Program-made: the position numbers and the translations under genes | Origin: Flexilinea flocculi | Lineage (GTDB): Bacteria > Chloroflexota > Anaerolineae > Anaerolineales > Anaerolineaceae | Assembly: GCF_001192795.1 (NCBI RefSeq) | Contig: NZ_DF968181.1 | Location: forward strand, 1,788,974-1,852,973 | DNA length: 64,000 nt | Reading direction: 5' to 3' | Notes under the pieces: generated by a model | What the model was told of the DNA's origin: nothing | Database searches by the model: none | The model's input: the letters and a program-made list of their open reading frames with translations, nothing else | Part shown: positions 1-64,000 of the stretch, piece by piece | Layout of the letters: the number at the start of each line of letters is the position of its first letter | Numbering within the stretch: the stretch's first letter is position 1

Positions 1-1
1 A

Positions 2-649
2 AGCGCCATGGCAAGAGGAGGACTGATTGCAACGAATCATCAAAGGATATTTAACGAAATTCTTCCCAATGTACCGGTATATGAAGGATTTATTACATAT
101 GGCGGAATGTCAACGAAAGAAATTGAATCGATCGCCGTCGGGATGTATGAAATGGTTGACCTCAATATCGCTGGCAGCGGCGCAGAGTTTATCAGATTCT
201 TTGCGAACCGATTAATTGAGTACGGAGTACCCGTTGTAACACCTCCCGGGGGATTAGGCTGTCATATTGACGCTTCAAAATTCTTGCCAAATATCCCCTG
301 GAATGAGTATCCTGCCGGAGCTTTGGCAGCAGCAGTCTATATCATTTCCGGCTGCCGCGGAATGGAAAGAGGCAGTTTATCAATGGATCGGGAAGCTGAT
401 GGGGAAGAAGAACAATCCGACATGGAGCTTCTCCGACTGGCTGTCCCAAGAAGGACTTTTACGATGTCGCAATTAGAATTTTTAGCGGATCGTATTTCCT
501 GGCTCTACAATCATCGCGACCTCATTCAAGGATTAAAATGGGTTGAAGAACCGCCTGTGTTACGATTCTTTATCGGTCGCCTGGAATCCATTAATCGTTG
601 GGAGTACGATCTGCTTCAGGCCTTTCAATCGGATTTCGGAGCGTATTAA
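2..649 (+). CDS. tyrosine phenol-lyase / tryptophanase family protein, C-terminal part (gene starts before the window)
   Basis: The frame is already open at the first bases, so this is the last 215 codons of a longer gene. The family is about 460 residues, and the PLP lysine lies upstream of the window. The visible part is the beta-eliminating lyase C-terminal domain: YGGMSTKEIESIAVG, GGLGCHIDASKFLP, CRGMERGSL, LLRLAVPRR and LRFF all align by eye with tyrosine phenol-lyase and tryptophanase. The M-E-R-G segment resembles tyrosine phenol-lyases, where tryptophanases usually have V-E-x-G. This family splits Tyr or Trp into phenol or indole, pyruvate and ammonia in the cytoplasm. Odd point: the usual GGH motif reads GGL. 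The ATG at 8 is internal, not the start. Family is sure; substrate is not. Confidence 0.85.
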   Translation, partial: SAMARGGLIATNHQRIFNEILPNVPVYEGFITYGGMSTKEIESIAVGMYEMVDLNIAGSGAEFIRFFANRLIEYGVPVVTPPGGLGCHIDASKFLPNIPWNEYPAGALAAAVYIISGCRGMERGSLSMDREADGEEEQSDMELLRLAVPRRTFTMSQLEFLADRISWLYNHRDLIQGLKWVEEPPVLRFFIGRLESINRWEYDLLQAFQSDFGAY

Positions 650-739
650 CGATTTCGGCTGATGATTCGCACGCTCTGTTTGTTTTCGGCATAGTTTATT
701 AAGCATCTTCGATGATGATTCATTTCGATCAGGACATAC

Positions 740-1131
740 AGTAATTCGAAATAATAAAAATTAGGAGAAACGAATAAATATTGTCAAAAAAAAAGCTTGT
801 ACCTGAATGAATGATGTTCTATATGAAGTTATTAGAAAACAAGTCAAATGGTTTGGATAAATTCTGTCATTGTGTCATTGCGAGTCCCGCAGGAACGAAT
901 CAATCTCCTGCCGCATGCAAGAATAGAATGCTTCTCAATGATCGCAATGACAGATCATTACATGAATAATTCATCCAATAAATCTTTTACACAAAGCGCA
1001 AGAATCAACACAACATCATATATATTTTTTGCATCTTTCGAAATACTGCCCCATATTCCTGATGACTGAAATCATAAGAACGACAAGTTTTCTTGATGGT
1101 TTTGAAAAGTATTTTCATATTTCGAATTGCT
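740..1131. repeat. dispersed palindromic repeat copy, split by another repeat
   Basis: The left end reads AGTAATTCGAAAT (740-752). The right end (1101-1131) contains GAAAAGT and CATATTTCGAATTGCT, which is its inverted complement and matches the ends of other copies in this window. The roughly 390 bp between them is much longer than in other copies and contains a different inverted repeat at 873-952. No gene is supported in 650-1207. The short frame inside has no ribosome-binding site and is made of repeat sequence. Confidence 0.55.
873..952. repeat. TGTCATTGCGA inverted repeat element
   Basis: TGTCATTGCGA (873-883) is matched exactly by its complement TCGCAATGACA (942-952), enclosing a 58-bp interior. 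Elements with TCATTGCGAG ends are known as dispersed intergenic repeats in several bacterial phyla. This is the only copy I see here, and it lies inside the 740-1131 element. Confidence 0.6.
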
Positions 1132-1207
1132 CCTGTTGAACCAAACAAATATTTCTAAAGTAAAATGAATGATGTAGTGATTACTATTTTTTACAAGGAT
1201 CATAACG

Positions 1208-2125
1208 ATGGAAATTAAAACTGTTTCAATTATTGGCCATGGTGTTTTAGGAAACCTTTTCGGAAAAATCATCACCGATCACCTCGGAAAAGAAGCTGTT
1301 CGATTTGTCGCAGACAAAGATCGAATTGAACGCTATCAAAGAGAAGGTGTGTTTTCCAATGGAGAAAAATGCGATTTCCTCTATATGGATTCAGATGCAC
1401 CTTGTGAACCGGCTGATCTTGTGATATTTACAGTTAAATACCTGCAATTGAACAGTGCAATCAAGACAGCCAGGAACCAGATTGGAGATAATACGATCAT
1501 TTTATCTCTGCTAAATGGTATCGTCAGCGAAGAAATCATCGGAAAGACCTATGGAATGGACAAGATCCTCTACAGTGTCGCTCAAGGAATGGATGCTGTG
1601 AAAACAGGGAATCAACTGACGTATCATCTCCCTGGCCGAATTGAATTCGGTGAAGCAGATGGATCATATTCGGACAAAGTTAAAGCTGTGGATGAATTCT
1701 TCACGAAAGCTGGAATCGCTCATGGAATGCCGAAAGACATGATCAAAAAGATGTGGAGCAAATGGATGCTCAATGTCGGCGTCAATCAGGTGGTTACTGC
1801 TTACGAAACAACATATCGGGAAACGCAAAAAGAAGGGGAAGCCAGAGATAAATTCCTCGCTGCTATGAGAGAAGTCAAAGCAATCGCAAATTACAAAGGA
1901 ATCGATCTCACTGAAGCTGATATCCAGTACTGGGTAAATGATGTCCTTGCACCAATGAGTCCGGATGCCATGCCATCCATGCGGCAGGATACATTAGCTC
2001 ATCGTAAAACAGAGGTTGATCTATTTGCCGGAACAGTGATCCGACTTGGAAAAGAATGCGGCATTCCAACGCCAGTCAACCAATTCCTGTATGATCGTAT
2101 TAAAGAAATCGAAAGCAAATTTTAG
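1208..2125 (+). CDS. ketopantoate reductase (PanE/ApbA) family protein
   Basis: This is a 305-residue NAD(P)-dependent reductase of the PanE/ApbA family. Residues 6-15 carry the Rossmann GxGxxG (IIGHGVLG). The all-alpha C-terminal domain carries the family signature WSKWMLNVGVNQ, whose Lys and Asn are catalytic in PanE. Length is typical. The classical reaction reduces 2-dehydropantoate to pantoate with NADPH in pantothenate synthesis. Many clustered paralogues act on other 2-oxo acids, and no pantothenate gene lies nearby, so the substrate is open. The start is preceded by AAGGAT. Its stop is 23 bp before a MerR regulator on the same strand, suggesting the two are co-transcribed. Confidence 0.85.
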   Translation: MEIKTVSIIGHGVLGNLFGKIITDHLGKEAVRFVADKDRIERYQREGVFSNGEKCDFLYMDSDAPCEPADLVIFTVKYLQLNSAIKTARNQIGDNTIILSLLNGIVSEEIIGKTYGMDKILYSVAQGMDAVKTGNQLTYHLPGRIEFGEADGSYSDKVKAVDEFFTKAGIAHGMPKDMIKKMWSKWMLNVGVNQVVTAYETTYRETQKEGEARDKFLAAMREVKAIANYKGIDLTEADIQYWVNDVLAPMSPDAMPSMRQDTLAHRKTEVDLFAGTVIRLGKECGIPTPVNQFLYDRIKEIESKF

Positions 2126-2148
2126 AATAATTTGATTGAGGCATTCGA

Positions 2149-2595
2149 ATGAACTATTCCATCAGCGAAGCTGCAAAACGGATGAATACAACGCCCTATA
2201 CACTCAGATATTATGAAAAAGAGGGCTTGTTGCCTTTTATCGATCGAAATGCAAACGGGATTCGAGAATTCAAAGAAAGTGATTTTGAATGGCTGGCTCT
2301 CATTGAATGCCTGAAAGGTACTGGAATGCCTATCAAAGAGATTGGCGAATTCATCAGTTGGTGCATGGAGGGTGACAGCACACTGCAGAAACGGCTGGAT
2401 ATGTTCCTGAAACAAAAGGATGAACTCGAGAAAAAAATGGCTGAACTTCAAAAATACCTTGACAAGATCGATTACAAAATCTGGTACTACACCACTGCCG
2501 TTGAAGCTGGCACCGAATCGATTCATAAAAAAAACTGTGCTCAAATCGAAAACAATTCGACTGGAACGCTTGCCATAGAAGAAATCCATGCTTAA
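2149..2595 (+). CDS. MerR family transcriptional regulator
   Basis: This 148-residue protein has an N-terminal winged HTH (residues 2-70: YSISEAAKRMN, then TLRYYEKEGLLP, the MerR signature). A long amphipathic helix around residues 78-112 (KQKDELEKKMAELQKYLDKI) would form the dimer coiled coil. The short C-terminal tail has a single Cys (in KKNCAQ) and no metal-binding Cys cluster, so it is more like the small-molecule or aldehyde-sensing MerR branch than CueR or ZntR. It follows the PanE-like gene by 23 bp and is followed by a terminator, so the pair probably forms a two-gene unit. The inducer is unknown. Confidence 0.85.
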   Translation: MNYSISEAAKRMNTTPYTLRYYEKEGLLPFIDRNANGIREFKESDFEWLALIECLKGTGMPIKEIGEFISWCMEGDSTLQKRLDMFLKQKDELEKKMAELQKYLDKIDYKIWYYTTAVEAGTESIHKKNCAQIENNSTGTLAIEEIHA

Positions 2596-2650
2596 TGAAT
2601 AGCGCAAAAAACTGATTTGTAATTCTGCATCTGTTTTTTTATAAGGCATA

Positions 2651-2688
2651 AAAAACCTTGGCTCATGAATTAGCTGCCAAGGTTTTTT
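2651..2688. terminator. bidirectional rho-independent terminator
   Basis: AAAAACCTTGGC (2651-2662) pairs with GCCAAGGTTTTT (2676-2687), with a 13-nt loop and a T or A run on each side. It lies between the convergent MerR and TspO-like genes and would serve both. Confidence 0.85.
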
Positions 2689-2739
2689 AATTCAAAAAAT
2701 GCCTATGATTGAAAGGGATTTAATTTTATTGGATACAGG

Positions 2740-3528
2740 TCATTTTTCTACAACAGGGATCACAGAAAACCGATTTCGAATCAACTGTACGACAGCAATC
2801 AACAGTAAAAGGATCATTCCAACAAGAGCAATTGTTTGCAGCAGGTTATATTCGCCGTTAAAACCTTCAGGCGCTTTTAGGAATTGATAAATTCCAAAAT
2901 ATGCCCAGGAAACAGGAAGCGGAAAAGCGGCATTGCGGATTTTCAAGAGCACAAGAATTAACAACACGATTGCGATTAATAGAATTGCAACTGCCCAGGT
3001 CGATTTGGCAATTCCGAAGCCATCCCATTCTTGTTTTACGAATGCAGCTGAAATATTAACCACGTTTGCAATAAATAACCAACCGGTATATATTCCGAAT
3101 GTCAAAGGCAACAGCCACTGCTTTCCGTCCTGAATTGTCAGTAACTTTTGGCATATGATTGATAACGTGATAACAAACCCCAATATAAACAGAACTGATA
3201 ACTCAACTAATTCATAAGAGAAAGAAACAATCCATGCAATATTCAATAAACAAGAAATCCAGAAAAGAACAGAAATCTGATTTAAGGCTTTTTGGAAATA
3301 AGGATCGTTCTTTTTTACAAGCATAATAATAACGGAAATGATTAACAAAGAATAAATCACACTCCAGATGCTGAAAGTGGAAGGACTCGGTGTGATCAGG
3401 GTAAGGTAGGTATCCGAAATTTCCTTTTGCGAAAGGCCATTAATTAAGCCCAACGCTCCCAGTGTATTGATAACCAATGTAACTGCCAATAAGATCAAAT
3501 TGACCCAGGCTTTTTTTGTTGCATTCAT
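2740..3528 (-). CDS. TspO/MBR-like tryptophan-rich membrane protein
   Basis: This 262-residue integral membrane protein has about eight hydrophobic segments. The segment TPSPSTFSIWSVIYSLL (about residues 46-62) matches the conserved first block of the long bacterial tryptophan-rich sensory (TspO-related) proteins. Conserved Trp residues in FWISCLLNIAWI and WAYFGIYQFLK fit the same family. TspO proteins bind tetrapyrroles or other small hydrophobic ligands; the role of this longer branch is not well defined. AAGGAGAAAT precedes the ATG. It stands alone, convergent with the MerR unit. Family assignment is fair; function is unknown. Confidence 0.65.
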   Translation of the reverse strand: MNATKKAWVNLILLAVTLVINTLGALGLINGLSQKEISDTYLTLITPSPSTFSIWSVIYSLLIISVIIMLVKKNDPYFQKALNQISVLFWISCLLNIAWIVSFSYELVELSVLFILGFVITLSIICQKLLTIQDGKQWLLPLTFGIYTGWLFIANVVNISAAFVKQEWDGFGIAKSTWAVAILLIAIVLLILVLLKIRNAAFPLPVSWAYFGIYQFLKAPEGFNGEYNLLQTIALVGMILLLLIAVVQLIRNRFSVIPVVEK

Positions 3529-3820
3529 GAGATTTCTCCTTTTAATACTGTTTTCCTGACATGTAAAAGAAGATTATGAGAAAGCTTCTTTATCCTTACC
3601 AATGTCTGATTTACGAAGACCGGATCAAAAGGGAACTTTCCCTCCCATTTTGATCTACCAATGGAATGAAGTTGAATTGAAATCATTTCAAATCATTTTT
3701 CAAAATAAGGTTTAATTTCTTCTGTTTTCTTATAATCCATTGCACTCCTGATTAGAATTTATTGCTTGAATCAATTGTACAATATATCGATTATTTTCAA
3801 TTACAGTATTAAATTTATCC

Positions 3821-3960
3821 ATTAATTCGAAATAGTGACTTACTTTTCGAATCAATTGAGGGGAAAATCTTTGTAGTATTGTTTTTGCATAAAACGCAAA
3901 AAACAATACTACAAGAGGCTTTCTCTTTTTTCTAATAAGGTTCAATTAAATTTCGAAGTG
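3821..3960. repeat. dispersed palindromic repeat copy with strong internal hairpin
   Basis: The left end ATTAATTCGAAAT (3821-3833) continues into CTTACTTTTCGAAT, as in other copies. The right end is AAATTTCGAAGTG (about 3948-3960). The interior carries an 18-bp hairpin, TTGTAGTATTGTTTTTGC (3871-3888) with GCAAAAAACAATACTACAA (3896-3914), with one bulged A. The rest of the 3529-4000 gap shows only AT-rich sequence. A short minus-strand frame over this element is not supported. Confidence 0.65.
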
Positions 3961-4000
3961 CCACATTTTTTACGACAGTTTTTTGCGAAGTAATATATCG

Positions 4001-5170
4001 TTATCGATAGGATTCCTGATAAATCTTCAAACAATCCTCATCCGTAAGAACTGCCGGATCTACATGGAACAAGTGCCCCATCGTATGTCGGGCATTCTTC
4101 ACGATTTCAGGTAACTCTTCACGAGTAATGCCATAATCAGACATTTTCAATTGATCGACATGACATCGGCGCTGCAGATCAACCAATGCATCGACAAAAT
4201 CCATCGGTTGTGAGGCTTCCGTTTTGCCCAATGCCTGAGCCATTTTTACGAGACGATCATCACAGGAGCCGGATTTCGCAAAGAATGTGTAATACGCTTT
4301 GCTGATCATGATCAAACCCGCGCCATGAGGCAAATTCGGGTGATAGGCACTGAGCGCATGTTCCAGTGAATGTTCCGAAATACATCCAGAAACACTTTCT
4401 ACAATACCGGATAAGGTATTCGCCAATGCGACATTGTCCCGCGCATCGAGATTTTTCCCATCCGCAACTGCTTTGTCAAGATTTGCTCCGATCGACTCAA
4501 TTGCTTTTAACGCGAAAAGATCGCTCATCACGTTGGCTGTTGTATTGAGGTATCCTTCGGTACTGTGGAACAATGCATCAAATCCCTGGTAAGCAGTTAA
4601 AGTTGGCGGAATGGAGACCATCAGTTCCGGATCCACGATTGATAAATACGGGAAAGTGCAATCCCACCCGGATCCAATCTTCTCATTTGTATCTTCTTTG
4701 GTGATCACAGCCCAGGGATCAGCTTCGGTTCCCGTACCGGCTGTCGTCGTAATCGCAACAATCGGAAGCGGCTGATTCTTAACCGGTTGACCTTTACCGC
4801 TGCCAGCTCCTACATAATCCCAGTAATTCCCGTCATTGGTAGCCATCACAGCTATCGCTTTTGCAGAATCAATGCTGCTGCCGCCGCCAAAGCCAATTAC
4901 GAAATCGCATTGCTCTGCTTTTGCCAGAGCAGCACCTTCCGTGACATGTTTCAACATCGGATTGGGCATTACTTTATCAAAAACCACATAGCTCACACCG
5001 GCTTTATCCAACTGCCCTTCAAGTTGATCCAGGTATCCGTTTGCGCGGATCGATTTTCCAGATGAAATCACAATCAAAGCTTTTTTGCCGGGCAGTGTTT
5101 GCTGATGCAGATTGTTAAGCTGACCGCGTCCAAATAGAATTCGGACTGGAACATAGTAATTAAAATTCAT
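4001..5170 (-). CDS. iron-containing alcohol dehydrogenase
   Basis: This 389-residue protein belongs to the group III Fe-dependent alcohol dehydrogenases (NAD(P)-linked interconversion of alcohols and aldehydes, cytoplasmic). The dinucleotide site FGGGSSIDSAKA lies near residues 94-105, followed by TTTAGTGTEA (141-150). The four metal ligands are visible as D198 and H202 (GFDALFHSTEG), H271 (LEHALSAY) and H282 (LPHGAG). An upstream in-frame ATG at 5185 would put the ribosome-binding site GGAGG inside the gene, so I take the ATG at 5170 as the start. No neighbouring gene fixes the substrate; it is a monocistronic unit, probably fermentative. Confidence 0.9.
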   Translation of the reverse strand: MNFNYYVPVRILFGRGQLNNLHQQTLPGKKALIVISSGKSIRANGYLDQLEGQLDKAGVSYVVFDKVMPNPMLKHVTEGAALAKAEQCDFVIGFGGGSSIDSAKAIAVMATNDGNYWDYVGAGSGKGQPVKNQPLPIVAITTTAGTGTEADPWAVITKEDTNEKIGSGWDCTFPYLSIVDPELMVSIPPTLTAYQGFDALFHSTEGYLNTTANVMSDLFALKAIESIGANLDKAVADGKNLDARDNVALANTLSGIVESVSGCISEHSLEHALSAYHPNLPHGAGLIMISKAYYTFFAKSGSCDDRLVKMAQALGKTEASQPMDFVDALVDLQRRCHVDQLKMSDYGITREELPEIVKNARHTMGHLFHVDPAVLTDEDCLKIYQESYR

Positions 5171-5484
5171 GATTCTTTCCTCCATTTTTTCTGTTTCGCT
5201 TTTGATAATTCAATCATATAACTTGGAGTTGGCTCTAAGTCAAGGTCTAAATTGATGATTCATGATGTCCTAATTACTCAGAAAATTAAACGAATATGTA
5301 TAAAGAAAAGAAAAATTGTTGTTGCATTTTCTTTGTCAATTCACACCTTTTTGTAGAATTAAATGCAACCTCCTCTTTGTCAGACTTAGTGCAACCTGGA
5401 TTTCCCTTTTTCATCTTCCCAAGTTGCATTTACTATTTCAATTCACGAGGTCGTTGATTAACAACTCATTTTTATGAAATTACT

Positions 5485-5513
5485 TGACCTGATTCAATAC
5501 CTGTGCTAAAATT
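5485..5513 (+). promoter_or_regulatory. promoter of the tRNA-Asp gene
   Basis: TTGACC (5485-5490), a 17-bp spacer and TAAAAT (5508-5513) preceded by an extended TGC lie 44 bp before the mature tRNA. The remainder of 5171-5556 is AT-rich with no gene and no other clear signal. Confidence 0.7.
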
Positions 5514-5556
5514 TCTCCCGTTGAGCGAATCAGAGACGAAAGTCAAAGAAAACTCT

Positions 5557-5629
5557 GGGGGCGTGGTGTAGCGGCTAACATGCGGCCCTGTCAAGGCCGA
5601 GATCGCGGGTTCGAACCCCGTCGCTCCCG
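5557..5629 (+). tRNA. tRNA-Asp (anticodon GUC)
   Basis: A complete cloverleaf can be drawn. The acceptor stem is GGGGGCG (5557-5563) with CGCTCCC (5622-5628, one G-T pair) and discriminator G. The D arm has a 4-bp stem. The anticodon stem CGGCC/GGCCG holds loop CTGTCAA with GUC at 5590-5592. The T arm is GCGGG-TTCGAAC-CCCGT. CCA is not encoded. Confidence 0.97.
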
Positions 5630-5632
5630 CAC

Positions 5633-5663
5633 AAAGGTGTACTAATAAAAGTACACCTTTTTT
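5633..5663 (+). terminator. rho-independent terminator of tRNA-Asp
   Basis: AAAGGTGTAC and GTACACCTTT form a 10-bp stem followed by a T run, directly after the tRNA. Nothing else is seen up to 5842. Confidence 0.85.
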
Positions 5664-5842
5664 GTTTAATACTTCGGTAATGATCGATAAAACTATTTTA
5701 TACTGATCGAGTTTCACGAATCAATTTATTGAATTCTGTTTTCATTTATTGAAAATGACAGATCGGGCGACTCCCCACCAACATATATTCTTGATCGATG
5801 AAAAAACCATTAATCGGACATTAAGCGTTTCTGTCCCTACCC

Positions 5843-7342
5843 TCAACGATTATTTACAGAAAGACGGATCATGTTCCAGGAAGAAGGCGGCAGATCGATT
5901 GTGAGGATTCCATCTTTTGTATTCGGGCACTCTCTTGCCTGCGGTTTGATAGGCTCATGATCAGCATCATTCCGCTGAGCAGAGTCATTCCCGGACAAAG
6001 AAATCCATTCCTGAACATAATCCCAATCCTGATTGAAGTAAATCGTGCAATTCAGGGCTTCGGTCTGATTTCGATTAACCAAAAAAAGCGTGCAAATGCC
6101 ATCGAGGTTTAATACTGCGGATGCGTCCAGATAAGGGACATTTTTCCGAATTGTGCAATCATATTGTGCGGATTCACAGCTTAACCGCAGACTTGTTCCT
6201 CTTCCATATTTTGACAGGTAAAGAAAAGGATAGTAAATCGTCTGGACCCACGCGCGTCCATTGGGTTCCGTCATGATCGGTGCGATGACATTAACAAGCT
6301 GCGCCAGACAGGCAATTTTTACCGTATCCGCATTGCGTAAAAGTGTGTTCAACATACATCCGACCAGCAACGCATCCGCAAGATCATAATTTTCTTCCTC
6401 GATGGGTCGGGCTACAGTCCATTTGGGCGGCTGTTGACCGCTTTTTTGAAAATGGTACCAGACGTTCCATTCATCAAAAGACAATGCAATATCATGCGCC
6501 TCTTTTTGCTCCATCTTCGCTTCCCGACAGATCACTGCAATTTTGTGGATCATCTCTTCCATCTCAAGACTCCGGGAAAGGAAAGAAGGAATATCACCGT
6601 CATTATTCTGGTAATACTGATGTAGAGAAATGTAATCGATATACCGATAACAATGCTTGAGGACAGTTCGTTCCCAGGAACCAAAAGTTGGCATGTCATA
6701 GAAAGAGCTGCCGCAGGCAATCAGCTCGATCGATGGATCCATCCATTTCATCATCTTAGCGGTTTCACAGGCAATTCGGCCGTATTCCTCCGCTGTTTTC
6801 ATACAGATTTGCCAGGGTCCATCCATTTCATTACCAAGACACCAGAGCTTGATATTATAGGGCTTCTCATGTCCATTTTGGCGTCGCAAATTCGCAAATT
6901 TGGTAGGCAGATCGCCATTAACATATTCAAGCAGATCAACCGCAGATTGCGGTGTTCCGGTGCCAAGGTTGACACCCAGCATAGGTTCGATTCCAAGTCG
7001 TTCACACCATTGCAGAAATTCATCGGTGCCCACTTCATTGGGTTCAAGCGCTGACCAGGCGAGATCTGCCCGCATCAGGCGTTCGTCTTTGGGACCGATC
7101 CCATCCAGCCAGTTATAGCCGGAGAGGAAATTCCCGCCGGGATAGCGGATATGAGACAGGTTCAATGGCCGAATCAGACTGGCTACATCCGTGCGAAAGC
7201 CATACTTATCCGCAGTGGTATGACCTGGCTCATAAATACCAGTGTAGACAGCACGCCCCATATGTTCGATGAAAGAGCTGAAAATTCGTTTATCGATTGG
7301 TGCAATCGTTTGATTTTTTGATATTGAGATTTCGGCATTCAT
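5843..7342 (-). CDS. abfA: GH51 alpha-L-arabinofuranosidase
   Basis: This 499-residue cytoplasmic enzyme (no signal peptide) has the length and motifs of GH51 arabinofuranosidases, which remove terminal alpha-L-arabinofuranosyl units from imported arabino-oligosaccharides by a retaining mechanism. The acid/base Glu is E172 in CLGNEMDGPWQ and the nucleophile is E291 in SFDEWNVWYH. N-terminal landmarks FIEHMGRAVYTGIYEPGH and RYPGGNF are also present. The first two thirds form the catalytic barrel; the last roughly 150 residues are the beta-sandwich. Its start is 2 bp after the stop of the LacI gene, so the two form one transcript under that repressor, opposite a GH127 gene on the other arm. Confidence 0.95.
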   Translation of the reverse strand: MNAEISISKNQTIAPIDKRIFSSFIEHMGRAVYTGIYEPGHTTADKYGFRTDVASLIRPLNLSHIRYPGGNFLSGYNWLDGIGPKDERLMRADLAWSALEPNEVGTDEFLQWCERLGIEPMLGVNLGTGTPQSAVDLLEYVNGDLPTKFANLRRQNGHEKPYNIKLWCLGNEMDGPWQICMKTAEEYGRIACETAKMMKWMDPSIELIACGSSFYDMPTFGSWERTVLKHCYRYIDYISLHQYYQNNDGDIPSFLSRSLEMEEMIHKIAVICREAKMEQKEAHDIALSFDEWNVWYHFQKSGQQPPKWTVARPIEEENYDLADALLVGCMLNTLLRNADTVKIACLAQLVNVIAPIMTEPNGRAWVQTIYYPFLYLSKYGRGTSLRLSCESAQYDCTIRKNVPYLDASAVLNLDGICTLFLVNRNQTEALNCTIYFNQDWDYVQEWISLSGNDSAQRNDADHEPIKPQARECPNTKDGILTIDLPPSSWNMIRLSVNNR

Positions 7343-7344
7343 TT

Positions 7345-8379
7345 TTATTCGTTGATTCTTTGAGTAGATTCTCGCTCAATGATTGTACAGTCGAGCATAA
7401 TTTGATGCCCCGTTGGTTTTTCGCCTTGCAGGAGGCGCAGCATTTCTTTTGCAGCAGTCTGGCCGATTTCAAATAACGGGAGTGCCACGCTTGATAGGCT
7501 GGGGCGGCATACCGACGCTATCGCCTGATTATCAAAGCCGATGAGCCGGAAATCTTTTCCAACTTCGATCCCATTTGCATTGCAGTAATCCAAAACACCT
7601 AATGCCATCAAATCGTTATGTGCAAATATGGCAGTCACACCTTCACGGATCAATTGTTTGCCTAGAACGCTGCCGCAGTCGCGCCCCCAATCTCCTGTTA
7701 GTGTCAGATTCGGATCGTAGGGAATTCCATGCGCGAACAACGCAGATTGATGTCCGCGGATTCGTTTTGCCGTATGACTGCTATCCGCCAGCCCGGTAAT
7801 CATCCCGATTTTTCGATCACCACGGTTGAGCAGAAGCTCCGTCTCTTCATAACTGGCTTTTTCATCGTTATAGATAATGGAAGGAATGGATGGATCTTCA
7901 CTGACGCAGTACGCACAGACATATTTTAGATTGGTATGATCAGGCAGCGAAATAACGATATGGCTGTGACACCCGATATAGATGATTCCATCAACCTGCT
8001 TGCTGATCATGTCATCCACAGTAGAATGCACCAGCTCAACACTTTCTTTTAGATCTTTCGGTCCATTGCCATATCGTTTGAAAAAGCGCAGATTGGAAAG
8101 AATGTAATGATACCCTGCCGTCTCACATTCCGCAGCGATTCCATCAACAATTTCAGGAGCGTTAAAAACGGTCAGATCTTCTGTGATAATACCAATCGTG
8201 TGACTGGACCCAGCTTTTAAGTTTCTCGCATTCAGATTGGGATGATAATTCAGATTTCTAGCGACTTCGAGTACTTTTTCCCTGACCTTTGGGTTGACGC
8301 CAGTTTTCCCGTTAAGTACTTTACTGACGGTTGCAATTGAAACGTTTGCCTGTTTCGATATTTCTTTTATCGTAGCCAT
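7345..8379 (-). CDS. LacI family repressor of the arabinofuranosidase locus
   Basis: This 344-residue protein has the LacI HTH at residues 2-24 (TIKEISKQANVSIATVSKVLNG), a hinge helix to about residue 60 and a type 1 periplasmic-binding-like ligand domain. It sits between a GH51 gene (same transcript) and the divergent GH127/ABC operon. The shared 410-bp intergenic region has four TAAACGTTTA-like palindromes, the classical LacI-family operator type. It therefore probably represses both arms and itself, and is released by arabinose or an arabino-oligosaccharide. The inducer is inference from the neighbours. Confidence 0.92.
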   Translation of the reverse strand: MATIKEISKQANVSIATVSKVLNGKTGVNPKVREKVLEVARNLNYHPNLNARNLKAGSSHTIGIITEDLTVFNAPEIVDGIAAECETAGYHYILSNLRFFKRYGNGPKDLKESVELVHSTVDDMISKQVDGIIYIGCHSHIVISLPDHTNLKYVCAYCVSEDPSIPSIIYNDEKASYEETELLLNRGDRKIGMITGLADSSHTAKRIRGHQSALFAHGIPYDPNLTLTGDWGRDCGSVLGKQLIREGVTAIFAHNDLMALGVLDYCNANGIEVGKDFRLIGFDNQAIASVCRPSLSSVALPLFEIGQTAAKEMLRLLQGEKPTGHQIMLDCTIIERESTQRINE

Positions 8380-8412
8380 TTTTACACCTGCACATTATTC
8401 TGATCCTCATAA

Positions 8413-8422
8413 TAAACGTTTT
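8413..8422. promoter_or_regulatory. LacI-type operator near the repressor gene
   Basis: TAAACGTTTT, a half-perfect version of the palindrome, lies 33 bp upstream of the repressor start, in its untranslated leader. Confidence 0.6.
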
Positions 8423-8534
8423 CTTCTGGAATTTCAAGGGGATTTTAAATCGTTTTTCGGCAGAATAAAACTATATTATTACAAATATCAGATATAAAAG
8501 CAAGAAACACGCAACACTGTCAGTTGCTCTGTTG

Positions 8535-8544
8535 TAAACGTTTA
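8535..8544. promoter_or_regulatory. LacI-type operator, perfect palindrome
   Basis: TAAACGTTTA, perfectly symmetric around CG, sits midway in the divergent region. Confidence 0.7.
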
Positions 8545-8656
8545 ATCAAGAATATTCACATAAACATCAAAAATATATGGAGCAGAGTTCGGCATATGCT
8601 TTAATTTTTTATAAATTAGTTAAATTAGTAATATATAAATATGAAATAAGTAACTC

Positions 8657-8709
8657 TTTACAAATGGAATGATCGATGATAAAGTATCAATATGCTGTTA
8701 AACGTTTTA
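8657..8709 (+). promoter_or_regulatory. promoter and downstream operator of the GH127/ABC operon
   Basis: TTTACA (8657-8662), a 17-bp spacer and TAAAGT (8680-8685) form a promoter. The operator TTAAACGTTTTA (8698-8709) begins 12 bp after the -10, so a bound repressor would cover the start of transcription. A fourth half-matching site, ATAACGTTTA, is at 8761-8770, close to the GH127 ribosome-binding site. Apart from these sites the 8380-8789 gap is AT-rich and empty. Confidence 0.65.
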
Positions 8710-8789
8710 CTTTTCGCTGAAGATTATTTTAAATTCACCTCGTATACACAATAATATTAAATAACGTTTAACTATTTGAAAGGGAACTT

Positions 8790-10727
8790 ATGAGAAACGG
8801 TATACATCCATCAGCGCTGCAGAATATTCGAATAACTGACCCGTTATTTAAACATTATGTTTCTCTGGTGGCGGATCAAATACTGCCATATCAATGGATG
8901 GTATTGAACGATCAGGTTCCTGATGTGATAGCGTCTCATTGCGTAGAAAATTTTCGTGTTGCGGCAGGCAAGAAAAACGGAAAGCATCAAGGTGCGGTTT
9001 TCTGTGACACAGATGCCTACAAATGGATCGAAGCGCTTGCTTATTGTCTGGAAAATGGCAAAGCGAAAGCCTTTGAGCCGATTGCAGATGAATTAATCGC
9101 ATTGATTGGACAGGCTCAACAAGCGGATGGTTATTTGAATACCTATTTTTCAATCAATCATCCTGATGAAAAATGGAGCAACCTGGCTGAAGGACATGAA
9201 CTCTATTGTGCAGGGCATCTCATCGAAGCCGCAGTTGCCTATTTTCAGGCAACAGGAAAGGATCAACTGTTACAAATTGCGATCCGATTCGCTGATCTGA
9301 TTTATTCTGTATTCATCGTTGGCGGAAGAGCTGGATATCCTGGTCATCAGGAAATCGAGCTGGCATTAGTCAAACTTTACCGAATCTCTGGTAATCCGAA
9401 CTACCTCGCTTTGGCAAAACATTTTCTCGAGGAACGAGGGAAAAAACCAAACTATCTTCTTAAAGAATTGGAACGAACTGCTCAGAATCGTTTATTTCCC
9501 GAATTCGCAGATTACGATGAATTTTATGCACAGACATACGACGAACCAGTGAGACAAAAAACCGCGGAAGGTCATGCAGTCCGTGCCATGTATATGTTTT
9601 CTGCGATGGCTGATGTCGCAAATGAATGCAATGACGAAGCTCTCAAGGATACTTGTACGAGCCTTTGGCAAAATGTGACACAACGTCGGATGTATATTAC
9701 CGGTGGAATTGGTTCGTCAGGACATCTGGAACGCTTCACAACGGATTATGACCTGCCAAATGATCGTACCTATTGCGAAAGCTGTGCATCGGTCGGGCTG
9801 ATGATGTTTGGTCAGCGAATGGCGGAATTGACGAGAGATGCGCAGTATTACGAAGTGGTCGAACGAGTGCTCTGCAATACCATTCTGGCAGGTATATCCA
9901 AGGATGGTGACCGCTATTTTTATGTCAATCCGTTGGAAGTCTGGCCGGCAAACTGTCTGCCAGCGACATCAATGTCACACGTAAAACCAGTGCGTCAGCC
10001 ATGGTACGAAGTAGCGTGCTGCCCGACAAATATTTCCAGAACACTCGCTTCACTGGGACAGTATATTTATGCAGAAGATGATAATTCGATTTACATCAAC
10101 ATGCTGATTTCTTCCACTTTTTGCATTAAAACGGCTGAAATAAAAGGCAACATTGAAATTAACGCATATCTGCTTCAAAATGGCACTGCAACCATCACGG
10201 TTGAAACCTTCGAAGCATCCGCATTCAATTTATCCATTCGGATACCAAAATATCTCGAGCAACCTGAAGTGACACTGGATGGCAATTCACTCGACGCAGA
10301 AATAAATAACGGGTATGTTGTTCTGAATATTTCAGAAGCAGGAAAACGCATCATTCAAATCAGCGGGTCCGTTGAACCGGTTTTCATCGCCGCGAATGAA
10401 AATGTGCGGGCAGATGTCGGTCGTCTGGCACTGCAATATGGTCCCTACGTTTATTGCCTGGAGCAGGTTGATAATGGGGAGAATCTTGCGGCATTATTTG
10501 TATCTGCAAATTCGGAAATCATAAAAGGACTGCCCATCGAAAATCTCCCTGGTGAATTACCCACACTCCATTTGAACGGGAAACGTTTTTCAAGCGGCGT
10601 TGGCTCCCAGCTTTACGGCAAACCGGCTTTTTCAATGTGTGACCAGAACCTGACTGCTGTTCCGTATGCGTTGTGGGGAAATCGAACACCTGGTGAGATG
10701 CTGGTTTGGATAAAAACAACATTTTAA
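8790..10727 (+). CDS. GH127 beta-L-arabinofuranosidase
   Basis: This 645-residue protein is of the former DUF1680 family, now GH127, which hydrolyses beta-L-arabinofuranosides such as those on plant hydroxyproline-rich glycoproteins. The cysteine-dependent active site is recognisable: E330 and C332 (TYCESCAS), and C410-C411 (VACCPTN). These correspond to the Glu, the Zn-ligand cysteines and the nucleophile Cys of the Bifidobacterium enzyme. An alpha/alpha barrel spans residues 20-420 and beta-sandwich domains follow. There is no signal peptide, so it acts on imported sugar. GAAAGGGAAC precedes the ATG. It is the first gene of the operon with a binding protein and two permeases, under the divergent LacI repressor. 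Confidence 0.93.
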   Translation: MRNGIHPSALQNIRITDPLFKHYVSLVADQILPYQWMVLNDQVPDVIASHCVENFRVAAGKKNGKHQGAVFCDTDAYKWIEALAYCLENGKAKAFEPIADELIALIGQAQQADGYLNTYFSINHPDEKWSNLAEGHELYCAGHLIEAAVAYFQATGKDQLLQIAIRFADLIYSVFIVGGRAGYPGHQEIELALVKLYRISGNPNYLALAKHFLEERGKKPNYLLKELERTAQNRLFPEFADYDEFYAQTYDEPVRQKTAEGHAVRAMYMFSAMADVANECNDEALKDTCTSLWQNVTQRRMYITGGIGSSGHLERFTTDYDLPNDRTYCESCASVGLMMFGQRMAELTRDAQYYEVVERVLCNTILAGISKDGDRYFYVNPLEVWPANCLPATSMSHVKPVRQPWYEVACCPTNISRTLASLGQYIYAEDDNSIYINMLISSTFCIKTAEIKGNIEINAYLLQNGTATITVETFEASAFNLSIRIPKYLEQPEVTLDGNSLDAEINNGYVVLNISEAGKRIIQISGSVEPVFIAANENVRADVGRLALQYGPYVYCLEQVDNGENLAALFVSANSEIIKGLPIENLPGELPTLHLNGKRFSSGVGSQLYGKPAFSMCDQNLTAVPYALWGNRTPGEMLVWIKTTF

Positions 10728-10785
10728 GTTTGTAAATTGCAGCAAGTGTTTTGCTGTTTGATATAAGTAAAGAAAGGAAGATAAT

Positions 10786-12102
10786 ATGAAGACCAATAAG
10801 TTGTTTTTTGCTCTGTTAATTGCTGTTTTGCTGATAAGTGTTGCAGCCTCTATTGTCGCAGCTGCAGAGCCTGTCGAAATCACCTACTCCTACTGGGGTA
10901 CGCCTGATGAAGCTGCGAGTGTTCAAGCAGTCGCTGATCGATTCAATGCCGAACATCCTGAGATCGTTGTCAAAGTGATGGCAATTCCAAATGAAGAGTA
11001 TGTGACAAAATTGAATACCATGGCTACTGCGAATGAATTACCGGATTGCGGTATTATGAATGAAGCCGGCGTTTTGGATTTTGCGGAAAAAGGTCTGCTT
11101 GCAGATGTCTCCGATATGTATGCCGGAGCAGATTCCATGCCTTTGGACAGCATCACCTTCAAAAAAGACGGGAAACCGGTTGCATATTCGGCTGCGAATG
11201 AAATCCTGATTCTGTACTATAACACCGATATGTTTGATGCTGCGGGGCTGCCTTATCCTTCAGCAACTGAACCGATGACATGGGATGAATTTGTCGCTAC
11301 TGCCAAGAAACTGACATTAGATAAAAATGGCAAAAACGCCGATGATCCGGAATTCGATGCTGAAAATATCGTCCAATACGGTGCAGTCGTTGACAACTGG
11401 ACATGGCAGCTCGAAGTGTGGGCTCTATCTAACGGTGGCAGTTGGTTCAACGCTGATGGTACAGAAGTCACAATCAACAGTCCTGAGGCGATCGAATCCA
11501 TCCAGAAGGTTGCCGACTTGTATCTCGTAGATAAAGTCATGCCCTATAATGCAGGCCTTGAGGATAATGGTATCCAACGGTCAATCGTATCTGGAACTGT
11601 TGCAATGGCAACCGGTGGAACATGGAACGTAGGCACAAGTCTGCCTGGTTCTGTAAAATACAGTGTTGCTCCATTGCCAGTTATGAAAAAAGAAGTCACC
11701 ATTTGTACCGGCGGTCCGCAGGTCATTTTCAGCCAGTCAAAACATCAGGCTGAAGCAATGGAATTCATCAAATGGTATACAAAGGAAGAGAATAGTTGGG
11801 ATAATCTGATCGCAACCGGTATCTGGATGCCTATCCTTGAAAAATACTATACAGATGAAGCATTGACCAAAAAATGGATCGACAACCCGAATTTCCCAAA
11901 ATATGAAGATTATAAAGCAGCCGTCGTTGACTATGCAATGAACTATGCCGTCTCCACGAGCTGGTACTATACACCTCATACAAATGAATTCATCGAATAC
12001 TTACGCTCGATTCTCGGTCCAGTCTGGGATGGAACACAGACAGCAGAAGAAGCGATCAATGGCGGTTATGATTATCTGAGCAGCATCCTTGCCGGTGAAT
12101 AA
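10786..12102 (+). CDS. sugar ABC transporter, solute-binding protein (family 1)
   Basis: This 438-residue extracytoplasmic binding protein has a signal peptide at residues 1-28 (hydrophobic core, then IVAAAEP) and no lipobox cysteine, implying a periplasm-like location or another way of retention. The mature protein has the family 1 carbohydrate-binding pattern (VADRFNAEHPEIVVKV, then DMFDAAGLPYP, then WDEFVATAKKLT). AAAGGAAG precedes the ATG. Given the flanking arabinofuranosidases it probably binds arabino-oligosaccharides. It is followed by a strong hairpin and then the two permeases. No ATPase is encoded in this operon, so a shared MsmX-like ATPase elsewhere is expected. Confidence 0.93.
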   Translation: MKTNKLFFALLIAVLLISVAASIVAAAEPVEITYSYWGTPDEAASVQAVADRFNAEHPEIVVKVMAIPNEEYVTKLNTMATANELPDCGIMNEAGVLDFAEKGLLADVSDMYAGADSMPLDSITFKKDGKPVAYSAANEILILYYNTDMFDAAGLPYPSATEPMTWDEFVATAKKLTLDKNGKNADDPEFDAENIVQYGAVVDNWTWQLEVWALSNGGSWFNADGTEVTINSPEAIESIQKVADLYLVDKVMPYNAGLEDNGIQRSIVSGTVAMATGGTWNVGTSLPGSVKYSVAPLPVMKKEVTICTGGPQVIFSQSKHQAEAMEFIKWYTKEENSWDNLIATGIWMPILEKYYTDEALTKKWIDNPNFPKYEDYKAAVVDYAMNYAVSTSWYYTPHTNEFIEYLRSILGPVWDGTQTAEEAINGGYDYLSSILAGE

Positions 12103-12134
12103 AACCCGCTGATATACTTTACCAATCAATTATT

Positions 12135-12165
12135 GCGGTATCCGCACAGAGTGTGCGGATACCGC
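12135..12165 (+). other. intercistronic hairpin after the binding-protein gene
   Basis: GCGGTATCCGCAC (12135-12147) and GTGCGGATACCGC (12153-12165) form a perfect 13-bp stem with a 5-nt loop and no T run. It sits between the binding-protein and permease genes, and would protect the upstream mRNA or dampen downstream expression. Confidence 0.75.
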
Positions 12166-12183
12166 CCAGTTCTAAGAGGAAAT

Positions 12184-13104
12184 ATGGAAATAGATGTACG
12201 CAAAAAAAAAGCTGATCACAGGCTGTTGGATGGAGAACGAAAAACTGCCTACCTATGTCTGATTCCATCCTGTATCGGCTTGATTTTTTTGACTTATGTG
12301 CCTTTGATCACGGTTTTAATACTTAGTTTTTTCAATTGGAAAGGAGTCGGTACACTCCAATGGGTCGGACTAACTAATTACGTACGCCTTTTTACGAAAG
12401 ACCCCTATTTCATTGATGCGATTAAAGTAACCGTCTATTTTTCCGTCCTCGCGGTTTTCGGCAGTATTCTTTATTCTTTTGCAATTGCGCTTTTATTAAA
12501 CCAAAAAATCCCCGCGCGCGGCTTCTTTCGAGCGATTTTTTATCTGCCATATGTATTGCCAGCAATGGCGGTTTACCTTGGATGGAGCTGGCTGTATGAA
12601 TCCAACTGGGGACTGTTTAATTATATCTTGAGCTTCTTAGGGATTGGGAAAGTCAAATTTATCGGATCTCCCACCTGGGTGGTTCCCTCTCTGGCTTTGA
12701 TTGCCGTTTGGCTCTCAGGCAACTTGATTGTCATTTTTCTCGCTGGTTTGCAGAATGTTCCCCGTGTCTATCATGAAGCGGCTGAAATGGACGGTGCAAG
12801 CGGTTGGCAGCGTTTTCGATATATCACAATTCCTTGTATGACCCCGATCATTTTTTATAACCTTCTTATGTCTTTAATCACGAATATGCAAGTCGTCACA
12901 CCGGCTTTGGCGCTGACGCAGGGCGGTCCGGGTAATTCTTCCCGTTTTATTTCCTATGTGATGTACACATACGCATTTAAGGATGCCAAGCTCAGTTATG
13001 CCTGTGCGATCAGTTTTATCTTTTTCCTGATTATCGCTGTATTTACGATTATCCTTTTTGTCACAAGCGGAAGATGGGTTTTCTATCAGGGAGGAAATGA
13101 CTAA
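12184..13104 (+). CDS. sugar ABC transporter permease (MalF/LacF type)
   Basis: This permease of about 306 residues belongs to the CUT1 family and has six visible membrane segments. The cytoplasmic EAA loop reads EAAEMDGASGWQRFRYITIP. A longer frame from a TTG at 12133 is possible, but its extra residues would be encoded by the hairpin at 12135-12165. AGAGGAAAT lies directly before the ATG at 12184, so I take that start. It overlaps the next permease by one base (TAATG) and forms the membrane channel with it. The partner binding protein is directly upstream. Confidence 0.92.
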   Translation: MEIDVRKKKADHRLLDGERKTAYLCLIPSCIGLIFLTYVPLITVLILSFFNWKGVGTLQWVGLTNYVRLFTKDPYFIDAIKVTVYFSVLAVFGSILYSFAIALLLNQKIPARGFFRAIFYLPYVLPAMAVYLGWSWLYESNWGLFNYILSFLGIGKVKFIGSPTWVVPSLALIAVWLSGNLIVIFLAGLQNVPRVYHEAAEMDGASGWQRFRYITIPCMTPIIFYNLLMSLITNMQVVTPALALTQGGPGNSSRFISYVMYTYAFKDAKLSYACAISFIFFLIIAVFTIILFVTSGRWVFYQGGND

Positions 13105-13967
13105 TGGCGAAAAAAACTGCATTCCAAAGCCGGATGAAACATGAAAAAACGCTAAATACACTTGCGTTGATCGCTGTAATCCTGGCGTCCCTCCTGGTTA
13201 TGCTTCCGATCTGGTGGATCTTCCGTTCAAGTTTAATGACGAATGCTCAGCTTTTTGCGTGGCCACCTTCCTTTTTTCCAAAAGATTGGCTGTTTTCAAA
13301 TTACACAAAAGCGCTGAAATACTTTCCATTTTTACAGTATCTAAAGAATACAATGACAATCATCATACCATCAGTGCTTGGAGGAACGATTACAGCAACG
13401 ATGGGTGGTTATGCCTTTGCCCGTCTACGCTTCCGCGGAAAGAAGTTCCTCTTCAGCCTGTGCGTTGGGTCCATGCTGCTGCCGAATATGGTGACATTGA
13501 TCCCCCTCTATATTATGTGGACAAAGGGCTTCCACTTGGCGAATACGTATTGGCCGTTAATCCTGCCTTATTTCTGTGGTGGCGGCGCTTTCAATATTTT
13601 CCTGATTCGCCAGTTTATCTCGACAATCCCGAGAGAATTGGATGAGGCAGCAACAATCGATGGCGCCGGTTATTTTCGGATTTTGACAAATATCATCGTT
13701 CCCTCAATAAAACCTGCAATCATTGTGGTTGCACTGCTTCTTTTTATTCAAATCTGGAATGACTTGCTGCAGCAGATTATTTACATCAACACAGGAGACA
13801 AATTCACAATTGCGATCGGATTAAGCCAATTCAAAGGCTCTCTGAAACAGGAATGGGCGTACATCATGTGTGCGACCTGCATGTCTTTTGCGCCGGGGAT
13901 CATTTTCTATCTTATCGGACAGAAGTATTTTGTGGAAGGTATTGTCTTGACTGGTATGAAGAATTAG
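13104..13967 (+). CDS. sugar ABC transporter permease (MalG/LacG type)
   Basis: This 287-residue second CUT1 permease has six membrane segments, with the EAA loop DEAATIDGAGYFRILTNIIVP and the C-terminal motif typical of MalG-like subunits (YFVEGIVLTGMKN). Its start codon overlaps the stop of the previous permease, indicating translational coupling. The YesL-like gene follows 9 bp after its stop. Confidence 0.93.
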   Translation: MAKKTAFQSRMKHEKTLNTLALIAVILASLLVMLPIWWIFRSSLMTNAQLFAWPPSFFPKDWLFSNYTKALKYFPFLQYLKNTMTIIIPSVLGGTITATMGGYAFARLRFRGKKFLFSLCVGSMLLPNMVTLIPLYIMWTKGFHLANTYWPLILPYFCGGGAFNIFLIRQFISTIPRELDEAATIDGAGYFRILTNIIVPSIKPAIIVVALLLFIQIWNDLLQQIIYINTGDKFTIAIGLSQFKGSLKQEWAYIMCATCMSFAPGIIFYLIGQKYFVEGIVLTGMKN

Positions 13968-13976
13968 CAGACGCGT

Positions 13977-14681
13977 ATGGGATTCTTAGAAATCATTTCC
14001 AGACAGCATAATTTAAAGGAAGGTGCAGGAAAGCCGTATCCTGTAGAGGGTGCAGCTTTCTTTTTTGCTCTGATTCGGACTCATTTCTGGGTATTTATCA
14101 AACTCAACCTGTTGTTCACGGTTTTTTGTATCCCGATTATTACAATTCCTTCTGCAATTGCCGGAATTAATCGTGTTCTGATCCTCCTCATTCGGAACGG
14201 TCATTGCTTTCTCTGGTCAGATTTTTGGGAAGAATTTCGACGGAGTTTTTTCCGATCCCTGAAAATCGGATTGGTCATGACAATTGGCCTTGGCATCTCG
14301 TATTATCTATTAAATTTTGGCATTGAAAACCTTCAAAGTTTTTCCGGATTACTGGGCTTGGTACTTGGCTTTTGGGGAACGGCTTTCTTTTGTCTGTTCA
14401 GCGCATGGACTTTCGTTTTAACAGCGATGCTTGATCTGAATATCGGAGCATTGCTCAAAAACGCACGGATCTTGATGTTGCTGGAATGGAGGCAGAATCT
14501 GGTGGTTATGATAGTGTTTGTAGTGGCATTCTGCTTTATTCTGGCTGTATTCCCGTTTTCTCTCCCGATTTATTTTTTGCTGTTGGTATCTTTTGCGCAA
14601 TACATCATCTGTTATTTTCTGAATGGACCCGTACAGAAACATATCATCAAACCATTCGAAGAAAAACAAAAAGCAGGTTAA
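13977..14681 (+). CDS. YesL-like (DUF624) membrane protein
   Basis: This 234-residue membrane protein has about five hydrophobic helices. It resembles the YesL/DUF624 proteins that accompany CUT1 sugar transporters in many Firmicutes and related bacteria; family landmarks here are the N-terminal KLNLLFTVFCIPIITIPSA and FWEEFRRSFFRS. Function is unknown; the constant company of binding protein plus two permeases suggests an accessory role in uptake. It is the last gene of the arabinose operon and is followed by a repeat element whose hairpin may end transcription. Confidence 0.75.
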   Translation: MGFLEIISRQHNLKEGAGKPYPVEGAAFFFALIRTHFWVFIKLNLLFTVFCIPIITIPSAIAGINRVLILLIRNGHCFLWSDFWEEFRRSFFRSLKIGLVMTIGLGISYYLLNFGIENLQSFSGLLGLVLGFWGTAFFCLFSAWTFVLTAMLDLNIGALLKNARILMLLEWRQNLVVMIVFVVAFCFILAVFPFSLPIYFLLLVSFAQYIICYFLNGPVQKHIIKPFEEKQKAG

Positions 14682-14693
14682 TCAGGCTGAATT

Positions 14694-14813
14694 CAGTAAC
14701 TTGAAATATAAAAAAATTTTTTTGTTGTTCTATTGGTTTTGCGCGAAGCGCAAAACCAATAGAACAACTAAGTTTATTTCTTAACCGAAAAGTCAACCCA
14801 TATTTTAGAATTG
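14694..14813. repeat. dispersed palindromic repeat copy with 21-bp perfect hairpin
   Basis: The left end is CAGTAACTTGAAATATA (14694-14710). The right end is CCGAAAAGTCAACC followed by CATATTTTAGAATTG (to 14813). The core is a perfect 21-bp stem (14724-14744 with 14748-14768) with a GAA loop; its arms read GTTGTTCTATTGGTTTTGCG and complement. A run of T precedes the stem. It is joined directly to a truncated coding remnant on its right. Confidence 0.75.
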
Positions 14814-15000
14814 TCAGAAATGTGGAAAAACCAATCTGAATTCAGGCACCTGGATTGACCATAACGCAAGTTATCCCGATGGAACCCGCACATTTGCTGT
14901 CATCACGGTTGGTGAAAAGGACACATCAGCCGTATGTACTTATAATACAGATGGTTCCGTCAGCGATATCTCTGTGAGCATCAGTAAAGAATTGAACTGA
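14809..15000 (+). pseudogene. C-terminal remnant of an unidentified gene, cut by the repeat element
   Basis: After a TAG that belongs to the repeat end (14806-14808), 63 sense codons stay open to a TGA at 14998-15000. They encode NCQKCGKTNLNSGTWIDHN and a further 44 residues ending SISKELN. A CxxC pair and good codon usage argue that this was coding. There is no start codon with a ribosome-binding site, and the 5' side is the repeat. I do not recognise the family. From 15001 to 15412 I see no supported feature. Confidence 0.45.
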
Positions 15001-15412
15001 AAACGCTTTCCTTTATATCGGTGTTAGGAAAATTGGAGGCAATTTCTTCTTGCCATTGTTTCAGACGTGGGGGGTGAGGAAAAACTAATACAAAGCGCAT
15101 CATTGATTTCAAAGACACCAATCATTTGATCGGGCAATATCAATGGTGTTTTGCACATATGAACTTTCAAAAATCGCAGATAGCAGAGCCTCCTGCGATT
15201 TTCCCACGTATTTGAAGCGCGATGAATCAAGAATATTTGCCGCACATATTATTACTTAGATAATTTTTCCGAACAACCATCTGAAATTTCTGCCAATCAA
15301 CCCCAATAAAAAGAGAAACACCAACTGTCGTTTTTCGTCAGTTTCTCCCAAAAAAGTACGTTTAAATATAAAATTGAGTTGTATTCATTTTTTTGAACTT
15401 GAGATGTTAGTA

Positions 15413-15513
15413 TGTGTTCGAGCACAATCCTGAATATTATCAATATTTTTCGGAAATTTATAATATTTTGTGTACGGGCACGGGTTGACAAACCAGCCTA
15501 AACAAGCTATGAT
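15413..15513 (+). promoter_or_regulatory. promoter and two operators of the second LacI gene
   Basis: TTGACA (15485-15490), 17 bp and TATGAT (15508-15513) form a near-consensus promoter. Two similar palindromes lie upstream: TGTGTTCGAGCACA (15413-15426) and TGTGTACGGGCACG (15469-15482), the second abutting the -35. The same motif recurs at 20378 and 20555, so this LacI probably controls itself and the divergent-lying transporter and esterase. Confidence 0.75.
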
Positions 15514-15539
15514 AAAAACAAAGGAAAGCAGAGAGAACC

Positions 15540-16568
15540 ATGGCAACGATCAAACAAATAGCCAATCTCGCCGGTGTATCGCGCGGTACGGTTGACCGGG
15601 TTTTGAACAACCGTGGTCTGGTAAATCCTGAGACGGAAGCAAAGATTCGGGAAATCGCTGCATTATTACAATATACTCCCAATAAAATCGGAAAAACGCT
15701 TTCCATTATCAAAAAAAATATTAAATTTGGTTTTATTATTTTTAGCAGTACCACCAGTAATCCCTATTTTGAAGATGTTGTCACAGGAATTGATGCCAAA
15801 TCAAAAGAACTGGAAGAATTTGGCGTTACGGTTGAGAAACGCTTTTCTGATTTTGATAATATTGAACCGCAATTGAACTCCATTGATGAGCTTATCGCAC
15901 AAGGGATAAACGGTTTGGCATTAACTCCCGTCAACAACCCCAGAATATCCGAGAAACTGTTATCACTGCACCATATGGGAATTCCCGTTGTTGCGGTGAA
16001 CAGCGACATTGATCATTCAGGACGCATCGCGTATGTCGGCAGCAATCACACGCAAAGCGGCGAAACTGCCGGTGGATTGATGCGATTAATGAAAAATGGA
16101 CATGGTAACATTGGCGTAGTCCTTGGGTCCAAAGACATCCGTGGACATTATGAACGAATTCAGGGTTTTGCAGATATTCTTGAAAAATATGCTCCGGATA
16201 TGCGGATTATTGAAGTACAAGAAAATCACGATGATGATATCGAAAGTTTTTATGTCACAAAGGAAATGCTGGCTCATCATCCGGAGATAGATGGTCTCTA
16301 TATCGCTTCAGCTGGCGTCTACGGAGCATGCCGAGCAGTCATGCAGTTAGGACTTGAAAAAAAATTGACAATCATCAGCTCCGATTCGGTTCCAATGACA
16401 GTTAAGCTGATTCGCGATGGCGTAATTGATGCGTCAATTTGCCAGCAGCCGTTTACACAAGGTTCAAAACCACTTCAAATACTGTTTGACTACATCATTT
16501 CCCAAAAAAAGCCGGAAACGGATATCTTTTTCACTGATATCGAAATTAAAATTCGTGAGAATCTATAG
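15540..16568 (+). CDS. LacI family transcriptional regulator
   Basis: This 342-residue protein has its HTH at residues 2-24 (TIKQIANLAGVSRGTVDRVLNN) and a periplasmic-binding-like sensor domain (FGFIIFSSTTSNPYFEDVVTG onward) close to ribose-type binding proteins. The TVDRVLN recognition helix is typical of regulators beside RbsABC-like importers. The ATG is preceded by AAAGGAAAGCAGAGAGAACC. It converges with the transporter operon (18 bp between stops, no visible terminator). Operator copies upstream of itself, of the transporter and of the SGNH gene make it the likely repressor of all three. Confidence 0.93.
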   Translation: MATIKQIANLAGVSRGTVDRVLNNRGLVNPETEAKIREIAALLQYTPNKIGKTLSIIKKNIKFGFIIFSSTTSNPYFEDVVTGIDAKSKELEEFGVTVEKRFSDFDNIEPQLNSIDELIAQGINGLALTPVNNPRISEKLLSLHHMGIPVVAVNSDIDHSGRIAYVGSNHTQSGETAGGLMRLMKNGHGNIGVVLGSKDIRGHYERIQGFADILEKYAPDMRIIEVQENHDDDIESFYVTKEMLAHHPEIDGLYIASAGVYGACRAVMQLGLEKKLTIISSDSVPMTVKLIRDGVIDASICQQPFTQGSKPLQILFDYIISQKKPETDIFFTDIEIKIRENL

Positions 16569-16586
16569 ATCCAACGACTTCCCCGA

Positions 16587-18107
16587 TCAAACCGCTTGAA
16601 CGCAATCAGTCATACGAGTTTCATATTTTACAATGGTATCTTGCGTCAAATTTCCATCTCTTTTCAATATACCGTTGATTTTTCCTTCATGCATCACGAT
16701 GGCGCGATCTGCCATCGACAAGACTTCGGCCATTTCGGATGAAACACAAATTACAGAAACACCCTCATGCGCTAATCGATCAATAATTCTATAGATTTCT
16801 TGCTTGGTCCCGACATCAATGCCATTTGTTGGTTCATCCAAAATCAGAATTCTGGGAGAACACATCAGACAACGCCCTAAAACTGCTTTCTGTTGATTAC
16901 CACCAGATAGATTCCTGATTAATTGTTGAACAGAAGGGGTTTTTATGCGTAAGGCGTCAACCTGTTTTTTGATCTCTACACGCAATTGCCTGATGTTCAA
17001 AACTCCAGCTTTAGAAAATTTCTTCAATGCACTGATTTGAATGTTGTCGGCAACTGAAAGGTTGGCAAAAATCCCCTGAATTTTTCGCCCTTCTGGAACA
17101 AGTGAGATTCCAAGTTCCATCATTTCCTTAGTCCCATGAGCGTGAACTTCCTTCCCTTCAAAGAAAATCTTTCCGGAAGACATCTTTCTGCCGCCGAAGA
17201 TCGTCTCAATCAATTCACTGCGTCCTGCACCAACCAATCCGGTGATGAACAACACTTCGGAGGGATAAAGCTCAAAACTGGCATTTTTTATTAAATCGCC
17301 ATAGCAAAGATTTTCAACCTTCAGAATTGGTTCTGCTTCATAATTGGCACAACAGGTATGAACCTGACTGTCTGAATATTCACGCCCAACCATAAGCGAT
17401 AATACTTCGTTGACTTCAATATCTTTCCGCAATGCGGATGCAACCGAACTGCCATCTCGTAAGACGGTGATTCGATCGGATATACGAAAGACTTCTTCCA
17501 TCCGATGAGAGATAAAGAGGATAGAAACTCCCTGTGTCCGAAGATCTTTCATAATATCAAGCAGCACTTCAGTCTCAACTGCCGTCAAACAGGAAGTAGG
17601 CTCATCCATTATCAACAGCTTCGCTTGTAAGGTCAAAGCTTTGGCAATCTCAACCATCTGTTGTTGAGATATGCTTAATTCATTCACCATTTTCGTTGCA
17701 AAAGAGGCATCCAACCGTACACGTTTTAGTTGTTCAATCGCATTGTTTTTTAATTGTCGATAATCGATCATTCCTGAACGTGTTTTCGGCAAATTCCCCA
17801 TGTAAATATTTTCCATCACACTCAAATGCTGTGCCAACGACAATTCTTGATGGATCATAACGATACCAATGTCGCGAGGTTCTTTCACATTGCGAAAATG
17901 GACTATCTTCCCATTCCAAAAAACGTCCCCCGAAGTCTGACGATAGACTCCTGACAGAATATTCATCAGCGTCGATTTCCCTGCGCCATTTTCACCAACA
18001 ATGGCATGGATTTCCCCTGGATAGACTTCGAAATTTACATTGCTGAGCGCATGAACTCCCGAAAAATTTTTGGATAAGTTACTAACTTTGATTAATAAAT
18101 CAGCCAT
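16587..18107 (-). CDS. sugar ABC transporter ATP-binding protein (RbsA/MglA type)
   Basis: This 506-residue protein has two fused ATPase domains. The N-terminal domain has Walker A GENGAGKST (about residues 38-46), signature LSISQQQMVEIAKAL and Walker B LLIMDEPTSCL. The C-terminal domain has the degenerate Walker A GLVGAGRSE normal for the family, signature LSGGNQQKAVLGRCL and LILDEPTNGID. It powers CUT2-type pentose/hexose import together with the permease and binding protein encoded upstream in the same minus-strand operon. A hairpin at 18123-18155 separates it from the binding-protein gene. Confidence 0.95.
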   Translation of the reverse strand: MADLLIKVSNLSKNFSGVHALSNVNFEVYPGEIHAIVGENGAGKSTLMNILSGVYRQTSGDVFWNGKIVHFRNVKEPRDIGIVMIHQELSLAQHLSVMENIYMGNLPKTRSGMIDYRQLKNNAIEQLKRVRLDASFATKMVNELSISQQQMVEIAKALTLQAKLLIMDEPTSCLTAVETEVLLDIMKDLRTQGVSILFISHRMEEVFRISDRITVLRDGSSVASALRKDIEVNEVLSLMVGREYSDSQVHTCCANYEAEPILKVENLCYGDLIKNASFELYPSEVLFITGLVGAGRSELIETIFGGRKMSSGKIFFEGKEVHAHGTKEMMELGISLVPEGRKIQGIFANLSVADNIQISALKKFSKAGVLNIRQLRVEIKKQVDALRIKTPSVQQLIRNLSGGNQQKAVLGRCLMCSPRILILDEPTNGIDVGTKQEIYRIIDRLAHEGVSVICVSSEMAEVLSMADRAIVMHEGKINGILKRDGNLTQDTIVKYETRMTDCVQAV

Positions 18108-18122
18108 TTGTCCTCCAAGGTT

Positions 18123-18155
18123 TCTGAGGACGGTTTGAGAGATACCGTCCTCAGA
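18123..18155 (-). other. intercistronic hairpin after the binding-protein gene
   Basis: TCTGAGGACGGT (18123-18134) and ACCGTCCTCAGA (18144-18155) make a perfect 12-bp stem with a 9-nt loop and no U run. It lies between the binding-protein stop and the ATPase start, the same position as the hairpin at 12135. Confidence 0.75.
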
Positions 18156-18258
18156 TCAAGTTCCGGTTGTCTATTACCGGATAAATCACAAACATTCTGA
18201 AAAAGTGTTTGTTGTTTTTCTGTATTTACCGAATCAATCAGTGATTATTTACTGAGTT

Positions 18259-19248
18259 TTATTTTGCTTCACCGTAGTATTCAACAACATTCTCTGGATT
18301 TACGACAACATTTGGTGTCGCAACATGATCATCATAGGTAGTTCCATTGACAATATTGTTGTAAAGCATCATAATGCTGTTCCACGCCTGTCCTTCAGGA
18401 TCCTGAGAGACGGCAGCAATCATTTCGCCAGAATAGACGTATTCCAGATTTTCCGGTGTGTGATCAAACCCAACGACACCAACTTTTCCAGTCAATCCCA
18501 TCTCTTTAATCGCCTGGCATGCTCCGAAAGGACCACCTGCAGTAACGTAAACGCATTTGAGATCCGGATAAGCAGTCAGGAAATCCATCGTCTGGTTATA
18601 GGCAGTTGTTGCTGAGTCATTATTTTCCACAACGCCGACAATTTCGATGTCCGGATCATTTTCTTTCAAGTAATCCAATGCACCGTTCATACGATCTTCA
18701 TGCTGTACAGCGCCGAACGTTCCCGTAATAACAGCCATCTGTCCTTTGCCGCCTGTGAATGCTTCAATTGCCTCACCGGCCGTTTTACCAGCTGATTTTG
18801 CATTTTGACCGATGCTGGTCATGCGTTTGCTTGGTACATTGCCTTCTGCGACAAATGTAACAACCTGGATCCCTGCATCAACTGCTTTGTTGATTACCGT
18901 TTCGACACCGTCAAAAACAGAAATTACAGCGATACCATCATATTTCATCGAGATTGCATTTTCAATTGCGGCGATAATATTTTCACTGGTCATATCACCC
19001 ATGGAAATCCAATCCACAGTGGCGTTTTTGTCAGCCAGATAATCTGAAACTGCATTAAAGCCATTCTTGATCTGATTGAAGAATGGATTCGTATCAAAAG
19101 CCAGCATGACGAGGCGAACCGGTTCATCAGAAACCTTTTCAGCCGTGATCGATGCATAAAAAGGAAGCTCTTCCTCAGCAAAGCAGGAGCTGAACATGCT
19201 GGCTGCCAATAACAAAACCGTCAATAATAATACAATACTTTTTTTCAT
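18259..19248 (-). CDS. sugar ABC transporter substrate-binding protein (RbsB type)
   Basis: This protein has about 329 residues. A signal sequence with a strong hydrophobic core ends at MFSSCFAEEE; the Cys could be a lipobox, but the context is poor. The mature part is a type 1 periplasmic binding fold (RLVMLAFDTNPFFNQIKNGF, then IAVISVFDGVETVINKAVDAG, then GQMAVITGTFGAVQHEDR). Another ATG lies 15 bp upstream at 19263, but AGAGG sits between the two, so I choose 19248. It is the second gene of the permease-SBP-ATPase operon. The substrate is an unidentified sugar, sensed by the LacI at 15540. Confidence 0.93.
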   Translation of the reverse strand: MKKSIVLLLTVLLLAASMFSSCFAEEELPFYASITAEKVSDEPVRLVMLAFDTNPFFNQIKNGFNAVSDYLADKNATVDWISMGDMTSENIIAAIENAISMKYDGIAVISVFDGVETVINKAVDAGIQVVTFVAEGNVPSKRMTSIGQNAKSAGKTAGEAIEAFTGGKGQMAVITGTFGAVQHEDRMNGALDYLKENDPDIEIVGVVENNDSATTAYNQTMDFLTAYPDLKCVYVTAGGPFGACQAIKEMGLTGKVGVVGFDHTPENLEYVYSGEMIAAVSQDPEGQAWNSIMMLYNNIVNGTTYDDHVATPNVVVNPENVVEYYGEAK

Positions 19249-19286
19249 CTTATCCTCTTTCATTTATATATAAAAGATTTGTCAGA

Positions 19287-20234
19287 TCAGCGTTCAGCCC
19301 GTTTTTGCTTCAGACTGTCAGCCAAAACTGCCAAAATAACCACAAATCCGAGAACAATAATTTGCCAGTAAGCAGAGATGCGTAGTAAAACAAACGCGTT
19401 CTTCAGAACGCCCATGATTGCCGCACCGATCAAAACGCCAATGATCGTACCTTCTCCGCCTGCCATGCTGGTACCACCAATCACAACCGCTGCAATCGCA
19501 TTCAACTCAAAACCCGCACCTGCAGCTGCTTCCGCGCTATGCAGGTTGCCGGATTGAATAATGCCGCACAAACCGCATAATGCGCCGCAAATCGCAAAAA
19601 CCGTAATTCGCACACGATCAACAGCAATACCTGCCAGCTTTGCCGATCGGATATTACTGCCTGAGGCAAAAACGTTTCGGCCAAATTGTGTATATTGCAT
19701 TACCCAGGCAAAAAATATACCGACGCTTATCATAATCAGCGCACTGACCGGCCAGGAACCAAGATATCCTGCCCCAAGTACAGAGATGCTGCTTTTATAA
19801 GAAATTGCATTTCCACCAGTGATCAACAATGCACTGCCACGACATATATTCTGGACACCTAAAGTAGCAATAAAGGCGCTGATTCCAACTTTTGTGACCA
19901 GGAATCCGGAAAAACAGCCGATTAGAGCTCCAATCAGCATCACTAACGGCAGGATCAGAAAAGCTGGAACAGCTGCATTGGCTAAAACAGCTGTAAAAAC
20001 TCCGCATAATCCAAAAAGATAACCGACTGAAAGATCGATATTTCCTGTAATAATGACGAGTGCTTCAGCAACTGCCAGAATGCCGTATATCGAAATCTGC
20101 CGTAACACGTTGAAAAAATTACCCGCTGTAAAGAAATAGGGACTTTTTAATCCGACAAACAAAGACATGACGAACAATACTAAAAAAGCCGAAACAGCTT
20201 TATTCGATAAAATGTTTTTAGCAGTCTGTTTCAA
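19287..20234 (-). CDS. sugar ABC transporter permease (RbsC type)
   Basis: This 315-residue polytopic permease of the CUT2 family has about eight to ten membrane segments. Family motifs include IDLSVGYLFGLCGV near residue 66, and GFELNAIAAVVIGGTSMAGGEG with GALIGAAIMGVLKN-like glycine blocks in the second half. It is the first gene of the minus-strand operon, read from the promoter at 20404-20432 with the LacI operator just downstream. Confidence 0.93.
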   Translation of the reverse strand: MKQTAKNILSNKAVSAFLVLFVMSLFVGLKSPYFFTAGNFFNVLRQISIYGILAVAEALVIITGNIDLSVGYLFGLCGVFTAVLANAAVPAFLILPLVMLIGALIGCFSGFLVTKVGISAFIATLGVQNICRGSALLITGGNAISYKSSISVLGAGYLGSWPVSALIMISVGIFFAWVMQYTQFGRNVFASGSNIRSAKLAGIAVDRVRITVFAICGALCGLCGIIQSGNLHSAEAAAGAGFELNAIAAVVIGGTSMAGGEGTIIGVLIGAAIMGVLKNAFVLLRISAYWQIIVLGFVVILAVLADSLKQKRAER

Positions 20235-20377
20235 GTTGGATCCTCCATGTTTGCTTTTTATTTCGAGAAAGACAATTCGCTGTCAATTTTACTCTCGTCA
20301 ATTTTCCAAAATTATGCAATACGCTTCTTACAGACGTTTTCCTTTGATTGGGTTGAAAATATTGTCAGAAAAAAATA

Positions 20378-20432
20378 TGTGCTCGTGCACATTCTTAGAA
20401 TTACTTTACCTGATACATGCCTATTTGTCAAT
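20378..20432 (-). promoter_or_regulatory. promoter and operator of the RbsC-RbsB-RbsA-like operon
   Basis: Read on the minus strand, TTGACA (20432-20427), 17 bp and TAAAGT (20409-20404) form the promoter. The palindrome TGTGCTCGTGCACA (20378-20391) follows 12 bp after the -10, where a repressor would block initiation. Confidence 0.75.
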
Positions 20433-20509
20433 AGTGACAATTGAATAATAAGCCAGGACATTTGTAATAATCTGATCCATTTTGTCTTATCTCATTCATC
20501 ATTGATCGT

Positions 20510-20568
20510 TTGACATTCATTGATAATTCGTGTACACTTAGCGCGATTATATTGTGTGCTCGTGCCCA
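20510..20568 (+). promoter_or_regulatory. promoter and operator of the SGNH hydrolase gene
   Basis: TTGACA (20510-20515), a 17-bp spacer and TACACT (20533-20538) are followed by the operator TGTGCTCGTGCCCA (20555-20568). This is the same arrangement as for the divergent transporter operon. No other feature is seen in 20235-20625. Confidence 0.72.
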
Positions 20569-20625
20569 TTGACGAGTACTGAAACATCATTTGATCTTTC
20601 CTTCATTTGAAAGGGCAATAAGACG

Positions 20626-21282
20626 ATGAAACAGATTTTGTGCTATGGCGATTCGAATACGTATGGGTATGACAGCAGAGAATACCCTGCTACAGGAAAA
20701 TCTGGACGCTTCGATGAGAGCGTACGATGGACATGTTTGCTCCAAAAAGATCTTGGAGATTCAGCTCATGTTTATGAAGCCGGGATGGGTGGAAGAACAA
20801 CCGTTTTTGAAGATCCTCTTGAATACGGAAGAAATGGCTATACATTCTTGGATGTCGCCTTCAAATCAAACGAACCGCTGGATCTGATCATCGTGATGTT
20901 GGGGACAAATGATATCAAGGATCAGTTCGCTGCCTCAGCTGGTGTGATTGCTAGCGGCATGGAACGTTTAATCATCCGTCTGAAAGAATTGATTTCCGAA
21001 TCTCATAATCCTGCAGCCAGGATTTTACTGGTTTCTCCTGTAAATGTGACGAAAACTGCTCAAGGTGGTTTTTATTACGATTTTTCAGAGGAATCCATTT
21101 CGAAAGGCTTAAAATTAGGCATGCTGTATCAGGAAATCGCAATAAAGCATGACTGCGCGTTTGCAGATGCTAATCAATGGCTCGTTCCGGATGAGTCAGA
21201 CGGAACGCATTTCAATCCGGAAGGACATCGCATCTTTGCTGAAAAAATTTCAGTTATCGTTCGTCAACTGTTGAATTTATAA
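20626..21282 (+). CDS. SGNH/GDSL family hydrolase (probable carbohydrate esterase)
   Basis: This 218-residue cytoplasmic SGNH hydrolase has all four blocks: nucleophile Ser in YGDSNTYG (S9), Gly in EAGMGGRT, Asn in LGTNDIKD, and the Asp-His pair in DGTHFNPEGH near the C-terminus. It resembles the small arylesterase/acetylxylan-esterase group, which removes acetyl or other acyl groups from sugars. It shares the LacI operator with the divergent sugar importer, so it probably deacylates the imported sugar. Substrate specificity is inference. GAAAGGGCAATAAG precedes the ATG. Confidence 0.88.
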   Translation: MKQILCYGDSNTYGYDSREYPATGKSGRFDESVRWTCLLQKDLGDSAHVYEAGMGGRTTVFEDPLEYGRNGYTFLDVAFKSNEPLDLIIVMLGTNDIKDQFAASAGVIASGMERLIIRLKELISESHNPAARILLVSPVNVTKTAQGGFYYDFSEESISKGLKLGMLYQEIAIKHDCAFADANQWLVPDESDGTHFNPEGHRIFAEKISVIVRQLLNL

Positions 21283-21477
21283 GGGATTTGTTCAATAAAT
21301 TTATATCAAATTAAGCAATCAAGAAAAGCGGTTTTTTTTATCTTTTTTGTTTTTACCAATTTTCGTTATAAATATTCAAGAATAATTACATTGGCGGCAG
21401 GTTTCCTTTATTACTACCGCCATATTAATTTCCAGTAAGATCAACACTAATTAAGAAATTATTGAATCGAAATAATT

Positions 21478-21533
21478 TTAATTGAAATATACAAGCTTCT
21501 CTGAAATATAGAAAATTATTTTCGAATAGATTG
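21478..21533. repeat. short degenerate copy of the dispersed repeat
   Basis: The left end TTAATTGAAATATACAAGC and right end TTATTTTCGAATAGATTG are imperfect inverted complements resembling the family ends. The rest of 21283-21477 shows no gene; a small inverted repeat TGGCGG/CCGCCA spans 21392-21422. Confidence 0.35.
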
Positions 21534-21537
21534 TCTT

Positions 21538-22302
21538 TTATACTGTCATGAACTTGACGCCCAGTTCATTCAGCTGATCCGCAATGGAAGCATCGATCTC
21601 CTTGCCGGTGATCAGCAAATCAATCTGATCAAAACCGCAGGTATTGACAAACGCGATCTTCTCAAACTTGGAATGATCGCAGAGCAGGATGATGTCATGC
21701 GCCGCTTTGAGCATCTTCTTATTCGTCTGAATCTCTTCGGTTGAAAAATTCATCAGCCCCACATTAAAGTCAACGGCATCGACGCTGAAAAACACCTTAT
21801 CTGCATGAATTTGTGTAATCATCGTTTCTGTAAAATATCCGTTGAGCGAGTAATGATTTCTGCGAAGCGCTCCACCCAAAACCATCAAAGATACATTTTT
21901 AAGCGCCGAAAGCTCCATCGCGGTCATCAAATCATTTGTGGCGATATATAAAGGATCGATATCATCCAGCAATTTTGACAATTCAAACACAGTCGTCCCG
22001 CCGCCAAGGATCAGCGTTTCATTTGGCTGAATCAAATCATGGGCAGCTTTGGCAATACGTTGTTTTTCCTCCAGAAACAGGTCCTGTCGGATGGAAAAAG
22101 GCGGTTCATAGGAGGTTGATTGTTTTGAGAAAACCGCACCGCCGCGAACGCGCTGGAGTGAGTTTTGGGTTTCCAACTCGTTGATATCCCGCCGAATCGT
22201 TGAACGGGACGTTTTCAACTTTTCCGAAAGTTTATCGATCGAAACAACTCCATTTTTCTTTAATTCCGCTGTAATGACTTCAAGACGTTCGACTTTTAGC
22301 AT
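21538..22302 (-). CDS. DeoR/GlpR family transcriptional regulator
   Basis: This 254-residue protein has a winged HTH at residues 1-57 (ERLEVITAELKKNGVVSIDKL, then SRSTIRRDINELE, the DeoR signature). The C-terminal sugar-phosphate sensor domain has the glycine-rich phosphate site LILGGGTTVFELSKLL. GlpR-type members repress glycerol-3-phosphate genes. Here the gene lies downstream of, and on the same strand as, the GlpA/GlpB-like/DUF1667 set, separated by a 262-bp gap, so it may be its regulator responding to glycerol phosphate. That link rests on position only. Confidence 0.9.
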   Translation of the reverse strand: MLKVERLEVITAELKKNGVVSIDKLSEKLKTSRSTIRRDINELETQNSLQRVRGGAVFSKQSTSYEPPFSIRQDLFLEEKQRIAKAAHDLIQPNETLILGGGTTVFELSKLLDDIDPLYIATNDLMTAMELSALKNVSLMVLGGALRRNHYSLNGYFTETMITQIHADKVFFSVDAVDFNVGLMNFSTEEIQTNKKMLKAAHDIILLCDHSKFEKIAFVNTCGFDQIDLLITGKEIDASIADQLNELGVKFMTV

Positions 22303-22407
22303 AAGAACCGTTCTCTCCTGAACAAATGGCGATATATGTTTCCTGAATTCAATTTTCTAAATTATAAAAGCATTTTACAGAAATTATTGATTCTTCATTG
22401 TTTCGAT

Positions 22408-22478
22408 CAACAATTCGAAATATAAATTGACTTTTCGAATAATGAAAAAACAATGGATTCTATTCATGCTTCAAATTC
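22408..22478. repeat. dispersed palindromic repeat copy
   Basis: CAACAATTCGAAATATA runs into AATTGACTTTTCGAATAATG (22408-22444), a well-conserved family left end. A weaker right end, CATGCTTCAAATTCC, follows at 22468-22482. It has little interior and no strong hairpin. Confidence 0.5.
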
Positions 22479-22564
22479 CTTCAATTTGATAAATGAGCAG
22501 CCTGATCTGTTTTTAAATTGTGAATATTTTCGGTTGCAAAAAAAATATACAATGTAATTCCATT

Positions 22565-22951
22565 TCAATCCGAAAAATTTTGAAAATTTATCTGTTGAAC
22601 ATCCTTTGTTGCGATAACGTCAATTCCCGTGCCACAGATATTTTCACGGATAAGATCGCCAATTCTGACTGGTGCATGGACTTCCACTGACTTAAGTTCT
22701 TCCATACAACGAAAAACCTCGGATTTAGGAATTCCCTTTCTGGTTTTTACAGATACTTGCGGCTGCATGCCACCGATAACCCTCACTGTGGTTGTAACCA
22801 TTCGTTCCGGATGATTGACCTCATTCGCAGCAAAGTTCAAGCCTCGATTACATGTATATCCAGAAATCGATTGAATTCCTCCGCTTCCCACCGCAACTTC
22901 AATTTGACAGCCGAACGGACAACAAATACAGGTAATATATCGAATCTCCAT
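22565..22951 (-). CDS. DUF1667 protein, partner of the GlpA/GlpB-like oxidoreductases
   Basis: This 128-residue protein starts with a cysteine cluster CICCPFGCQIEV (C8, C10, C11, C15) followed by GYTCNRG, the pattern of DUF1667, probably a metal or Fe-S site. DUF1667 proteins regularly occur as the third gene after two FAD enzymes in anaerobic glycerol-3-phosphate dehydrogenase operons of Firmicutes, Thermotogae and relatives, in the position GlpC takes in E. coli. It lies 9 bp after the GlpB-like gene. An electron-transfer role is inferred. Confidence 0.82.
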   Translation of the reverse strand: MEIRYITCICCPFGCQIEVAVGSGGIQSISGYTCNRGLNFAANEVNHPERMVTTTVRVIGGMQPQVSVKTRKGIPKSEVFRCMEELKSVEVHAPVRIGDLIRENICGTGIDVIATKDVQQINFQNFSD

Positions 22952-22960
22952 GTTTTAGTG

Positions 22961-24226
22961 TTAGCCTTTTTCTATCTTGATAGTAATTGACTTTAAATCA
23001 GGAAATTGATTTATTTGCTCTTTCCGAAGCTTAATCAGTTCCATTTCACCTGGTGTGACAATCGGTTTTTTTCTGCGCAGTATACATTGATCGTTAAAAA
23101 ATACACTGATAAAAGCATTTTGATACACCTCTCCTACACGGAATCGTACGGTCAGGTCTTCATCCTTCCGATCCGGATTCAGGATCTGCGGCACTGTGTA
23201 TCGCACTCCGTCAGATCCGAAAAGTCGTACCGTTCTTTCTTTGTTTGAAAGGCCATTTCTCCGGATATAGCAAGCCGCATTTTTACCGGCTGATGCAGCC
23301 TCCTGTGAGACAAAATCAACGAGATCATGCACATGCAATACATTTCCGCAAGCGAATATGCCTTCTGCCTCTGTTTCAAAATCATTATTAACAACAGGTC
23401 CGCATGTCGATGGATCCAATGGGATCCCGGCTTCATCACTAATTTCATTTTCCGGAATCAACCCTACTGAAAGCAGCAGCGTATCACATTCATAGAATTC
23501 TTCTGTATCTGGAATCGGTTTGTTCCTGTCATCCATTCGTGCCAATGTAACACCAGTCAGGCGTTTATCCCCATGAATTTTTACTACAGAAGTTCGGAAT
23601 TTCAATGGAATTCCAAAATCATCAAGGCATTGGACAATATTTCGTTTTAGACCGCTGGAATAGGGCATCAGTTCAGCTACAACTTTGACCTTTGCACCTT
23701 CCAACGTCATTCTCCGAGCCATAATCAGACCAATATCACCGGAACCGAGGATCACAACATTGTGCCCCGGCATATATCCATCGATGTTAATGATGCGTTG
23801 CGCAGTTCCGGCAGAGAAAATTCCAGCGGGACGACTGCCGGGAATATTCAGCGCACCGCGCGGGCGTTCTCTGCATCCCATTGCGAGTATGATAGTTTTG
23901 GATTGCAAGATCTGCAACCCTTTATCCGCATTGATTGCCGTTACTTTTTTTTCTCTGTCGATACGAATGACCGTTGTGTTCAATTGATAATCAATATTCA
24001 GCGCACAAATTTTTTCAGCATATCGAGCTGCATACTCCGGTCCAGTCAGCTCTTCATGGAAAGTAAGCAAACCAAAACCGTTATGGATGCATTGATTGAG
24101 TATCCCACCCAGCGAAGATCCGCGCTCCAAAATCAGAACATCCTCACAACCGTTTTCTCTGGCAGAAATAGCAGCCGCCATGCCGGCAGGTCCTCCGCCA
24201 ATCACGATCAGATCATAAGTCTTCAT
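22961..24226 (-). CDS. FAD/NAD(P)-dependent oxidoreductase, GlpB/NoxA-like
   Basis: This 421-residue flavoprotein has an N-terminal FAD site (IGGGPAGMAAAISARENG), the conserved LGGILNQCIHNGFG and CRERPRGALNIPGSRPAG blocks, a second NAD-binding GxGxxG (LGSGDIGLIMARRM) and a C-terminal FAD block (GIFACGNVLHVHDLVD). This is the usual second subunit of the three-gene glycerol-3-phosphate dehydrogenase type operon, passing electrons from the GlpA-like subunit to NAD or another carrier. Its ATG overlaps the stop of the upstream gene by 4 bp, indicating coupling. Confidence 0.88.
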   Translation of the reverse strand: MKTYDLIVIGGGPAGMAAAISARENGCEDVLILERGSSLGGILNQCIHNGFGLLTFHEELTGPEYAARYAEKICALNIDYQLNTTVIRIDREKKVTAINADKGLQILQSKTIILAMGCRERPRGALNIPGSRPAGIFSAGTAQRIINIDGYMPGHNVVILGSGDIGLIMARRMTLEGAKVKVVAELMPYSSGLKRNIVQCLDDFGIPLKFRTSVVKIHGDKRLTGVTLARMDDRNKPIPDTEEFYECDTLLLSVGLIPENEISDEAGIPLDPSTCGPVVNNDFETEAEGIFACGNVLHVHDLVDFVSQEAASAGKNAACYIRRNGLSNKERTVRLFGSDGVRYTVPQILNPDRKDEDLTVRFRVGEVYQNAFISVFFNDQCILRRKKPIVTPGEMELIKLRKEQINQFPDLKSITIKIEKG

Positions 24227-25716
24227 TGTGAGTTCCTCTTTGCCTGATTTCCGTTTTTTGGGAAAAATATGTTCGATCCTTCGCCACTTTGTGTAACCTC
24301 CGTCAGATCGATGCTGAGTTCTTCAGCTAATATTTTTGCCACAACCGGGCTGCAGAAACCTCCTTGACAGCGCCCCATTCCTGCACGTGTGCGCATTTTT
24401 ACCGCATTTACATTTGTAGCACCTAACGGCGAATGAATGGCAGCCTTGATCTCCGCTTTGGTGACCATTTCGCAGCGGCACACAATGTCTCCATATTCTT
24501 TGTTCTCCATTACAGCCTGTCTGCGTTCCTCGTCGTTCATATCCCGAAAAGGTTTTACATGGTCTCGTGTTGGAATAAATACATCTGTTTTTTCGAAATG
24601 ATATTTTTCAGCCGCATCCTGAACAATTTTTTTTGCAATCGCCGGAGCAGCTGTTAATCCAGGGGATTCAATTCCGGCCATGTTGAAAAATCCTGCCACA
24701 TCTTCAGACTCCCCAATAATAAAGTCATCGGTCGTTGAATGCGGGCGTAATCCGCCAAAAGCATTAATGATCCTATTATGGGGAAATTTCGGGATTTTTT
24801 CGCTGATCGGCAGATGTCGCCAGTTTTTCTCAAAGTATGATGTAATTTCATCCAAACCGATTGCAGTGGTAGCTGTATCATCCTTGTCAGTCACATCATG
24901 AGCATCGCATCCAAGAATAATGGTCTTATCAACAGAAGGCATTATTCCCATCCCCTTGGTGTGCCCGCCGCTCGGTAGATTGACAGGCGTCTGAGAGATT
25001 GTAGCTCGCACATACGGAGCAAGTTTTTTGTCTAATAGGATATGTTCCCCTTTACGCGGCAGGATGGTAATTTTATTCGAGCTGACCATATTATTAATTT
25101 CATCCGCGTGGGTTCCTGCGCAATTGAAAAGAAAACGAGTCTGAAAAACTGTTTTATTGGTTGTTACGAAAAATCCGGTTGCGTTTTTTTGAATACACAT
25201 TACCTTGTTATTCAGGAAAAAATCAACATGATTGCGAAGAGCCTGTTCACATAACGCAATTACTAGCGTATAAGGACATACGATACCGCCGGTCGGAGCA
25301 TACAATCCGCCAATTACATCCGGACCAAAATAATGCTCGATTCGCAACAAGCCGTCGCGATCCAATACTTCAACGCCTGGAACGTGATTCTTATCAGCAT
25401 TATGTTTTAACCGACGGACTTCTTCCATATCGGCTTCATTGATTGCGAATAGAATTGTTCCATTGCGAATAAAAGGTACTTTCAGATCAGAACATAATTG
25501 ATCAAACATTGCGTTACCCATCACGTTATAGAGAGCTTTCTGGGTTCCATAAGCTGCATCATGTCCCGAATGAACGGTAGCGGAATTACCGCGGCTGGTT
25601 CCAGAACAGATATCGCTTCCTTTTTCGATAACGGCTATGCGCAATTTATAGGCTGCCAGCTCGTAAGCCAGTGATGCGCCGCTGATTCCTGATCCAATTA
25701 TGATTGCATCATACAT
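24223..25716 (-). CDS. glycerol-3-phosphate dehydrogenase-like FAD protein (GlpA type, with BFD-like Fe-S domain)
   Basis: This protein has about 497 residues. Residues 3-20 hold the DAO-family FAD motif (AIIIGSGISGASLAYELA). The central part is a GlpA/L-2-hydroxyglutarate-oxidase-like domain (SRGNSATVHSG, then GLRPHSTTDDFIIGESE). The C-terminal roughly 90 residues are a BFD-like [2Fe-2S] domain with IVCRCEMVT and GRCQGGFCSP. It probably oxidises glycerol-3-phosphate to dihydroxyacetone phosphate. A longer frame starts at 25779, but AAGAGGAATTC sits just before the ATG at 25716. Glycerol kinase and facilitator are absent nearby; the FGGY kinase at 33.5 kb is not clearly a glycerol kinase. Confidence 0.87.
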   Translation of the reverse strand: MYDAIIIGSGISGASLAYELAAYKLRIAVIEKGSDICSGTSRGNSATVHSGHDAAYGTQKALYNVMGNAMFDQLCSDLKVPFIRNGTILFAINEADMEEVRRLKHNADKNHVPGVEVLDRDGLLRIEHYFGPDVIGGLYAPTGGIVCPYTLVIALCEQALRNHVDFFLNNKVMCIQKNATGFFVTTNKTVFQTRFLFNCAGTHADEINNMVSSNKITILPRKGEHILLDKKLAPYVRATISQTPVNLPSGGHTKGMGIMPSVDKTIILGCDAHDVTDKDDTATTAIGLDEITSYFEKNWRHLPISEKIPKFPHNRIINAFGGLRPHSTTDDFIIGESEDVAGFFNMAGIESPGLTAAPAIAKKIVQDAAEKYHFEKTDVFIPTRDHVKPFRDMNDEERRQAVMENKEYGDIVCRCEMVTKAEIKAAIHSPLGATNVNAVKMRTRAGMGRCQGGFCSPVVAKILAEELSIDLTEVTQSGEGSNIFFPKNGNQAKRNSQ

Positions 25717-25871
25717 GAATTCCTCTTTCTTGCGAACGCGTTTTCTTTGGGTTTTGTATAAACTCAATCTGTACACCATTTTTCCCGATTCAATGAAATT
25801 ATATGGTACAAATTGGAATATTTTGAACTATACTTGAAATCTTCTCATCAGGCAACCCCCCAATTCAATCT

Positions 25872-25964
25872 TTTATTTGAAATATCAACTTGCTGTTCGA
25901 TTTAATCAGGAAAAACTTGATGTTGAGATGTTTTTAAATTCACGAAAAAACATCTTAACATCAA
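25872..25964. repeat. dispersed palindromic repeat copy with 19-bp hairpin
   Basis: The left end TTATTTGAAATATCAACTTG runs into CTGTTCGATTTAATCAGG. It is followed by a 19-bp stem with one G-T pair: TTGATGTTGAGATGTTTTT (25917-25935) and AAAAACATCTTAACATCAA (25946-25964). The right end is not clear. Confidence 0.5.
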
Positions 25965-26182
25965 AGGAATTCTCCACAAATTTTTAATCGCTGCAATTTA
26001 ATGAAATATGTTCCAATCTGGTATTTATAAATATTCGAAATCATTTTATAAATGCGATCAAACTCTTATTATCTTCTTTTGCAAAGTAGAAAACGATACA
26101 AAATTTCTCGTATTCGCCGAATGGTTTAACGGTATGTCGAATTAATTTTTTCTACTGCTCGAACTGGTATGAAATGATTGAC

Positions 26183-26266
26183 CAGTAATTTAAACATAGA
26201 CTTGCTATTCGAATAAAGCATAAAAACTGAACAACAATAAAGAAACATCCCCATATTCAGAATTCG
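26183..26266. repeat. dispersed palindromic repeat copy, degenerate, 84 bp
   Basis: CAGTAATTTAAACATAGA followed by CTTGCTATTCGAATAAAG (26183-26218) matches the family left end. CCATATTCAGAATTCG (26251-26266) is the right end. The 25965-26182 stretch between this and the previous copy has no gene and no further structure I can support. Confidence 0.5.
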
Positions 26267-26401
26267 TGAGGATTGAAACGCAAATATCTGTTGGATGCAT
26301 TTCCCAAAAAGAAACTACGGATATGTATTGAATTCTGCTTGCTTTTGAATGACATATGACCTGTTTTGGAATAATTTGGCGCGATTCCTACGCTTTTAGC
26401 A

Positions 26402-26430
26402 TTGACAATCAATTCATTCTCTGATATTTT
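26402..26430 (+). promoter_or_regulatory. promoter of the branched-chain-type ABC operon
   Basis: TTGACA (26402-26407), 17 bp and TATTTT (26425-26430) lie 68 bp before the binding-protein start. No operator palindrome is evident. Confidence 0.6.
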
Positions 26431-26497
26431 TTAAAAAGGATCATAAAGCCAATTCCAAAAAAAAATTGGGACTAATTTAATAAAGGAGAAAAAGGAT

Positions 26498-27658
26498 ATG
26501 AAGAAATTGTATTTTGTTATTCTATGTTTGCTGGCTTTCGGAATGATCTTCGGAAGCGCCATTGCAGCTGATGAAGACACTATCTACTTCGGAGTTAATT
26601 ATGAGCTCACAGGCGCCAATCCGATTATTGGCGAATCGGCCATTAAAGGCGTCGATATGGCTGTAAATGAGATTAATGAAGCTGGCGGACTTGTTGTCAA
26701 CGGGAAATCTTACAAATTTGCTTATAAAGCTTTGGATAACGGTTTCAACACCGATGAATCCGCTCTGAACGCTCAGGAGTTTGCAGATGATGAATCCATC
26801 GTTGCCAGCATCGGTCCGAATGACTCGGATATGTGTATGGCAACACAGGCCATCGCCTGCGGTGACGGTCTGCCGATGATTTCACCATGGTCCACATTGG
26901 TTGAACTGACAAGTTGTGAGTATTACTTCCGCGCATGCTTTACGGACACCTTCCAGGGAGCCATTCTTGCAAATTATGCATATAACTATGAAAATGCTCG
27001 CACTGCAGCGGTTCTGTATGACATGTCAAATCCATACAATGAAGGTGTTGCCACTCGTTTTTCTGAAGTCTTCAAAGAATTAGGCGGCGAAGTCGTTGAA
27101 AGCCAGACGTATAATGGCAAAACTGGGGAAGAAGATTTTACATCCCAACTCACAAAGATCACCGGAAAAAACCCTGATATTCTTCTCATGCCGAACTTCT
27201 ATGAAGAAATTGTCAGTCAGGCAACACAAGCGCGTGATATGGGTTACAAAGGAAAATTCCTTGGATCCGACACCTGGGTTGATACCTCACTGCTTGAATG
27301 GGATACGGAAGGCTTACTTGAAGGTTCAGCGGTTGTCGGCCATTACCATAAAGATATTGCATCCGATGTCGCTTTAAAATTTATTGATAATTATCATAAG
27401 ATTTATGGCGAAACCGGCGATCCGAATGATATCGTTGCGCTCAACTATGATGCTGTCTACCTTCTCAAGACTGCAATTGAAAATGGTCAGTCTTTCGAGC
27501 GGAAAGCAATTCGCGACTCACTGGCAAACATTGAGGTTTATGAAGGTGTTACCGGAACCATGACTTTCAATAATGGAAACGGAGATCCGACAAAATCAGC
27601 AGTGATCATGAAAATTGTTGATGGCAAGTTCCAATATGTTGATTCAGTGACTCCATAA
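26498..27658 (+). CDS. branched-chain amino acid-type ABC transporter, substrate-binding protein (LivK family)
   Basis: This 386-residue type 1 binding protein has a signal peptide at residues 1-23 (FGMIFGSAIAADED) and no lipobox. The mature domain begins IYFGVNYELTGANPIIGESA, the LivK/AmiC-like start, followed by GVDMAVNEINEAGGL. AAAGGAGAAAAAGGAT precedes the ATG. The family binds Leu/Ile/Val but also other amino acids, amides, urea or aromatic acids, so the ligand is open. It is followed by a hairpin and the two permeases and two ATPases in standard K-H-M-G-F order. Confidence 0.93.
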   Translation: MKKLYFVILCLLAFGMIFGSAIAADEDTIYFGVNYELTGANPIIGESAIKGVDMAVNEINEAGGLVVNGKSYKFAYKALDNGFNTDESALNAQEFADDESIVASIGPNDSDMCMATQAIACGDGLPMISPWSTLVELTSCEYYFRACFTDTFQGAILANYAYNYENARTAAVLYDMSNPYNEGVATRFSEVFKELGGEVVESQTYNGKTGEEDFTSQLTKITGKNPDILLMPNFYEEIVSQATQARDMGYKGKFLGSDTWVDTSLLEWDTEGLLEGSAVVGHYHKDIASDVALKFIDNYHKIYGETGDPNDIVALNYDAVYLLKTAIENGQSFERKAIRDSLANIEVYEGVTGTMTFNNGNGDPTKSAVIMKIVDGKFQYVDSVTP

Positions 27659-27690
27659 TTGATCACAATCATCTGAAATACCAGGATGAC

Positions 27691-27723
27691 AGGGTGTCGG
27701 CAATGTTACTTGCTAGACACCCT
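27691..27723 (+). other. hairpin after the LivK-like gene
   Basis: AGGGTGTC (27691-27698) pairs with GACACCCT (27716-27723) over a 17-nt loop, with no U run. It occupies the same position after a binding-protein gene as the stems at 12135, 18123 and 41451. The rest of 27659-27923 is AT-rich leader. Confidence 0.6.
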
Positions 27724-27923
27724 GAGTTGTATATCATTCCACTTTGAGCAATTCAAAATTTAGAGACTATCTTTGTAATTATAAAGAGAAAATTTGATGT
27801 TATGTGATCTTTTTCAATACATGCAAACATAACATAGCAAAAAATAATCTCATCATTTTTCATTTCACTGATAAGACTTATGGTTCATTTCTCATTATCA
27901 GAATGTAAATTAAGGAGACTGCT

Positions 27924-28820
27924 TTGCTACTACAACAATTTATTAATTTTTTACAGTTAGGCAGTATTTACGCATTAGCAGCAATTTCTTTTTCCATGGT
28001 TTACGGCATTGCAGGTCTGGTAAATTTCGCGCATGGCAGTGTTTTTACAATTGCGATGTATCTACTCTTCTATGCCAGTACGCTCTTATTCAAAATTACA
28101 AGCGCTACCTGGGGAGTATTCGTACTTTCTCTTATGATAGCAAGTCTGGGTACATCCATTGTTGCAATCTTGATGGAAAGAATTGCTTACAAACCCTTAC
28201 GAAATGCACCTCCGATTTCAGTCGTTGTCTCTTCAGTCGGTGTTGGGATGCTGCTGGAATATTTGGCGCTCAATTTAGCTGGATCGAAAGCAAAACGAAT
28301 GCCCAATCTGATTCCGGATATAACGATTGATATTGCCGGAACAACAATACCGCTTTTTAAAATCATGATTATTGTGATTGCTTTTATTGCAATGATTATT
28401 CTTAGTCTACTGGTTCGTAAAACACAGCTGGGTGTTGCCATGCGTGCAGTTTCTCAGGATAAAACTGCCGCTGCGTTTATGGGTATCGATAGTAACAGAG
28501 TAATTACCTATTCCTTTATTTTTGGAGCAGTTCTGGCAACAATTGCAGCAGGATTATACGGAAGTGCATACTCAATTTTTGCGTACAACGTAGGTGATAC
28601 CATCAACTGGTGGTCATTCATCGCAGCCGTTCTGGGTGGTATCGGCAGTATTGAAGGCGCCGTATTAGGCGGATTCATTCTTGGCGGGATCAACGTCATA
28701 GCTCCGATGGTGCTGCCAGTTTCCAGTTACAAAGATATCGTGGCATTCGGAGTATTAATATTTGTTCTTTTAATCAAACCTACCGGTCTGCTTGGAAAAA
28801 ATGCAGCCGAAAAAGTATAG
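27924..28820 (+). CDS. livH: branched-chain amino acid-type ABC permease (LivH)
   Basis: This 298-residue permease has about eight membrane segments. Hallmarks are GLVNFAHGSVFTIAMY near residue 31 and the loop GVAMRAVSQDKTAAAFMGID, followed by GGIGSIEGAVLGGFILG. The start codon is TTG; TAAGGAG 6 bp upstream supports it. Together with LivM it forms the translocation pore of the importer. The gene lies 11 bp before LivM. Confidence 0.93.
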   Translation: MLLQQFINFLQLGSIYALAAISFSMVYGIAGLVNFAHGSVFTIAMYLLFYASTLLFKITSATWGVFVLSLMIASLGTSIVAILMERIAYKPLRNAPPISVVVSSVGVGMLLEYLALNLAGSKAKRMPNLIPDITIDIAGTTIPLFKIMIIVIAFIAMIILSLLVRKTQLGVAMRAVSQDKTAAAFMGIDSNRVITYSFIFGAVLATIAAGLYGSAYSIFAYNVGDTINWWSFIAAVLGGIGSIEGAVLGGFILGGINVIAPMVLPVSSYKDIVAFGVLIFVLLIKPTGLLGKNAAEKV

Positions 28821-28831
28821 GAAACGTTCAT

Positions 28832-29824
28832 ATGATAACCAAAAGAAAGAATCATTTGTTGGGCGACGTTATTCCTGTCATCATCATTGCTGCAATTTTA
28901 ATCGTCCTCAAAGAATTTAAACTAATTTCAACCTCAAGATTACTAATTCTTCAATACATCGGATTGTATTCGATTTTTGTGCTGGGAATCAACATGGTTA
29001 ATGGCTATCTGGGAATTTTTTCGCTAGCGCATGCCGGATTTATGGCATCCGGCGCTTATGCGGCAGCGATCAGCAGTAAATACTTCTTCAAAGAATCTTG
29101 GATGTTTCCTCTGATACTGTTATTTGGTGGCTTAATCGCCATGTTGATTGGACTTATTATGTCAATCCCATCCTTTAAGGCTAAAGGTGACTATCTGGCG
29201 ATCATTACATTAGGTTTTTCATTAATAGTACAAAGTTTTCTGCAAAACTGGCGATTTGTCGGTGCATCCAAAGGCATCAATAACGTGGCAAAGTTCACAA
29301 ATATCTATTGGGTGTATGGCTGCCTTTTATTTGCTATCATCATTGTCCGGAAATTCATCAATTCCAAATATGGCAGAAGCTTGAAAGCGATCCGCGAGGA
29401 TCAGGTAGCTTCTGAATTAGTCTCAGTCGATGTGAAACGTGCGAAAACGATAGCATTCGCTGTTTCAGCATTTCTGATCGGAATCTCAGGCGCTTTGCTG
29501 GTGCATTTGCTGGGTTATACAAGTCCGTCGGCATATGGATACACCAATATTGTGGACGGATTGGTAATGGTCTATCTGGGCGGGATGGGTTCGATTACCG
29601 GTTCCATCGTAGGTGCAACGTTATGGCAAATTCTCATTCAAACGCTGAAAAATCTGGGTACCTGGCGCTGGGTTGTTGGCGGCGGGCTGCTCTGTGTGAT
29701 CATGATTTTCCTGACCAACGGAATTTTTGGAAACAAAGAATTATCCGATGCAATCCATGCAATTCGGAAATATTTCAGTCGTTCAAAAACAAATAAGACT
29801 ATTTCGGAGGAAACAACAAAATGA
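28832..29824 (+). CDS. livM: branched-chain amino acid-type ABC permease (LivM)
   Basis: This 330-residue permease has the family blocks GYLGIFSLAHAGFMASGAYAA, KAKGDYLAIITLGF and YGRSLKAIREDQVASELVSVD, then GGMGSITGSIVGA. It has about nine membrane helices and a short basic C-terminal tail. Its TGA overlaps the ATG of LivG. Confidence 0.93.
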   Translation: MITKRKNHLLGDVIPVIIIAAILIVLKEFKLISTSRLLILQYIGLYSIFVLGINMVNGYLGIFSLAHAGFMASGAYAAAISSKYFFKESWMFPLILLFGGLIAMLIGLIMSIPSFKAKGDYLAIITLGFSLIVQSFLQNWRFVGASKGINNVAKFTNIYWVYGCLLFAIIIVRKFINSKYGRSLKAIREDQVASELVSVDVKRAKTIAFAVSAFLIGISGALLVHLLGYTSPSAYGYTNIVDGLVMVYLGGMGSITGSIVGATLWQILIQTLKNLGTWRWVVGGGLLCVIMIFLTNGIFGNKELSDAIHAIRKYFSRSKTNKTISEETTK

Positions 29825-30603
29825 ATAACGAAGCAATCGTTTCCTTTAAAAATGTCTGTATGTATTTTGGCGGAGTGAAAGCGATCGATGATATCAGTTT
29901 TGATGTGGATGAAGGTCAGGTTTTTGGAATTATCGGGCCTAACGGCGCCGGAAAAACGACAATTTTCAATGTTTTATCCGGTATCTATAAACCGACTTCT
30001 GGAGATATCTATTTTCACAATCGCCGCATTAATAATCTGCCGCCAAATTATATTACCGGTAACGGCATCACCAGAACCTTTCAGAATATTCGATTATTTG
30101 AGAATCAGACCGTATTGGATAACCTGAAAATCGCTCACTATAGTCATATTCATTATGGCATTATGGATGTTATTTTTACTTCTAATCGTTTCAAAAAAGA
30201 AGAAGAACGGATTGAAGAAGAAAGTTTAGCAATTTTGGATTTTATGAACCTCACCGCCTATGCGGAACAGAAAGCAGGGGCTTTGCCCTATGGTGCGCAA
30301 CGACGAATTGAGATCGCACGTGCACTGAGCTGCAAACCGGAAGTTCTTCTTTTGGATGAACCGGCAGCCGGAATGAATCCCGTTGAAATCGACGAATTAA
30401 ATCAATTAATCCTCAAAATCCGTAATCAATTCAATTTGACGGTTCTGGTTGTAGAACATCAGATGCGTTTGGTGATGGAAATATGCAATGAAATATTGGT
30501 GACAAATTTCGGACGAAAATTAGCGATTGGCAAACCGAATGATATAAAAAATAATCCTGAGGTACTGGAAGCATATTTAGGAAAGGTTAAATCAAATGAG
30601 TGA
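29821..30603 (+). CDS. livG: branched-chain amino acid-type ABC ATPase (LivG)
   Basis: This 260-residue ATPase has Walker A GPNGAGKTT, a Q-loop in TRTFQNIRLF, the signature region ALPYGAQRRIEIARAL (LivG proteins have YGxQRR where most ABC ATPases have SGGQ), Walker B VLLLDEPAAGM and switch His in VVEHQM. It overlaps both neighbours by a few bases and pairs with LivF on the cytoplasmic face. Confidence 0.95.
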   Translation: MNNEAIVSFKNVCMYFGGVKAIDDISFDVDEGQVFGIIGPNGAGKTTIFNVLSGIYKPTSGDIYFHNRRINNLPPNYITGNGITRTFQNIRLFENQTVLDNLKIAHYSHIHYGIMDVIFTSNRFKKEEERIEEESLAILDFMNLTAYAEQKAGALPYGAQRRIEIARALSCKPEVLLLDEPAAGMNPVEIDELNQLILKIRNQFNLTVLVVEHQMRLVMEICNEILVTNFGRKLAIGKPNDIKNNPEVLEAYLGKVKSNE

Positions 30604-31336
30604 TCGAGAAAACCGTCAAAATCCTCTGCTGCATGTATCGGATTTAGTTGTCTCATACGGAAAAATCGCTGCGATTAAAGGTATTTCTTTTGATGTCTAC
30701 AAGGGAGAAATTGTTGCGATGCTGGGAGCAAACGGCGCTGGCAAGACAACAACCTTGAATGCCTTGACCAGCGTAATTTCTGTAAAAAATGGTGAAATAG
30801 TATTTAAAGGAAAAAACATCAAAGGAATGCCGACACATAAAATCACAATAATGGGCATGATTCACGTTCCGGAAGGACGGCGAATTTTCCCTTCTTTGAC
30901 AGTCGGGGAGAATCTGCGAGCAGCAGCATATCTCTATGAGAAAAAAGATAAAGCCCTGTTTGAAAATCGTCGCGACTATGTAATGAATTTATTCCCTCGC
31001 CTTCGTGAACGTGTTACACAGCTGGGAGGAACGCTTTCCGGCGGAGAACAACAGATGCTGGCAATTGGACGTGCTTTGATCACCGGTGGAGATATTGTTT
31101 TAATGGATGAACCATCGATGGGAATGGCTCCAAATCTGGTTATGGAGATATTCGAAACCATCAAGAAGATTGCTGAAAATGGACAAACGATCATGTTGGT
31201 CGAACAAAATGCCATGATGGCGATGGAAATCGCTCATTATTGTTACGTCCTCGAAACCGGTAACGTTACCTATGATGGAACGCCGCAAATGATGAAAGCC
31301 AATAAGAACATCGTAGAAGCATATTTGGGATCATAA
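30596..31336 (+). CDS. livF: branched-chain amino acid-type ABC ATPase (LivF)
   Basis: This 246-residue ATPase has Walker A GANGAGKTT, signature LSGGEQQMLAIGRAL, Walker B IVLMDEPSMGM and the LivF-typical MLVEQNAMMAMEIAHYCYVLETG. The N-terminal ten residues are extra. Last gene of the importer operon; no clear terminator follows before the cupin gene. Confidence 0.95.
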   Translation: MSDRENRQNPLLHVSDLVVSYGKIAAIKGISFDVYKGEIVAMLGANGAGKTTTLNALTSVISVKNGEIVFKGKNIKGMPTHKITIMGMIHVPEGRRIFPSLTVGENLRAAAYLYEKKDKALFENRRDYVMNLFPRLRERVTQLGGTLSGGEQQMLAIGRALITGGDIVLMDEPSMGMAPNLVMEIFETIKKIAENGQTIMLVEQNAMMAMEIAHYCYVLETGNVTYDGTPQMMKANKNIVEAYLGS

Positions 31337-31490
31337 TCAAAGCTGGTTCAATGAAAACGAATTTTGATCGCTGGGATTGATTTGAATCGACCAATTGTCT
31401 GTCATTTTTCTGATTTTTTTTCATATTCAGCGAGACTCAATACATTGCAATGTGAAATAAGTATTCAGCAAAATTTTAAAAGGAGCTTTT

Positions 31491-31826
31491 ATGACTGATG
31501 TAATTGTAACTTCAAAGGACGATGCAAGAATTTGGATGGAAGACCAGGAGGTCTGCCGCGAATATTACAAAACAGACAAAATCACTTTTGGCATGTCTGA
31601 ATTGCAACCTGGAGCCGTTGGTGCCATCGATCCGGGACATGCTGAAGCACATGAGGTATTCTTCTGCGTTCAGGGGGAGGTCCTATGTTATGTCTCCCAG
31701 GATAACAAATACTACCATCTGAAAGAGGGAGATGCCATGCTCGTCCCACAGGGAAAAGATCATAAGCTATTCAATATCGGTGATGTCAAAGCCATCTTGA
31801 CCTGGTCATGTGCCCCGCACCAATAG
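31491..31826 (+). CDS. small single-domain cupin protein
   Basis: This 111-residue cupin has conserved boxes GAIDPGHAEAHEVFFCVQGEV (cut here to motif 1 with two His and a Glu) and GDAMLVPQGKDHKLFN (motif 2 with the last His). H, H, E and H form a likely metal site. AAAAGGAGC precedes the ATG. It lies 154 bp after LivF and may be in the same transcript. Small cupins bind sugars, amino acids or oxidised compounds, or act as isomerases; no function can be assigned. Confidence 0.75.
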   Translation: MTDVIVTSKDDARIWMEDQEVCREYYKTDKITFGMSELQPGAVGAIDPGHAEAHEVFFCVQGEVLCYVSQDNKYYHLKEGDAMLVPQGKDHKLFNIGDVKAILTWSCAPHQ

Positions 31827-31926
31827 TTCAAAATCTCAATAGCGCGTTGTTCATCTGATTTATTGAACATTCATAACTCTCAGTGGGCAAAACCGCAGAC
31901 ATAATCATAATGATCTTTTTTCTATT

Positions 31927-31963
31927 TTGTGTTGTTTTTTCGCTGAGCGAAAAAACAACACAA
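31927..31963. repeat. 17-bp perfect hairpin in the 31.8-32.5 kb gap
   Basis: TTGTGTTGTTTTTTCGC (31927-31943), loop TGA, then GCGAAAAAACAACACAA (31947-31963). It resembles the interior hairpins of other repeat copies, and CCTTTCGAATTTATGG (about 31999) follows as a possible right end. It may also end transcription after the cupin gene. Confidence 0.6.
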
Positions 31964-32060
31964 CCATAAATCTTCTCTCTTTATTGAAGACGTATTTCCT
32001 TTCGAATTTATGGCATTTTCCCAAAACATTCATCCGGTTTTATTTCATCATGATGCTTCC

Positions 32061-32120
32061 AGCGATTCGAAATTATATTTTTCCTCTCTTCCATTTCAAA
32101 GAACATCCATTTCGAATAGC
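32061..32120. repeat. short copy of the dispersed repeat
   Basis: AGCGATTCGAAATTATATTT at the left and CCATTTCGAATAGCTG at the right are inverted complements of the family type, about 60 bp apart. Confidence 0.45.
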
Positions 32121-32190
32121 TGTAACGCTTCAAAAAATCAAAAGTTATGAGTACCTATGTGTCATTTTGAAAAAAAATCGCACGAAAAAC

Positions 32191-32264
32191 CATTAATTTG
32201 AAATATGAGAAGAACAACAAATTTCCTTTCGTGATTCGAAAAGTCAATCCAGATTTTGAATTGT
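32191..32264. repeat. short copy of the dispersed repeat, 74 bp
   Basis: CATTAATTTGAAATATGAG (32191-32209) pairs with the right end GATTCGAAAAGTCAATCC followed by AGATTTTGAATTGTT (32232-32264). No hairpin interior. Confidence 0.55.
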
Positions 32265-32276
32265 TGACGAATAACC

Positions 32277-32306
32277 TTGACAAAAATGCGTTAAAAAAGA
32301 TAATAT
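32277..32306 (+). promoter_or_regulatory. promoter of the TIM-barrel gene
   Basis: TTGACA (32277-32282), 18 bp and TAATAT (32301-32306) lie 179 bp upstream of the start codon, leaving a long untranslated leader in which I see no known riboswitch. Confidence 0.55.
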
Positions 32307-32484
32307 TTGATAATAAATGAAAATTTATCAGATCATTTCTTTTCAAATTTGATCATTATCGAACGGGTCGTTTTTTTATTTTTTGTAGAAAGTAAATCGT
32401 AACCAGGTCTCATCATTCGGTTTTCATATACGAATATATATATGGAAATAATCTTCCAAAATAAAAAATATTAAGGAGAATGTC

Positions 32485-33162
32485 ATGCAATCCAAAATCA
32501 TTATTATGCTTACACATAATGATCAAACAGTGAAAGATGCGCTGCAAGTTTTTGAACAATGCAAAGATTTACCAATCGATTTTTGGGGATTCAAAGATGT
32601 GGGTCTTCCAAGAGAGGAAATGAAAACATTAATCGATGCCATGAAAGCGGCTGGAAAGACTACATTTCTTGAAATCGTTACGTATTCAGAACAAGAATGC
32701 ATGAATGGAGCTAAGCTTGCTGTCGAATTAGGTTTTGATTATCTGATGGGAACACTATTCTTTGACAATGTTTATAATTATCTCAAGACACAAAAAATCA
32801 AATACTTACCGTTCTGCGGTACTGTTTCAGGTAGTCCCAGTATTCTGGAAGGAAGCTTTGATGATATCATCGCCGACGCTCAGCAGATGATTGATAAAGG
32901 GGTTGACGGTATCGATCTGCTGGCTTTCCGCCACAAACATGGCGCTGAACTTGCCCGCGAATATTGTTCCCGTGTAAAAGCGCCTGTTGTAATTGCAGGC
33001 AGTATTAATAATTATGAACGCATTGAATTTATAAATGAAATTAATCCATGGGCGTTTACAATGGGTTCAGCACTCTTTACGGCGAATTTTGTTCCCCATG
33101 CCGATTTTCGGACTAATTTGATCGCTGTAATCGAGTATATGAATCAAATTGATAAATCCTGA
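32485..33162 (+). CDS. TIM-barrel protein of unknown substrate
   Basis: This 225-residue protein has a compact (beta/alpha)8 pattern. The two C-terminal phosphate-gripping loops of the HisA/tryptophan-synthase/triose-type barrels are visible: VVIAGSINNYERI (residues 168-180) and AFTMGSALF (190-198). Residues 82-150 (LGFDYLMGT, then GVDGIDLLAFRHKHG) supply probable active-site strands. I cannot name the enzyme; the phosphate loops suggest a sugar-phosphate or similar ligand. It is followed by a terminator and then an FGGY kinase, which could supply the phosphorylated substrate. AAGGAGAATGTC precedes the ATG. Confidence 0.6.
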   Translation: MQSKIIIMLTHNDQTVKDALQVFEQCKDLPIDFWGFKDVGLPREEMKTLIDAMKAAGKTTFLEIVTYSEQECMNGAKLAVELGFDYLMGTLFFDNVYNYLKTQKIKYLPFCGTVSGSPSILEGSFDDIIADAQQMIDKGVDGIDLLAFRHKHGAELAREYCSRVKAPVVIAGSINNYERIEFINEINPWAFTMGSALFTANFVPHADFRTNLIAVIEYMNQIDKS

Positions 33163-33179
33163 ACGTAATCAACAAAAAT

Positions 33180-33247
33180 GGGCGATGTCCTTTTCAAAAA
33201 GCAATTTTATATTCCTCCAAATGCTTTTTCCAACGTCGCCCTTTTTT
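33180..33247 (+). terminator. rho-independent terminator after the TIM-barrel gene
   Basis: GGGCGA (33180-33185) pairs with TCGCCC (33236-33241), followed by six T. An inner stem AAAAAGCA/TGCTTTTT extends the structure. Confidence 0.7.
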
Positions 33248-33490
33248 ATACATCAACAACACAAATATCCATCCAACTGCAGAGAATGACAAATATTTCT
33301 CTTAATAAGGATTTTTTTATACACGATTGAATGACTCTGTTTCGAAATGCAGGAAGGTATCTTCTTTATATGAAGTAATTGTTTTCTTCACATAAAGTCA
33401 CCGCATAACAAAACTCTCATGATTGACGTAAAAGACCAGTCTATATTTTGAATCAGGATAAGTCAACGCAATGAAAACAGGAGAAACCAT
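33248..33490. other. AT-rich leader before the FGGY kinase with a partial repeat end
   Basis: TATATTTTGAATCAGG preceded by AAAAGACCAGTC (about 33429-33456) resembles the right end of the dispersed repeat. An imperfect hairpin around ATGAAG/CTTCAC lies at 33370-33392. No gene is seen. Confidence 0.35.
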
Positions 33491-35032
33491 ATGGCAAATT
33501 TAATTCTGGGAATTGACATCGGTACAACTTCAGTGAAAGCAGCAGTTTTTGATCATGCAGGTACACAGAAAGCATCTGCAGTAGTTGAGTATTCCTTGCT
33601 GACTCCAGGTGCAAATTTTGTTGAAGCCCCGTGTAATATTTATCTTGATTCCATCATTGAATGTATGAAAAACATTGCAGCAAAAAATGTCATCGACACA
33701 AGAGACATCACTGTGATGAGTTTTTCGGTCCAGGGAGAAACGCTTTGTTTTCTCGGAGAAGACTGCAAGCCGCTGAGAAATGCGATTGTATGGATGGATA
33801 ATCGAGCTGGGAATGAAGCCGGGAAATTAAGGGAAGCGTTCGGTGACGAATTATGCTACCAAATTACTGGCCAAGTCAGTTTTGAAGCCTGCTGGCCTGC
33901 TTCCAAAATTCTTTGGGTAAAAGAAAATGAACCGGAAATTTTTAACAAGACACGCCATTTCCTGTTGCTCGAGGATTACATCATTTATCTGTTAACAGGT
34001 AAGTTTGTCGCGGAAGGATCTCTGCTGACTTCAACAGAATATTGGAATATTCAGACGAAACGATATTGGAAAGAGATGCTTGATTTTATCGGAATCAAAG
34101 AAGAATATCTTCCGGAAATCAGAGAATCAGGGGAAGCTGTTGGAAAAATTTTGCCGGAAATGGCTGATTTACTGACAGTGTCACCAGAAGCCACGGTATG
34201 TACCGGTTGTCTGGATCAGGTTGCAGGTGCAATCGGATGCGGAAATATCAAACCGGGGATTTTCTCTGAGAATATCGGAGCGGCATTGGCCATCTGTGTT
34301 CCAACAAAAAAATTAACCTATGACAAAAACCGATTAATGCCGGTACATTATTTTGCAGTTCCGGATACGTACATGATGCATACGTTTACTACCGGCGGTA
34401 TGTGTCTGCGATGGTTTCGTGATGAATTCTGCCAGCAGGAAATTGATATTCAGAATGTTACCGGAATTGATGCGTATGATTTACTTGGTAAAGAAGCCGA
34501 ATTGGTTCCTGCCGGTTCTGATGGACTTATCACACTGCCCCATCTGCAGGGATCGATGGCGCCGGATGTCAATTTGAATGCAAAAGCAGTATTCTATGGA
34601 GCGACCTTGCAGCACAAGAAAGCACACTTCATCAGAAGCATCATGGAAAGTCTGGGCTACATTATTTCCCGCAATATTGAAGCAATTGATGCAATGGGTT
34701 TGGAGATTTCTCAGATCAGAACAATCGGTGGAGGTTCAAAATCAGATATCTGGAATCAGATCAAAGCGGATATCACCGGGAAAAAGTTATATACAACCTA
34801 TTCTTCCCAAGATACAGCCTGTCTTGGCGCTGCAATTCTTGCCGGAGTTGCTGCCGGGATCTTTGAAAGTATAGAATCTGCATGCAATTCCATGATTCGC
34901 ATCAAAAAAGAATATATCCCGAATGAAGAAAACCATGCATTATATCGAAAACAATATGAAAAATATAAAATACTATTTTCTTCATTGGAGAATTTGTTCA
35001 AGAAGGATGCAGAATCATCAATTACCAAATGA
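33491..35032 (+). CDS. FGGY family carbohydrate kinase (xylulokinase-like)
   Basis: This 513-residue kinase has the N-terminal phosphate-binding block GIDIGTTSVKAAVFD (residues 7-21), AIVWMDNRA (98-106), the catalytic Asp in CTGCLDQVAGAIGCG (D242) and the C-terminal adenosine block IGGGSKSDIWNQIKADITG. Overall order and the CLDQVAGAIG motif resemble xylulokinase and its relatives more than glycerol kinase. It phosphorylates a sugar or polyol in the cytoplasm. The neighbours (TIM barrel, flavin reductase) do not settle which one. GAGAAACCAT precedes the ATG. Confidence 0.88.
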   Translation: MANLILGIDIGTTSVKAAVFDHAGTQKASAVVEYSLLTPGANFVEAPCNIYLDSIIECMKNIAAKNVIDTRDITVMSFSVQGETLCFLGEDCKPLRNAIVWMDNRAGNEAGKLREAFGDELCYQITGQVSFEACWPASKILWVKENEPEIFNKTRHFLLLEDYIIYLLTGKFVAEGSLLTSTEYWNIQTKRYWKEMLDFIGIKEEYLPEIRESGEAVGKILPEMADLLTVSPEATVCTGCLDQVAGAIGCGNIKPGIFSENIGAALAICVPTKKLTYDKNRLMPVHYFAVPDTYMMHTFTTGGMCLRWFRDEFCQQEIDIQNVTGIDAYDLLGKEAELVPAGSDGLITLPHLQGSMAPDVNLNAKAVFYGATLQHKKAHFIRSIMESLGYIISRNIEAIDAMGLEISQIRTIGGGSKSDIWNQIKADITGKKLYTTYSSQDTACLGAAILAGVAAGIFESIESACNSMIRIKKEYIPNEENHALYRKQYEKYKILFSSLENLFKKDAESSITK

Positions 35033-35094
35033 GAATTGATGATCAACGGAATATCGACAGGATTCAAGAAAACTACGATTTGTTTACGTGGAAA

Positions 35095-35222
35095 CCAGCG
35101 ATTCGAAATATGAAGATCATTATTTATTATTGTGTTATTTTTCCCTCCTCGCAAAAATAACACAATAATAAGTTTTTCCAATTGAATTAAAAGGGTTGTT
35201 CATATTTCAAATTACTGCTTGG
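35095..35222. repeat. dispersed palindromic repeat copy with 19-bp perfect hairpin, 128 bp (reference copy)
   Basis: The left end is CCAGCGATTCGAAATATGAA (35095-35114). The right end is TTCATATTTCAAATTACTGC (35199-35218), its inverted complement with small differences. The interior stem is perfect over 19 bp (35124-35142 with 35153-35171, TTATTATTGTGTTATTTTT). It is the best-bounded copy in the window. Confidence 0.8.
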
Positions 35223-35249
35223 AAACAGACTGATAAAACGGAGGAAAAC

Positions 35250-35747
35250 ATGGAAGAGATTTCAATCGGAACTGCACAAAAGCTGTCATCCCCGAATCCA
35301 TTTGGATTAGTCAGTTCGACAAAACCGGATGGTTCTACAAATTTAATGGCAATCTCCTGGTGGACGTACGCTTCGAATCATCCTGCCACCATACTGATTT
35401 GTCTCAGCAATAAAGGATTTTCAACCGAATGTATTAAAAACAGGAAAGAATTTGGACTATCCATTGTGAGCGAGTCTCTGGAAACCGCAGCGTTTCAATG
35501 CGGGACATGTTCCGGCCGAGACAGAGATAAAGCGACCGAATTCGGCATTGAATTAATTCCAGGAAAAACCATCTCCGCCAAACTCGTGGCAGACAGCCGT
35601 ATTGTTTTTGAATGCCAGGTGGAAACCTTTTATCAAGTCGGTGACCATACTGTTTTTGTTGGTATTGTGCAGCATATTTTTTCCGATCAAAATAAGAAAG
35701 CCTTATATGCTGTAAATGGTTACGGAGCGTTGAAAACAGTTGGATAG
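35250..35747 (+). CDS. flavin reductase-like FMN-binding protein
   Basis: This 165-residue split-barrel flavoprotein is of the flavin reductase/DIM6-NTAB group. PNPFGLVSSTKPDGSTNLMA, the conserved start of the FMN site, is followed by SWWTYASNHPATILICLS and AFQCGTCSGRDRDKATEFG. It would reduce or carry FMN for a partner enzyme that is not identified. A longer frame exists from 35196, but its first codons lie in the repeat end, and GGAGGAAAAC sits directly before the ATG at 35250, which I choose. Confidence 0.85.
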   Translation: MEEISIGTAQKLSSPNPFGLVSSTKPDGSTNLMAISWWTYASNHPATILICLSNKGFSTECIKNRKEFGLSIVSESLETAAFQCGTCSGRDRDKATEFGIELIPGKTISAKLVADSRIVFECQVETFYQVGDHTVFVGIVQHIFSDQNKKALYAVNGYGALKTVG

Positions 35748-35752
35748 CAATT

Positions 35753-35825
35753 AGCGATTCGAAATATACATGAACCATTGAAAAAAGAGAGAGGTACGAT
35801 TGTTGTGCTTCTCTCTTTTTTCAAT
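35753..35825 (+). terminator. terminator hairpin within a repeat-type end
   Basis: ATTGAAAAAAGAGAG (35777-35791) and CTCTCTTTTTTCAAT (35811-35825) form a 15-bp stem. The stretch AGCGATTCGAAATATACATG (35753-35772) in front is a typical left end of the dispersed repeat, so a repeat seems to double as terminator of the flavin reductase gene. Confidence 0.6.
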
Positions 35826-35869
35826 TCATTTTCCTTGGTTAGAAATACTGGAAATTTTTGATTAGAGAT

Positions 35870-35953
35870 CAGTAATTCGAAATATGGTCTTGCATTTCGA
35901 ATAATAAGGCTTCTCTTTTTTCTCAAAAGACATTTCCAAATTTCAAATTGCTG
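35870..35953. repeat. dispersed palindromic repeat copy, 84 bp
   Basis: AGTAATTCGAAATATGG, then CTTGCATTTCGAATAATAAGG, form a full-length left end (35870-35909). CCAAATTTCAAATTGCTGG (35936-35954) is the right end. It has no hairpin interior. The remainder of 35954-36061 is the leader of the GntR gene, without an operator that matches the 54.6/55.4 kb palindromes. Confidence 0.65.
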
Positions 35954-36061
35954 GCTGGGTATAGATTAATTTCATGATAAAATTGTAGTATTGTAAAATT
36001 TAAATATTATTCTATTATCTAAAAAAAAGCCAGAACGTTCCTAAGGACAGGATTACTTTGC

Positions 36062-36763
36062 ATGGAAAATGAGGAAAACAAGCAAAAACTAAAAAAGCTA
36101 AATGCGTTAAACTTACGGGACAGAGTTGAAAGAGAACTGAGAACTGCGATATTAAGCGGTGTTTTTCAGCCTGGACAAAAGTTGGTCGAATATGATATTG
36201 CAGAACAACTCGAAGTAAGCAGAGCCCCAGTTCGGGAAGCATTGACAGCGCTTCAAAAAGATGGCCTGGTCGTTGATATTTTCAGACGTGGTTACTTTGT
36301 TCCTGTGTTTAATGAAACGGACATTCACGAAATCTATGAAGTACGCACGCTTTTAGAAGTCGGCGGATTACGGATGGCTTATCCAAAATTAACGGAAGTA
36401 GAATTTGATCACCTTCAAGCAATTATCGACACTTTAGGTGATTATCTGACCAATTCAGAAAAGAAAAATTCAGTGCCTGATGTTGACATTGAATTCCATG
36501 AGTACCTGATGTCACTTGCGAATAACAAGAGGCTGTATTCAGCATGGAAAAGTATTAAAACACAATCCCAGCTTCTTATTGGAATTACGAGTAGAACTGA
36601 CTATGAATATCTGGAAGAGCCAAAAACAATTCATCAGAATCTATTAAATGCTATTCGTTATAAAGATCTTGCAGAAGCTGAAAAAGCTTTAGAACATCAC
36701 CTTTTAGACGCTAAAGAACGCGCTATAAAAAATCTGCAAAAAAAGAATGATCTAGTCCATTAA
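36062..36763 (+). CDS. GntR family regulator, FadR/FCD subfamily
   Basis: This 233-residue protein has an N-terminal winged HTH (residues 14-75: LRDRVERELRTAILSGVFQPG, then AEQLEVSRAPVREALTAL) and an all-helical FCD domain with EVRTLLEVGGLR, DVDIEFHEYL and ALEHHLLDA, which supply the usual Asp and His metal/ligand residues. FCD regulators bind short TnGTnnACnA palindromes and sense carboxylic acids or amino acids. The operator ATTGTCGACAAT of the peptide-type locus at 54.6/55.4 kb fits this type, so this protein is a candidate regulator of it; the link is inference. Confidence 0.9.
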   Translation: MENEENKQKLKKLNALNLRDRVERELRTAILSGVFQPGQKLVEYDIAEQLEVSRAPVREALTALQKDGLVVDIFRRGYFVPVFNETDIHEIYEVRTLLEVGGLRMAYPKLTEVEFDHLQAIIDTLGDYLTNSEKKNSVPDVDIEFHEYLMSLANNKRLYSAWKSIKTQSQLLIGITSRTDYEYLEEPKTIHQNLLNAIRYKDLAEAEKALEHHLLDAKERAIKNLQKKNDLVH

Positions 36764-36791
36764 GCTTTTTTTGATTTTTCGTATTTCTGTC

Positions 36792-36819
36792 AAAACAACC
36801 ACCATAAGGTGGTTGTTTT
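36792..36819. terminator. bidirectional terminator
   Basis: AAAACAACCACC (36792-36803) with GGTGGTTGTTTT (36808-36819), 4-nt loop, between the convergent GntR and MFS genes. Confidence 0.85.
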
Positions 36820-36834
36820 CATAGTAAATCGCGT

Positions 36835-38055
36835 TTATTTCTTTCCATCTCTGTATCCGGGGCAAGAAATATTTTGAAAAATATTCTGAATCAGAAAAAA
36901 TAGAATAAGTCCAATGGAGAAACTGAGTGTGATTGTCTTCATGAAATACGAATAATCACATGCTGCAACCAACTGTCCGACTAACCAGGGAATTGTCATA
37001 CTTCCAGTTTGATAGATCGCAAAAATAAATCCATTCATTTTTCCGGTTATGATTGCTTTTTCCCGTAAATAGATAAACGTATTTGCGTATTGCGGCCCGA
37101 TGGCAATACCGAATAATAATGTAATGATCGCATAAAAGATCAGGTTATCACAAAATGTCAAAATAACACTGCATACAACAGCCATCAGCAGTGAAACCAA
37201 CATATATCGGACAGTATTTACTTTATCGATAATGACTGTACTAATTATTCTGCCAATAAGGATCCCGGCCCAAAAAATAGATATGTAATAAGCCGCTGTC
37301 TCTTCACGAACGCCCTTTGAGTGGACTAAAGAAGCAGAAATCCAGTTATAGAACGATGCATGACCGCCCAGAACAAAGAATAGAAATATTCCAATTGAAA
37401 AAGAGAGCAGCCATTTTTTCCGCTGACTTGTTGAATAATCAAATCTTTTATCTTCTTTTTGTGTTCCAGGATCAGGAATATTCGGACTGGGAAGGATGAA
37501 AAGATAGAGTGATACCAAGGACAATATGAATAGTAAAATCCGAAGGGCGTTTCCAACATCGGCATGGGTCCGAAATGCTTCTGCAAGGATAATCGGAGTA
37601 ATCACACAGCCTATTGCGTAAAAAATATGTTCCGCGTTCAGGAATGGCTTCATGTTATCACCATGCAGCCATTGCATCAGCGTATTCGTTCCAATATTCA
37701 CGAGACAAACCGAAATTCCAAATGTGAAACTTATTGCGCAGATCATCCAAAGTGTATCTACTCTGCTTATCATATACATACAACCAACAAGTAACACAAT
37801 TGCAAAAGAAAGGATCTTATTCCCTGGTAATCGATCATAGTATTTTGAAAGCGTCAGCGATGATAAGATAAATCCAAGTCCCTGCCAAATAAATATTTTA
37901 CTGATTTGAGATGCATCACTATGGGTTGCTTCAATCAGTTCGGTCAACATCGAACCAAAAATGCTTCCGACAAATCCTAATGATAAGAGTGAAAGAAAAT
38001 ATCCGAACGTAATCGGCATAAGCCATCTGGTACGGTCCTTTTCTGTAATAAACAT
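36835..38055 (-). CDS. MFS family transporter
   Basis: This 406-residue protein has about twelve hydrophobic helices in two halves. Charged loops such as SKYYDRLPGNK after helix 2 and HGDNMKPFLNAEH fit the major facilitator superfamily (sugar/FucP-like or general efflux branch). Substrate and direction cannot be told. A terminator at 38121-38156 separates it from the long operon upstream, so it is probably its own unit; it could export or import a compound linked to that locus. No ribosome-binding site better than AAGGAT is seen. Confidence 0.82.
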   Translation of the reverse strand: MFITEKDRTRWLMPITFGYFLSLLSLGFVGSIFGSMLTELIEATHSDASQISKIFIWQGLGFILSSLTLSKYYDRLPGNKILSFAIVLLVGCMYMISRVDTLWMICAISFTFGISVCLVNIGTNTLMQWLHGDNMKPFLNAEHIFYAIGCVITPIILAEAFRTHADVGNALRILLFILSLVSLYLFILPSPNIPDPGTQKEDKRFDYSTSQRKKWLLSFSIGIFLFFVLGGHASFYNWISASLVHSKGVREETAAYYISIFWAGILIGRIISTVIIDKVNTVRYMLVSLLMAVVCSVILTFCDNLIFYAIITLLFGIAIGPQYANTFIYLREKAIITGKMNGFIFAIYQTGSMTIPWLVGQLVAACDYSYFMKTITLSFSIGLILFFLIQNIFQNISCPGYRDGKK

Positions 38056-38120
38056 GATTTATCCTTAAAATTTGTATGATCGTGCTTCAATGTTTTATTA
38101 AATTACATTGATTTCATAAA

Positions 38121-38156
38121 AAAAACAGGGGCAAAAAATGATTTTTTACCCCGTTT
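38121..38156 (-). terminator. terminator of the long minus-strand operon
   Basis: On the minus strand GGGGTAAAAAA and TTTTTTGCCCC form a stem with one T-G pair, flanked by AAAAC/GTTTT and followed by a run of T. It lies between the DUF362 gene and the MFS gene. Confidence 0.75.
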
Positions 38157-38240
38157 TCGCCAGTTGATTCTAAATGTTTTAAGTAGGCAGTTTTTTGATA
38201 ATTGATTCACCAAGGGTTGACTGCCTGTCCCTTATCAGTA

Positions 38241-39179
38241 TTATTTTAATCCTTTGACTGCTAATGTCGCTGGATCCCGGTTATCGTCTTCTTCTGTCCT
38301 TTCATGTCCGGGAGCCTCAACAACTGTATAATCCGTTGAACCAAGTTTATGCATGGCTGCCGTTGTGATCTGCATGATTTCATCGAACGGGATCTGAATT
38401 CGATTCTCTGCTGGATAGGTTCTTAATATTTTGACTGCTTCGGAATCTGCAGCAACGATATCGCCAGATGCCATCACAACATTGGGATGAACATATGGTC
38501 CACGCCCAGCCCATTCAATCGTGCTTCGTCTTCCATCGACAAATACGAGATCGGGTTGGAATGCCAGATTGATTTCGGCAATCATGGATTCTGATTTAGT
38601 TCTATCCGAATGCATGATTTCGCGATCATCGGGGTGAAGCCATCCGACTCCAAGTTTTATAGTACATGAATAACGCCCTGCAGAGTGAGTTCGCATATTT
38701 GCACAATAAATTCTATGGTCAGCTTCATACATGGTACGCGGAACATGAATTTTCTGCCAATATTTACCGTTAATGTCTACTTCAACCCATTCATCTTCAA
38801 AAAGACAAATGAATGGAACGCCATAACGCTTTAACACAGGTATAACTTCCAGGTTTTGAACCACTTTTTCCGTTGGCCAATCTGCCCTTCCGCACATTTC
38901 CGCAACTTTTACCTTCACTCCATAATCCTGAAGAAGCTCGATTACTGCAGCTAAGTAAGCCAAATCTGTTGACAATGGCGTTGCGAAAGAACAATTGAAA
39001 TTCGGTTTCAGAATAACGGTATCACCAGGTTTCATCGTTTTATCCAAACCGCCAAGCAATTCTACTGCTTTGCGAATTGTAAAAGGCATGTAATCTCCGT
39101 TATAGTGTGGAACTTTTGCTACGAGAGGTTTGCCATCTTTGGTAAATACATTCTCTTTTCGAGGTCGAACCGGTGCCAT
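38241..39179 (-). CDS. DUF362 domain protein
   Basis: This 312-residue protein has the DUF362 signature: KPGDTVILKPNFNCSFATP near residues 51-69, then a Rossmann-like middle with MRTHSAGRYSCTIKLGVGWLHP and DLVFVDGRRSTIEWAGRGP, and MASGDIVAADSEAVKIL. No ferredoxin-type cysteine cluster, common in longer DUF362 proteins, is present. Function of the family is not established. It is the last gene of the long minus-strand operon and lies 33 bp after the Gfo/Idh/MocA gene. AAAAGGAGAAATAATAA precedes the ATG. Confidence 0.82.
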   Translation of the reverse strand: MAPVRPRKENVFTKDGKPLVAKVPHYNGDYMPFTIRKAVELLGGLDKTMKPGDTVILKPNFNCSFATPLSTDLAYLAAVIELLQDYGVKVKVAEMCGRADWPTEKVVQNLEVIPVLKRYGVPFICLFEDEWVEVDINGKYWQKIHVPRTMYEADHRIYCANMRTHSAGRYSCTIKLGVGWLHPDDREIMHSDRTKSESMIAEINLAFQPDLVFVDGRRSTIEWAGRGPYVHPNVVMASGDIVAADSEAVKILRTYPAENRIQIPFDEIMQITTAAMHKLGSTDYTVVEAPGHERTEEDDNRDPATLAVKGLK

Positions 39180-39212
39180 TTATTATTTCTCCTTTTGATA
39201 ATTCCTATCAGG

Positions 39213-40214
39213 TCAATTATTTTCCGGGTATTCAACTTTGATCGCTTTTTTGCATTCAATCGATTTATACAATGCTTCAATGACAGCTTGAGCACGTAAG
39301 CCATCGTGGTAATTTATCCAAGGTTCTGTATTTTCTCTAATTGCTTTAATAACTGCAGCAGCTTGTGTGATAAATGGTGCGTCACGTTCTGTTGTCCATA
39401 GAAAAGACTGGTGCTCCGAACTTCCATCCAGATATTCGCCCATTCGAATTCGTAAACGTCCTTTATCTCCAATTACTTCTGTATCACGCGTTCTTGCTGT
39501 AACCAGGTAAGGCGGCTGACGTCCAATGATTGTTCCAGTGCTGCCATTCTCAAATTGAAGCAAACCATTAATTTGAGCTTCAACATCTGTGCTTTCATCA
39601 TAGGATAAACCGTTAGCAAATACTTCACTGATCTTTGAATCCATTAACCAGCATTGCCAATCGATACTGTGAATACCGCTGTACATCATAATTCCGCCAC
39701 CGGACAGTTTTTTATTCCATACCCAGCCTGGAACGTGAATTCCTCCGTTGGTTGTGAATATATCCGATACAGTATATGGTTTCCCAACAAATCCTTCAGA
39801 AATTAACCGTTTTGCCTGTTGATATTCCAATCGGTAACGATGAGCAAAACTGACTGCCATAAAAACATGGTTGCGCTTGCATTGGGAAACAATTTCCATT
39901 GCTTCTTCTACCGTATTGGCAATTGGTTTTTCCATTAATATATGGCAGCCAGCTTGAGCTGCGGCAATTCCAACTTCTTTATGCAGGGTATGCGGCAGAC
40001 AAATAACAACCAAATCCGGTTTTTCCGCCAGCACTTGACGATAATCGGCAACGTATTTGGCATCGACTTTTTCTGCCATTTTTCGGCCACGATTTTCATC
40101 AACATCGACAATCGATGAAATTTTTACCTGATCGCCGAGTGAGTGGAATGATTCGGCATGTGTCTGGCCTATTTGTCCTGCTCCAATAATTGAAACCGAA
40201 ATAAAATCGTTCAT
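39213..40214 (-). CDS. Gfo/Idh/MocA family NAD(P)-dependent oxidoreductase
   Basis: This 333-residue protein has an N-terminal Rossmann fold (SIIGAGQIGQTHAESFHSLG), the family EKP motif in HILMEKPIANTVEEA near residue 95, and the C-terminal alpha/beta domain with SGGGIMMYSGIHSIDWQCWL, which contains the usual active-site His/Asp region. Members oxidise or reduce sugar alcohols, amino-sugars, inositols or imino compounds. In this operon, which has two aminotransferase-type genes and deacylating enzymes, it may act on an aldehyde or imine intermediate; that is inference. Confidence 0.9.
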   Translation of the reverse strand: MNDFISVSIIGAGQIGQTHAESFHSLGDQVKISSIVDVDENRGRKMAEKVDAKYVADYRQVLAEKPDLVVICLPHTLHKEVGIAAAQAGCHILMEKPIANTVEEAMEIVSQCKRNHVFMAVSFAHRYRLEYQQAKRLISEGFVGKPYTVSDIFTTNGGIHVPGWVWNKKLSGGGIMMYSGIHSIDWQCWLMDSKISEVFANGLSYDESTDVEAQINGLLQFENGSTGTIIGRQPPYLVTARTRDTEVIGDKGRLRIRMGEYLDGSSEHQSFLWTTERDAPFITQAAAVIKAIRENTEPWINYHDGLRAQAVIEALYKSIECKKAIKVEYPENN

Positions 40215-40274
40215 TGTTTATATTTCTTTTTTCTAAGAAATGTTTTTCTTGATTTTTATACCATTTCTTTTTGA

Positions 40275-41300
40275 TTATTCGGTGATGATACCTTTTGAGA
40301 CAAGAAGATCTTCCCGTTCTTCATCGATAACGGCATAAAAACTGCACCATTCTCCTTCAATGACACTCGGACGATACCGCAGGCCAAAAATCTGTCCATC
40401 AGCAGGCGCTGTCAATGTCTCTAACACATCACCATACAAATTGTAAATATGTCCCAAAACAGTTCCTTTTTTCAAAGGAGTACGAAGCGGTACATCCGCC
40501 CCGACAAATAATCCGCTGGCGTTCGCGAGCAATGCGACCTGGTGTCCGCGACTCCATTGTTTTGCGTACACGGCTTGCCCTTCAATCATTCCATAATGCC
40601 GCATTACGTTCAGATACGCATCAAGATATACCTGTGCTACTTCATGAAAATCCGTAGTTAATGTACGGCAATATCCGCCATGTTCAACTGTCAAAGCGCC
40701 TTTTCCCATTCCACCGAACATCGCAGTCGGATTTCCGGTTCCGGCTTTACGACTATGTAATGCCAGGTTCCAATCCGGTCCCATTGCTTTACCCAATTCC
40801 AGACTTTCCGGATTTTCCGGTGCAAAAAATGCACGACATAACATTGAATGGTCACCACCAGAATGAATCGCCAAATGAAGATCAGCATGTTTCGATGCGA
40901 TTTCATGATAAGCCCAGGCAACGCGCTCTGACGGATATCCATCCGGTTTTCCTGGATAAAATCGGTTCATGTCGTAGGAAAAAGCATCGCGAGGGTCACC
41001 TCGTTGTCCGTCCATTAATGCTTCAACGTTAAGTGCAGGAACAAGAACCAATGTACCAGCCATCTTTTTAGGATCTAATTCAGGCTGTTTTGTTAATAGG
41101 GCGATTGAATAGGGTCCTTCGGGTTCATCACCGTGGGTTGAACCCATGATCCAAAGGTTTTTGCCTTCTTTGATACCGTGATATACAACGATCGGAATCT
41201 CACGTTCAATTCCATACATATTTTTTCCAATTGAGATCGTTCCTCGTTTCATCTCACCTGGATTTGTTACTACATTTCCGATTTTTAATTCTGTTGACAC
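40275..41300 (-). CDS. M14-like deacylase, succinylglutamate desuccinylase/aspartoacylase family
   Basis: This 341-residue zinc hydrolase has ligands H56 and E59 (GSTHGDEPEG) and H142 (ADLHLAIHSGG), with catalytic Glu E206 (LTVEHGG). The C-terminal roughly 90 residues form the beta-barrel cap (VPLRTPLKKGTVLGHIYNLYG). Family members remove an acyl group from an N-acyl amino acid, as in aspartoacylase, AstE and the ectoine-pathway deacetylase DoeB/EutE, whose length is similar. It lies downstream of the peptide-type binding protein in the same operon, so an N-acylated amino compound may be one of the imported or intermediate substrates. Confidence 0.87.
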   Translation of the reverse strand: MSTELKIGNVVTNPGEMKRGTISIGKNMYGIEREIPIVVYHGIKEGKNLWIMGSTHGDEPEGPYSIALLTKQPELDPKKMAGTLVLVPALNVEALMDGQRGDPRDAFSYDMNRFYPGKPDGYPSERVAWAYHEIASKHADLHLAIHSGGDHSMLCRAFFAPENPESLELGKAMGPDWNLALHSRKAGTGNPTAMFGGMGKGALTVEHGGYCRTLTTDFHEVAQVYLDAYLNVMRHYGMIEGQAVYAKQWSRGHQVALLANASGLFVGADVPLRTPLKKGTVLGHIYNLYGDVLETLTAPADGQIFGLRYRPSVIEGEWCSFYAVIDEEREDLLVSKGIITE

Positions 41301-41450
41301 AATTTTTACTCCTTTTTTTTTAGAAACATTTTATTGGTTTTGTTGTTGAAAAAGCCCTATCTTAAAACCAATCTCTTGTTTGAATCTGCTTTTTTCCATC
41401 TACCACGAACCGATCTGATTTTCCTTTAGCAATAATTTTTCTACCCAGGA

Positions 41451-41494
41451 TGTCCGTCCCTTCTGTTGATGATGAAAATCTGAAAGGACGGACA
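41451..41494 (-). other. intercistronic hairpin after the peptide-binding-protein gene
   Basis: TGTCCGTCC (41451-41459) and GGACGGACA (41486-41494), extended by short A/T pairs, lie 35 bp past the stop of the binding protein. No U run. The rest of 41301-41528 is AT-rich. Confidence 0.65.
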
Positions 41495-41528
41495 ACTGAT
41501 GAAAAAGTTTGCAGGTTAGTTATTTTTT

Positions 41529-43139
41529 TTAGTCAACAATATAAGCCCATTTGATCGGGAAAATTGTTTGAGCTGCATCCAGATACAAGCCGTAGACATT
41601 GCTTGTAGTAACCACAACTGATTGTTTCTCGAACAGATACAAATCTGATGCTTCATCCCACATTGTTTTTTGGATTGCTTTATATGCCTCATCACGCTCT
41701 TCAACGGTCGGGAGTAAATTCGCCGCATCGATCATCTTATCGACTTCTTCATTACAATAATAAGAATAGTTCCAATAAGTGGTCGGCCAGGCTGAACACG
41801 GCCAGGCGTATTTTGATAAATAGTTCACATCTCCATTGAAAGTACCCCAGGACAAGTTGGCCATATCATAATAAGGTTGGACTCCCTTCTCGGTGGATAC
41901 AGGAGCATTATTTAATGACGCGAGGTAAGAAGCATTATCTTGTACTTCGATTCGGACATTGATCCCAACATTTGCGAGGTAACCCTGGACAAGCTCAGCA
42001 AGCTCATAATCGCCTGCTTCCAATCCTTTGCGAGTCCACATGATTAGTTCGAGCTCTTCACCATTAAATTCACGGAAACCATCATTATTGGTATCAACTA
42101 ATCCTTCAGCTTCAAGCATTTGTTTCGCCAGTTCAGGATCATATGCATATACTTCCTGAGCAGCAAAACCATCAAGTGCAGAAGTTGCCAGACGTGAGCG
42201 AAGCGGCGATGCATATCCCATGAAAATCACATTAGCAATACTGTCTTTATCAATTGCATGATTGAAAGCTTTGCGGACATTGATATTATCAAGTGGAGGA
42301 TGAATGTTGACCAGCGAGAAATAGTATGCACGAGAACCTGCACCTGACCAAATTTTCAGATTTGGATCACTTTCAAAACGAGAAATATCTTGAAATGACA
42401 AATCGGTTGTCATTTGGGTTTCGCCAGTTTCCAGCATCATAGCTCGCGTATTATTATCCGGAATGATTTTTATTTCGACAGCATCAAGGTACGGTAAACC
42501 ATCCTGCCAATAATTTTCATTCTTTTTCAGTTTCAGAATTTCGCCCGGAATATATTCATCCACAACGAATGGTCCTGTTCCGCATGCTTCGTTCTTCAAA
42601 CCTTCATCACCAACTTTTTCAACAAAAGCAGGGCTATACATGCCGAATGTCTTGATCGCCAGTGTTTTGAAAATTGGCGCATAAGGCTGAGTCAGAGTAA
42701 ATCGAAGGGTATACGCATCAACAACTTCAATCTTATCGATCGGAATATCATTCCACATCGGAAGTTGTTTTTCGATTTTACGGTCAAAATTCCATTTTGC
42801 TACCTCAGCATTGAAATCCGTTCCATCATGGAATTTGATTCCTTCATGAAGTTTAAAGTTATAAACAAGACCATCATCAGATACATCAAAGGATTCTACC
42901 AAAAGCGGCACAACCTCACCCTGATCGTTGACATCGAATAAAGTCTCATAATACATTTGTGACCAGAGGTTGCTCGATATCTGATTGATCGCCTGAACAT
43001 CCAAATGCACAATACTTGGGACAGTCATCACAAATGTACCGCCATATTGAGGTTCAGGGTCAGCTGCGGATACTGCGGACACCATCAAAACAAAAACTGC
43101 AAGTATTACCATTACACTGATACGAAAACTTTTTTTCAC
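41529..43139 (-). CDS. peptide/nickel-type ABC transporter substrate-binding protein (family 5)
   Basis: This 536-residue binding protein has a signal peptide at residues 1-25 (ILAVFVLMVSAVSAADPEP) and no lipobox. The mature start QYGGTFVMTVPS and later blocks NFKLHEGIKFHDGTDFNAE, EACGTGPFVVDEY, VRKAFNHAIDK and DPELAKQMLEAEG are typical of OppA/DppA proteins. It delivers a peptide or peptide-like ligand to the DppB/DppC-type permeases encoded upstream in the same operon, with ATPases from the divergent arm. The ligand is unknown and is the key question for this locus. Confidence 0.93.
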   Translation of the reverse strand: MKKSFRISVMVILAVFVLMVSAVSAADPEPQYGGTFVMTVPSIVHLDVQAINQISSNLWSQMYYETLFDVNDQGEVVPLLVESFDVSDDGLVYNFKLHEGIKFHDGTDFNAEVAKWNFDRKIEKQLPMWNDIPIDKIEVVDAYTLRFTLTQPYAPIFKTLAIKTFGMYSPAFVEKVGDEGLKNEACGTGPFVVDEYIPGEILKLKKNENYWQDGLPYLDAVEIKIIPDNNTRAMMLETGETQMTTDLSFQDISRFESDPNLKIWSGAGSRAYYFSLVNIHPPLDNINVRKAFNHAIDKDSIANVIFMGYASPLRSRLATSALDGFAAQEVYAYDPELAKQMLEAEGLVDTNNDGFREFNGEELELIMWTRKGLEAGDYELAELVQGYLANVGINVRIEVQDNASYLASLNNAPVSTEKGVQPYYDMANLSWGTFNGDVNYLSKYAWPCSAWPTTYWNYSYYCNEEVDKMIDAANLLPTVEERDEAYKAIQKTMWDEASDLYLFEKQSVVVTTSNVYGLYLDAAQTIFPIKWAYIVD

Positions 43140-43223
43140 TTTTTTCTCTCCTTTTTTGTTTTTGTTAAGTTACAAAAAGCTGCATTCACTGAGTAAATTT
43201 CTCTATGATGCTGCTATACGGAC

Positions 43224-44498
43224 TTAAGTATTGAGAAAACACCATTCTTTGGTCATTGGTGTAGTATTAATCTGTTTCCCTCCATTTCTTGTCACAAGGA
43301 TTGTATTGGAATGGTTGTATCCATATCCGCTGGCTGGATCATAAAGTCCCGGTTCGTTACTGAAGACCATATTTTCTTCCAGAGGAGTATGATCGGCTAA
43401 CGCGATGAAAGGCGGTTGATGCCCTTCCATCCCTATCCCATGAGCCGGCCGATGGAAAACATATTTTTCCATTCCATTACGTTCTGCTACTTCGAGTACT
43501 TTCGAGCACACTTCACTGCAGAGTACTCCAGGCCGCATAAATGAAGTTTGAACATTGGCCATCTCCGTATGCACTTCCCACATCTTTAACTGTTCCGCCG
43601 TTATGGGGTTGACATGCAAAGCACGGTAGCCTTCACCCACATAACCACCAATATGAATAAAACCTGCCAGTTGAATCGGATCTCCGCGCTCAATCGTATG
43701 ATAGTAAAACTGATTCGGATGAGGAAAAGCCGTCGTCTTTCCTGCCCGACATGTAAATGCCATATCGATTCCAGTTCCCTTATGCAAAGAGCCATCCACC
43801 TTACAGTATTTCATCAATAACTCAGTTCCATATCGTTTTACTTCGTGTTGGACGGCAAAATCGGTAATTCTTGATGTAAATTCGATAATTAACCTTCGAG
43901 CATATTCCAGCAAATGGTCCTGCAAATAAATGGCATTGGATATCAATTGGATTTCTTCATCGCTCTTAATCTGGCGCATCTGAAGACAAATATCGGCTGC
44001 GGTTTCAAATTTTATTTCAGGAAAACTTTTTTTCGCAGTCAGATTTTCTGAACCAGAAAATTCAGTGTCAATACCAATACGTGCCTTAGAAAAACCACGC
44101 TCTGCAAGATTCTCTAACAACCAGACAAATAAATCCTGTTTTTCCCCTGATTGAAAGACCGTTTGATTGTAAGGACCACAATGTGGATAATCAAAATACC
44201 AAGCGCCATCTTTAATCCACCATGTGTCAATCAATTCTTTATCTAGTGCGGGATAATAAAAGGATGGCTCACCTTTTGCAGGAATAAACAACCAAAATGG
44301 CCGTTCTGTTGTCCAACAGGATAAACCAGAAAAATATAGGATATTCCATGGATTTTTTAACAAAATACCTTCAAATCCACAATTATTTATTCTGGATTTC
44401 AATATTCCGATAGTTTTCTTAAACCATGATTCTTCCAATTGAAAAGGTGGTTCCAGTACGATCGGATCAATAATATCGGACAAATGATTCATTTCCAT
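43224..44498 (-). CDS. M24 (creatinase/aminopeptidase P fold) protein with an altered metal site
   Basis: This 424-residue protein has an N-terminal creatinase-like domain (to about residue 180) and a C-terminal pita-bread domain. Aligned by motif, the five metal ligands of M24 peptidases (Asp, Asp, His, Glu, Glu) become A278, E289, H353, E382 and S397. H353 in RPAHGIGMEGH and E382 in FSNEPGLY remain; three ligands are replaced. It is therefore unlikely to be a normal dinuclear metallopeptidase and more like creatinase or the ectoine hydrolase DoeA/EutD, which use the fold without metal. Lies 2 bp after the DegT gene. Confidence 0.85.
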   Translation of the reverse strand: MEMNHLSDIIDPIVLEPPFQLEESWFKKTIGILKSRINNCGFEGILLKNPWNILYFSGLSCWTTERPFWLFIPAKGEPSFYYPALDKELIDTWWIKDGAWYFDYPHCGPYNQTVFQSGEKQDLFVWLLENLAERGFSKARIGIDTEFSGSENLTAKKSFPEIKFETAADICLQMRQIKSDEEIQLISNAIYLQDHLLEYARRLIIEFTSRITDFAVQHEVKRYGTELLMKYCKVDGSLHKGTGIDMAFTCRAGKTTAFPHPNQFYYHTIERGDPIQLAGFIHIGGYVGEGYRALHVNPITAEQLKMWEVHTEMANVQTSFMRPGVLCSEVCSKVLEVAERNGMEKYVFHRPAHGIGMEGHQPPFIALADHTPLEENMVFSNEPGLYDPASGYGYNHSNTILVTRNGGKQINTTPMTKEWCFLNT

Positions 44499-44500
44499 CT

Positions 44501-45679
44501 TTATCTTCTGATATGTTCCAAAATAATTTCACTGATATATGAAATATCCTCGTCCCTCATAAGAGGATCGGACGGCAGACAAATAAGTTGATTTGCTACA
44601 GATTCGGTTTCTGTTAAGTTTTCGGATCCGCGAATTTTCATATCTCTGTAAACAGACTGCATATGTACCGGTGGAAAATAATGCAGGGAGGCCTTGACTC
44701 CTTTGGAACAGAGCCGGTCAAACAACAGGTCTCTCTCTGGTACACAAATGGGATACATTCGAAAAATCGGTTCAGATTCTTCTCGGATATTTGGGCACTG
44801 GATTGCAGGCTCTTGACGAAATTTTTCTTTATATTTTTTCCCTATCAAACGGCGATTATTACTCCACTGTTTGAGATATGGTAATTTTTCAAGAAGTACC
44901 GCAGCTTCAAAAGGGAGCATCTTCAGGTTATATCCTTCAGCGATATGGTCGTATCGTATGGGCAGTGATCCTCCGGTATTCGGTTTCATCCCAAATCCCT
45001 TGAGAATTTCAACTTTCTCCCAAAATTCCTGACGATTCGTGACGACAATTCCACCTCCACCGGCACTTTCAAATGGTTTATAAGGGCAAGTACTAAAAAC
45101 GGCAGCATCCGCGAAATGACCTACAGGAAATCCACAATCTGTCCCACCAAGCGATAAGGTAGCATCTTCAAGAACGAATAAACCGTGTTGATCTGCAATT
45201 TCTCTGATTCGTTTTCCGTCAGCGATTAATCCATACATATCAACTGCAATAATTCCTTTTGTCTTTTGCGTGATTAATGTTTCAATTTTCTCAACATCGA
45301 TACAATAATCTTGGGGATTGATATCGCAGAATACAATTTTTCCACCACATTGTGATATTGCAGCCGTAGTTGCCAAATCAGAATTTGCAACAGTGATGAC
45401 TTCATCATCTTGTTTTAGTCCCAACGATTCTAAACACAACCGAAGACCCGCTGATCCGGATTGAACCGTGCTGACAAAGGAATACCCCATTGTGTCAGAA
45501 AAAGATGCTTCAAATTCTTTGACAATTTGCCAGGAATCCCAGTATTCATCGAAAAGAATCGGTTCAATTCTCTTTAGAAGTCGATCTCTGATCTGGCGAT
45601 GAAACAAATGTGCATTGGTTCTGCCAAGGCGAAGATCTTCATTCTGTGTGTTGAAAGGATTATCCATTTTTAAAGCCAT
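44501..45679 (-). CDS. DegT/DnrJ/EryC1/StrS family PLP aminotransferase
   Basis: This 392-residue fold-type I enzyme has the family blocks VQSGSAGLRLCLESLGL (residues 72-88), a PLP-stacking region near NSDLATTAA, Asp at D172 (VLEDATLSLGG) and the Schiff-base Lys at K201 in STCPYKPFESAGGGG, followed by the LKMLPFEAAVLLEKL helix. DegT enzymes transaminate keto-sugars using Glu or Gln, usually in biosynthesis. Its presence inside a catabolic-looking peptide operon, between permease and M24 genes, is unusual and suggests a sugar-like or keto intermediate. Confidence 0.9.
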   Translation of the reverse strand: MALKMDNPFNTQNEDLRLGRTNAHLFHRQIRDRLLKRIEPILFDEYWDSWQIVKEFEASFSDTMGYSFVSTVQSGSAGLRLCLESLGLKQDDEVITVANSDLATTAAISQCGGKIVFCDINPQDYCIDVEKIETLITQKTKGIIAVDMYGLIADGKRIREIADQHGLFVLEDATLSLGGTDCGFPVGHFADAAVFSTCPYKPFESAGGGGIVVTNRQEFWEKVEILKGFGMKPNTGGSLPIRYDHIAEGYNLKMLPFEAAVLLEKLPYLKQWSNNRRLIGKKYKEKFRQEPAIQCPNIREESEPIFRMYPICVPERDLLFDRLCSKGVKASLHYFPPVHMQSVYRDMKIRGSENLTETESVANQLICLPSDPLMRDEDISYISEIILEHIRR

Positions 45680-45695
45680 TTCTTTTTGCGTTGAT

Positions 45696-46547
45696 TTATC
45701 GATTTTTCATTCTGGGGTCAAGGGCTACACGCAATCCATCACCCAGTGTATTGAATCCGAAGACAACCAGCATTAAAGCTAAACCTGGGAAAATCATCAT
45801 ATGTGGAGCCATCCGGAACCATTTAACACTATCCTGGAGCATACTTCCCCATTCCGCTGTGGGCGGACGAACGCCGAGTCCAAGAAAACTGAGACTGGCC
45901 GCCATCATAATTGCCGACGGGATTAAAATACTCATTTGTACAATAATCGAAGACAGAATATTCGGAAGAATACACTTTTGCATAATCCAAAGGTCATCAG
46001 CTCCAACAGTAACGGATGAAGTCACAAATTCACGTTCTTTGACGGATAAGACCTGTCCATGGGTTAATCGCGCAAATTGAGGAATTTGGCTGAAAGTCAC
46101 AGCGATAATCATGTTTTTGACATCAGTTCCGAGAATTGAAATAATCGTCAACGCTACAATAATTCCGGGAAATGACAGCAATACATCCACCAGTCTCATA
46201 ATGATCATTTCACTTCTCTTAAACCAACCAGCCAGGAGGCCGAGAGTAACACCGATAATAGCTCCAAGAGTGACCGAAATAAATGCGATAGATAATGAAA
46301 TCCTTGATCCAAATACAACCCGCGTATAAATATCGCGTCCGTTATTGTCAGTTCCAAAAATATGTCCTTTACTTGGGGATTTCAGTGCACTAGTCAAATC
46401 AATTTGGTTCGGAGAATAAGTGACAAGATAAGGAGCAAAAACTGCTATCAGGATGAAGAGAATAACAATGATTCCCCCGATCGTTCCAAGCTTATTATTC
46501 TTGAAAAAAAAGTGAAAATTGTTTTTTATATGATTCAATGTGTCCAT
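45696..46547 (-). CDS. peptide-type ABC transporter permease (DppC/OppC)
   Basis: This 283-residue permease has an N-terminal OppC leader (NKLGTIGGIIVILFILIAVF) and five to six membrane helices, with HIFGTDNNGRDIYTRVVFGSR and the EAA-like loop VKEREFVTSSVTVGADDLWI. The C-terminal GEWGSMLQD-type block reads ECGSM-like as AEWGSMLQDS. It follows DppB by 9 bp and forms the channel with it. Confidence 0.94.
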   Translation of the reverse strand: MDTLNHIKNNFHFFFKNNKLGTIGGIIVILFILIAVFAPYLVTYSPNQIDLTSALKSPSKGHIFGTDNNGRDIYTRVVFGSRISLSIAFISVTLGAIIGVTLGLLAGWFKRSEMIIMRLVDVLLSFPGIIVALTIISILGTDVKNMIIAVTFSQIPQFARLTHGQVLSVKEREFVTSSVTVGADDLWIMQKCILPNILSSIIVQMSILIPSAIMMAASLSFLGLGVRPPTAEWGSMLQDSVKWFRMAPHMMIFPGLALMLVVFGFNTLGDGLRVALDPRMKNR

Positions 46548-46556
46548 CTGTCATCC

Positions 46557-47477
46557 TTAGTTAAAACGAATTCTTGGATCAACCAATCCATAAAGTAAAT
46601 CTATTAACAGATTGACTAAAACAAAACTTGTAGCAAAAACAAGTAGAACACCTTGTACCACCATTAGGTCTCGCTGTTCGACTGATGTAACTAATAACCT
46701 GCCCAAGCCTGGCCATGCAAATACAGTCTCAGTAACAACAGCCCCACCAAGTAAATATCCAAATTGCAGACCAACGACTGTGATTACCGGGATTAATGCA
46801 TTCCGTAAAACATGTTTTGCAATTACAATCCGCTCCTTCATCCCTTTTTCTCTTGCTGTGCGGACATAATCTTCTCCGAGAATCTCGAATAGTGATGAAC
46901 GTGTCATTCGTGCAATGAAAGCAATTGAATAAACTGACAATACAATCGTCGGCATAATGTAATGTTTTAGTGAAGCATTGCCCGTAGTCGGTAATAACTT
47001 TAATTTAACGCTGAAAAAATACATCAACAACAATGCCAACCAAAAAGACGGTATCGAAATTCCAAATATTGAAAGAACACTGATTACATAATCGGCAGGT
47101 TTTTCGCGTTTTAATGCGGAAATGGTCCCGAAAACAATACCAAATATCGATGAAACGACAGTTGCAACTACAGCAAGTCTTACTGTATTAAAGAAGCGAG
47201 ACTTTATTTCTAAAAATACAGGGCGGCCGGTTATAGCCGATTTCCCCATGTCACCTTTTAAAAGTCGTTGCAAATAGATTGAATACTGTTCAAAAACCGG
47301 TTTGTCTAGCCCCAAATCAGATCGAATCTGAGCTATTTGTTCCTGTGATGCTTGTTCTCCTGCAAAAATTAAAGCTGCATCACCAGGAATTAACTGAAAT
47401 GCAAAAAAAACAAGTGTTATTACTAAAAAAACTGTGGGTATGCAAACCAAAAGTCTGCGTATGATATATGAAAGCAA
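46557..47477 (-). CDS. peptide-type ABC transporter permease (DppB/OppB)
   Basis: This 306-residue permease starts MLSYIIRRLLVCIPTVFLVI, the OppB signature, with IPGDAALIFAGEQAS and LGLDKPVFEQYSIYLQRLLKGD in the first loop. The EAA region is DYVRTAREKGMKERIVIAKH. Six membrane segments. GGAGGAAAAT precedes the ATG. It is separated from the upstream aminotransferase gene by 181 bp containing a hairpin (47614-47650), perhaps a segmental-expression point. Confidence 0.94.
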   Translation of the reverse strand: MLSYIIRRLLVCIPTVFLVITLVFFAFQLIPGDAALIFAGEQASQEQIAQIRSDLGLDKPVFEQYSIYLQRLLKGDMGKSAITGRPVFLEIKSRFFNTVRLAVVATVVSSIFGIVFGTISALKREKPADYVISVLSIFGISIPSFWLALLLMYFFSVKLKLLPTTGNASLKHYIMPTIVLSVYSIAFIARMTRSSLFEILGEDYVRTAREKGMKERIVIAKHVLRNALIPVITVVGLQFGYLLGGAVVTETVFAWPGLGRLLVTSVEQRDLMVVQGVLLVFATSFVLVNLLIDLLYGLVDPRIRFN

Positions 47478-47613
47478 AATTTTCCTCCTACTGTTATCGT
47501 ATCGGTCCTGTTCTATTATCGGATTTGATAAATAGCATTAAGAACCTTTATCACTAATGGCAAAACAGTTTCTTCACACGCTCCTTATAAATTCTTCCAT
47601 TTCGATTCGTATC

Positions 47614-47650
47614 TGAATGAGCCTGAAGAAAAATATCTCCTGCTCATTCA
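47614..47650 (-). other. intercistronic hairpin between aminotransferase and DppB genes
   Basis: TGAATGAGC (47614-47622) and GCTCATTCA (47642-47650) form a perfect 9-bp stem just after the aminotransferase stop. No U run. Confidence 0.55.
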
Positions 47651-47658
47651 GTTGATAA

Positions 47659-48810
47659 TTATTTTTTTAGATATGACTCCATCCGTTTTAAGGCTTCTGT
47701 GAGCTTTTCTTCCGGTTGCAAAAAAGTAATTCGAATAAAATCATCAAATTGAGCTCCATATGCACCGCCAGGATAGACAAGCACATGGCAGTTTTCCAAC
47801 ACTTTTTGTGCAAATTCATAGGATGTCATCTTGAATTTCTTTATTGAGACAAATACAAACTGCCCGCCTTCAGGGACGCCATATTCCATACCAATCCTGT
47901 CAAGCCCGTCCATAACAGCTCTTCGTCGTAAAACGAAGGTGTTATACATCTTCTCAATGGATTGTGTTTTACCGGTTAATGCCGCCAGCGCCCCAACCTG
48001 CCCGATTATGGTTGTCGGTCCAGTCATTATTGCTTTGTAATTTTTAACCGCCGCAATCAGGTCTTTGGGCCCCACGATCCATCCCAACCTCCAACCGCAC
48101 ATTGCGAATTGTTTTGACGCAGCATTTAATGTAAGTGTTCTGTCAAATGCTTCTTTTAATGATGCCGGACTGAGATGTTGAATCCCATCATAGACAAAGC
48201 GATCATAAATATCGTCTGAAATGATGATTAAGTCGTGATCCACAGCGATTTTTACCAGTTTCTTTACAACTTCAGGATCAATCACTGCACCTGCCGGATT
48301 ATTGGGGGAAACAAGTAAAATCGCTCTGGTTTTATCCGTAATCAGATTTTCTACTACTTCAGGATCTATTCGGAAATTTTCTTCTACTTTTGTCGGTACC
48401 GATACGCGAACCGCACCGGAAAACTTAATGGAATCTCGATAAGAGTTGTAATTCGGATCAGGAACTAAGATTTCATCATCTTTAGTCAATACAGTGTTAA
48501 TCATCAAAAAAACTGCTTCTTGTCCGCCATTTGTCACAACAATATCTGTTTCAGGATTCACATCAATATGATTTATCTCCCTGACTCGTTTGGCAATTGC
48601 CTCCCGCAATGGCAGAATTCCCTCGACAGGTGAATCCCAAATAACATGATTGGACGCAAAATCTTTAACACTGTCAATAATATATTCAGGGGTATCAAAA
48701 TCGGGGTCCCCTCTTCCCAATTCAATCCGATCCGGATATTTTTTTGCTTTTGCATTCAGTGCATAAAGCTGGGAAGTAGTAATTTTTGGAAGATTATTCT
48801 GGTTCGTCAT
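47659..48810 (-). CDS. class I/II PLP-dependent aminotransferase
   Basis: This 383-residue enzyme of the aspartate-aminotransferase superfamily has the full active-site set: LGRGDPDFDTP (N-terminal substrate loop), Asn in VSPNNPAGA, Asp in IIISDDIYDRF (D199/D200 region), Schiff-base Lys K233 in LNAASKQFAMCGWRLGW with the phosphate-binding Arg eight residues on, and substrate Arg near FDDFIRITFLQP. It would interconvert an amino acid and its 2-oxo acid in the cytoplasm. The partner 2-hydroxyacid dehydrogenase in the same operon could reduce the keto acid. Confidence 0.92.
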   Translation of the reverse strand: MTNQNNLPKITTSQLYALNAKAKKYPDRIELGRGDPDFDTPEYIIDSVKDFASNHVIWDSPVEGILPLREAIAKRVREINHIDVNPETDIVVTNGGQEAVFLMINTVLTKDDEILVPDPNYNSYRDSIKFSGAVRVSVPTKVEENFRIDPEVVENLITDKTRAILLVSPNNPAGAVIDPEVVKKLVKIAVDHDLIIISDDIYDRFVYDGIQHLSPASLKEAFDRTLTLNAASKQFAMCGWRLGWIVGPKDLIAAVKNYKAIMTGPTTIIGQVGALAALTGKTQSIEKMYNTFVLRRRAVMDGLDRIGMEYGVPEGGQFVFVSIKKFKMTSYEFAQKVLENCHVLVYPGGAYGAQFDDFIRITFLQPEEKLTEALKRMESYLKK

Positions 48811-48832
48811 TATTCCTGCCTGATGATCTTTT

Positions 48833-48863
48833 ATTGTCTGCCGGAAAAAATCCGGCAGACAAT
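48833..48863 (-). other. intercistronic hairpin between the M24 and aminotransferase genes
   Basis: ATTGTCTGCCGGA (48833-48845) and TCCGGCAGACAAT (48851-48863) form a perfect 13-bp stem with a 5-nt loop of A. On the minus strand no U run follows, so it is probably not a full terminator. Confidence 0.7.
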
Positions 48864-48873
48864 ATATATTTTT

Positions 48874-50061
48874 TTAGTCCAAAAGTCGATAGGACCAGTC
48901 TTTCGGTGATAACCGAATGGAACCATCCGGAGTAACTAAATAATTGTCGGAAATTAAGAAAGCCTTATGGCCTTCAAGCATTGTTGAGGGATGGAAAGAA
49001 AGAACCATATTCGATTCTAGAATTTCAGCAGGTGTAAACCATGCAGATGGTCCATCACTTTCATCCAAACCAATTGAGTGCGCATCCGGTGTATGTTTTC
49101 CGTTGGGAATTAATTGTTTTACATTTGGAGAGTAATTTGCATCACCGATAATTTTGAATCCATTTTCGCGCCAGACACGATTGGAGGTCTCCGCAATAAT
49201 TCCGATATGGTTGCCTGTTTTTGCAACTGCTGCACATTCCTGAATGACAACTTCATGGACTGCAAGTTGATGAGCAATCGGTTCCGGCAATGGTTTGAAG
49301 GAATAAAGCGCAGTCATTTCTGACCAATAGCCAAGAGGGCCGGTGTAAACCAGTTCGAAAACGAAAATATCATCCTCAGTGAAAACTTTGTCCAAAGGAG
49401 TAGGAATCGTCTCCGGCCGAAGATCAAATGAATACTTTGAGCGTCCCCAGAAACAACCTTGTTCTTTTAATACTTCTTCAGCAACTGCTGCAGCTTCCCA
49501 AACACGTACACCCGGTTTTGCAACCATATTGAACGTGTCAAATGCTTCTGACATAATTCTGCCCGTGTTGTAATTTTCTTCGATTTCGAAAAATGTTTTT
49601 ACAGCACGAATCTTGTCAAGTTCTTTTGTCAAGTCGATAAACTCACAATCTGGCATTTCTTTGTGGATTCTATCCCAGTCACCTACAGACCAATTACCAG
49701 CAACATGGTCAACACCGACTTTTTTATCTTTTACACAGAATTCCTTTGCAATTTCTATTACGCGTCCGTAAGCATCAGGATCTGGGTTTTCAACCCATTT
49801 TGTCGTGGCATCCTGCCGATTCCAGTCTGCTCCGTACGGAGACCACTGCAGGATTGCCGGTTCTTCTGCATCCGCTCCCAAGACGACCCAAGCAGCTCCA
49901 GCCCAAAGGTTAAGATTCGTAATGTACTTTGCCATGCCCATCATTCCGGGTGCACCATGTGCCGGAATTACTAAAGCTCCAATGCCTTTTTCCTTCATAA
50001 GACTCTGGATTTTCTTAACTCTTCTTGCTACATCTTGTTCGAGCGCAAATCTTCTGATCAT
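48874..50061 (-). CDS. second M24-fold protein with an altered metal site
   Basis: This 395-residue creatinase/aminopeptidase P-fold protein is only distantly similar to the other M24 protein of the operon. By motif alignment the metal-ligand positions are E236 (FVFELVYTGP), E248 (YWSEMTAL), H328 (DAHSIGLDES), H357 (LSFHPSTM) and S371 (LISDNYLVT). The canonical set is Asp, Asp, His, Glu, Glu, so only the His is kept in identity. It should be metal-independent or use a different site, like creatinase or DoeA/EutD. AAGGAGTCTCTAA precedes the ATG. Confidence 0.83.
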   Translation of the reverse strand: MIRRFALEQDVARRVKKIQSLMKEKGIGALVIPAHGAPGMMGMAKYITNLNLWAGAAWVVLGADAEEPAILQWSPYGADWNRQDATTKWVENPDPDAYGRVIEIAKEFCVKDKKVGVDHVAGNWSVGDWDRIHKEMPDCEFIDLTKELDKIRAVKTFFEIEENYNTGRIMSEAFDTFNMVAKPGVRVWEAAAVAEEVLKEQGCFWGRSKYSFDLRPETIPTPLDKVFTEDDIFVFELVYTGPLGYWSEMTALYSFKPLPEPIAHQLAVHEVVIQECAAVAKTGNHIGIIAETSNRVWRENGFKIIGDANYSPNVKQLIPNGKHTPDAHSIGLDESDGPSAWFTPAEILESNMVLSFHPSTMLEGHKAFLISDNYLVTPDGSIRLSPKDWSYRLLD

Positions 50062-50091
50062 TTAGAGACTCCTTTTTTTTATCGGTTTTGA

Positions 50092-51279
50092 TTATTTTGA
50101 ATTCATTTGGAGGAATTCATTGACTGCTTTTTCTAATGTTTTAACTGTATGCGGTTTGGTAAATACCATTTCAGCATATTGATGTGCGAATCCATGCTGT
50201 TTCATCTTGCGGTAAATATCGCGAATAAATTTCCGTCCATGATAATAATGGGGGAAACAAGTTGACCACAGTGGATTCGTGAAAAATCCATAGCGGACTT
50301 TTGCTAATTTCGGATCCATACAAGTTTCTTCGATTAACACTTTTGCTACATCCTCAGAAGAAAGCCTGCCTTCGTTGCATGCAATCGCCAGATTTGTTTC
50401 AATTCCGTTGGTGTAATCCGTTGCAAGAGCCTGAATGACATCGTTGATTCCTTCTTCCATGCCAATCATTTCCATGCTAAGTTCACATTGTCCTTCATGA
50501 ATTGGACTAATTCCCGTGTTGTAGAAACAAAGTGTAGCTTCAACATCGATGTTTTCCTCATTAAACAATTTCTCTCTGATGGCTGAAAACGTCTGATGCC
50601 CTGGATAAGCTTCATGCAAAATCGTGTGCTTCAAACTTGGCCGTTCCCAATTAACTTCACCATTCAGCCAAATTTGTCCCTGGTATTTTCCATCATAGGA
50701 GCTATAGCCTCTGTATGGATAATTCATTGGAAAATTCAATTTCGTATGTTGCTCAGAAGGCAGACCAATTTCTAAATCCACGACATGTTGTCGTCCTTTC
50801 GAAAGGATTTCCTGCCCATATTTTTCCATCTCAGCGCCAGAAATCGCCTGGTCTGATTTCCACTGCTGCAGACCGATGTTGACATTATCCGGATATCCAG
50901 CTTCAGCCAGCGCCCTGCAAAGCTTCTCTTTCGTAGTTTCGATTTCACTTTGATTAATCAAAATCGAGTCAAGCTGTAAAAATGTCTTAACACGTTCCTG
51001 ATATGGAATTTTTTCGCCCAATCCAAATCGTGCCATAACTCTATAGGCATCTACAACTGAAAATAAATAATCCTGGCGTTCTGCCGGCAAAGTCCCTACT
51101 TCATTTTCCAGAAGATCAACTTGTTTGCTGATCTCTTTCCAATCCCAGCCGGGGTCTTTTATTCCATAATCAAAAACATTGCGAGATAAAAACGGATGAA
51201 TCCCAGTTCGTTCTGCTTCCTGCGTGTCGATAGCAAGGGATACTTCAATTAGTTTCAGAATCTGTTTTTCCAGTTTCAT
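50092..51279 (-). CDS. short DUF885 family zinc peptidase
   Basis: This protein has about 395 residues. The zinc motif HEAYPGH (H222, E223, H228) and the third ligand E262 in IHEGQCELSMEM are those of DUF885 proteins, M3/M32-like gluzincin peptidases. Typical DUF885 proteins are 550-600 residues; this one lacks most of the N-terminal helical region yet keeps the active-site block, so it may be a compact subfamily. A longer frame reaches 51333 and overlaps the next gene; the ATG at 51279 is preceded by TTGGGAG at proper distance. It probably hydrolyses a peptide or amide bond in the imported compound. Confidence 0.78.
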   Translation of the reverse strand: MKLEKQILKLIEVSLAIDTQEAERTGIHPFLSRNVFDYGIKDPGWDWKEISKQVDLLENEVGTLPAERQDYLFSVVDAYRVMARFGLGEKIPYQERVKTFLQLDSILINQSEIETTKEKLCRALAEAGYPDNVNIGLQQWKSDQAISGAEMEKYGQEILSKGRQHVVDLEIGLPSEQHTKLNFPMNYPYRGYSSYDGKYQGQIWLNGEVNWERPSLKHTILHEAYPGHQTFSAIREKLFNEENIDVEATLCFYNTGISPIHEGQCELSMEMIGMEEGINDVIQALATDYTNGIETNLAIACNEGRLSSEDVAKVLIEETCMDPKLAKVRYGFFTNPLWSTCFPHYYHGRKFIRDIYRKMKQHGFAHQYAEMVFTKPHTVKTLEKAVNEFLQMNSK

Positions 51280-51301
51280 TGCATCTCCCAATTTTTTTAT
51301 A

Positions 51302-52303
51302 TCAGCTAAAATCGATTTGTGGTTTTTCACCATTAAAGATGCGATTCACTTCTATCATCGTTTCGGACAATTCAAGCCCGCGATTTGTTCCAGACCCTCC
51401 ACCAATATGCGGTGTTAATATCACATTGTCCAATTCTAAAATCGGACTAGTTTCAGGCAGCGGTTCATATATAAATACATCCAGCCCAGCTCCCGCAATT
51501 TTCTTGTCCTGAAGTACTTTTATTAATGCCTCTTCATCTACGTTGCCTCCGCGGCACACATTCACAAAGTAAGCAGTGGATTTCATCATCTCCAGAAGCT
51601 TTTGGTTGATCATTCCTTCTGTTTCGGGTGTTTGCGGTACTGCCAGACAGACATAATCAGAGGTTTTCATCAAATCTTCCAAAGGCAGATATGTTGCGTC
51701 AAACCTCTCTTCCAATTCTTTAGATAAGGGAGATCGTTTATAGTAATTAACTTTCATTCCCATAACATTTGCTCTTCGTGACAGCTCACAACCGATCTCG
51801 CCCATCCCGATTATGCCTAAGGTTTTCCCTCTAACTTCATGCACCGCCGTATTTGCCATCCAATGAAACGCCATTTTCATTTGATCGGTCAGTATTGGTC
51901 GCAGACCGCGATACCGGAATGCACAATCCATGACGCTTGCATGAGAAGTAACCAGGTCTTTGCTCAAAGCAAGGATCAGGGTCATGGCCAATTCAGCGAC
52001 ACAGTTTGGTCCTTTCCGAGGAGTGCAATAAAGACTGATCTTTTTCGAGCGGGCGTAAGCTGTATCAATATTATGGTAGCTTCTGCCCATTTTCATGATC
52101 ATCTGCAATCCAGTAACTTGATCAATCATTTGACTGGTTACTTTTTCGGTCTTACTGATTATGACCTCATAATTCTTTGAAAGTAATGAACTAAGGTTTT
52201 CTGCCGTCTTTGGACAGATAAGTTCATAATCCGGAAATTTTGATTTAACTTCTGGAAGGAAGTCAAAGAATTCCGGATCGATGACCAAAACGCGTTTCGC
52301 CAT
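51302..52303 (-). CDS. D-isomer-specific 2-hydroxyacid dehydrogenase
   Basis: This 333-residue enzyme has the NAD-binding block GKTLGIIGMGEIGCELSRRA, the catalytic Arg in VNVCRGGNVDEEAL, Glu in DVFIYEPLPETSP and His in LTPHIGGGSG. The acidic residue that normally ends beta-2 and selects NAD is replaced by YYKRSP, suggesting NADP use (inference). A longer open frame upstream overlaps the previous gene; CAGGAGAAATAAC precedes the ATG at 52303, one base after the previous stop, so I take that start. It may reduce the keto acid formed by the aminotransferase. Confidence 0.92.
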   Translation of the reverse strand: MAKRVLVIDPEFFDFLPEVKSKFPDYELICPKTAENLSSLLSKNYEVIISKTEKVTSQMIDQVTGLQMIMKMGRSYHNIDTAYARSKKISLYCTPRKGPNCVAELAMTLILALSKDLVTSHASVMDCAFRYRGLRPILTDQMKMAFHWMANTAVHEVRGKTLGIIGMGEIGCELSRRANVMGMKVNYYKRSPLSKELEERFDATYLPLEDLMKTSDYVCLAVPQTPETEGMINQKLLEMMKSTAYFVNVCRGGNVDEEALIKVLQDKKIAGAGLDVFIYEPLPETSPILELDNVILTPHIGGGSGTNRGLELSETMIEVNRIFNGEKPQIDFS

Positions 52304-52304
52304 G

Positions 52305-53420
52305 TTATTTCTCCTGTTTCTCAAATTTTGATAGAAAACTAATGATTTTCTTATTCTTTTGGTCATCCAGAGAGATACTAATTCTTGTAACGCCCTTGGC
52401 ATTGAATATATTTCCTGGTAACAAATCAATACCAGATTCAACAAATGCCCGATAGATCTTTTCCTCAGGGTCAAAAAATGCTGCGACATTTGCTGCCTCA
52501 CCCGGAATCGCTGCAATGCGTGCATCTGCTAAAGCAGATAAAAGAGCATTTTTCTGGGACTTAAGAGTTTCAAATAAGTCAGAATACTTTTCTGCATAAA
52601 GTTTACCCGCCATAATCGACGCATACTGTGTGGGAGCACTGGTACATATAGAAAGCACTTGTTTTTGAACTTGAAGAAGCGTCACCCAATCCTCTTTTGC
52701 AGTAATGAACGCTGTATTCAGACCCTTCATTCCGATGCCGGGGAAAGTCTCGCCGATCAGAACAAATCGTTGAATTCGATTCGTCAATGCTGAATAAAAG
52801 TGATCTGGTATTTCAGCCCATGGGAGGAATCCGATATCTATGATTGCGTAAGCATCATAGCGTTCAAGAATTGAACAAATTTCCTCAAATTGCCCATTTT
52901 CTAATAATTTACCGGATAGTCTGACAGGATTTTCAAAATAAACGAGCTTATATCCATTTTGTACTGCTCGCAATACTTCATCCGGTAAAGTTTGAAAATT
53001 CTTACGATTGGTTGCAGTTTTTAAGGATCTTGTTTCCCGAACCTTAAGGATTTGATGAACATTGGGATCACAAGAAGAAGGGACAGCAATTCCTCCGAGT
53101 AAAGCGGAGAAAACCTGAATTGCTAAGAAACGTGATTCATGGATTCCAGTGGTTACCAGCACATTTGCCGCCGAGATCGATGTTAATCCAGTCGTCTGCA
53201 ATGTATCTGCAATGATTTTTCGCAAAGCCATAACGCCAGGAACATCCACATAATGCGTTTCGCCCTTTTTTAATGCTTCAACTGCTTGTTCGACAAGTTC
53301 CCGTTTTATTTGTAATGATGGATGATCAAATGTAAAATCATATTCTGAACTTGTGCTTGAACGTTTCACAATATTCGCTTTTTGACGTTCAATAATCATT
53401 TCTTTTGTTGAAATACTCAT
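52305..53420 (-). CDS. aminotransferase-like fold-type I protein lacking the PLP lysine
   Basis: This 371-residue protein has class I aminotransferase architecture: THYVDVPGVMALRKIIAD at the N-terminus, Asn N164 in YFENPVRLSG, pyridine-Asp D195 in AYAIIDIGFLPW and Arg in VTRISISLDD near the end. The segment that should contain the Schiff-base Lys (S-K-x-F) reads IGETFPGIGMKG, giving Glu E224 at the Lys position, with K232 where the phosphate-binding Arg normally sits. The rest of the protein is intact, so this looks selected, not decayed. It may be a binding protein, a regulator or an enzyme with altered chemistry. Lies 1 bp before the dehydrogenase gene. Confidence 0.75.
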   Translation of the reverse strand: MSISTKEMIIERQKANIVKRSSTSSEYDFTFDHPSLQIKRELVEQAVEALKKGETHYVDVPGVMALRKIIADTLQTTGLTSISAANVLVTTGIHESRFLAIQVFSALLGGIAVPSSCDPNVHQILKVRETRSLKTATNRKNFQTLPDEVLRAVQNGYKLVYFENPVRLSGKLLENGQFEEICSILERYDAYAIIDIGFLPWAEIPDHFYSALTNRIQRFVLIGETFPGIGMKGLNTAFITAKEDWVTLLQVQKQVLSICTSAPTQYASIMAGKLYAEKYSDLFETLKSQKNALLSALADARIAAIPGEAANVAAFFDPEEKIYRAFVESGIDLLPGNIFNAKGVTRISISLDDQKNKKIISFLSKFEKQEK

Positions 53421-53545
53421 ATTGAATCAACTCCTAAATTCAAATAAACGCTTTCATTTTTGTCTTTACAATTTGTCATCAGGGAGAAAGACCGGTTTCC
53501 CAGAGTAAAAACAACCTTATTCGTCGTTGAAAATCAGACCAAAAA

Positions 53546-54439
53546 CTAAAAATCTTCCACTTTATAACGATATCCCCGGCTTGTGATGTAAGGTTCAATT
53601 AATTCGATCGTTACACCATGGTTGTCCTCAGGATAAACAAATGCTTCGAATCCATCTTCTCTATCCAAAAAGATTTTATTTTGATAAAGAGATACTCCTG
53701 CAGCTTGAATTCGTTTTACGGCACGGCGAATATCGCCTACTTCAATGGACAAATGCTCTAAACCTTCACCGTGTCTCTCCATAAATTGCGTTACTCGATT
53801 CTCCGGATCCACACTTTCCACCAGATGCAGCCACATCCGATCATTGCCAAATTCAATCATCATGTCTTTTTGTGTTCCATAATGCTGATCTGTTCTTAAG
53901 GCTGCCGGTTTGACACGGAATAATTTTTCAAATTTTTCGCATGAAGCTTTTACATCCTTAACTGCTACACCGATATGCTGTAATCCCAATAGATTAGGAT
54001 TGGAGACTTTCCATGGTTCCCAGGTATAACTTGTAACATGAGGTTGAATAAGCTCCACTGTAAAGCCAATACCATCTTCCGGATAAACAAATGCTTCGTA
54101 TCCGTCTGCTGCTTTAAAGATCTTGTCTTGATAAATGGGAACCCCGATTGATTTCAAATGGGCTACTTCCTCTTCAATATCAGTAGTCTCTAATGCGATA
54201 TGTTCAATACTTTCCCCATGTTTCTTAAGAAACTGATTTACACGAGACTCAGGATTCCAGTTTTCAACCAGATGAATCCAGGTTTGATTGGGCATCATGA
54301 TACGTGCGTCTAGCTGAAAGCCCTTACCCTGATCATTGCGAAAATCAGTTGCTTTAAATCCGAACAATTTTTCATAGGTATTTACTGCTTTGTCAAGTTT
54401 GTCAACAACAAGACCAACATGATGGATTCGTAAAATCAT
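53546..54439 (-). CDS. two-domain VOC (glyoxalase-fold) protein
   Basis: This 297-residue protein consists of two similar VOC domains, residues 1-130 and 150-290. Each has an ILRIHHVGLVVDKLDKA/LQHIGVAVKDVKASCEK start, a WIHLVEN/WLHLVES strand and FVYPEDG/FVYPEDN ends. The repeated H, H and E positions could form a metal site as in methylmalonyl-CoA epimerase or extradiol dioxygenases. Internal similarity is high, pointing to a rather recent tandem duplication. It is the first gene of the long minus-strand operon, so the enzyme probably acts early, for example as an epimerase/isomerase or dioxygenase on the imported compound; the reaction is unknown. Confidence 0.85.
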   Translation of the reverse strand: MILRIHHVGLVVDKLDKAVNTYEKLFGFKATDFRNDQGKGFQLDARIMMPNQTWIHLVENWNPESRVNQFLKKHGESIEHIALETTDIEEEVAHLKSIGVPIYQDKIFKAADGYEAFVYPEDGIGFTVELIQPHVTSYTWEPWKVSNPNLLGLQHIGVAVKDVKASCEKFEKLFRVKPAALRTDQHYGTQKDMMIEFGNDRMWLHLVESVDPENRVTQFMERHGEGLEHLSIEVGDIRRAVKRIQAAGVSLYQNKIFLDREDGFEAFVYPEDNHGVTIELIEPYITSRGYRYKVEDF

Positions 54440-54581
54440 TCATTACTCCTTGTTTTCATTATTTATTTTGAAACTGTATCGTTATATCAATAATCCAATG
54501 AACCTAAAATAATTAATTGCAGTGACAATTTAGTATTCTCTTAAAATTAAAAATCGAAAAATTATTTTGTGTGAATTGTAT

Positions 54582-54634
54582 ATTGTCGACAATCTTGCAA
54601 TAACGATATTACAGTAGAAAAGAAATAATGTCAA
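54582..54634 (-). promoter_or_regulatory. promoter and operator of the long minus-strand operon
   Basis: On the minus strand TTGACA (54634-54629), 17 bp and TAATAT (54611-54606) form a near-consensus promoter. The perfect palindrome ATTGTCGACAAT (54582-54593) starts 12 bp after the -10. The identical arrangement is at 55322-55373 on the other strand. Confidence 0.82.
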
Positions 54635-54639
54635 GAAAA

Positions 54640-55321
54640 CAAATGTCAAATAATAAACATTACTTAATTCAGGGTAGTGCTAAATTCTGCTTTTCTTTTT
54701 CTATTTTAGTCAGACCTATTAATAGGATCAGCACCCTTCTTAAAGTTAGAAAATGATTTACAACTGAAAATGAAAACGTTAAAATGATTTTCATTTTCAA
54801 AACTCTTATTCCAAAACCTTTTTTCTCAGTTCGTTGATTCTTTTGCAGAAGTGATTGGCTTTAAATAAAGAGAGTCTGTTCTAATTTAAATTGGAATATA
54901 AATGATTTTCTATCGAACATCATTTATATTCCAATTCTTCTTGTAAAGTTATGACGGAATAATGAAATTCCAGACAATTGTCAAAAACCAAACCTGACAT
55001 TTATCGGGCAAAATTGCCATATTGTAATTTTCAATTGTCATGTAGAAACTCGTGATTAAGACAAGCTAACCGAATGAATCGGGAAATTTTTATAGAAGCG
55101 ATGTATTTGAGCTTAGTGTAAAAAACATCGCTTCAACAAAGAATCCTACCATATTTCGAATTGTTGATTACCGGGGTTATCGATCTTCAAGGAATAAACA
55201 AATAAAAAATCAGAACTTGCAAGTATATTCCATCCAAATCAGCAATTTTGTTTTATGAAAATCACTCTGGGAAAAATTAAAATCATGATATTTCACCCTT
55301 TTTCTATGACTTTTTTTCCTA
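54640..55321. other. AT-rich divergent intergenic region with several strong hairpins
   Basis: No gene is supported in about 680 bp. Perfect inverted repeats: TGAAAATGAAAA/TTTTCATTTTCA (54765-54776 with 54788-54799, 12 bp), TTGGAATATAAATGAT and complement (54891-54906 with 54919-54934, 16 bp), and GAAGCGATGT/ACATCGCTTC (55095-55104 with 55125-55134, 10 bp). CCATATTTCGAATTGTTG (55149-55166) is a right end of the dispersed repeat family. Confidence 0.6.
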
Positions 55322-55373
55322 TTGACATTCTTTTATTTATCAATTAATATGAATTTGATTTATTGTCGACAAT
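55322..55373 (+). promoter_or_regulatory. promoter and operator of the racemase-OppD-OppF operon
   Basis: TTGACA (55322-55327), 17 bp, TAATAT (55345-55350), then ATTGTCGACAAT (55362-55373) 12 bp past the -10. Box sequences, spacing and operator are identical to those of the opposing operon at 54582-54634. Confidence 0.82.
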
Positions 55374-55441
55374 ATTATTATTATACAAAATAAGCGGATC
55401 TCAATGCAATCAAAATAGGGTAAAAAGAGAGGCAGATATTC

Positions 55442-56146
55442 ATGAAAATACTCGTTCTTAATCCAAACACTTCTGAAATTGTTACACAAAAAGTTGCCGA
55501 TGTCATTCATCAGATCGCCAGACCAGACACAGAGGTTGTTGTTAAAAGCATTGAGCATGGACCAGAATCACTGGAATCGTTTTATGATGAAGCGCTTGCA
55601 GTTCCGTATGAGATCGACGCGGTTAAAAAAGCAAGTGAAGAGGGATTTGCAGCGATCATTATAGCTGCTTTTTGTGATCCTGGAATTGAAGCCTTAAAGG
55701 AGATCTCATCAATTCCAGTTTTTGGACTTGAAGAATGTTCTTTTTCTGTATCTTTACTTTTTGGAAACAAATTTGGAATTCTTACCGAGAAAAAACACAA
55801 AGAATCCGTAAAATCGCGAGAGGTGAGAAAACATGGTTTGGAGAAACGGTTTGCAGGAGTCTGTGCCTTAGATATGGGTGTAGTAGAAATTGCAAATCAA
55901 CGAGAGAAAGTTTTCGAACGCGGAAAAGAAGCTGCCAAAAAATTAATTGAAAATGGTGCAGAAGTAATTATTCTTGGTTGTTCATCCATGGCAGGTTATT
56001 CGCAAATGCTTTCAAAAGAGATTGGTATTCCAGTAATTGACCCTACGATTGCGACCTTTAAACTCGTTGAAGGTTTAATCGAAACAGGCCTTTCACAATC
56101 AAAAATCGGTTTATATTCAACGCCAAAACCACAAAAATTTAATTAA
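55442..56146 (+). CDS. Asp/Glu/hydantoin racemase family protein
   Basis: This 234-residue protein starts MKILVLNPNTSEIVTQKVAD, the typical hydantoin-racemase (HyuE) start. It has the two catalytic cysteines expected for a cofactor-independent two-base racemase, C78 in IAAFCDPG and C180 in ILGCSSMAG. Family members racemise Asp, Glu, hydantoins or related compounds, or isomerise maleate. It leads the plus-strand operon and shares the operator with the long opposite operon, so it probably sets the stereochemistry of the imported or processed amino-acid-like compound. AGAGAGGCAG precedes the ATG. Confidence 0.87.
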   Translation: MKILVLNPNTSEIVTQKVADVIHQIARPDTEVVVKSIEHGPESLESFYDEALAVPYEIDAVKKASEEGFAAIIIAAFCDPGIEALKEISSIPVFGLEECSFSVSLLFGNKFGILTEKKHKESVKSREVRKHGLEKRFAGVCALDMGVVEIANQREKVFERGKEAAKKLIENGAEVIILGCSSMAGYSQMLSKEIGIPVIDPTIATFKLVEGLIETGLSQSKIGLYSTPKPQKFN

Positions 56147-56187
56147 TTGAGCTGATTTTCGACAAACTTTTTTTCAAGGATGAAAAC

Positions 56188-57180
56188 ATGGCGGATATAT
56201 TACAAGTAACTGATCTCGAGACACAATTTAAAACAAGAGAAGGTGTTATACATGCAGTTAATGGAGTTAATTTTTCTCTAAAGGAAGGAGAAACTCTCGG
56301 AATTGTAGGTGAGAGCGGATGCGGTAAAAGCGTTTCAATGATGTCACTATTGCGACTTATTCCCAATCCTCCAGGAAAAGTCTTAGCAGGGAAAGCTCTT
56401 TTTGAGAATCAAGATCTTTTATCGATTAGTGACAATGAAGTCAGAAAAGTACGCGGGTCAAAAATTAGTGTTGTTTTTCAGGATCCGATGACTTCTTTCA
56501 ATCCAGTTTTGACTATAGGCGATCAGGTTTCAGAACCATTTCGCGTCCATTCCGATGCGTCGAAAACGGATGCACTGGACAGGGCAGTAAAATACATTGA
56601 TCTGGTAGGTATTCCAAATCCACGTGAACGTCTGAATGATTATCCGCATCAATTTTCAGGTGGAATGCGGCAGCGTGCAATGATTGCGATGGGGTTGATT
56701 TGTGAACCCAAAATATTAATTGCAGATGAACCGACCACTGCGTTGGATGTCACAATTCAGGCACAAATTGTTGAACTGGTAAAACGGCTGCAGAACGAAC
56801 TTGGAATGTCGATTATTTGGATCACACATGACCTTGGAATTATTGCCGGTCTTGCTGACCGTGTCAATGTTATGTATGGCGGTTACATTGTTGAAACTGC
56901 ACCGGTAAAAGATCTTTATAAGAATCCGCAACATCCATATACAATTGGGCTTTTAGGCAGTCTTCCTCGTATGGATTCATCAGAATATCGCCGTCTTACA
57001 TCCATCGATGGTTTACCGCCAATTTTATTGGAAAAACCCAATTATTGCTGTTTTGAACCACGCTGCAGATTCGCAGTGGATAAATGCCGAAACATGAATC
57101 CAGGATTATTACAAGTTGAGGGAGAAGGCCATTTCGCCGCATGCTGGGTTAATCCCAAAACCGGAAAGGAATATGCATGA
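56188..57180 (+). CDS. peptide-type ABC transporter ATPase (OppD/DppD)
   Basis: This 330-residue ATPase has Walker [10 protein letters not shown] (about residues 40-48), Q-loop [16 protein letters not shown], signature [15 protein letters not shown], Walker [12 protein letters not shown] and switch His ITHDLG. The C-terminal oligopeptide extension has three or four Cys ([15 protein letters not shown]), the usual Fe-S/zinc-like site of the family. It overlaps OppF by 4 bp (ATGA). Its permeases and binding protein are on the opposing operon. Confidence 0.95.
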
Positions 57181-58157
57181 TGTCAGAAAATAATATCTTA
57201 TTAAAAGTTGACAATCTTGTAAAACTCTTTCCTATAAAAAAGGGAAGTTTGTTTTCGAGAAACGCCGGTTATGTTCATGCGGTCGATGGTGTTTCATTTA
57301 ATATTTATCAAGGAGAGACTCTCGGTCTGGTTGGAGAATCCGGCTGCGGAAAATCCACAACCGGAAGAACCATCCTGCAGCTTTATCCCCCGACATCAGG
57401 AAGTGTCTGGTTTAATGGAGAAGATTTAGCAGTATTGCAAGGGAAAAAACTGCGCCAGAAACGTCGGCAATTGCAAATGATTTTTCAAGATCCCTATGCA
57501 AGTCTGAATCCCCGCATGACAGTTGCACAAATCATCGGCGAACCAATGGAGATTCACAAAACTTTTCAAGGTGAAGCAAAATTAAAAAGGGTTAGAGAAT
57601 TGTTGGAATTAGTCGGATTAAATCCAACTTTTATCAACCGATATCCGCATGAATTTTCCGGAGGGCAGCGACAACGCATCGGAATCGCCAGGGCACTTGC
57701 TCTGGAACCAAAGCTGATCGTTTGTGATGAACCCATTTCCGCTTTAGACGTATCGATTCAAGCACAAGTTGTCAATCTGCTTGAAGACTTACAACAAAAA
57801 ATGGGCTTAACCTATTTATTTATCGCACATGACTTATCCATGGTTCGTCATATCAGTAATCGAATTGCCGTTATGTATCTTGGAAAAATCGTCGAACTGG
57901 CTGACAGAAATGAACTTTATGCCGATCCGCGACATCCATATGCACAAGCACTTTTATCCGCGATTCCTTTTCCAGATCCTTTTATTGAAGAAACAAGAAA
58001 ACGCATCATATTGGAAGGAGATGTCCCTTCACCGGTAAATCCGCCTAGTGGTTGTAGATTCCGTACACGATGCCGATATGCAAAGGAAATCTGTTCTGTT
58101 GAAGATCCCGAATTAAAAGAAATTAAACCTGGACATTCCGTCGCATGCCATTTTTAG
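57177..58157 (+). CDS. peptide-type ABC transporter ATPase (OppF/DppF)
   Basis: This 326-residue ATPase has Walker [11 protein letters not shown]-loop [16 protein letters not shown], signature [15 protein letters not shown], Walker [13 protein letters not shown] and switch His IAHDLS. The oligopeptide C-terminal extension has [14 protein letters not shown]. With OppD it energises the importer whose other parts are encoded divergently. A terminator follows. Confidence 0.95.
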
Positions 58158-58197
58158 TTTTTTGATAAATCGAAAAGAATAACCAGAAACTAATATT

Positions 58198-58236
58198 AAA
58201 AGGGAGAGAATTCTTTTAGGAGAATTTCTCCCTTTT
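58198..58236 (+). terminator. terminator after OppF
   Basis: AAAGGGAGAGAATTC and GAGAATTTCTCCCTTT form a long stem with small mismatches, followed by T. From 58237 to 58532 there is only AT-rich sequence with no supported feature. Confidence 0.75.
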
Positions 58237-58532
58237 CCATTCATAAGTACTTTTCTTCTTTGAGTATTTTTTTCGACCTTAATTGAAAACCTCTACAACA
58301 ACTGGAATCATAATATTTTTAGATTACATTTTCATTAATTGAAGGTGGGACCCAACAAAAACGAAATTTTAAGAAGCCATTTCAGTAATAAGAAACAACG
58401 CAACAACAAATAATTCCTCACAAATTTCGATTCTCAGGTCGGGAACTGAATATCCCCTTTGAACGTTAATCCAGTATTGCTTTTCCATTTTTTTTGATTT
58501 ACAAATTATCAATTCTTTTTTATCAATAATGT

Positions 58533-59762
58533 ATGAAAAATCTATTGAGAATTCTATTTAGAATTTTTTTATTCTTTGGATGCGCCTGGATTGGAAATCG
58601 CTTTTTACACCAGGATATCGATTTTTACAATAAAAATCTGATCCTTTTCAACGTCCAAGCTGCATCCCAAGCTGTCACAGCGCATGATCTGATTACAATG
58701 GAAAATGAAAGCCGCTCAGCGAATGGCCTCGCTCCACTAAAGGTCGATGAAAACATCATGAAATGTGCTCAGGACACGGCTGACAAAATGGCGTATTATC
58801 ATATGAACGGACATATCGGTGATGTCAGAAATCGTATTTCTTCCTTTGGATATAACAATTATTACGAATGTTGGGCGACAGAAAATTGGTGGTTGGGACG
58901 TGCAGATTCGACTTTGGATGAAATTCGGCAAAGCTGGGGTGATCAACCGCACATGATTCCGGCAGAGAATCCGCTTTACTGTCATATTGGAGCAGGAATC
59001 GCTGAAGCGGATGATGGGACCGTCTATTTTGTTCTGCAAGCTGCTTACCCTGCATTCAAAGCCGGTTGTGATTATGTAAAACCGGAAGTAGCAGAAATCC
59101 ATGGATTAAAACGTGTAACATCGGGTGAAAGTGGCGTCTTCAACGGATCGGATCTGATTTACAAAGTCATAACGACCACACCCGATCCAGATGGAAAAAC
59201 CTGGCACACTGTCAAACAAGGACAGGCTTTGTGGCATATCGCAAATGCCTACGGAACAACCATTGATGATCTTGCCTCCTGGAATCATATCAGTACGGAT
59301 ACACTGCTGCACTTGGGACAGAAATTGTTAATTCCGGGAAAAGGATCCGCCCCAACCTCCCCACCGATAGCGCTTCCGACAATGAAAGCGGATGGAACGT
59401 TTCGTTATACAGTAAAACAAGGTGAAACAATCTGGGGCATAGCGAAGATGTGGAATATTGACATCGATCGGCTGCTATCAACCAATGGATTGAATCAGGA
59501 GTCTGTAATCAATATTGGCTGGAATCTATGGATCCCGGTAACTCCCACAATAACGTCTTTGCCCTCATCGACACTATCTCCGACTGCAACAGGGATTCCA
59601 AATCTCGCCAAAACAGAAACACCTCCTGATGATAAAAAGGATATCATCACTCAGACTGCTTCCGAAAAGGAAGACAAATCAAAATGGCTCAAAGCAGGAA
59701 GCATCCTTCTTGGTTTCCTCGGAATGATGATATTTTGCATTTACAAGTTGACAAGGAAATGA
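58533..59762 (+). CDS. membrane-anchored CAP domain protein with two LysM repeats
   Basis: This 409-residue protein has, in order: an N-terminal hydrophobic signal or anchor (residues 4-22); a CAP/SCP domain (about 48-175) with TMENESRSANGLAPLKVDE and AYYHMNGHIGDV, where the usual His/Glu pattern is partly kept (H90, H94, E117); a LysM repeat (about 224-268, YTVKQGQ-like start); a second LysM repeat (290-336); a Ser/Thr/Pro-rich linker (338-365); and a C-terminal membrane helix (388-405) with a basic end. It would be tethered at the cell surface and bind peptidoglycan or other GlcNAc polymers. This architecture is frequent in Chloroflexota and Firmicutes. Confidence 0.85.
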   Translation: MKNLLRILFRIFLFFGCAWIGNRFLHQDIDFYNKNLILFNVQAASQAVTAHDLITMENESRSANGLAPLKVDENIMKCAQDTADKMAYYHMNGHIGDVRNRISSFGYNNYYECWATENWWLGRADSTLDEIRQSWGDQPHMIPAENPLYCHIGAGIAEADDGTVYFVLQAAYPAFKAGCDYVKPEVAEIHGLKRVTSGESGVFNGSDLIYKVITTTPDPDGKTWHTVKQGQALWHIANAYGTTIDDLASWNHISTDTLLHLGQKLLIPGKGSAPTSPPIALPTMKADGTFRYTVKQGETIWGIAKMWNIDIDRLLSTNGLNQESVINIGWNLWIPVTPTITSLPSSTLSPTATGIPNLAKTETPPDDKKDIITQTASEKEDKSKWLKAGSILLGFLGMMIFCIYKLTRK

Positions 59763-59986
59763 TTTATTATCAGTAAATCAATTGTTGTCTTTTCCCTTAC
59801 AAATTCTTGAGTGCTTATTAATAATTTTATAATTTTGTTGAGATTGCGAAAAAAAATAAATTTCGTCTAAGGATGAATTTACCATGATGCCATGTTTGTT
59901 ATTCACAGAATCTACTGAACTGCATAAAATTTTATAATCAGATCTAAGACAAGAATAACTTCTTATCCATACTATAATTACTGCAT

Positions 59987-62128
59987 ATGATCAATCGTAT
60001 CCGCAGAATCTCAATAATATTATTCAACTATGCGCATTTATCTATTCTTCTGATGTCAATATGCGGTTCTTTTTGGATCTATTGTTTGACAGTGGAAGAA
60101 AACCTGATATCCCGCAGATCACTGGCAATTGTGCTGGGCAGCTTTTTCTTTTTCGTATTTACTGCAAATCAAATGATCGCTGCAATCAAAAAGTATGGAT
60201 TTCCTCAAAAACACCTGAATAAAGTTTTAATACCCGCTTTTTTACTTTCCGTATTTTTCGCGATGTTCATACCAGGGAGTCTTTCGTATTTACAGACCAG
60301 AATTATTTCCATTGAATCGATCCCGGGGACAGGAGAAATCCTCTTTGAAGGGATCAATAACGGAGACAAAGATATACCGCATTCACAGTTTGTTCTGACC
60401 GGTGACTGGGATTATAAGAACGCTCAGTTTTCAACCAATACGGCTGCAGGGATTACTTGGACCGGACGCACTTCCAATCAGATTTCTCTTACGTTTCAAA
60501 AAGGTCCCGGGATGGGCACTGCGCGCATATCCTGGGACGGTTCCGTGGAAGAACGTTCTTTTCAGGCAGATGAAAGCAGCCAGATCATCTTATATAAAAC
60601 ACTCCCTGTAAATATTTTTATAAAAATTATTTATTTTTCAACTGGCACATTCTTTTTCACAGTTTTTATCTGCATTCTTCTATGTTATGTCATTAGCTTA
60701 CCTGCACCCATTTTGAAAAAGAACTCAAAAGGTTTTTGGCTAAAGTATGCAATCCCCATGATCTTCACTTTTTCACTGATGCTGATGATCTATTATCCCG
60801 GCATCATGAGTGGAGATTCGCTTGTCCAATGGACACAGGCGCATAATTTTCAATTGACCGATCAGCATCCCGCATTTCACACACTATTGATCTGGCTGAT
60901 CACCAGAATCTGGGACAATCCCGCAGCAATTGTTATTTCACAAATTTTATTCTTTTCAATCGTAGTTTCCTGGGGAATCGGAAATCTTCAAAAGAAAGGG
61001 ATGCCGCCCGTAATTGGATGGTTGATCAGTATTCTCTTTGCTGTTTCTCCGGTAAACTGGCTGACAGTGATTACCATATGGAAGGATATTCCTTATAGCG
61101 TCAGCTTGCTGTGGCTGACAATCATCCTCTTTGAAGTCTATTCAACCAATGGTAAGTGGCTGGAAAAAATCAGGAATTCTGTTTTATTAAGTATCTGCGT
61201 GCTCTTGATTTCATTGTTTCGTCACAATGGCTTGCCGGTTGCGATTTTGATCCCAGTTTTATTGGTTCTAATGTTCCGGAAACAAAGAAAATGGTCTATT
61301 GCTATCCTGCTTCTGTTTTGCATATTTCGCTGGATGGTTACAGGCCCGCTGTATCAAAAACTGGAAGTAGAACCAATGACAGCAAATTATCAGTATGCAA
61401 CAATCCTGTATCACATTGCAGCACACTTAGAACAAAAGAGTATTCTTACTAACCAGCAAAGCAATGAGATTAATGAACTCATACCATTGGATAATTGGGA
61501 GTATTCACCATGTTCTATCGACCCGATTATGTGGAATCCTCATCTCGATCAAGCCAAAATCAGCAATAATCCATTAAAGTTTTTTCAGCTTGCTTTTCAA
61601 TTATTTTTGCAGGACCCGATTCCTGATCTGAAAGCAGTCGCTGACATCGGATCATTGGTTTATTCTGTCAATCCGCAATGCAAACCATATATTTCACCTC
61701 TGGTCTACAAACCGACAGCAAATCCTCCTGCGAGCTGGATTGATTTCACTGTTGATGGTATAAAAGGAGAACAGTCAAAAATACCAGAACTTGTCGCTCC
61801 GCTGACAAAATTTTTTGACCGAACTTTCTCACTCAATTCGTTAACCTCGCTGCATTTTCTTTTTTGGTGTCCAGCGATATATTTGATCATTCTGCTGCTC
61901 ATCTTTTTATTATTATTGCGAATTGAAAAGAAATGGACTTTAATCCTCATCCTTGGTCCGGCATTCATACAATCGTTAATTATGCTACTTTTTAATGTGG
62001 CACAAGATGTGCGGTTTCAATATGGGGTATATCTGATTATGGAATATTTTATTGGATTATTTATGTTCTTTTTCTGGAAAAACTTACACAAAAGAGAAAA
62101 AGATTCACAGCAAAGCGCAAGGAAATGA
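59987..62128 (+). CDS. polytopic membrane protein, DUF6020/GT-C-like
   Basis: This 713-residue protein has about twelve to thirteen hydrophobic helices and two larger extracytoplasmic regions (residues about 105-210, and 470-640). The block YYPGIMSGDSLVQWTQAHN followed by DQHPAFHTLLIWLITRIWD (residues 268-307) is the signature of DUF6020 proteins, which share the Asp-containing first loop with GT-C glycosyltransferases. A role in surface glycan assembly from lipid-linked sugars is plausible but not shown. The following protease gene lies 151 bp downstream. Confidence 0.7.
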   Translation: MINRIRRISIILFNYAHLSILLMSICGSFWIYCLTVEENLISRRSLAIVLGSFFFFVFTANQMIAAIKKYGFPQKHLNKVLIPAFLLSVFFAMFIPGSLSYLQTRIISIESIPGTGEILFEGINNGDKDIPHSQFVLTGDWDYKNAQFSTNTAAGITWTGRTSNQISLTFQKGPGMGTARISWDGSVEERSFQADESSQIILYKTLPVNIFIKIIYFSTGTFFFTVFICILLCYVISLPAPILKKNSKGFWLKYAIPMIFTFSLMLMIYYPGIMSGDSLVQWTQAHNFQLTDQHPAFHTLLIWLITRIWDNPAAIVISQILFFSIVVSWGIGNLQKKGMPPVIGWLISILFAVSPVNWLTVITIWKDIPYSVSLLWLTIILFEVYSTNGKWLEKIRNSVLLSICVLLISLFRHNGLPVAILIPVLLVLMFRKQRKWSIAILLLFCIFRWMVTGPLYQKLEVEPMTANYQYATILYHIAAHLEQKSILTNQQSNEINELIPLDNWEYSPCSIDPIMWNPHLDQAKISNNPLKFFQLAFQLFLQDPIPDLKAVADIGSLVYSVNPQCKPYISPLVYKPTANPPASWIDFTVDGIKGEQSKIPELVAPLTKFFDRTFSLNSLTSLHFLFWCPAIYLIILLLIFLLLLRIEKKWTLILILGPAFIQSLIMLLFNVAQDVRFQYGVYLIMEYFIGLFMFFFWKNLHKREKDSQQSARK

Positions 62129-62136
62129 TAGATATA

Positions 62137-62181
62137 CAGCAATTCGAAATAGAAACGAACTTTTCTCATCCATCGAGAAAA
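62137..62181. repeat. left end of the dispersed repeat
   Basis: CAGCAATTCGAAATAGAAAC (62137-62156) is a typical family end. It is followed by a small hairpin TTTTCTC/GAGAAAA (62161-62167 with 62175-62181). No right end is clear before the next gene. Confidence 0.45.
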
Positions 62182-62279
62182 ATTGTATCGACAAAGAGCA
62201 GGAATTTTGACGTTTTGATTTTGAAGATGTATCTAATCACGATAATTTTTTAATTCCTATGAAACACAGGAGAAAAACA

Positions 62280-64000
62280 ATGAAACGCATCTTGATACTA
62301 ACAATCATATTTATCAGTTTATCTTTTTCTAATGTCTTTGCTCAAGAAAATATTGTACCGGACTTACCGAATATCGGAGAAATTGTCTCCGGATTTGAGG
62401 TTATCGAGAAAGATGAGATATCGGATTACAATGCTTCTGCAGTCAGATTCGTGCATCAGGAAAGCGGTGCTGAGTTAATTTTTATACAGAACGATGACAC
62501 CAATCTGGTTTTCTCTGTTACGTTTAAAACTCCGCCTGACAGCAGTCAGGGAATTCAGCACATCCTGGAACACAGCCTTCTGTCCTCCTCAGAAAAATAT
62601 CCGGGTAATGATGTTTTCTTTGATATGATCTATAAAGGTTATTTGACATTTATCAATGCATTCACTTCGTCAAATTACACGATGTTTCCAATTTCCTCGA
62701 CTTCGGAAAAACAATTTTTTGCCGCCAGCGATGCTTATCTGGATTTGCTTTTTCATTCTTCAGTCCTCTCGAATCCAAATTTTTTCTACCGGGAAGGAAT
62801 CCGATATGAATTGGAGAATGAAGATTCTCCATTATATCCAGTGGGAATCGTTTACAACGAAATGAAACAATATGTGAATGATATCGAATACAGCGCATAC
62901 CGAAAAACACTGGAAAATCTTTTTCCGGACACACCGGATCGTTTTGACTCAGCCGGTAAACCGGATGATATACTAACACTTACTTATGAGCAGGCTTTGG
63001 AATACTATCACAATTACTATGCTCCTTCCAAAGCAAAAATGTTCTTATATGGGAATGTCGATTACCGAAAATTTCTGAATAATATCAACCAGAATTACTT
63101 TCAAAATGCAGAAAAAACAAAACAAAATCAGGAACCTGCCTCACAGAAGCCATTTTCTCAACTAAAAACAGCCACCTATGAACATCCGGTAGGAACGGGC
63201 AGTGAAACCGAAAATCAAGCTTATATCGAGTTAGCCTACGGATTACCGAAAGGTATTTCATTCGATGAGATTATTGGTCTAAAATTGTTAGTAAATGAAC
63301 TCTTTAATCACGAGTCATTCCCCCTTCTTGACACATTACGGCAGAGAGACATTGCCGCACAGTTTCAATTTTTTTATGATTCAAATACGCTGCAACCTGC
63401 TTTGTTCTTCCAGGCTGCTTATGCTGATGAAAGCAAAGCTGATCTGTTGCGTCAAACAATTGAAGAAGTGCTGCAGGATGTAGTAAAAAATGGAATCAAT
63501 CCCGAACTGATCGATTCTATCGTTTCACATAATGCATTAGCGGCAAAATTCAAACCGGAAAGCAGCACAAAAGGTCTTGACCTCATTGTTGAGATGACCA
63601 ACACATGGCATATCCTGAATGATCCATTTTATGGCGCCCACCAAGCTGAGCATATCGAAAAAATTGCTTCCAAAATCGATGAAGGTTTCTTTGAGGATTT
63701 GATCCAAAAGTACATTTTACAAAATCCGCATGCCGTTCTTCTTTCAGCAATCCCACGACCAGGTCTTTTAGAGGAACAGGAAGCCAAACTGCAAGATAAG
63801 CTTGATGAGAAAAAGGCTGCGATGAGCCAGGAAGAAATCGAAAGCATGGTTCAGAAAACGAAAGATTTTGCCAGTTGGGATGCCATGGAACCAAACCCGG
63901 AAACGATTGACAAGATCGCAGTCCTGACAGTCGACGATCTTCCTGAAGAGATAAATAATACTCAGGTCGATGAAGAATACATCGACGGAGTTCGAATACT
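62280..64000 (+). CDS. secreted M16C family metalloprotease, N-terminal half (runs off the window)
   Basis: An open frame begins at the ATG at 62280 (preceded by AGGAGAAAAACA) and continues without stop to the last base, 573 codons. A signal peptide covers residues 1-21 (cleavage near NVFA-QEN). The inverted zinc motif HILEH (H94, E97, H98) and the third ligand E194 in GIVYNEMKQY are those of the M16C (presequence protease/Cym1-like) family, with the expected spacing of 97 residues between the two Glu. Family proteins are about 1000 residues with two halves; the second half lies outside. It would degrade short unfolded peptides outside the cytoplasmic membrane, and so could supply peptides for import. 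Confidence 0.9.
   Translation, partial: MKRILILTIIFISLSFSNVFAQENIVPDLPNIGEIVSGFEVIEKDEISDYNASAVRFVHQESGAELIFIQNDDTNLVFSVTFKTPPDSSQGIQHILEHSLLSSSEKYPGNDVFFDMIYKGYLTFINAFTSSNYTMFPISSTSEKQFFAASDAYLDLLFHSSVLSNPNFFYREGIRYELENEDSPLYPVGIVYNEMKQYVNDIEYSAYRKTLENLFPDTPDRFDSAGKPDDILTLTYEQALEYYHNYYAPSKAKMFLYGNVDYRKFLNNINQNYFQNAEKTKQNQEPASQKPFSQLKTATYEHPVGTGSETENQAYIELAYGLPKGISFDEIIGLKLLVNELFNHESFPLLDTLRQRDIAAQFQFFYDSNTLQPALFFQAAYADESKADLLRQTIEEVLQDVVKNGINPELIDSIVSHNALAAKFKPESSTKGLDLIVEMTNTWHILNDPFYGAHQAEHIEKIASKIDEGFFEDLIQKYILQNPHAVLLSAIPRPGLLEEQEAKLQDKLDEKKAAMSQEEIESMVQKTKDFASWDAMEPNPETIDKIAVLTVDDLPEEINNTQVDEEYIDGVRI

Follow-up and report, generated by a model that had tools for sequence, protein, structure and literature searches.

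The usual view of aminotransferases is that of homodimers or homotetramers in which each chain has one active site. Those of the class I aspartate/aromatic group are homodimers with two lysine-based sites, and in aspartate aminotransferase (AspAT) Tyr70* (the asterisk marks a residue contributed by the other chain) reaches into the active site of the other subunit. In bacteria, the glycine decarboxylase P-protein GcvPA/GcvPB pairs two homologous subunits of fold type I, one of them without the pyridoxal phosphate (PLP) lysine, and serine palmitoyltransferase is an alpha-oxoamine synthase. Of the LCB1/LCB2 pair that makes up the latter, only LCB2 carries the PLP lysine; LCB1 lacks the key residues, although other residues of this chain are predicted to participate, and the working hypothesis is a heterodimer with a single site (PMC3794620). 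The characterised family that NCBIfam ranks first for both proteins described below is GntC, an enduracididine cyclase (PDB 8FFT/8FFU). GntC is a homodimer with the lysine at position 219, and N52* and H250* of each site come from the other chain (PMC10367076). A one-site pair is known for sphingolipid synthesis; in the open-licence literature we found no description of a heterodimeric aminotransferase or of an aminotransferase pseudo-subunit, which is not proof of absence in print.

We analysed a stretch of 64,000 nucleotides from Flexilinea flocculi (hereafter, the window), in which a lysine-less aminotransferase-like gene shares a gene run with a lysine-containing homologue. The two genes and their relevant codons are:

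52305..53420, minus strand: lysine-less aminotransferase-like protein, the 'THY subunit', type 1 (371 aa open reading frame, PF00155)
52740..52742, minus strand: codon of Pro227, in the Schiff-base lysine slot (four alignment routes)
52749..52751, minus strand: codon of Glu224, at the Lys-3 position (alignment; Glu in 33 of 36 type 1 sequences)
52920..52922, minus strand: codon of Arg167, in the slot of the asparagine that contacts PLP O3' (Arg in all 36 type 1 sequences)
53250..53252, minus strand: codon of Tyr57, equivalent of Tyr70* (Tyr in 67 of 67 THY sequences: 36 type 1, 30 type 2, 1 type 3)
52641..52649, minus strand: codons of Ile258-Cys259-Thr260, Lys+31 to Lys+33, the slot of GntC H250* (alignment)
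47659..48810, minus strand: lysine-containing aminotransferase, the proposed 'CAT subunit' (Lys233, GRGDPD motif; PF00155 at 207 bits; NCBIfam GntC at 326.5 bits, below the cut-off of 415)
48634..48636, minus strand: codon of CAT Asp59, in the Tyr70 slot, here without Tyr (alignment)

Like serine palmitoyltransferase, this is a set of two homologous PLP-enzyme subunits of which one is without the lysine. Unlike that enzyme, which is membrane-bound and has extra small subunits, THY and CAT are bacterial aminotransferase-type subunits encoded in catabolic-looking gene runs, and THY also comes in a truncated type. GcvPA/GcvPB differs from THY/CAT in its branch of fold type I and in its chemistry. 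The trans residues N52* and H250* of GntC fall at or near slots that the THY subunits keep; unlike the THY/CAT pair, GntC is homodimeric, and each of its chains has Lys219. The two window proteins fall below the GntC equivalog cut-off of 415 (NF041364), THY with 96 bits and CAT with 326.5.

The THY gene, read on the minus strand from 53420 to 52305, is a single intact open reading frame of 371 aa with an ATG start. The first-pass annotation, made from the sequence alone, had likewise described the frame as intact and the catalytic lysine as missing, and both points hold. The protein matches the class I/II aminotransferase family at 70 bits (PF00155, cut-off 19.7) and has its fold and sequence family in common with the class I aspartate/aromatic aminotransferases (1bjw, 1dju, 1o4s), although solved aminotransferases are only distantly similar to it (best 1o4s, E 4e-14, phmmer). 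Pro227 falls in the Schiff-base lysine slot and Glu224 at Lys-3 by four alignment routes, all ungapped over this stretch: phmmer against 1o4s, MAFFT together with 23 Lys-containing aminotransferases, the family profile against 1bjw (the AspAT of T. thermophilus), and an hhalign profile-profile alignment (probability 99.9). The THY stretch R-F-V-L-I-G-E-T-F-P-G pairs ungapped with, for example, R-T-I-L-L-G-G-F-S-K-A. Glu224 had been taken as the replacement of the Schiff-base lysine, a reading whose register was off by three residues. In the MAFFT alignment with Lys-containing aminotransferases, the slot of the PLP asparagine holds Arg167 and that of the phosphate-binding arginine Asn235, so the earlier assignments of these roles to N164 and to a lysine at position 232 fall away, whereas those of the pyridine aspartate (Asp195) and of the C-terminal arginine (Arg346) stand. 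Structure models were weak for THY (monomer, pLDDT 61, pTM 0.58) and poor for CAT (pLDDT 57), and residue geometry was drawn from neither; the Foldseek matches shown for the THY model were mostly class I aminotransferases (TM about 0.5, rmsd 7-13).

As a single query at E<=1e-20, the window THY protein retrieved only itself from 61 genomes, which comprised its own, 13 others from the genus, 23 from the family and 24 from the order, and again only itself in 400 genomes across the phylum at E<=1e-25, for which this query is insensitive. A wider draw from the order gave matches in 4 of 400 genomes, the window's own and three of one genus at about 29% identity; these three relatives all lack the lysine and all lie beside a Lys-containing aminotransferase. 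The family profile reached 14 of 396 genomes of the class, the window's included. A scan of genome contigs returned 4 distinct loci, all in Anaerolineales, and since it rested on two short peptide patterns, members elsewhere are possible. With the window CAT protein as the query, 219 genomes of the window's class yielded 9 matches at E<=1e-80, in 6 genomes, every one of which adjoins a THY gene or, in the window, shares its gene run. Three of the nine form a sister clade with aminotransferase-like genes immediately upstream, two of these Lys-less and short. This clade had been considered as an unpaired control and was dropped as such, since its fetched surroundings showed pairing there too.

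The THY subunits show a graded loss, from type 3, which has the lysine (1 locus), to type 1 without it (36 loci) and type 2 without the lysine and the C-terminal domain (30 loci). These 67 distinct loci outside the window are what remains of 78 rows after removal of 11 repeat fetches of the same gene. Types 2 and 3 accompany the sister clade of CAT partners. Profile A6 at 1e-25 matches most aminotransferases (213 of 249 genomes), so only far stronger matches were counted as type 2/3; such matches, scoring 374-415 bits, came from 3 genomes, and the match ranked after them had 143 bits. In one family, type 2 is found in 42 of 98 genomes and type 1 in 43 of the same 98, and from each of these two sets 30 loci were read.

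The THY-CAT pair is the constant element of these loci, and the other neighbours vary. The gene that follows THY on the same strand is a CAT gene in 66 of the 67 loci, and the 67th stops at a contig end; for type 1, a CAT relative adjoins in 35 of 36 loci besides the window, the 36th stopping at a contig end. The distance from the THY stop to the nearest possible CAT start codon is -8 to +31 nt in 69 of 77 paired rows (a 4-nt overlap in 19); for the remaining 8 it ranges from 91 to 269 nt. In the window the CAT gene (47659-48810) belongs to the same run as THY, with three genes between them. Across the 17 neighbourhoods compared with the window, the partner is 47-57% identical to the window CAT. 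The lysine is present in the CAT chains of 35 of 36 type 1, 29 of 30 type 2 and the single type 3 pair, the two exceptions being an open reading frame broken by N (L067) and a cut one (L141); among THY chains it is present in 1 of 67.

Residues were counted in 67 THY sequences, with the window included and one locus (L010, with an N run and no N-terminus) excluded. THY and CAT sequences were drawn from their loci by motif patterns including THY, IC[TS] and GRGDPD. These patterns matched all THY loci to which they were applied (46 of 46 type 1 rows, copies still included, and 30 of 30 for type 2) and lost none; 17 sequences chosen by similarity instead of motif gave the same residue result. In the 36 distinct type 1 sequences, the lysine slot holds Pro (27), Ser (5) or His (4), and never Lys. 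Homologues that mostly carry the lysine, which would have spoken against the first-pass reading, were looked for; beyond these 36 sequences, one more distant full-length relative (L052:6614-7900) has it. Other residues of the site have been replaced as well: the slot of the PLP asparagine is Arg throughout (36 of 36), that of Tyr225 is Leu in 34 sequences, Phe in 1 and Met in 1, that of the phosphate arginine is Phe (20), His (5), Leu (5), Gly (3), Asn (1), Tyr (1) or Gln (1), the Ser255 equivalent is lost, and the aromatic stacker is gone, with His at its position in 34 of 36. The pyridine aspartate (Asp222 equivalent) is kept in all 36, and the C-terminal arginine (Arg386 equivalent) in 33, with Gln in 2 and the stretch absent in 1 row. 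The Lys-3 position is Glu in 33, Asp in 2 and Ala in 1. The emptied pocket is thus itself conserved (Arg167 36/36, acidic Lys-3 35/36, stacking His 34/36, Asp222 36/36, Arg386 33/35), which counts against a mere scaffold, since a scaffold would not need such residues.

Type 2 chains are about 240 aa long, and because they end 14-23 residues past I-C-[TS] (30 of 30) the C-terminal domain is absent. Their lysine slot is Ala (8), Glu (6), Asp (6), Gln (3), Gly (3), His (2), Val (1) or Arg (1), followed by a two-residue deletion, and the asparagine slot, in a stretch with deletions, is Val (18), Asp (10), Thr (1) or Ile (1). The phosphate arginine equivalent is kept in 30 of 30 and the Ser255 equivalent in 29 of 30. 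Type 3 is a single gene (L052:6614-7900), full length, with lysine and asparagine kept. In one type 1 subunit (L009:7255-8082) the chain ends at 275 aa, soon after I-C-T and much like type 2, which may reflect an assembly frameshift or an independent truncation. A DUF4438 gene lies upstream of all three type 2/3 pairs for which wider surroundings were retrieved (L052:5580-6560, L053:3471-4409 and L054:9935-10864); in L053 some 2.5 kb separate it from the pair, which it adjoins in L052 and L054; the assignment is from Pfam for the first two and by reading for L054. This domain is not named in the open-licence literature searched.

The segments expected to reach into the partner are retained in all THY types. 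The Tyr70-equivalent loop, G-x-T-H-Y-x-x-[VR]-P-G, is found throughout the 67 sequences, with Tyr in its slot in 67 of 67, and the motif I-C-[TS], 31-33 residues past the lysine slot, has Ile and Cys in all 67, then Thr in 64 and Ser in 3. The Asp222 equivalent is also kept in 67 of 67. In CAT chains the Tyr70 slot holds Tyr in 21 of 36 (type 1), 0 of 30 (type 2) and 0 of 1 (type 3), and in ordinary aminotransferases of the same class in 24 of 25, with 1 gap. These 25 controls came from 29 loci through a pattern that contains the lysine motif, so that their lysine and phosphate arginine counts hold by construction, the Tyr count does not, and a Lys-less neighbour could not have been detected. 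With the residue numbering given in PMC10367076, GntC H250 falls at Lys+31, the slot of Ile258 in the window THY, and N52 would lie at or near the Tyr70 slot, judging from the numbering and the alignment range. The Lys-less chains lose most residues of their own site and keep those that would serve the site of the neighbour, type 2 being the clearest case; in the CAT partners it is the Tyr slot that varies, and the site of the chain itself is retained. We had considered the loss of Tyr70 in CAT as proof of pairing and toned this down, since GntC is a homodimer and has Asn in this slot or close to it, and since the Tyr is kept by 21 of 36 type 1 CAT chains.

Pairwise dN/dS was computed on sets that exclude the window genes. 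It has a median of 0.26 in type 1 THY (range 0.14-0.68, 399 pairs) and of 0.21 in type 2 THY (range 0.09-0.61), with medians of 0.12 for CAT in both types. The median of 0.26 indicates purifying selection on the relatives and a THY family that is not decaying, in agreement with the first-pass annotation, which had judged decay unlikely. Stop codons, which may be real or assembly errors, interrupt the stretch matched by the profile in two type 2 genes (G1038:C16, locus L118, and G1175:C25, locus L133) and in one type 1 fragment (G1164:C207). A quickly built maximum-likelihood tree with 73 rows (24 THY, 24 CAT and 25 controls) puts THY and CAT each on one side of a branch, with SH-aLRT of 100 and 96; the long branches, flagged by the tool's own warning, make its details unsafe. 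Such a split would be expected if one old duplication gave rise to both subunits.

Two homologous subunits, one of them Lys-less, are inherited together (adjacent in 66 of 67 loci, with 1 at a contig end), and this co-inheritance of THY relatives with a normal copy suggests that the two probably join into one enzyme. We consider it probable that the window THY is the subunit without catalytic function in a class I aminotransferase built as a heterodimer with one working site. Gene pairing, residue pattern and selection are the observations behind this proposal, and the complex, its trans contacts and its reaction would take the following form. The sites of class I aminotransferases are at the dimer interface. 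The CAT chain would bind PLP through its lysine and the substrate carboxylate through its C-terminal arginine, and THY would close the CAT site in trans with His56/Tyr57 and Ile258-Cys259-Thr260. At the second site, built on the THY chain, no Schiff base would be possible, and a site unable to form one would leave a dimer with one working site. Several points stand against the proposal. In the window the two genes are set apart by three others; Tyr70 can be missing from homodimers too, the homodimeric GntC having Asn52 at or near the slot; and the loss of the own site in THY is incomplete (Asp222 throughout, phosphate arginine and Ser255 in type 2). A more elaborate version is possible, if on the unlikely side: a bacterial one-site heterodimer whose non-catalytic chain has been pared in stages that coexist, and whose type 1 pocket has been rebuilt (Arg167, His, Glu224, Asp195) as a second, PLP-free ligand or catalytic site, which would give the dimer two sites of different kinds. 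The near-invariant residues of the emptied type 1 pocket make a ligand there possible.

An alternative that also suits the invariant trans residues is a homodimer of THY, where invariant cis and trans residues would meet in one site. THY would then be an independent homodimer in the same pathway as CAT, its old PLP pocket now a PLP-free catalytic or ligand site (Arg167, Glu163, Asp195, Glu224 and the stacking His), and the type 1 pocket residues are indeed about as conserved as the trans segments. We find this unlikely: type 2 has no C-terminal domain and a lysine slot free to vary (eight residues in 30 sequences), yet keeps the trans segments and the pairing; no CAT relative lies away from a THY gene (E<=1e-80, 219 genomes); and the loss of Tyr70 in type 2 and type 3 CAT chains is left unexplained. 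The conserved altered pocket of type 1 could instead sense an amino acid, with THY a regulator or stabiliser bound to a CAT subunit able to work alone, and in two of the 17 loci (L030, L032) the pair is directly preceded by a gene for a GntR-type regulator. However, this pocket is not kept in type 2, and what all three types do keep includes the segments expected to complete the site of the partner, so we hold such a role to be decidedly unlikely.

Of a THY subunit that works as a PLP or PMP enzyme without a Schiff base, with Glu (or Pro, His or Ser) for the lysine, the first-pass annotation had drawn the outline, and the retained Asp222 (36/36) and Arg386 (33/35) equivalents would suit it. 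We nevertheless think it very improbable. Glu224 is outside the lysine slot, the equivalents of the asparagine, Tyr225, the aromatic stacker, Ser255 and the phosphate arginine are gone in type 1, and a complete homologue with the lysine accompanies the gene. A non-catalytic partner subunit explains more. A decaying duplicate is hardly credible: THY subunits do evolve faster than their partners, and in some copies stop codons interrupt the stretch that was matched (G1164, L118, L133), but the median dN/dS values of 0.26 and 0.21, the mostly open frames and the motifs strictly kept in five families of a single class (f1, f15, f21, f24, f125) argue against it.

If the heterodimer proposal is true, aminotransferases also occur as heterodimers with a pseudo-subunit, with stages of the change preserved side by side. 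The route from a homomeric enzyme to an enzyme plus helper would then become testable, including why the second site was given up, and so would the minimal helper chain, here of about 240 residues with its end just past the trans segment. It would also call for caution with genes annotated simply as aminotransferases in such operons, which may be inactive without their neighbour or may be the inactive neighbour.

In the window, the pair belongs to a one-strand run of genes for a VOC protein, THY, a dehydrogenase, an uncharacterised protein, an M24-like protein, CAT and permeases. The genes of interest around it are:

51302..52303, minus strand: D-2-hydroxyacid dehydrogenase (PF02826; likely start ATG 52303, 1 nt past the THY stop)
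50092..51333, minus strand: uncharacterised protein with a HEAYPGH stretch, possible metallopeptidase (no NCBIfam match, Pfam sub-threshold)
48874..50061, minus strand: M24/creatinase-like protein (PF00557; 62% identical neighbour in L042)
53546..54439, minus strand: double VOC (glyoxalase-fold) protein (PF13669; orthologues in L009 and L042)
40275..41300, minus strand: AstE/aspartoacylase-like deacylase (relatives near the pair; PF24827 on the L030 relative)
41529..43139, minus strand: peptide-type ABC substrate-binding protein (open reading frame; 43% homologue in L042; family by reading)
45696..47477, minus strand: DppB/DppC-like permeases, two genes (open reading frames; relatives in L042; family by reading)
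56188..58157, plus strand: DppD/DppF-like ATPases, two genes (open reading frames; relatives in L008 and L009; family by reading)

Locus L042 and the window have in common the genes for the permeases, the binding protein, a DUF362-like protein, the M24-like protein, the unknown protein, a DegT protein, the VOC protein, the AstE-like protein and a racemase; the D-2-hydroxyacid dehydrogenase of the window is not among them. An orthologue of this dehydrogenase lies beside the pair in 5 of 17 loci (L007-L010 and L030), some loci being incomplete, and a malate/L-lactate-type dehydrogenase is present in L030 and several other loci, instead or additionally (from Pfam for the L030 copy, by reading for the rest). 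AstE-like relatives with 50-57% identity lie near the pair in 7 of 17 loci (L030, L032, L036-L038, L040 and L042), and a GntR-type regulator gene directly precedes it in 2 of 17 (L030, L032). In the pathway that this gene content suggests, a Dpp-type transporter would take up a peptide-like or N-acylated amino acid, the peptidases and the deacylase would hydrolyse the imported compound, the THY/CAT pair would transaminate, and the neighbouring dehydrogenase would reduce the 2-oxo acid to a 2-hydroxy acid. The pair probably helps to utilise a peptide-like or N-acylated amino acid taken up from outside; this is the least certain part of our proposal and is loosely supported. The 413 aa HEAYPGH protein (50092-51333) has a 37.5% identical homologue in the syntenic L042 (6355-7515), again without a Pfam match, and possibly represents an unrecognised metallopeptidase family.

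A single protein query found no relative in viral contigs. In plasmids, tblastn with three THY queries gave distant matches in 25, 4 and 401 records, and three matches that we inspected are Lys-containing aminotransferases with no second aminotransferase among their annotated neighbours. The Agrobacterium rubi plasmid NZ_CP049208.1 encodes a 667 aa fusion of a class I aminotransferase with an ABC transporter ATPase domain (L145:3854-5857), and ABC transporter genes follow the fusion gene.
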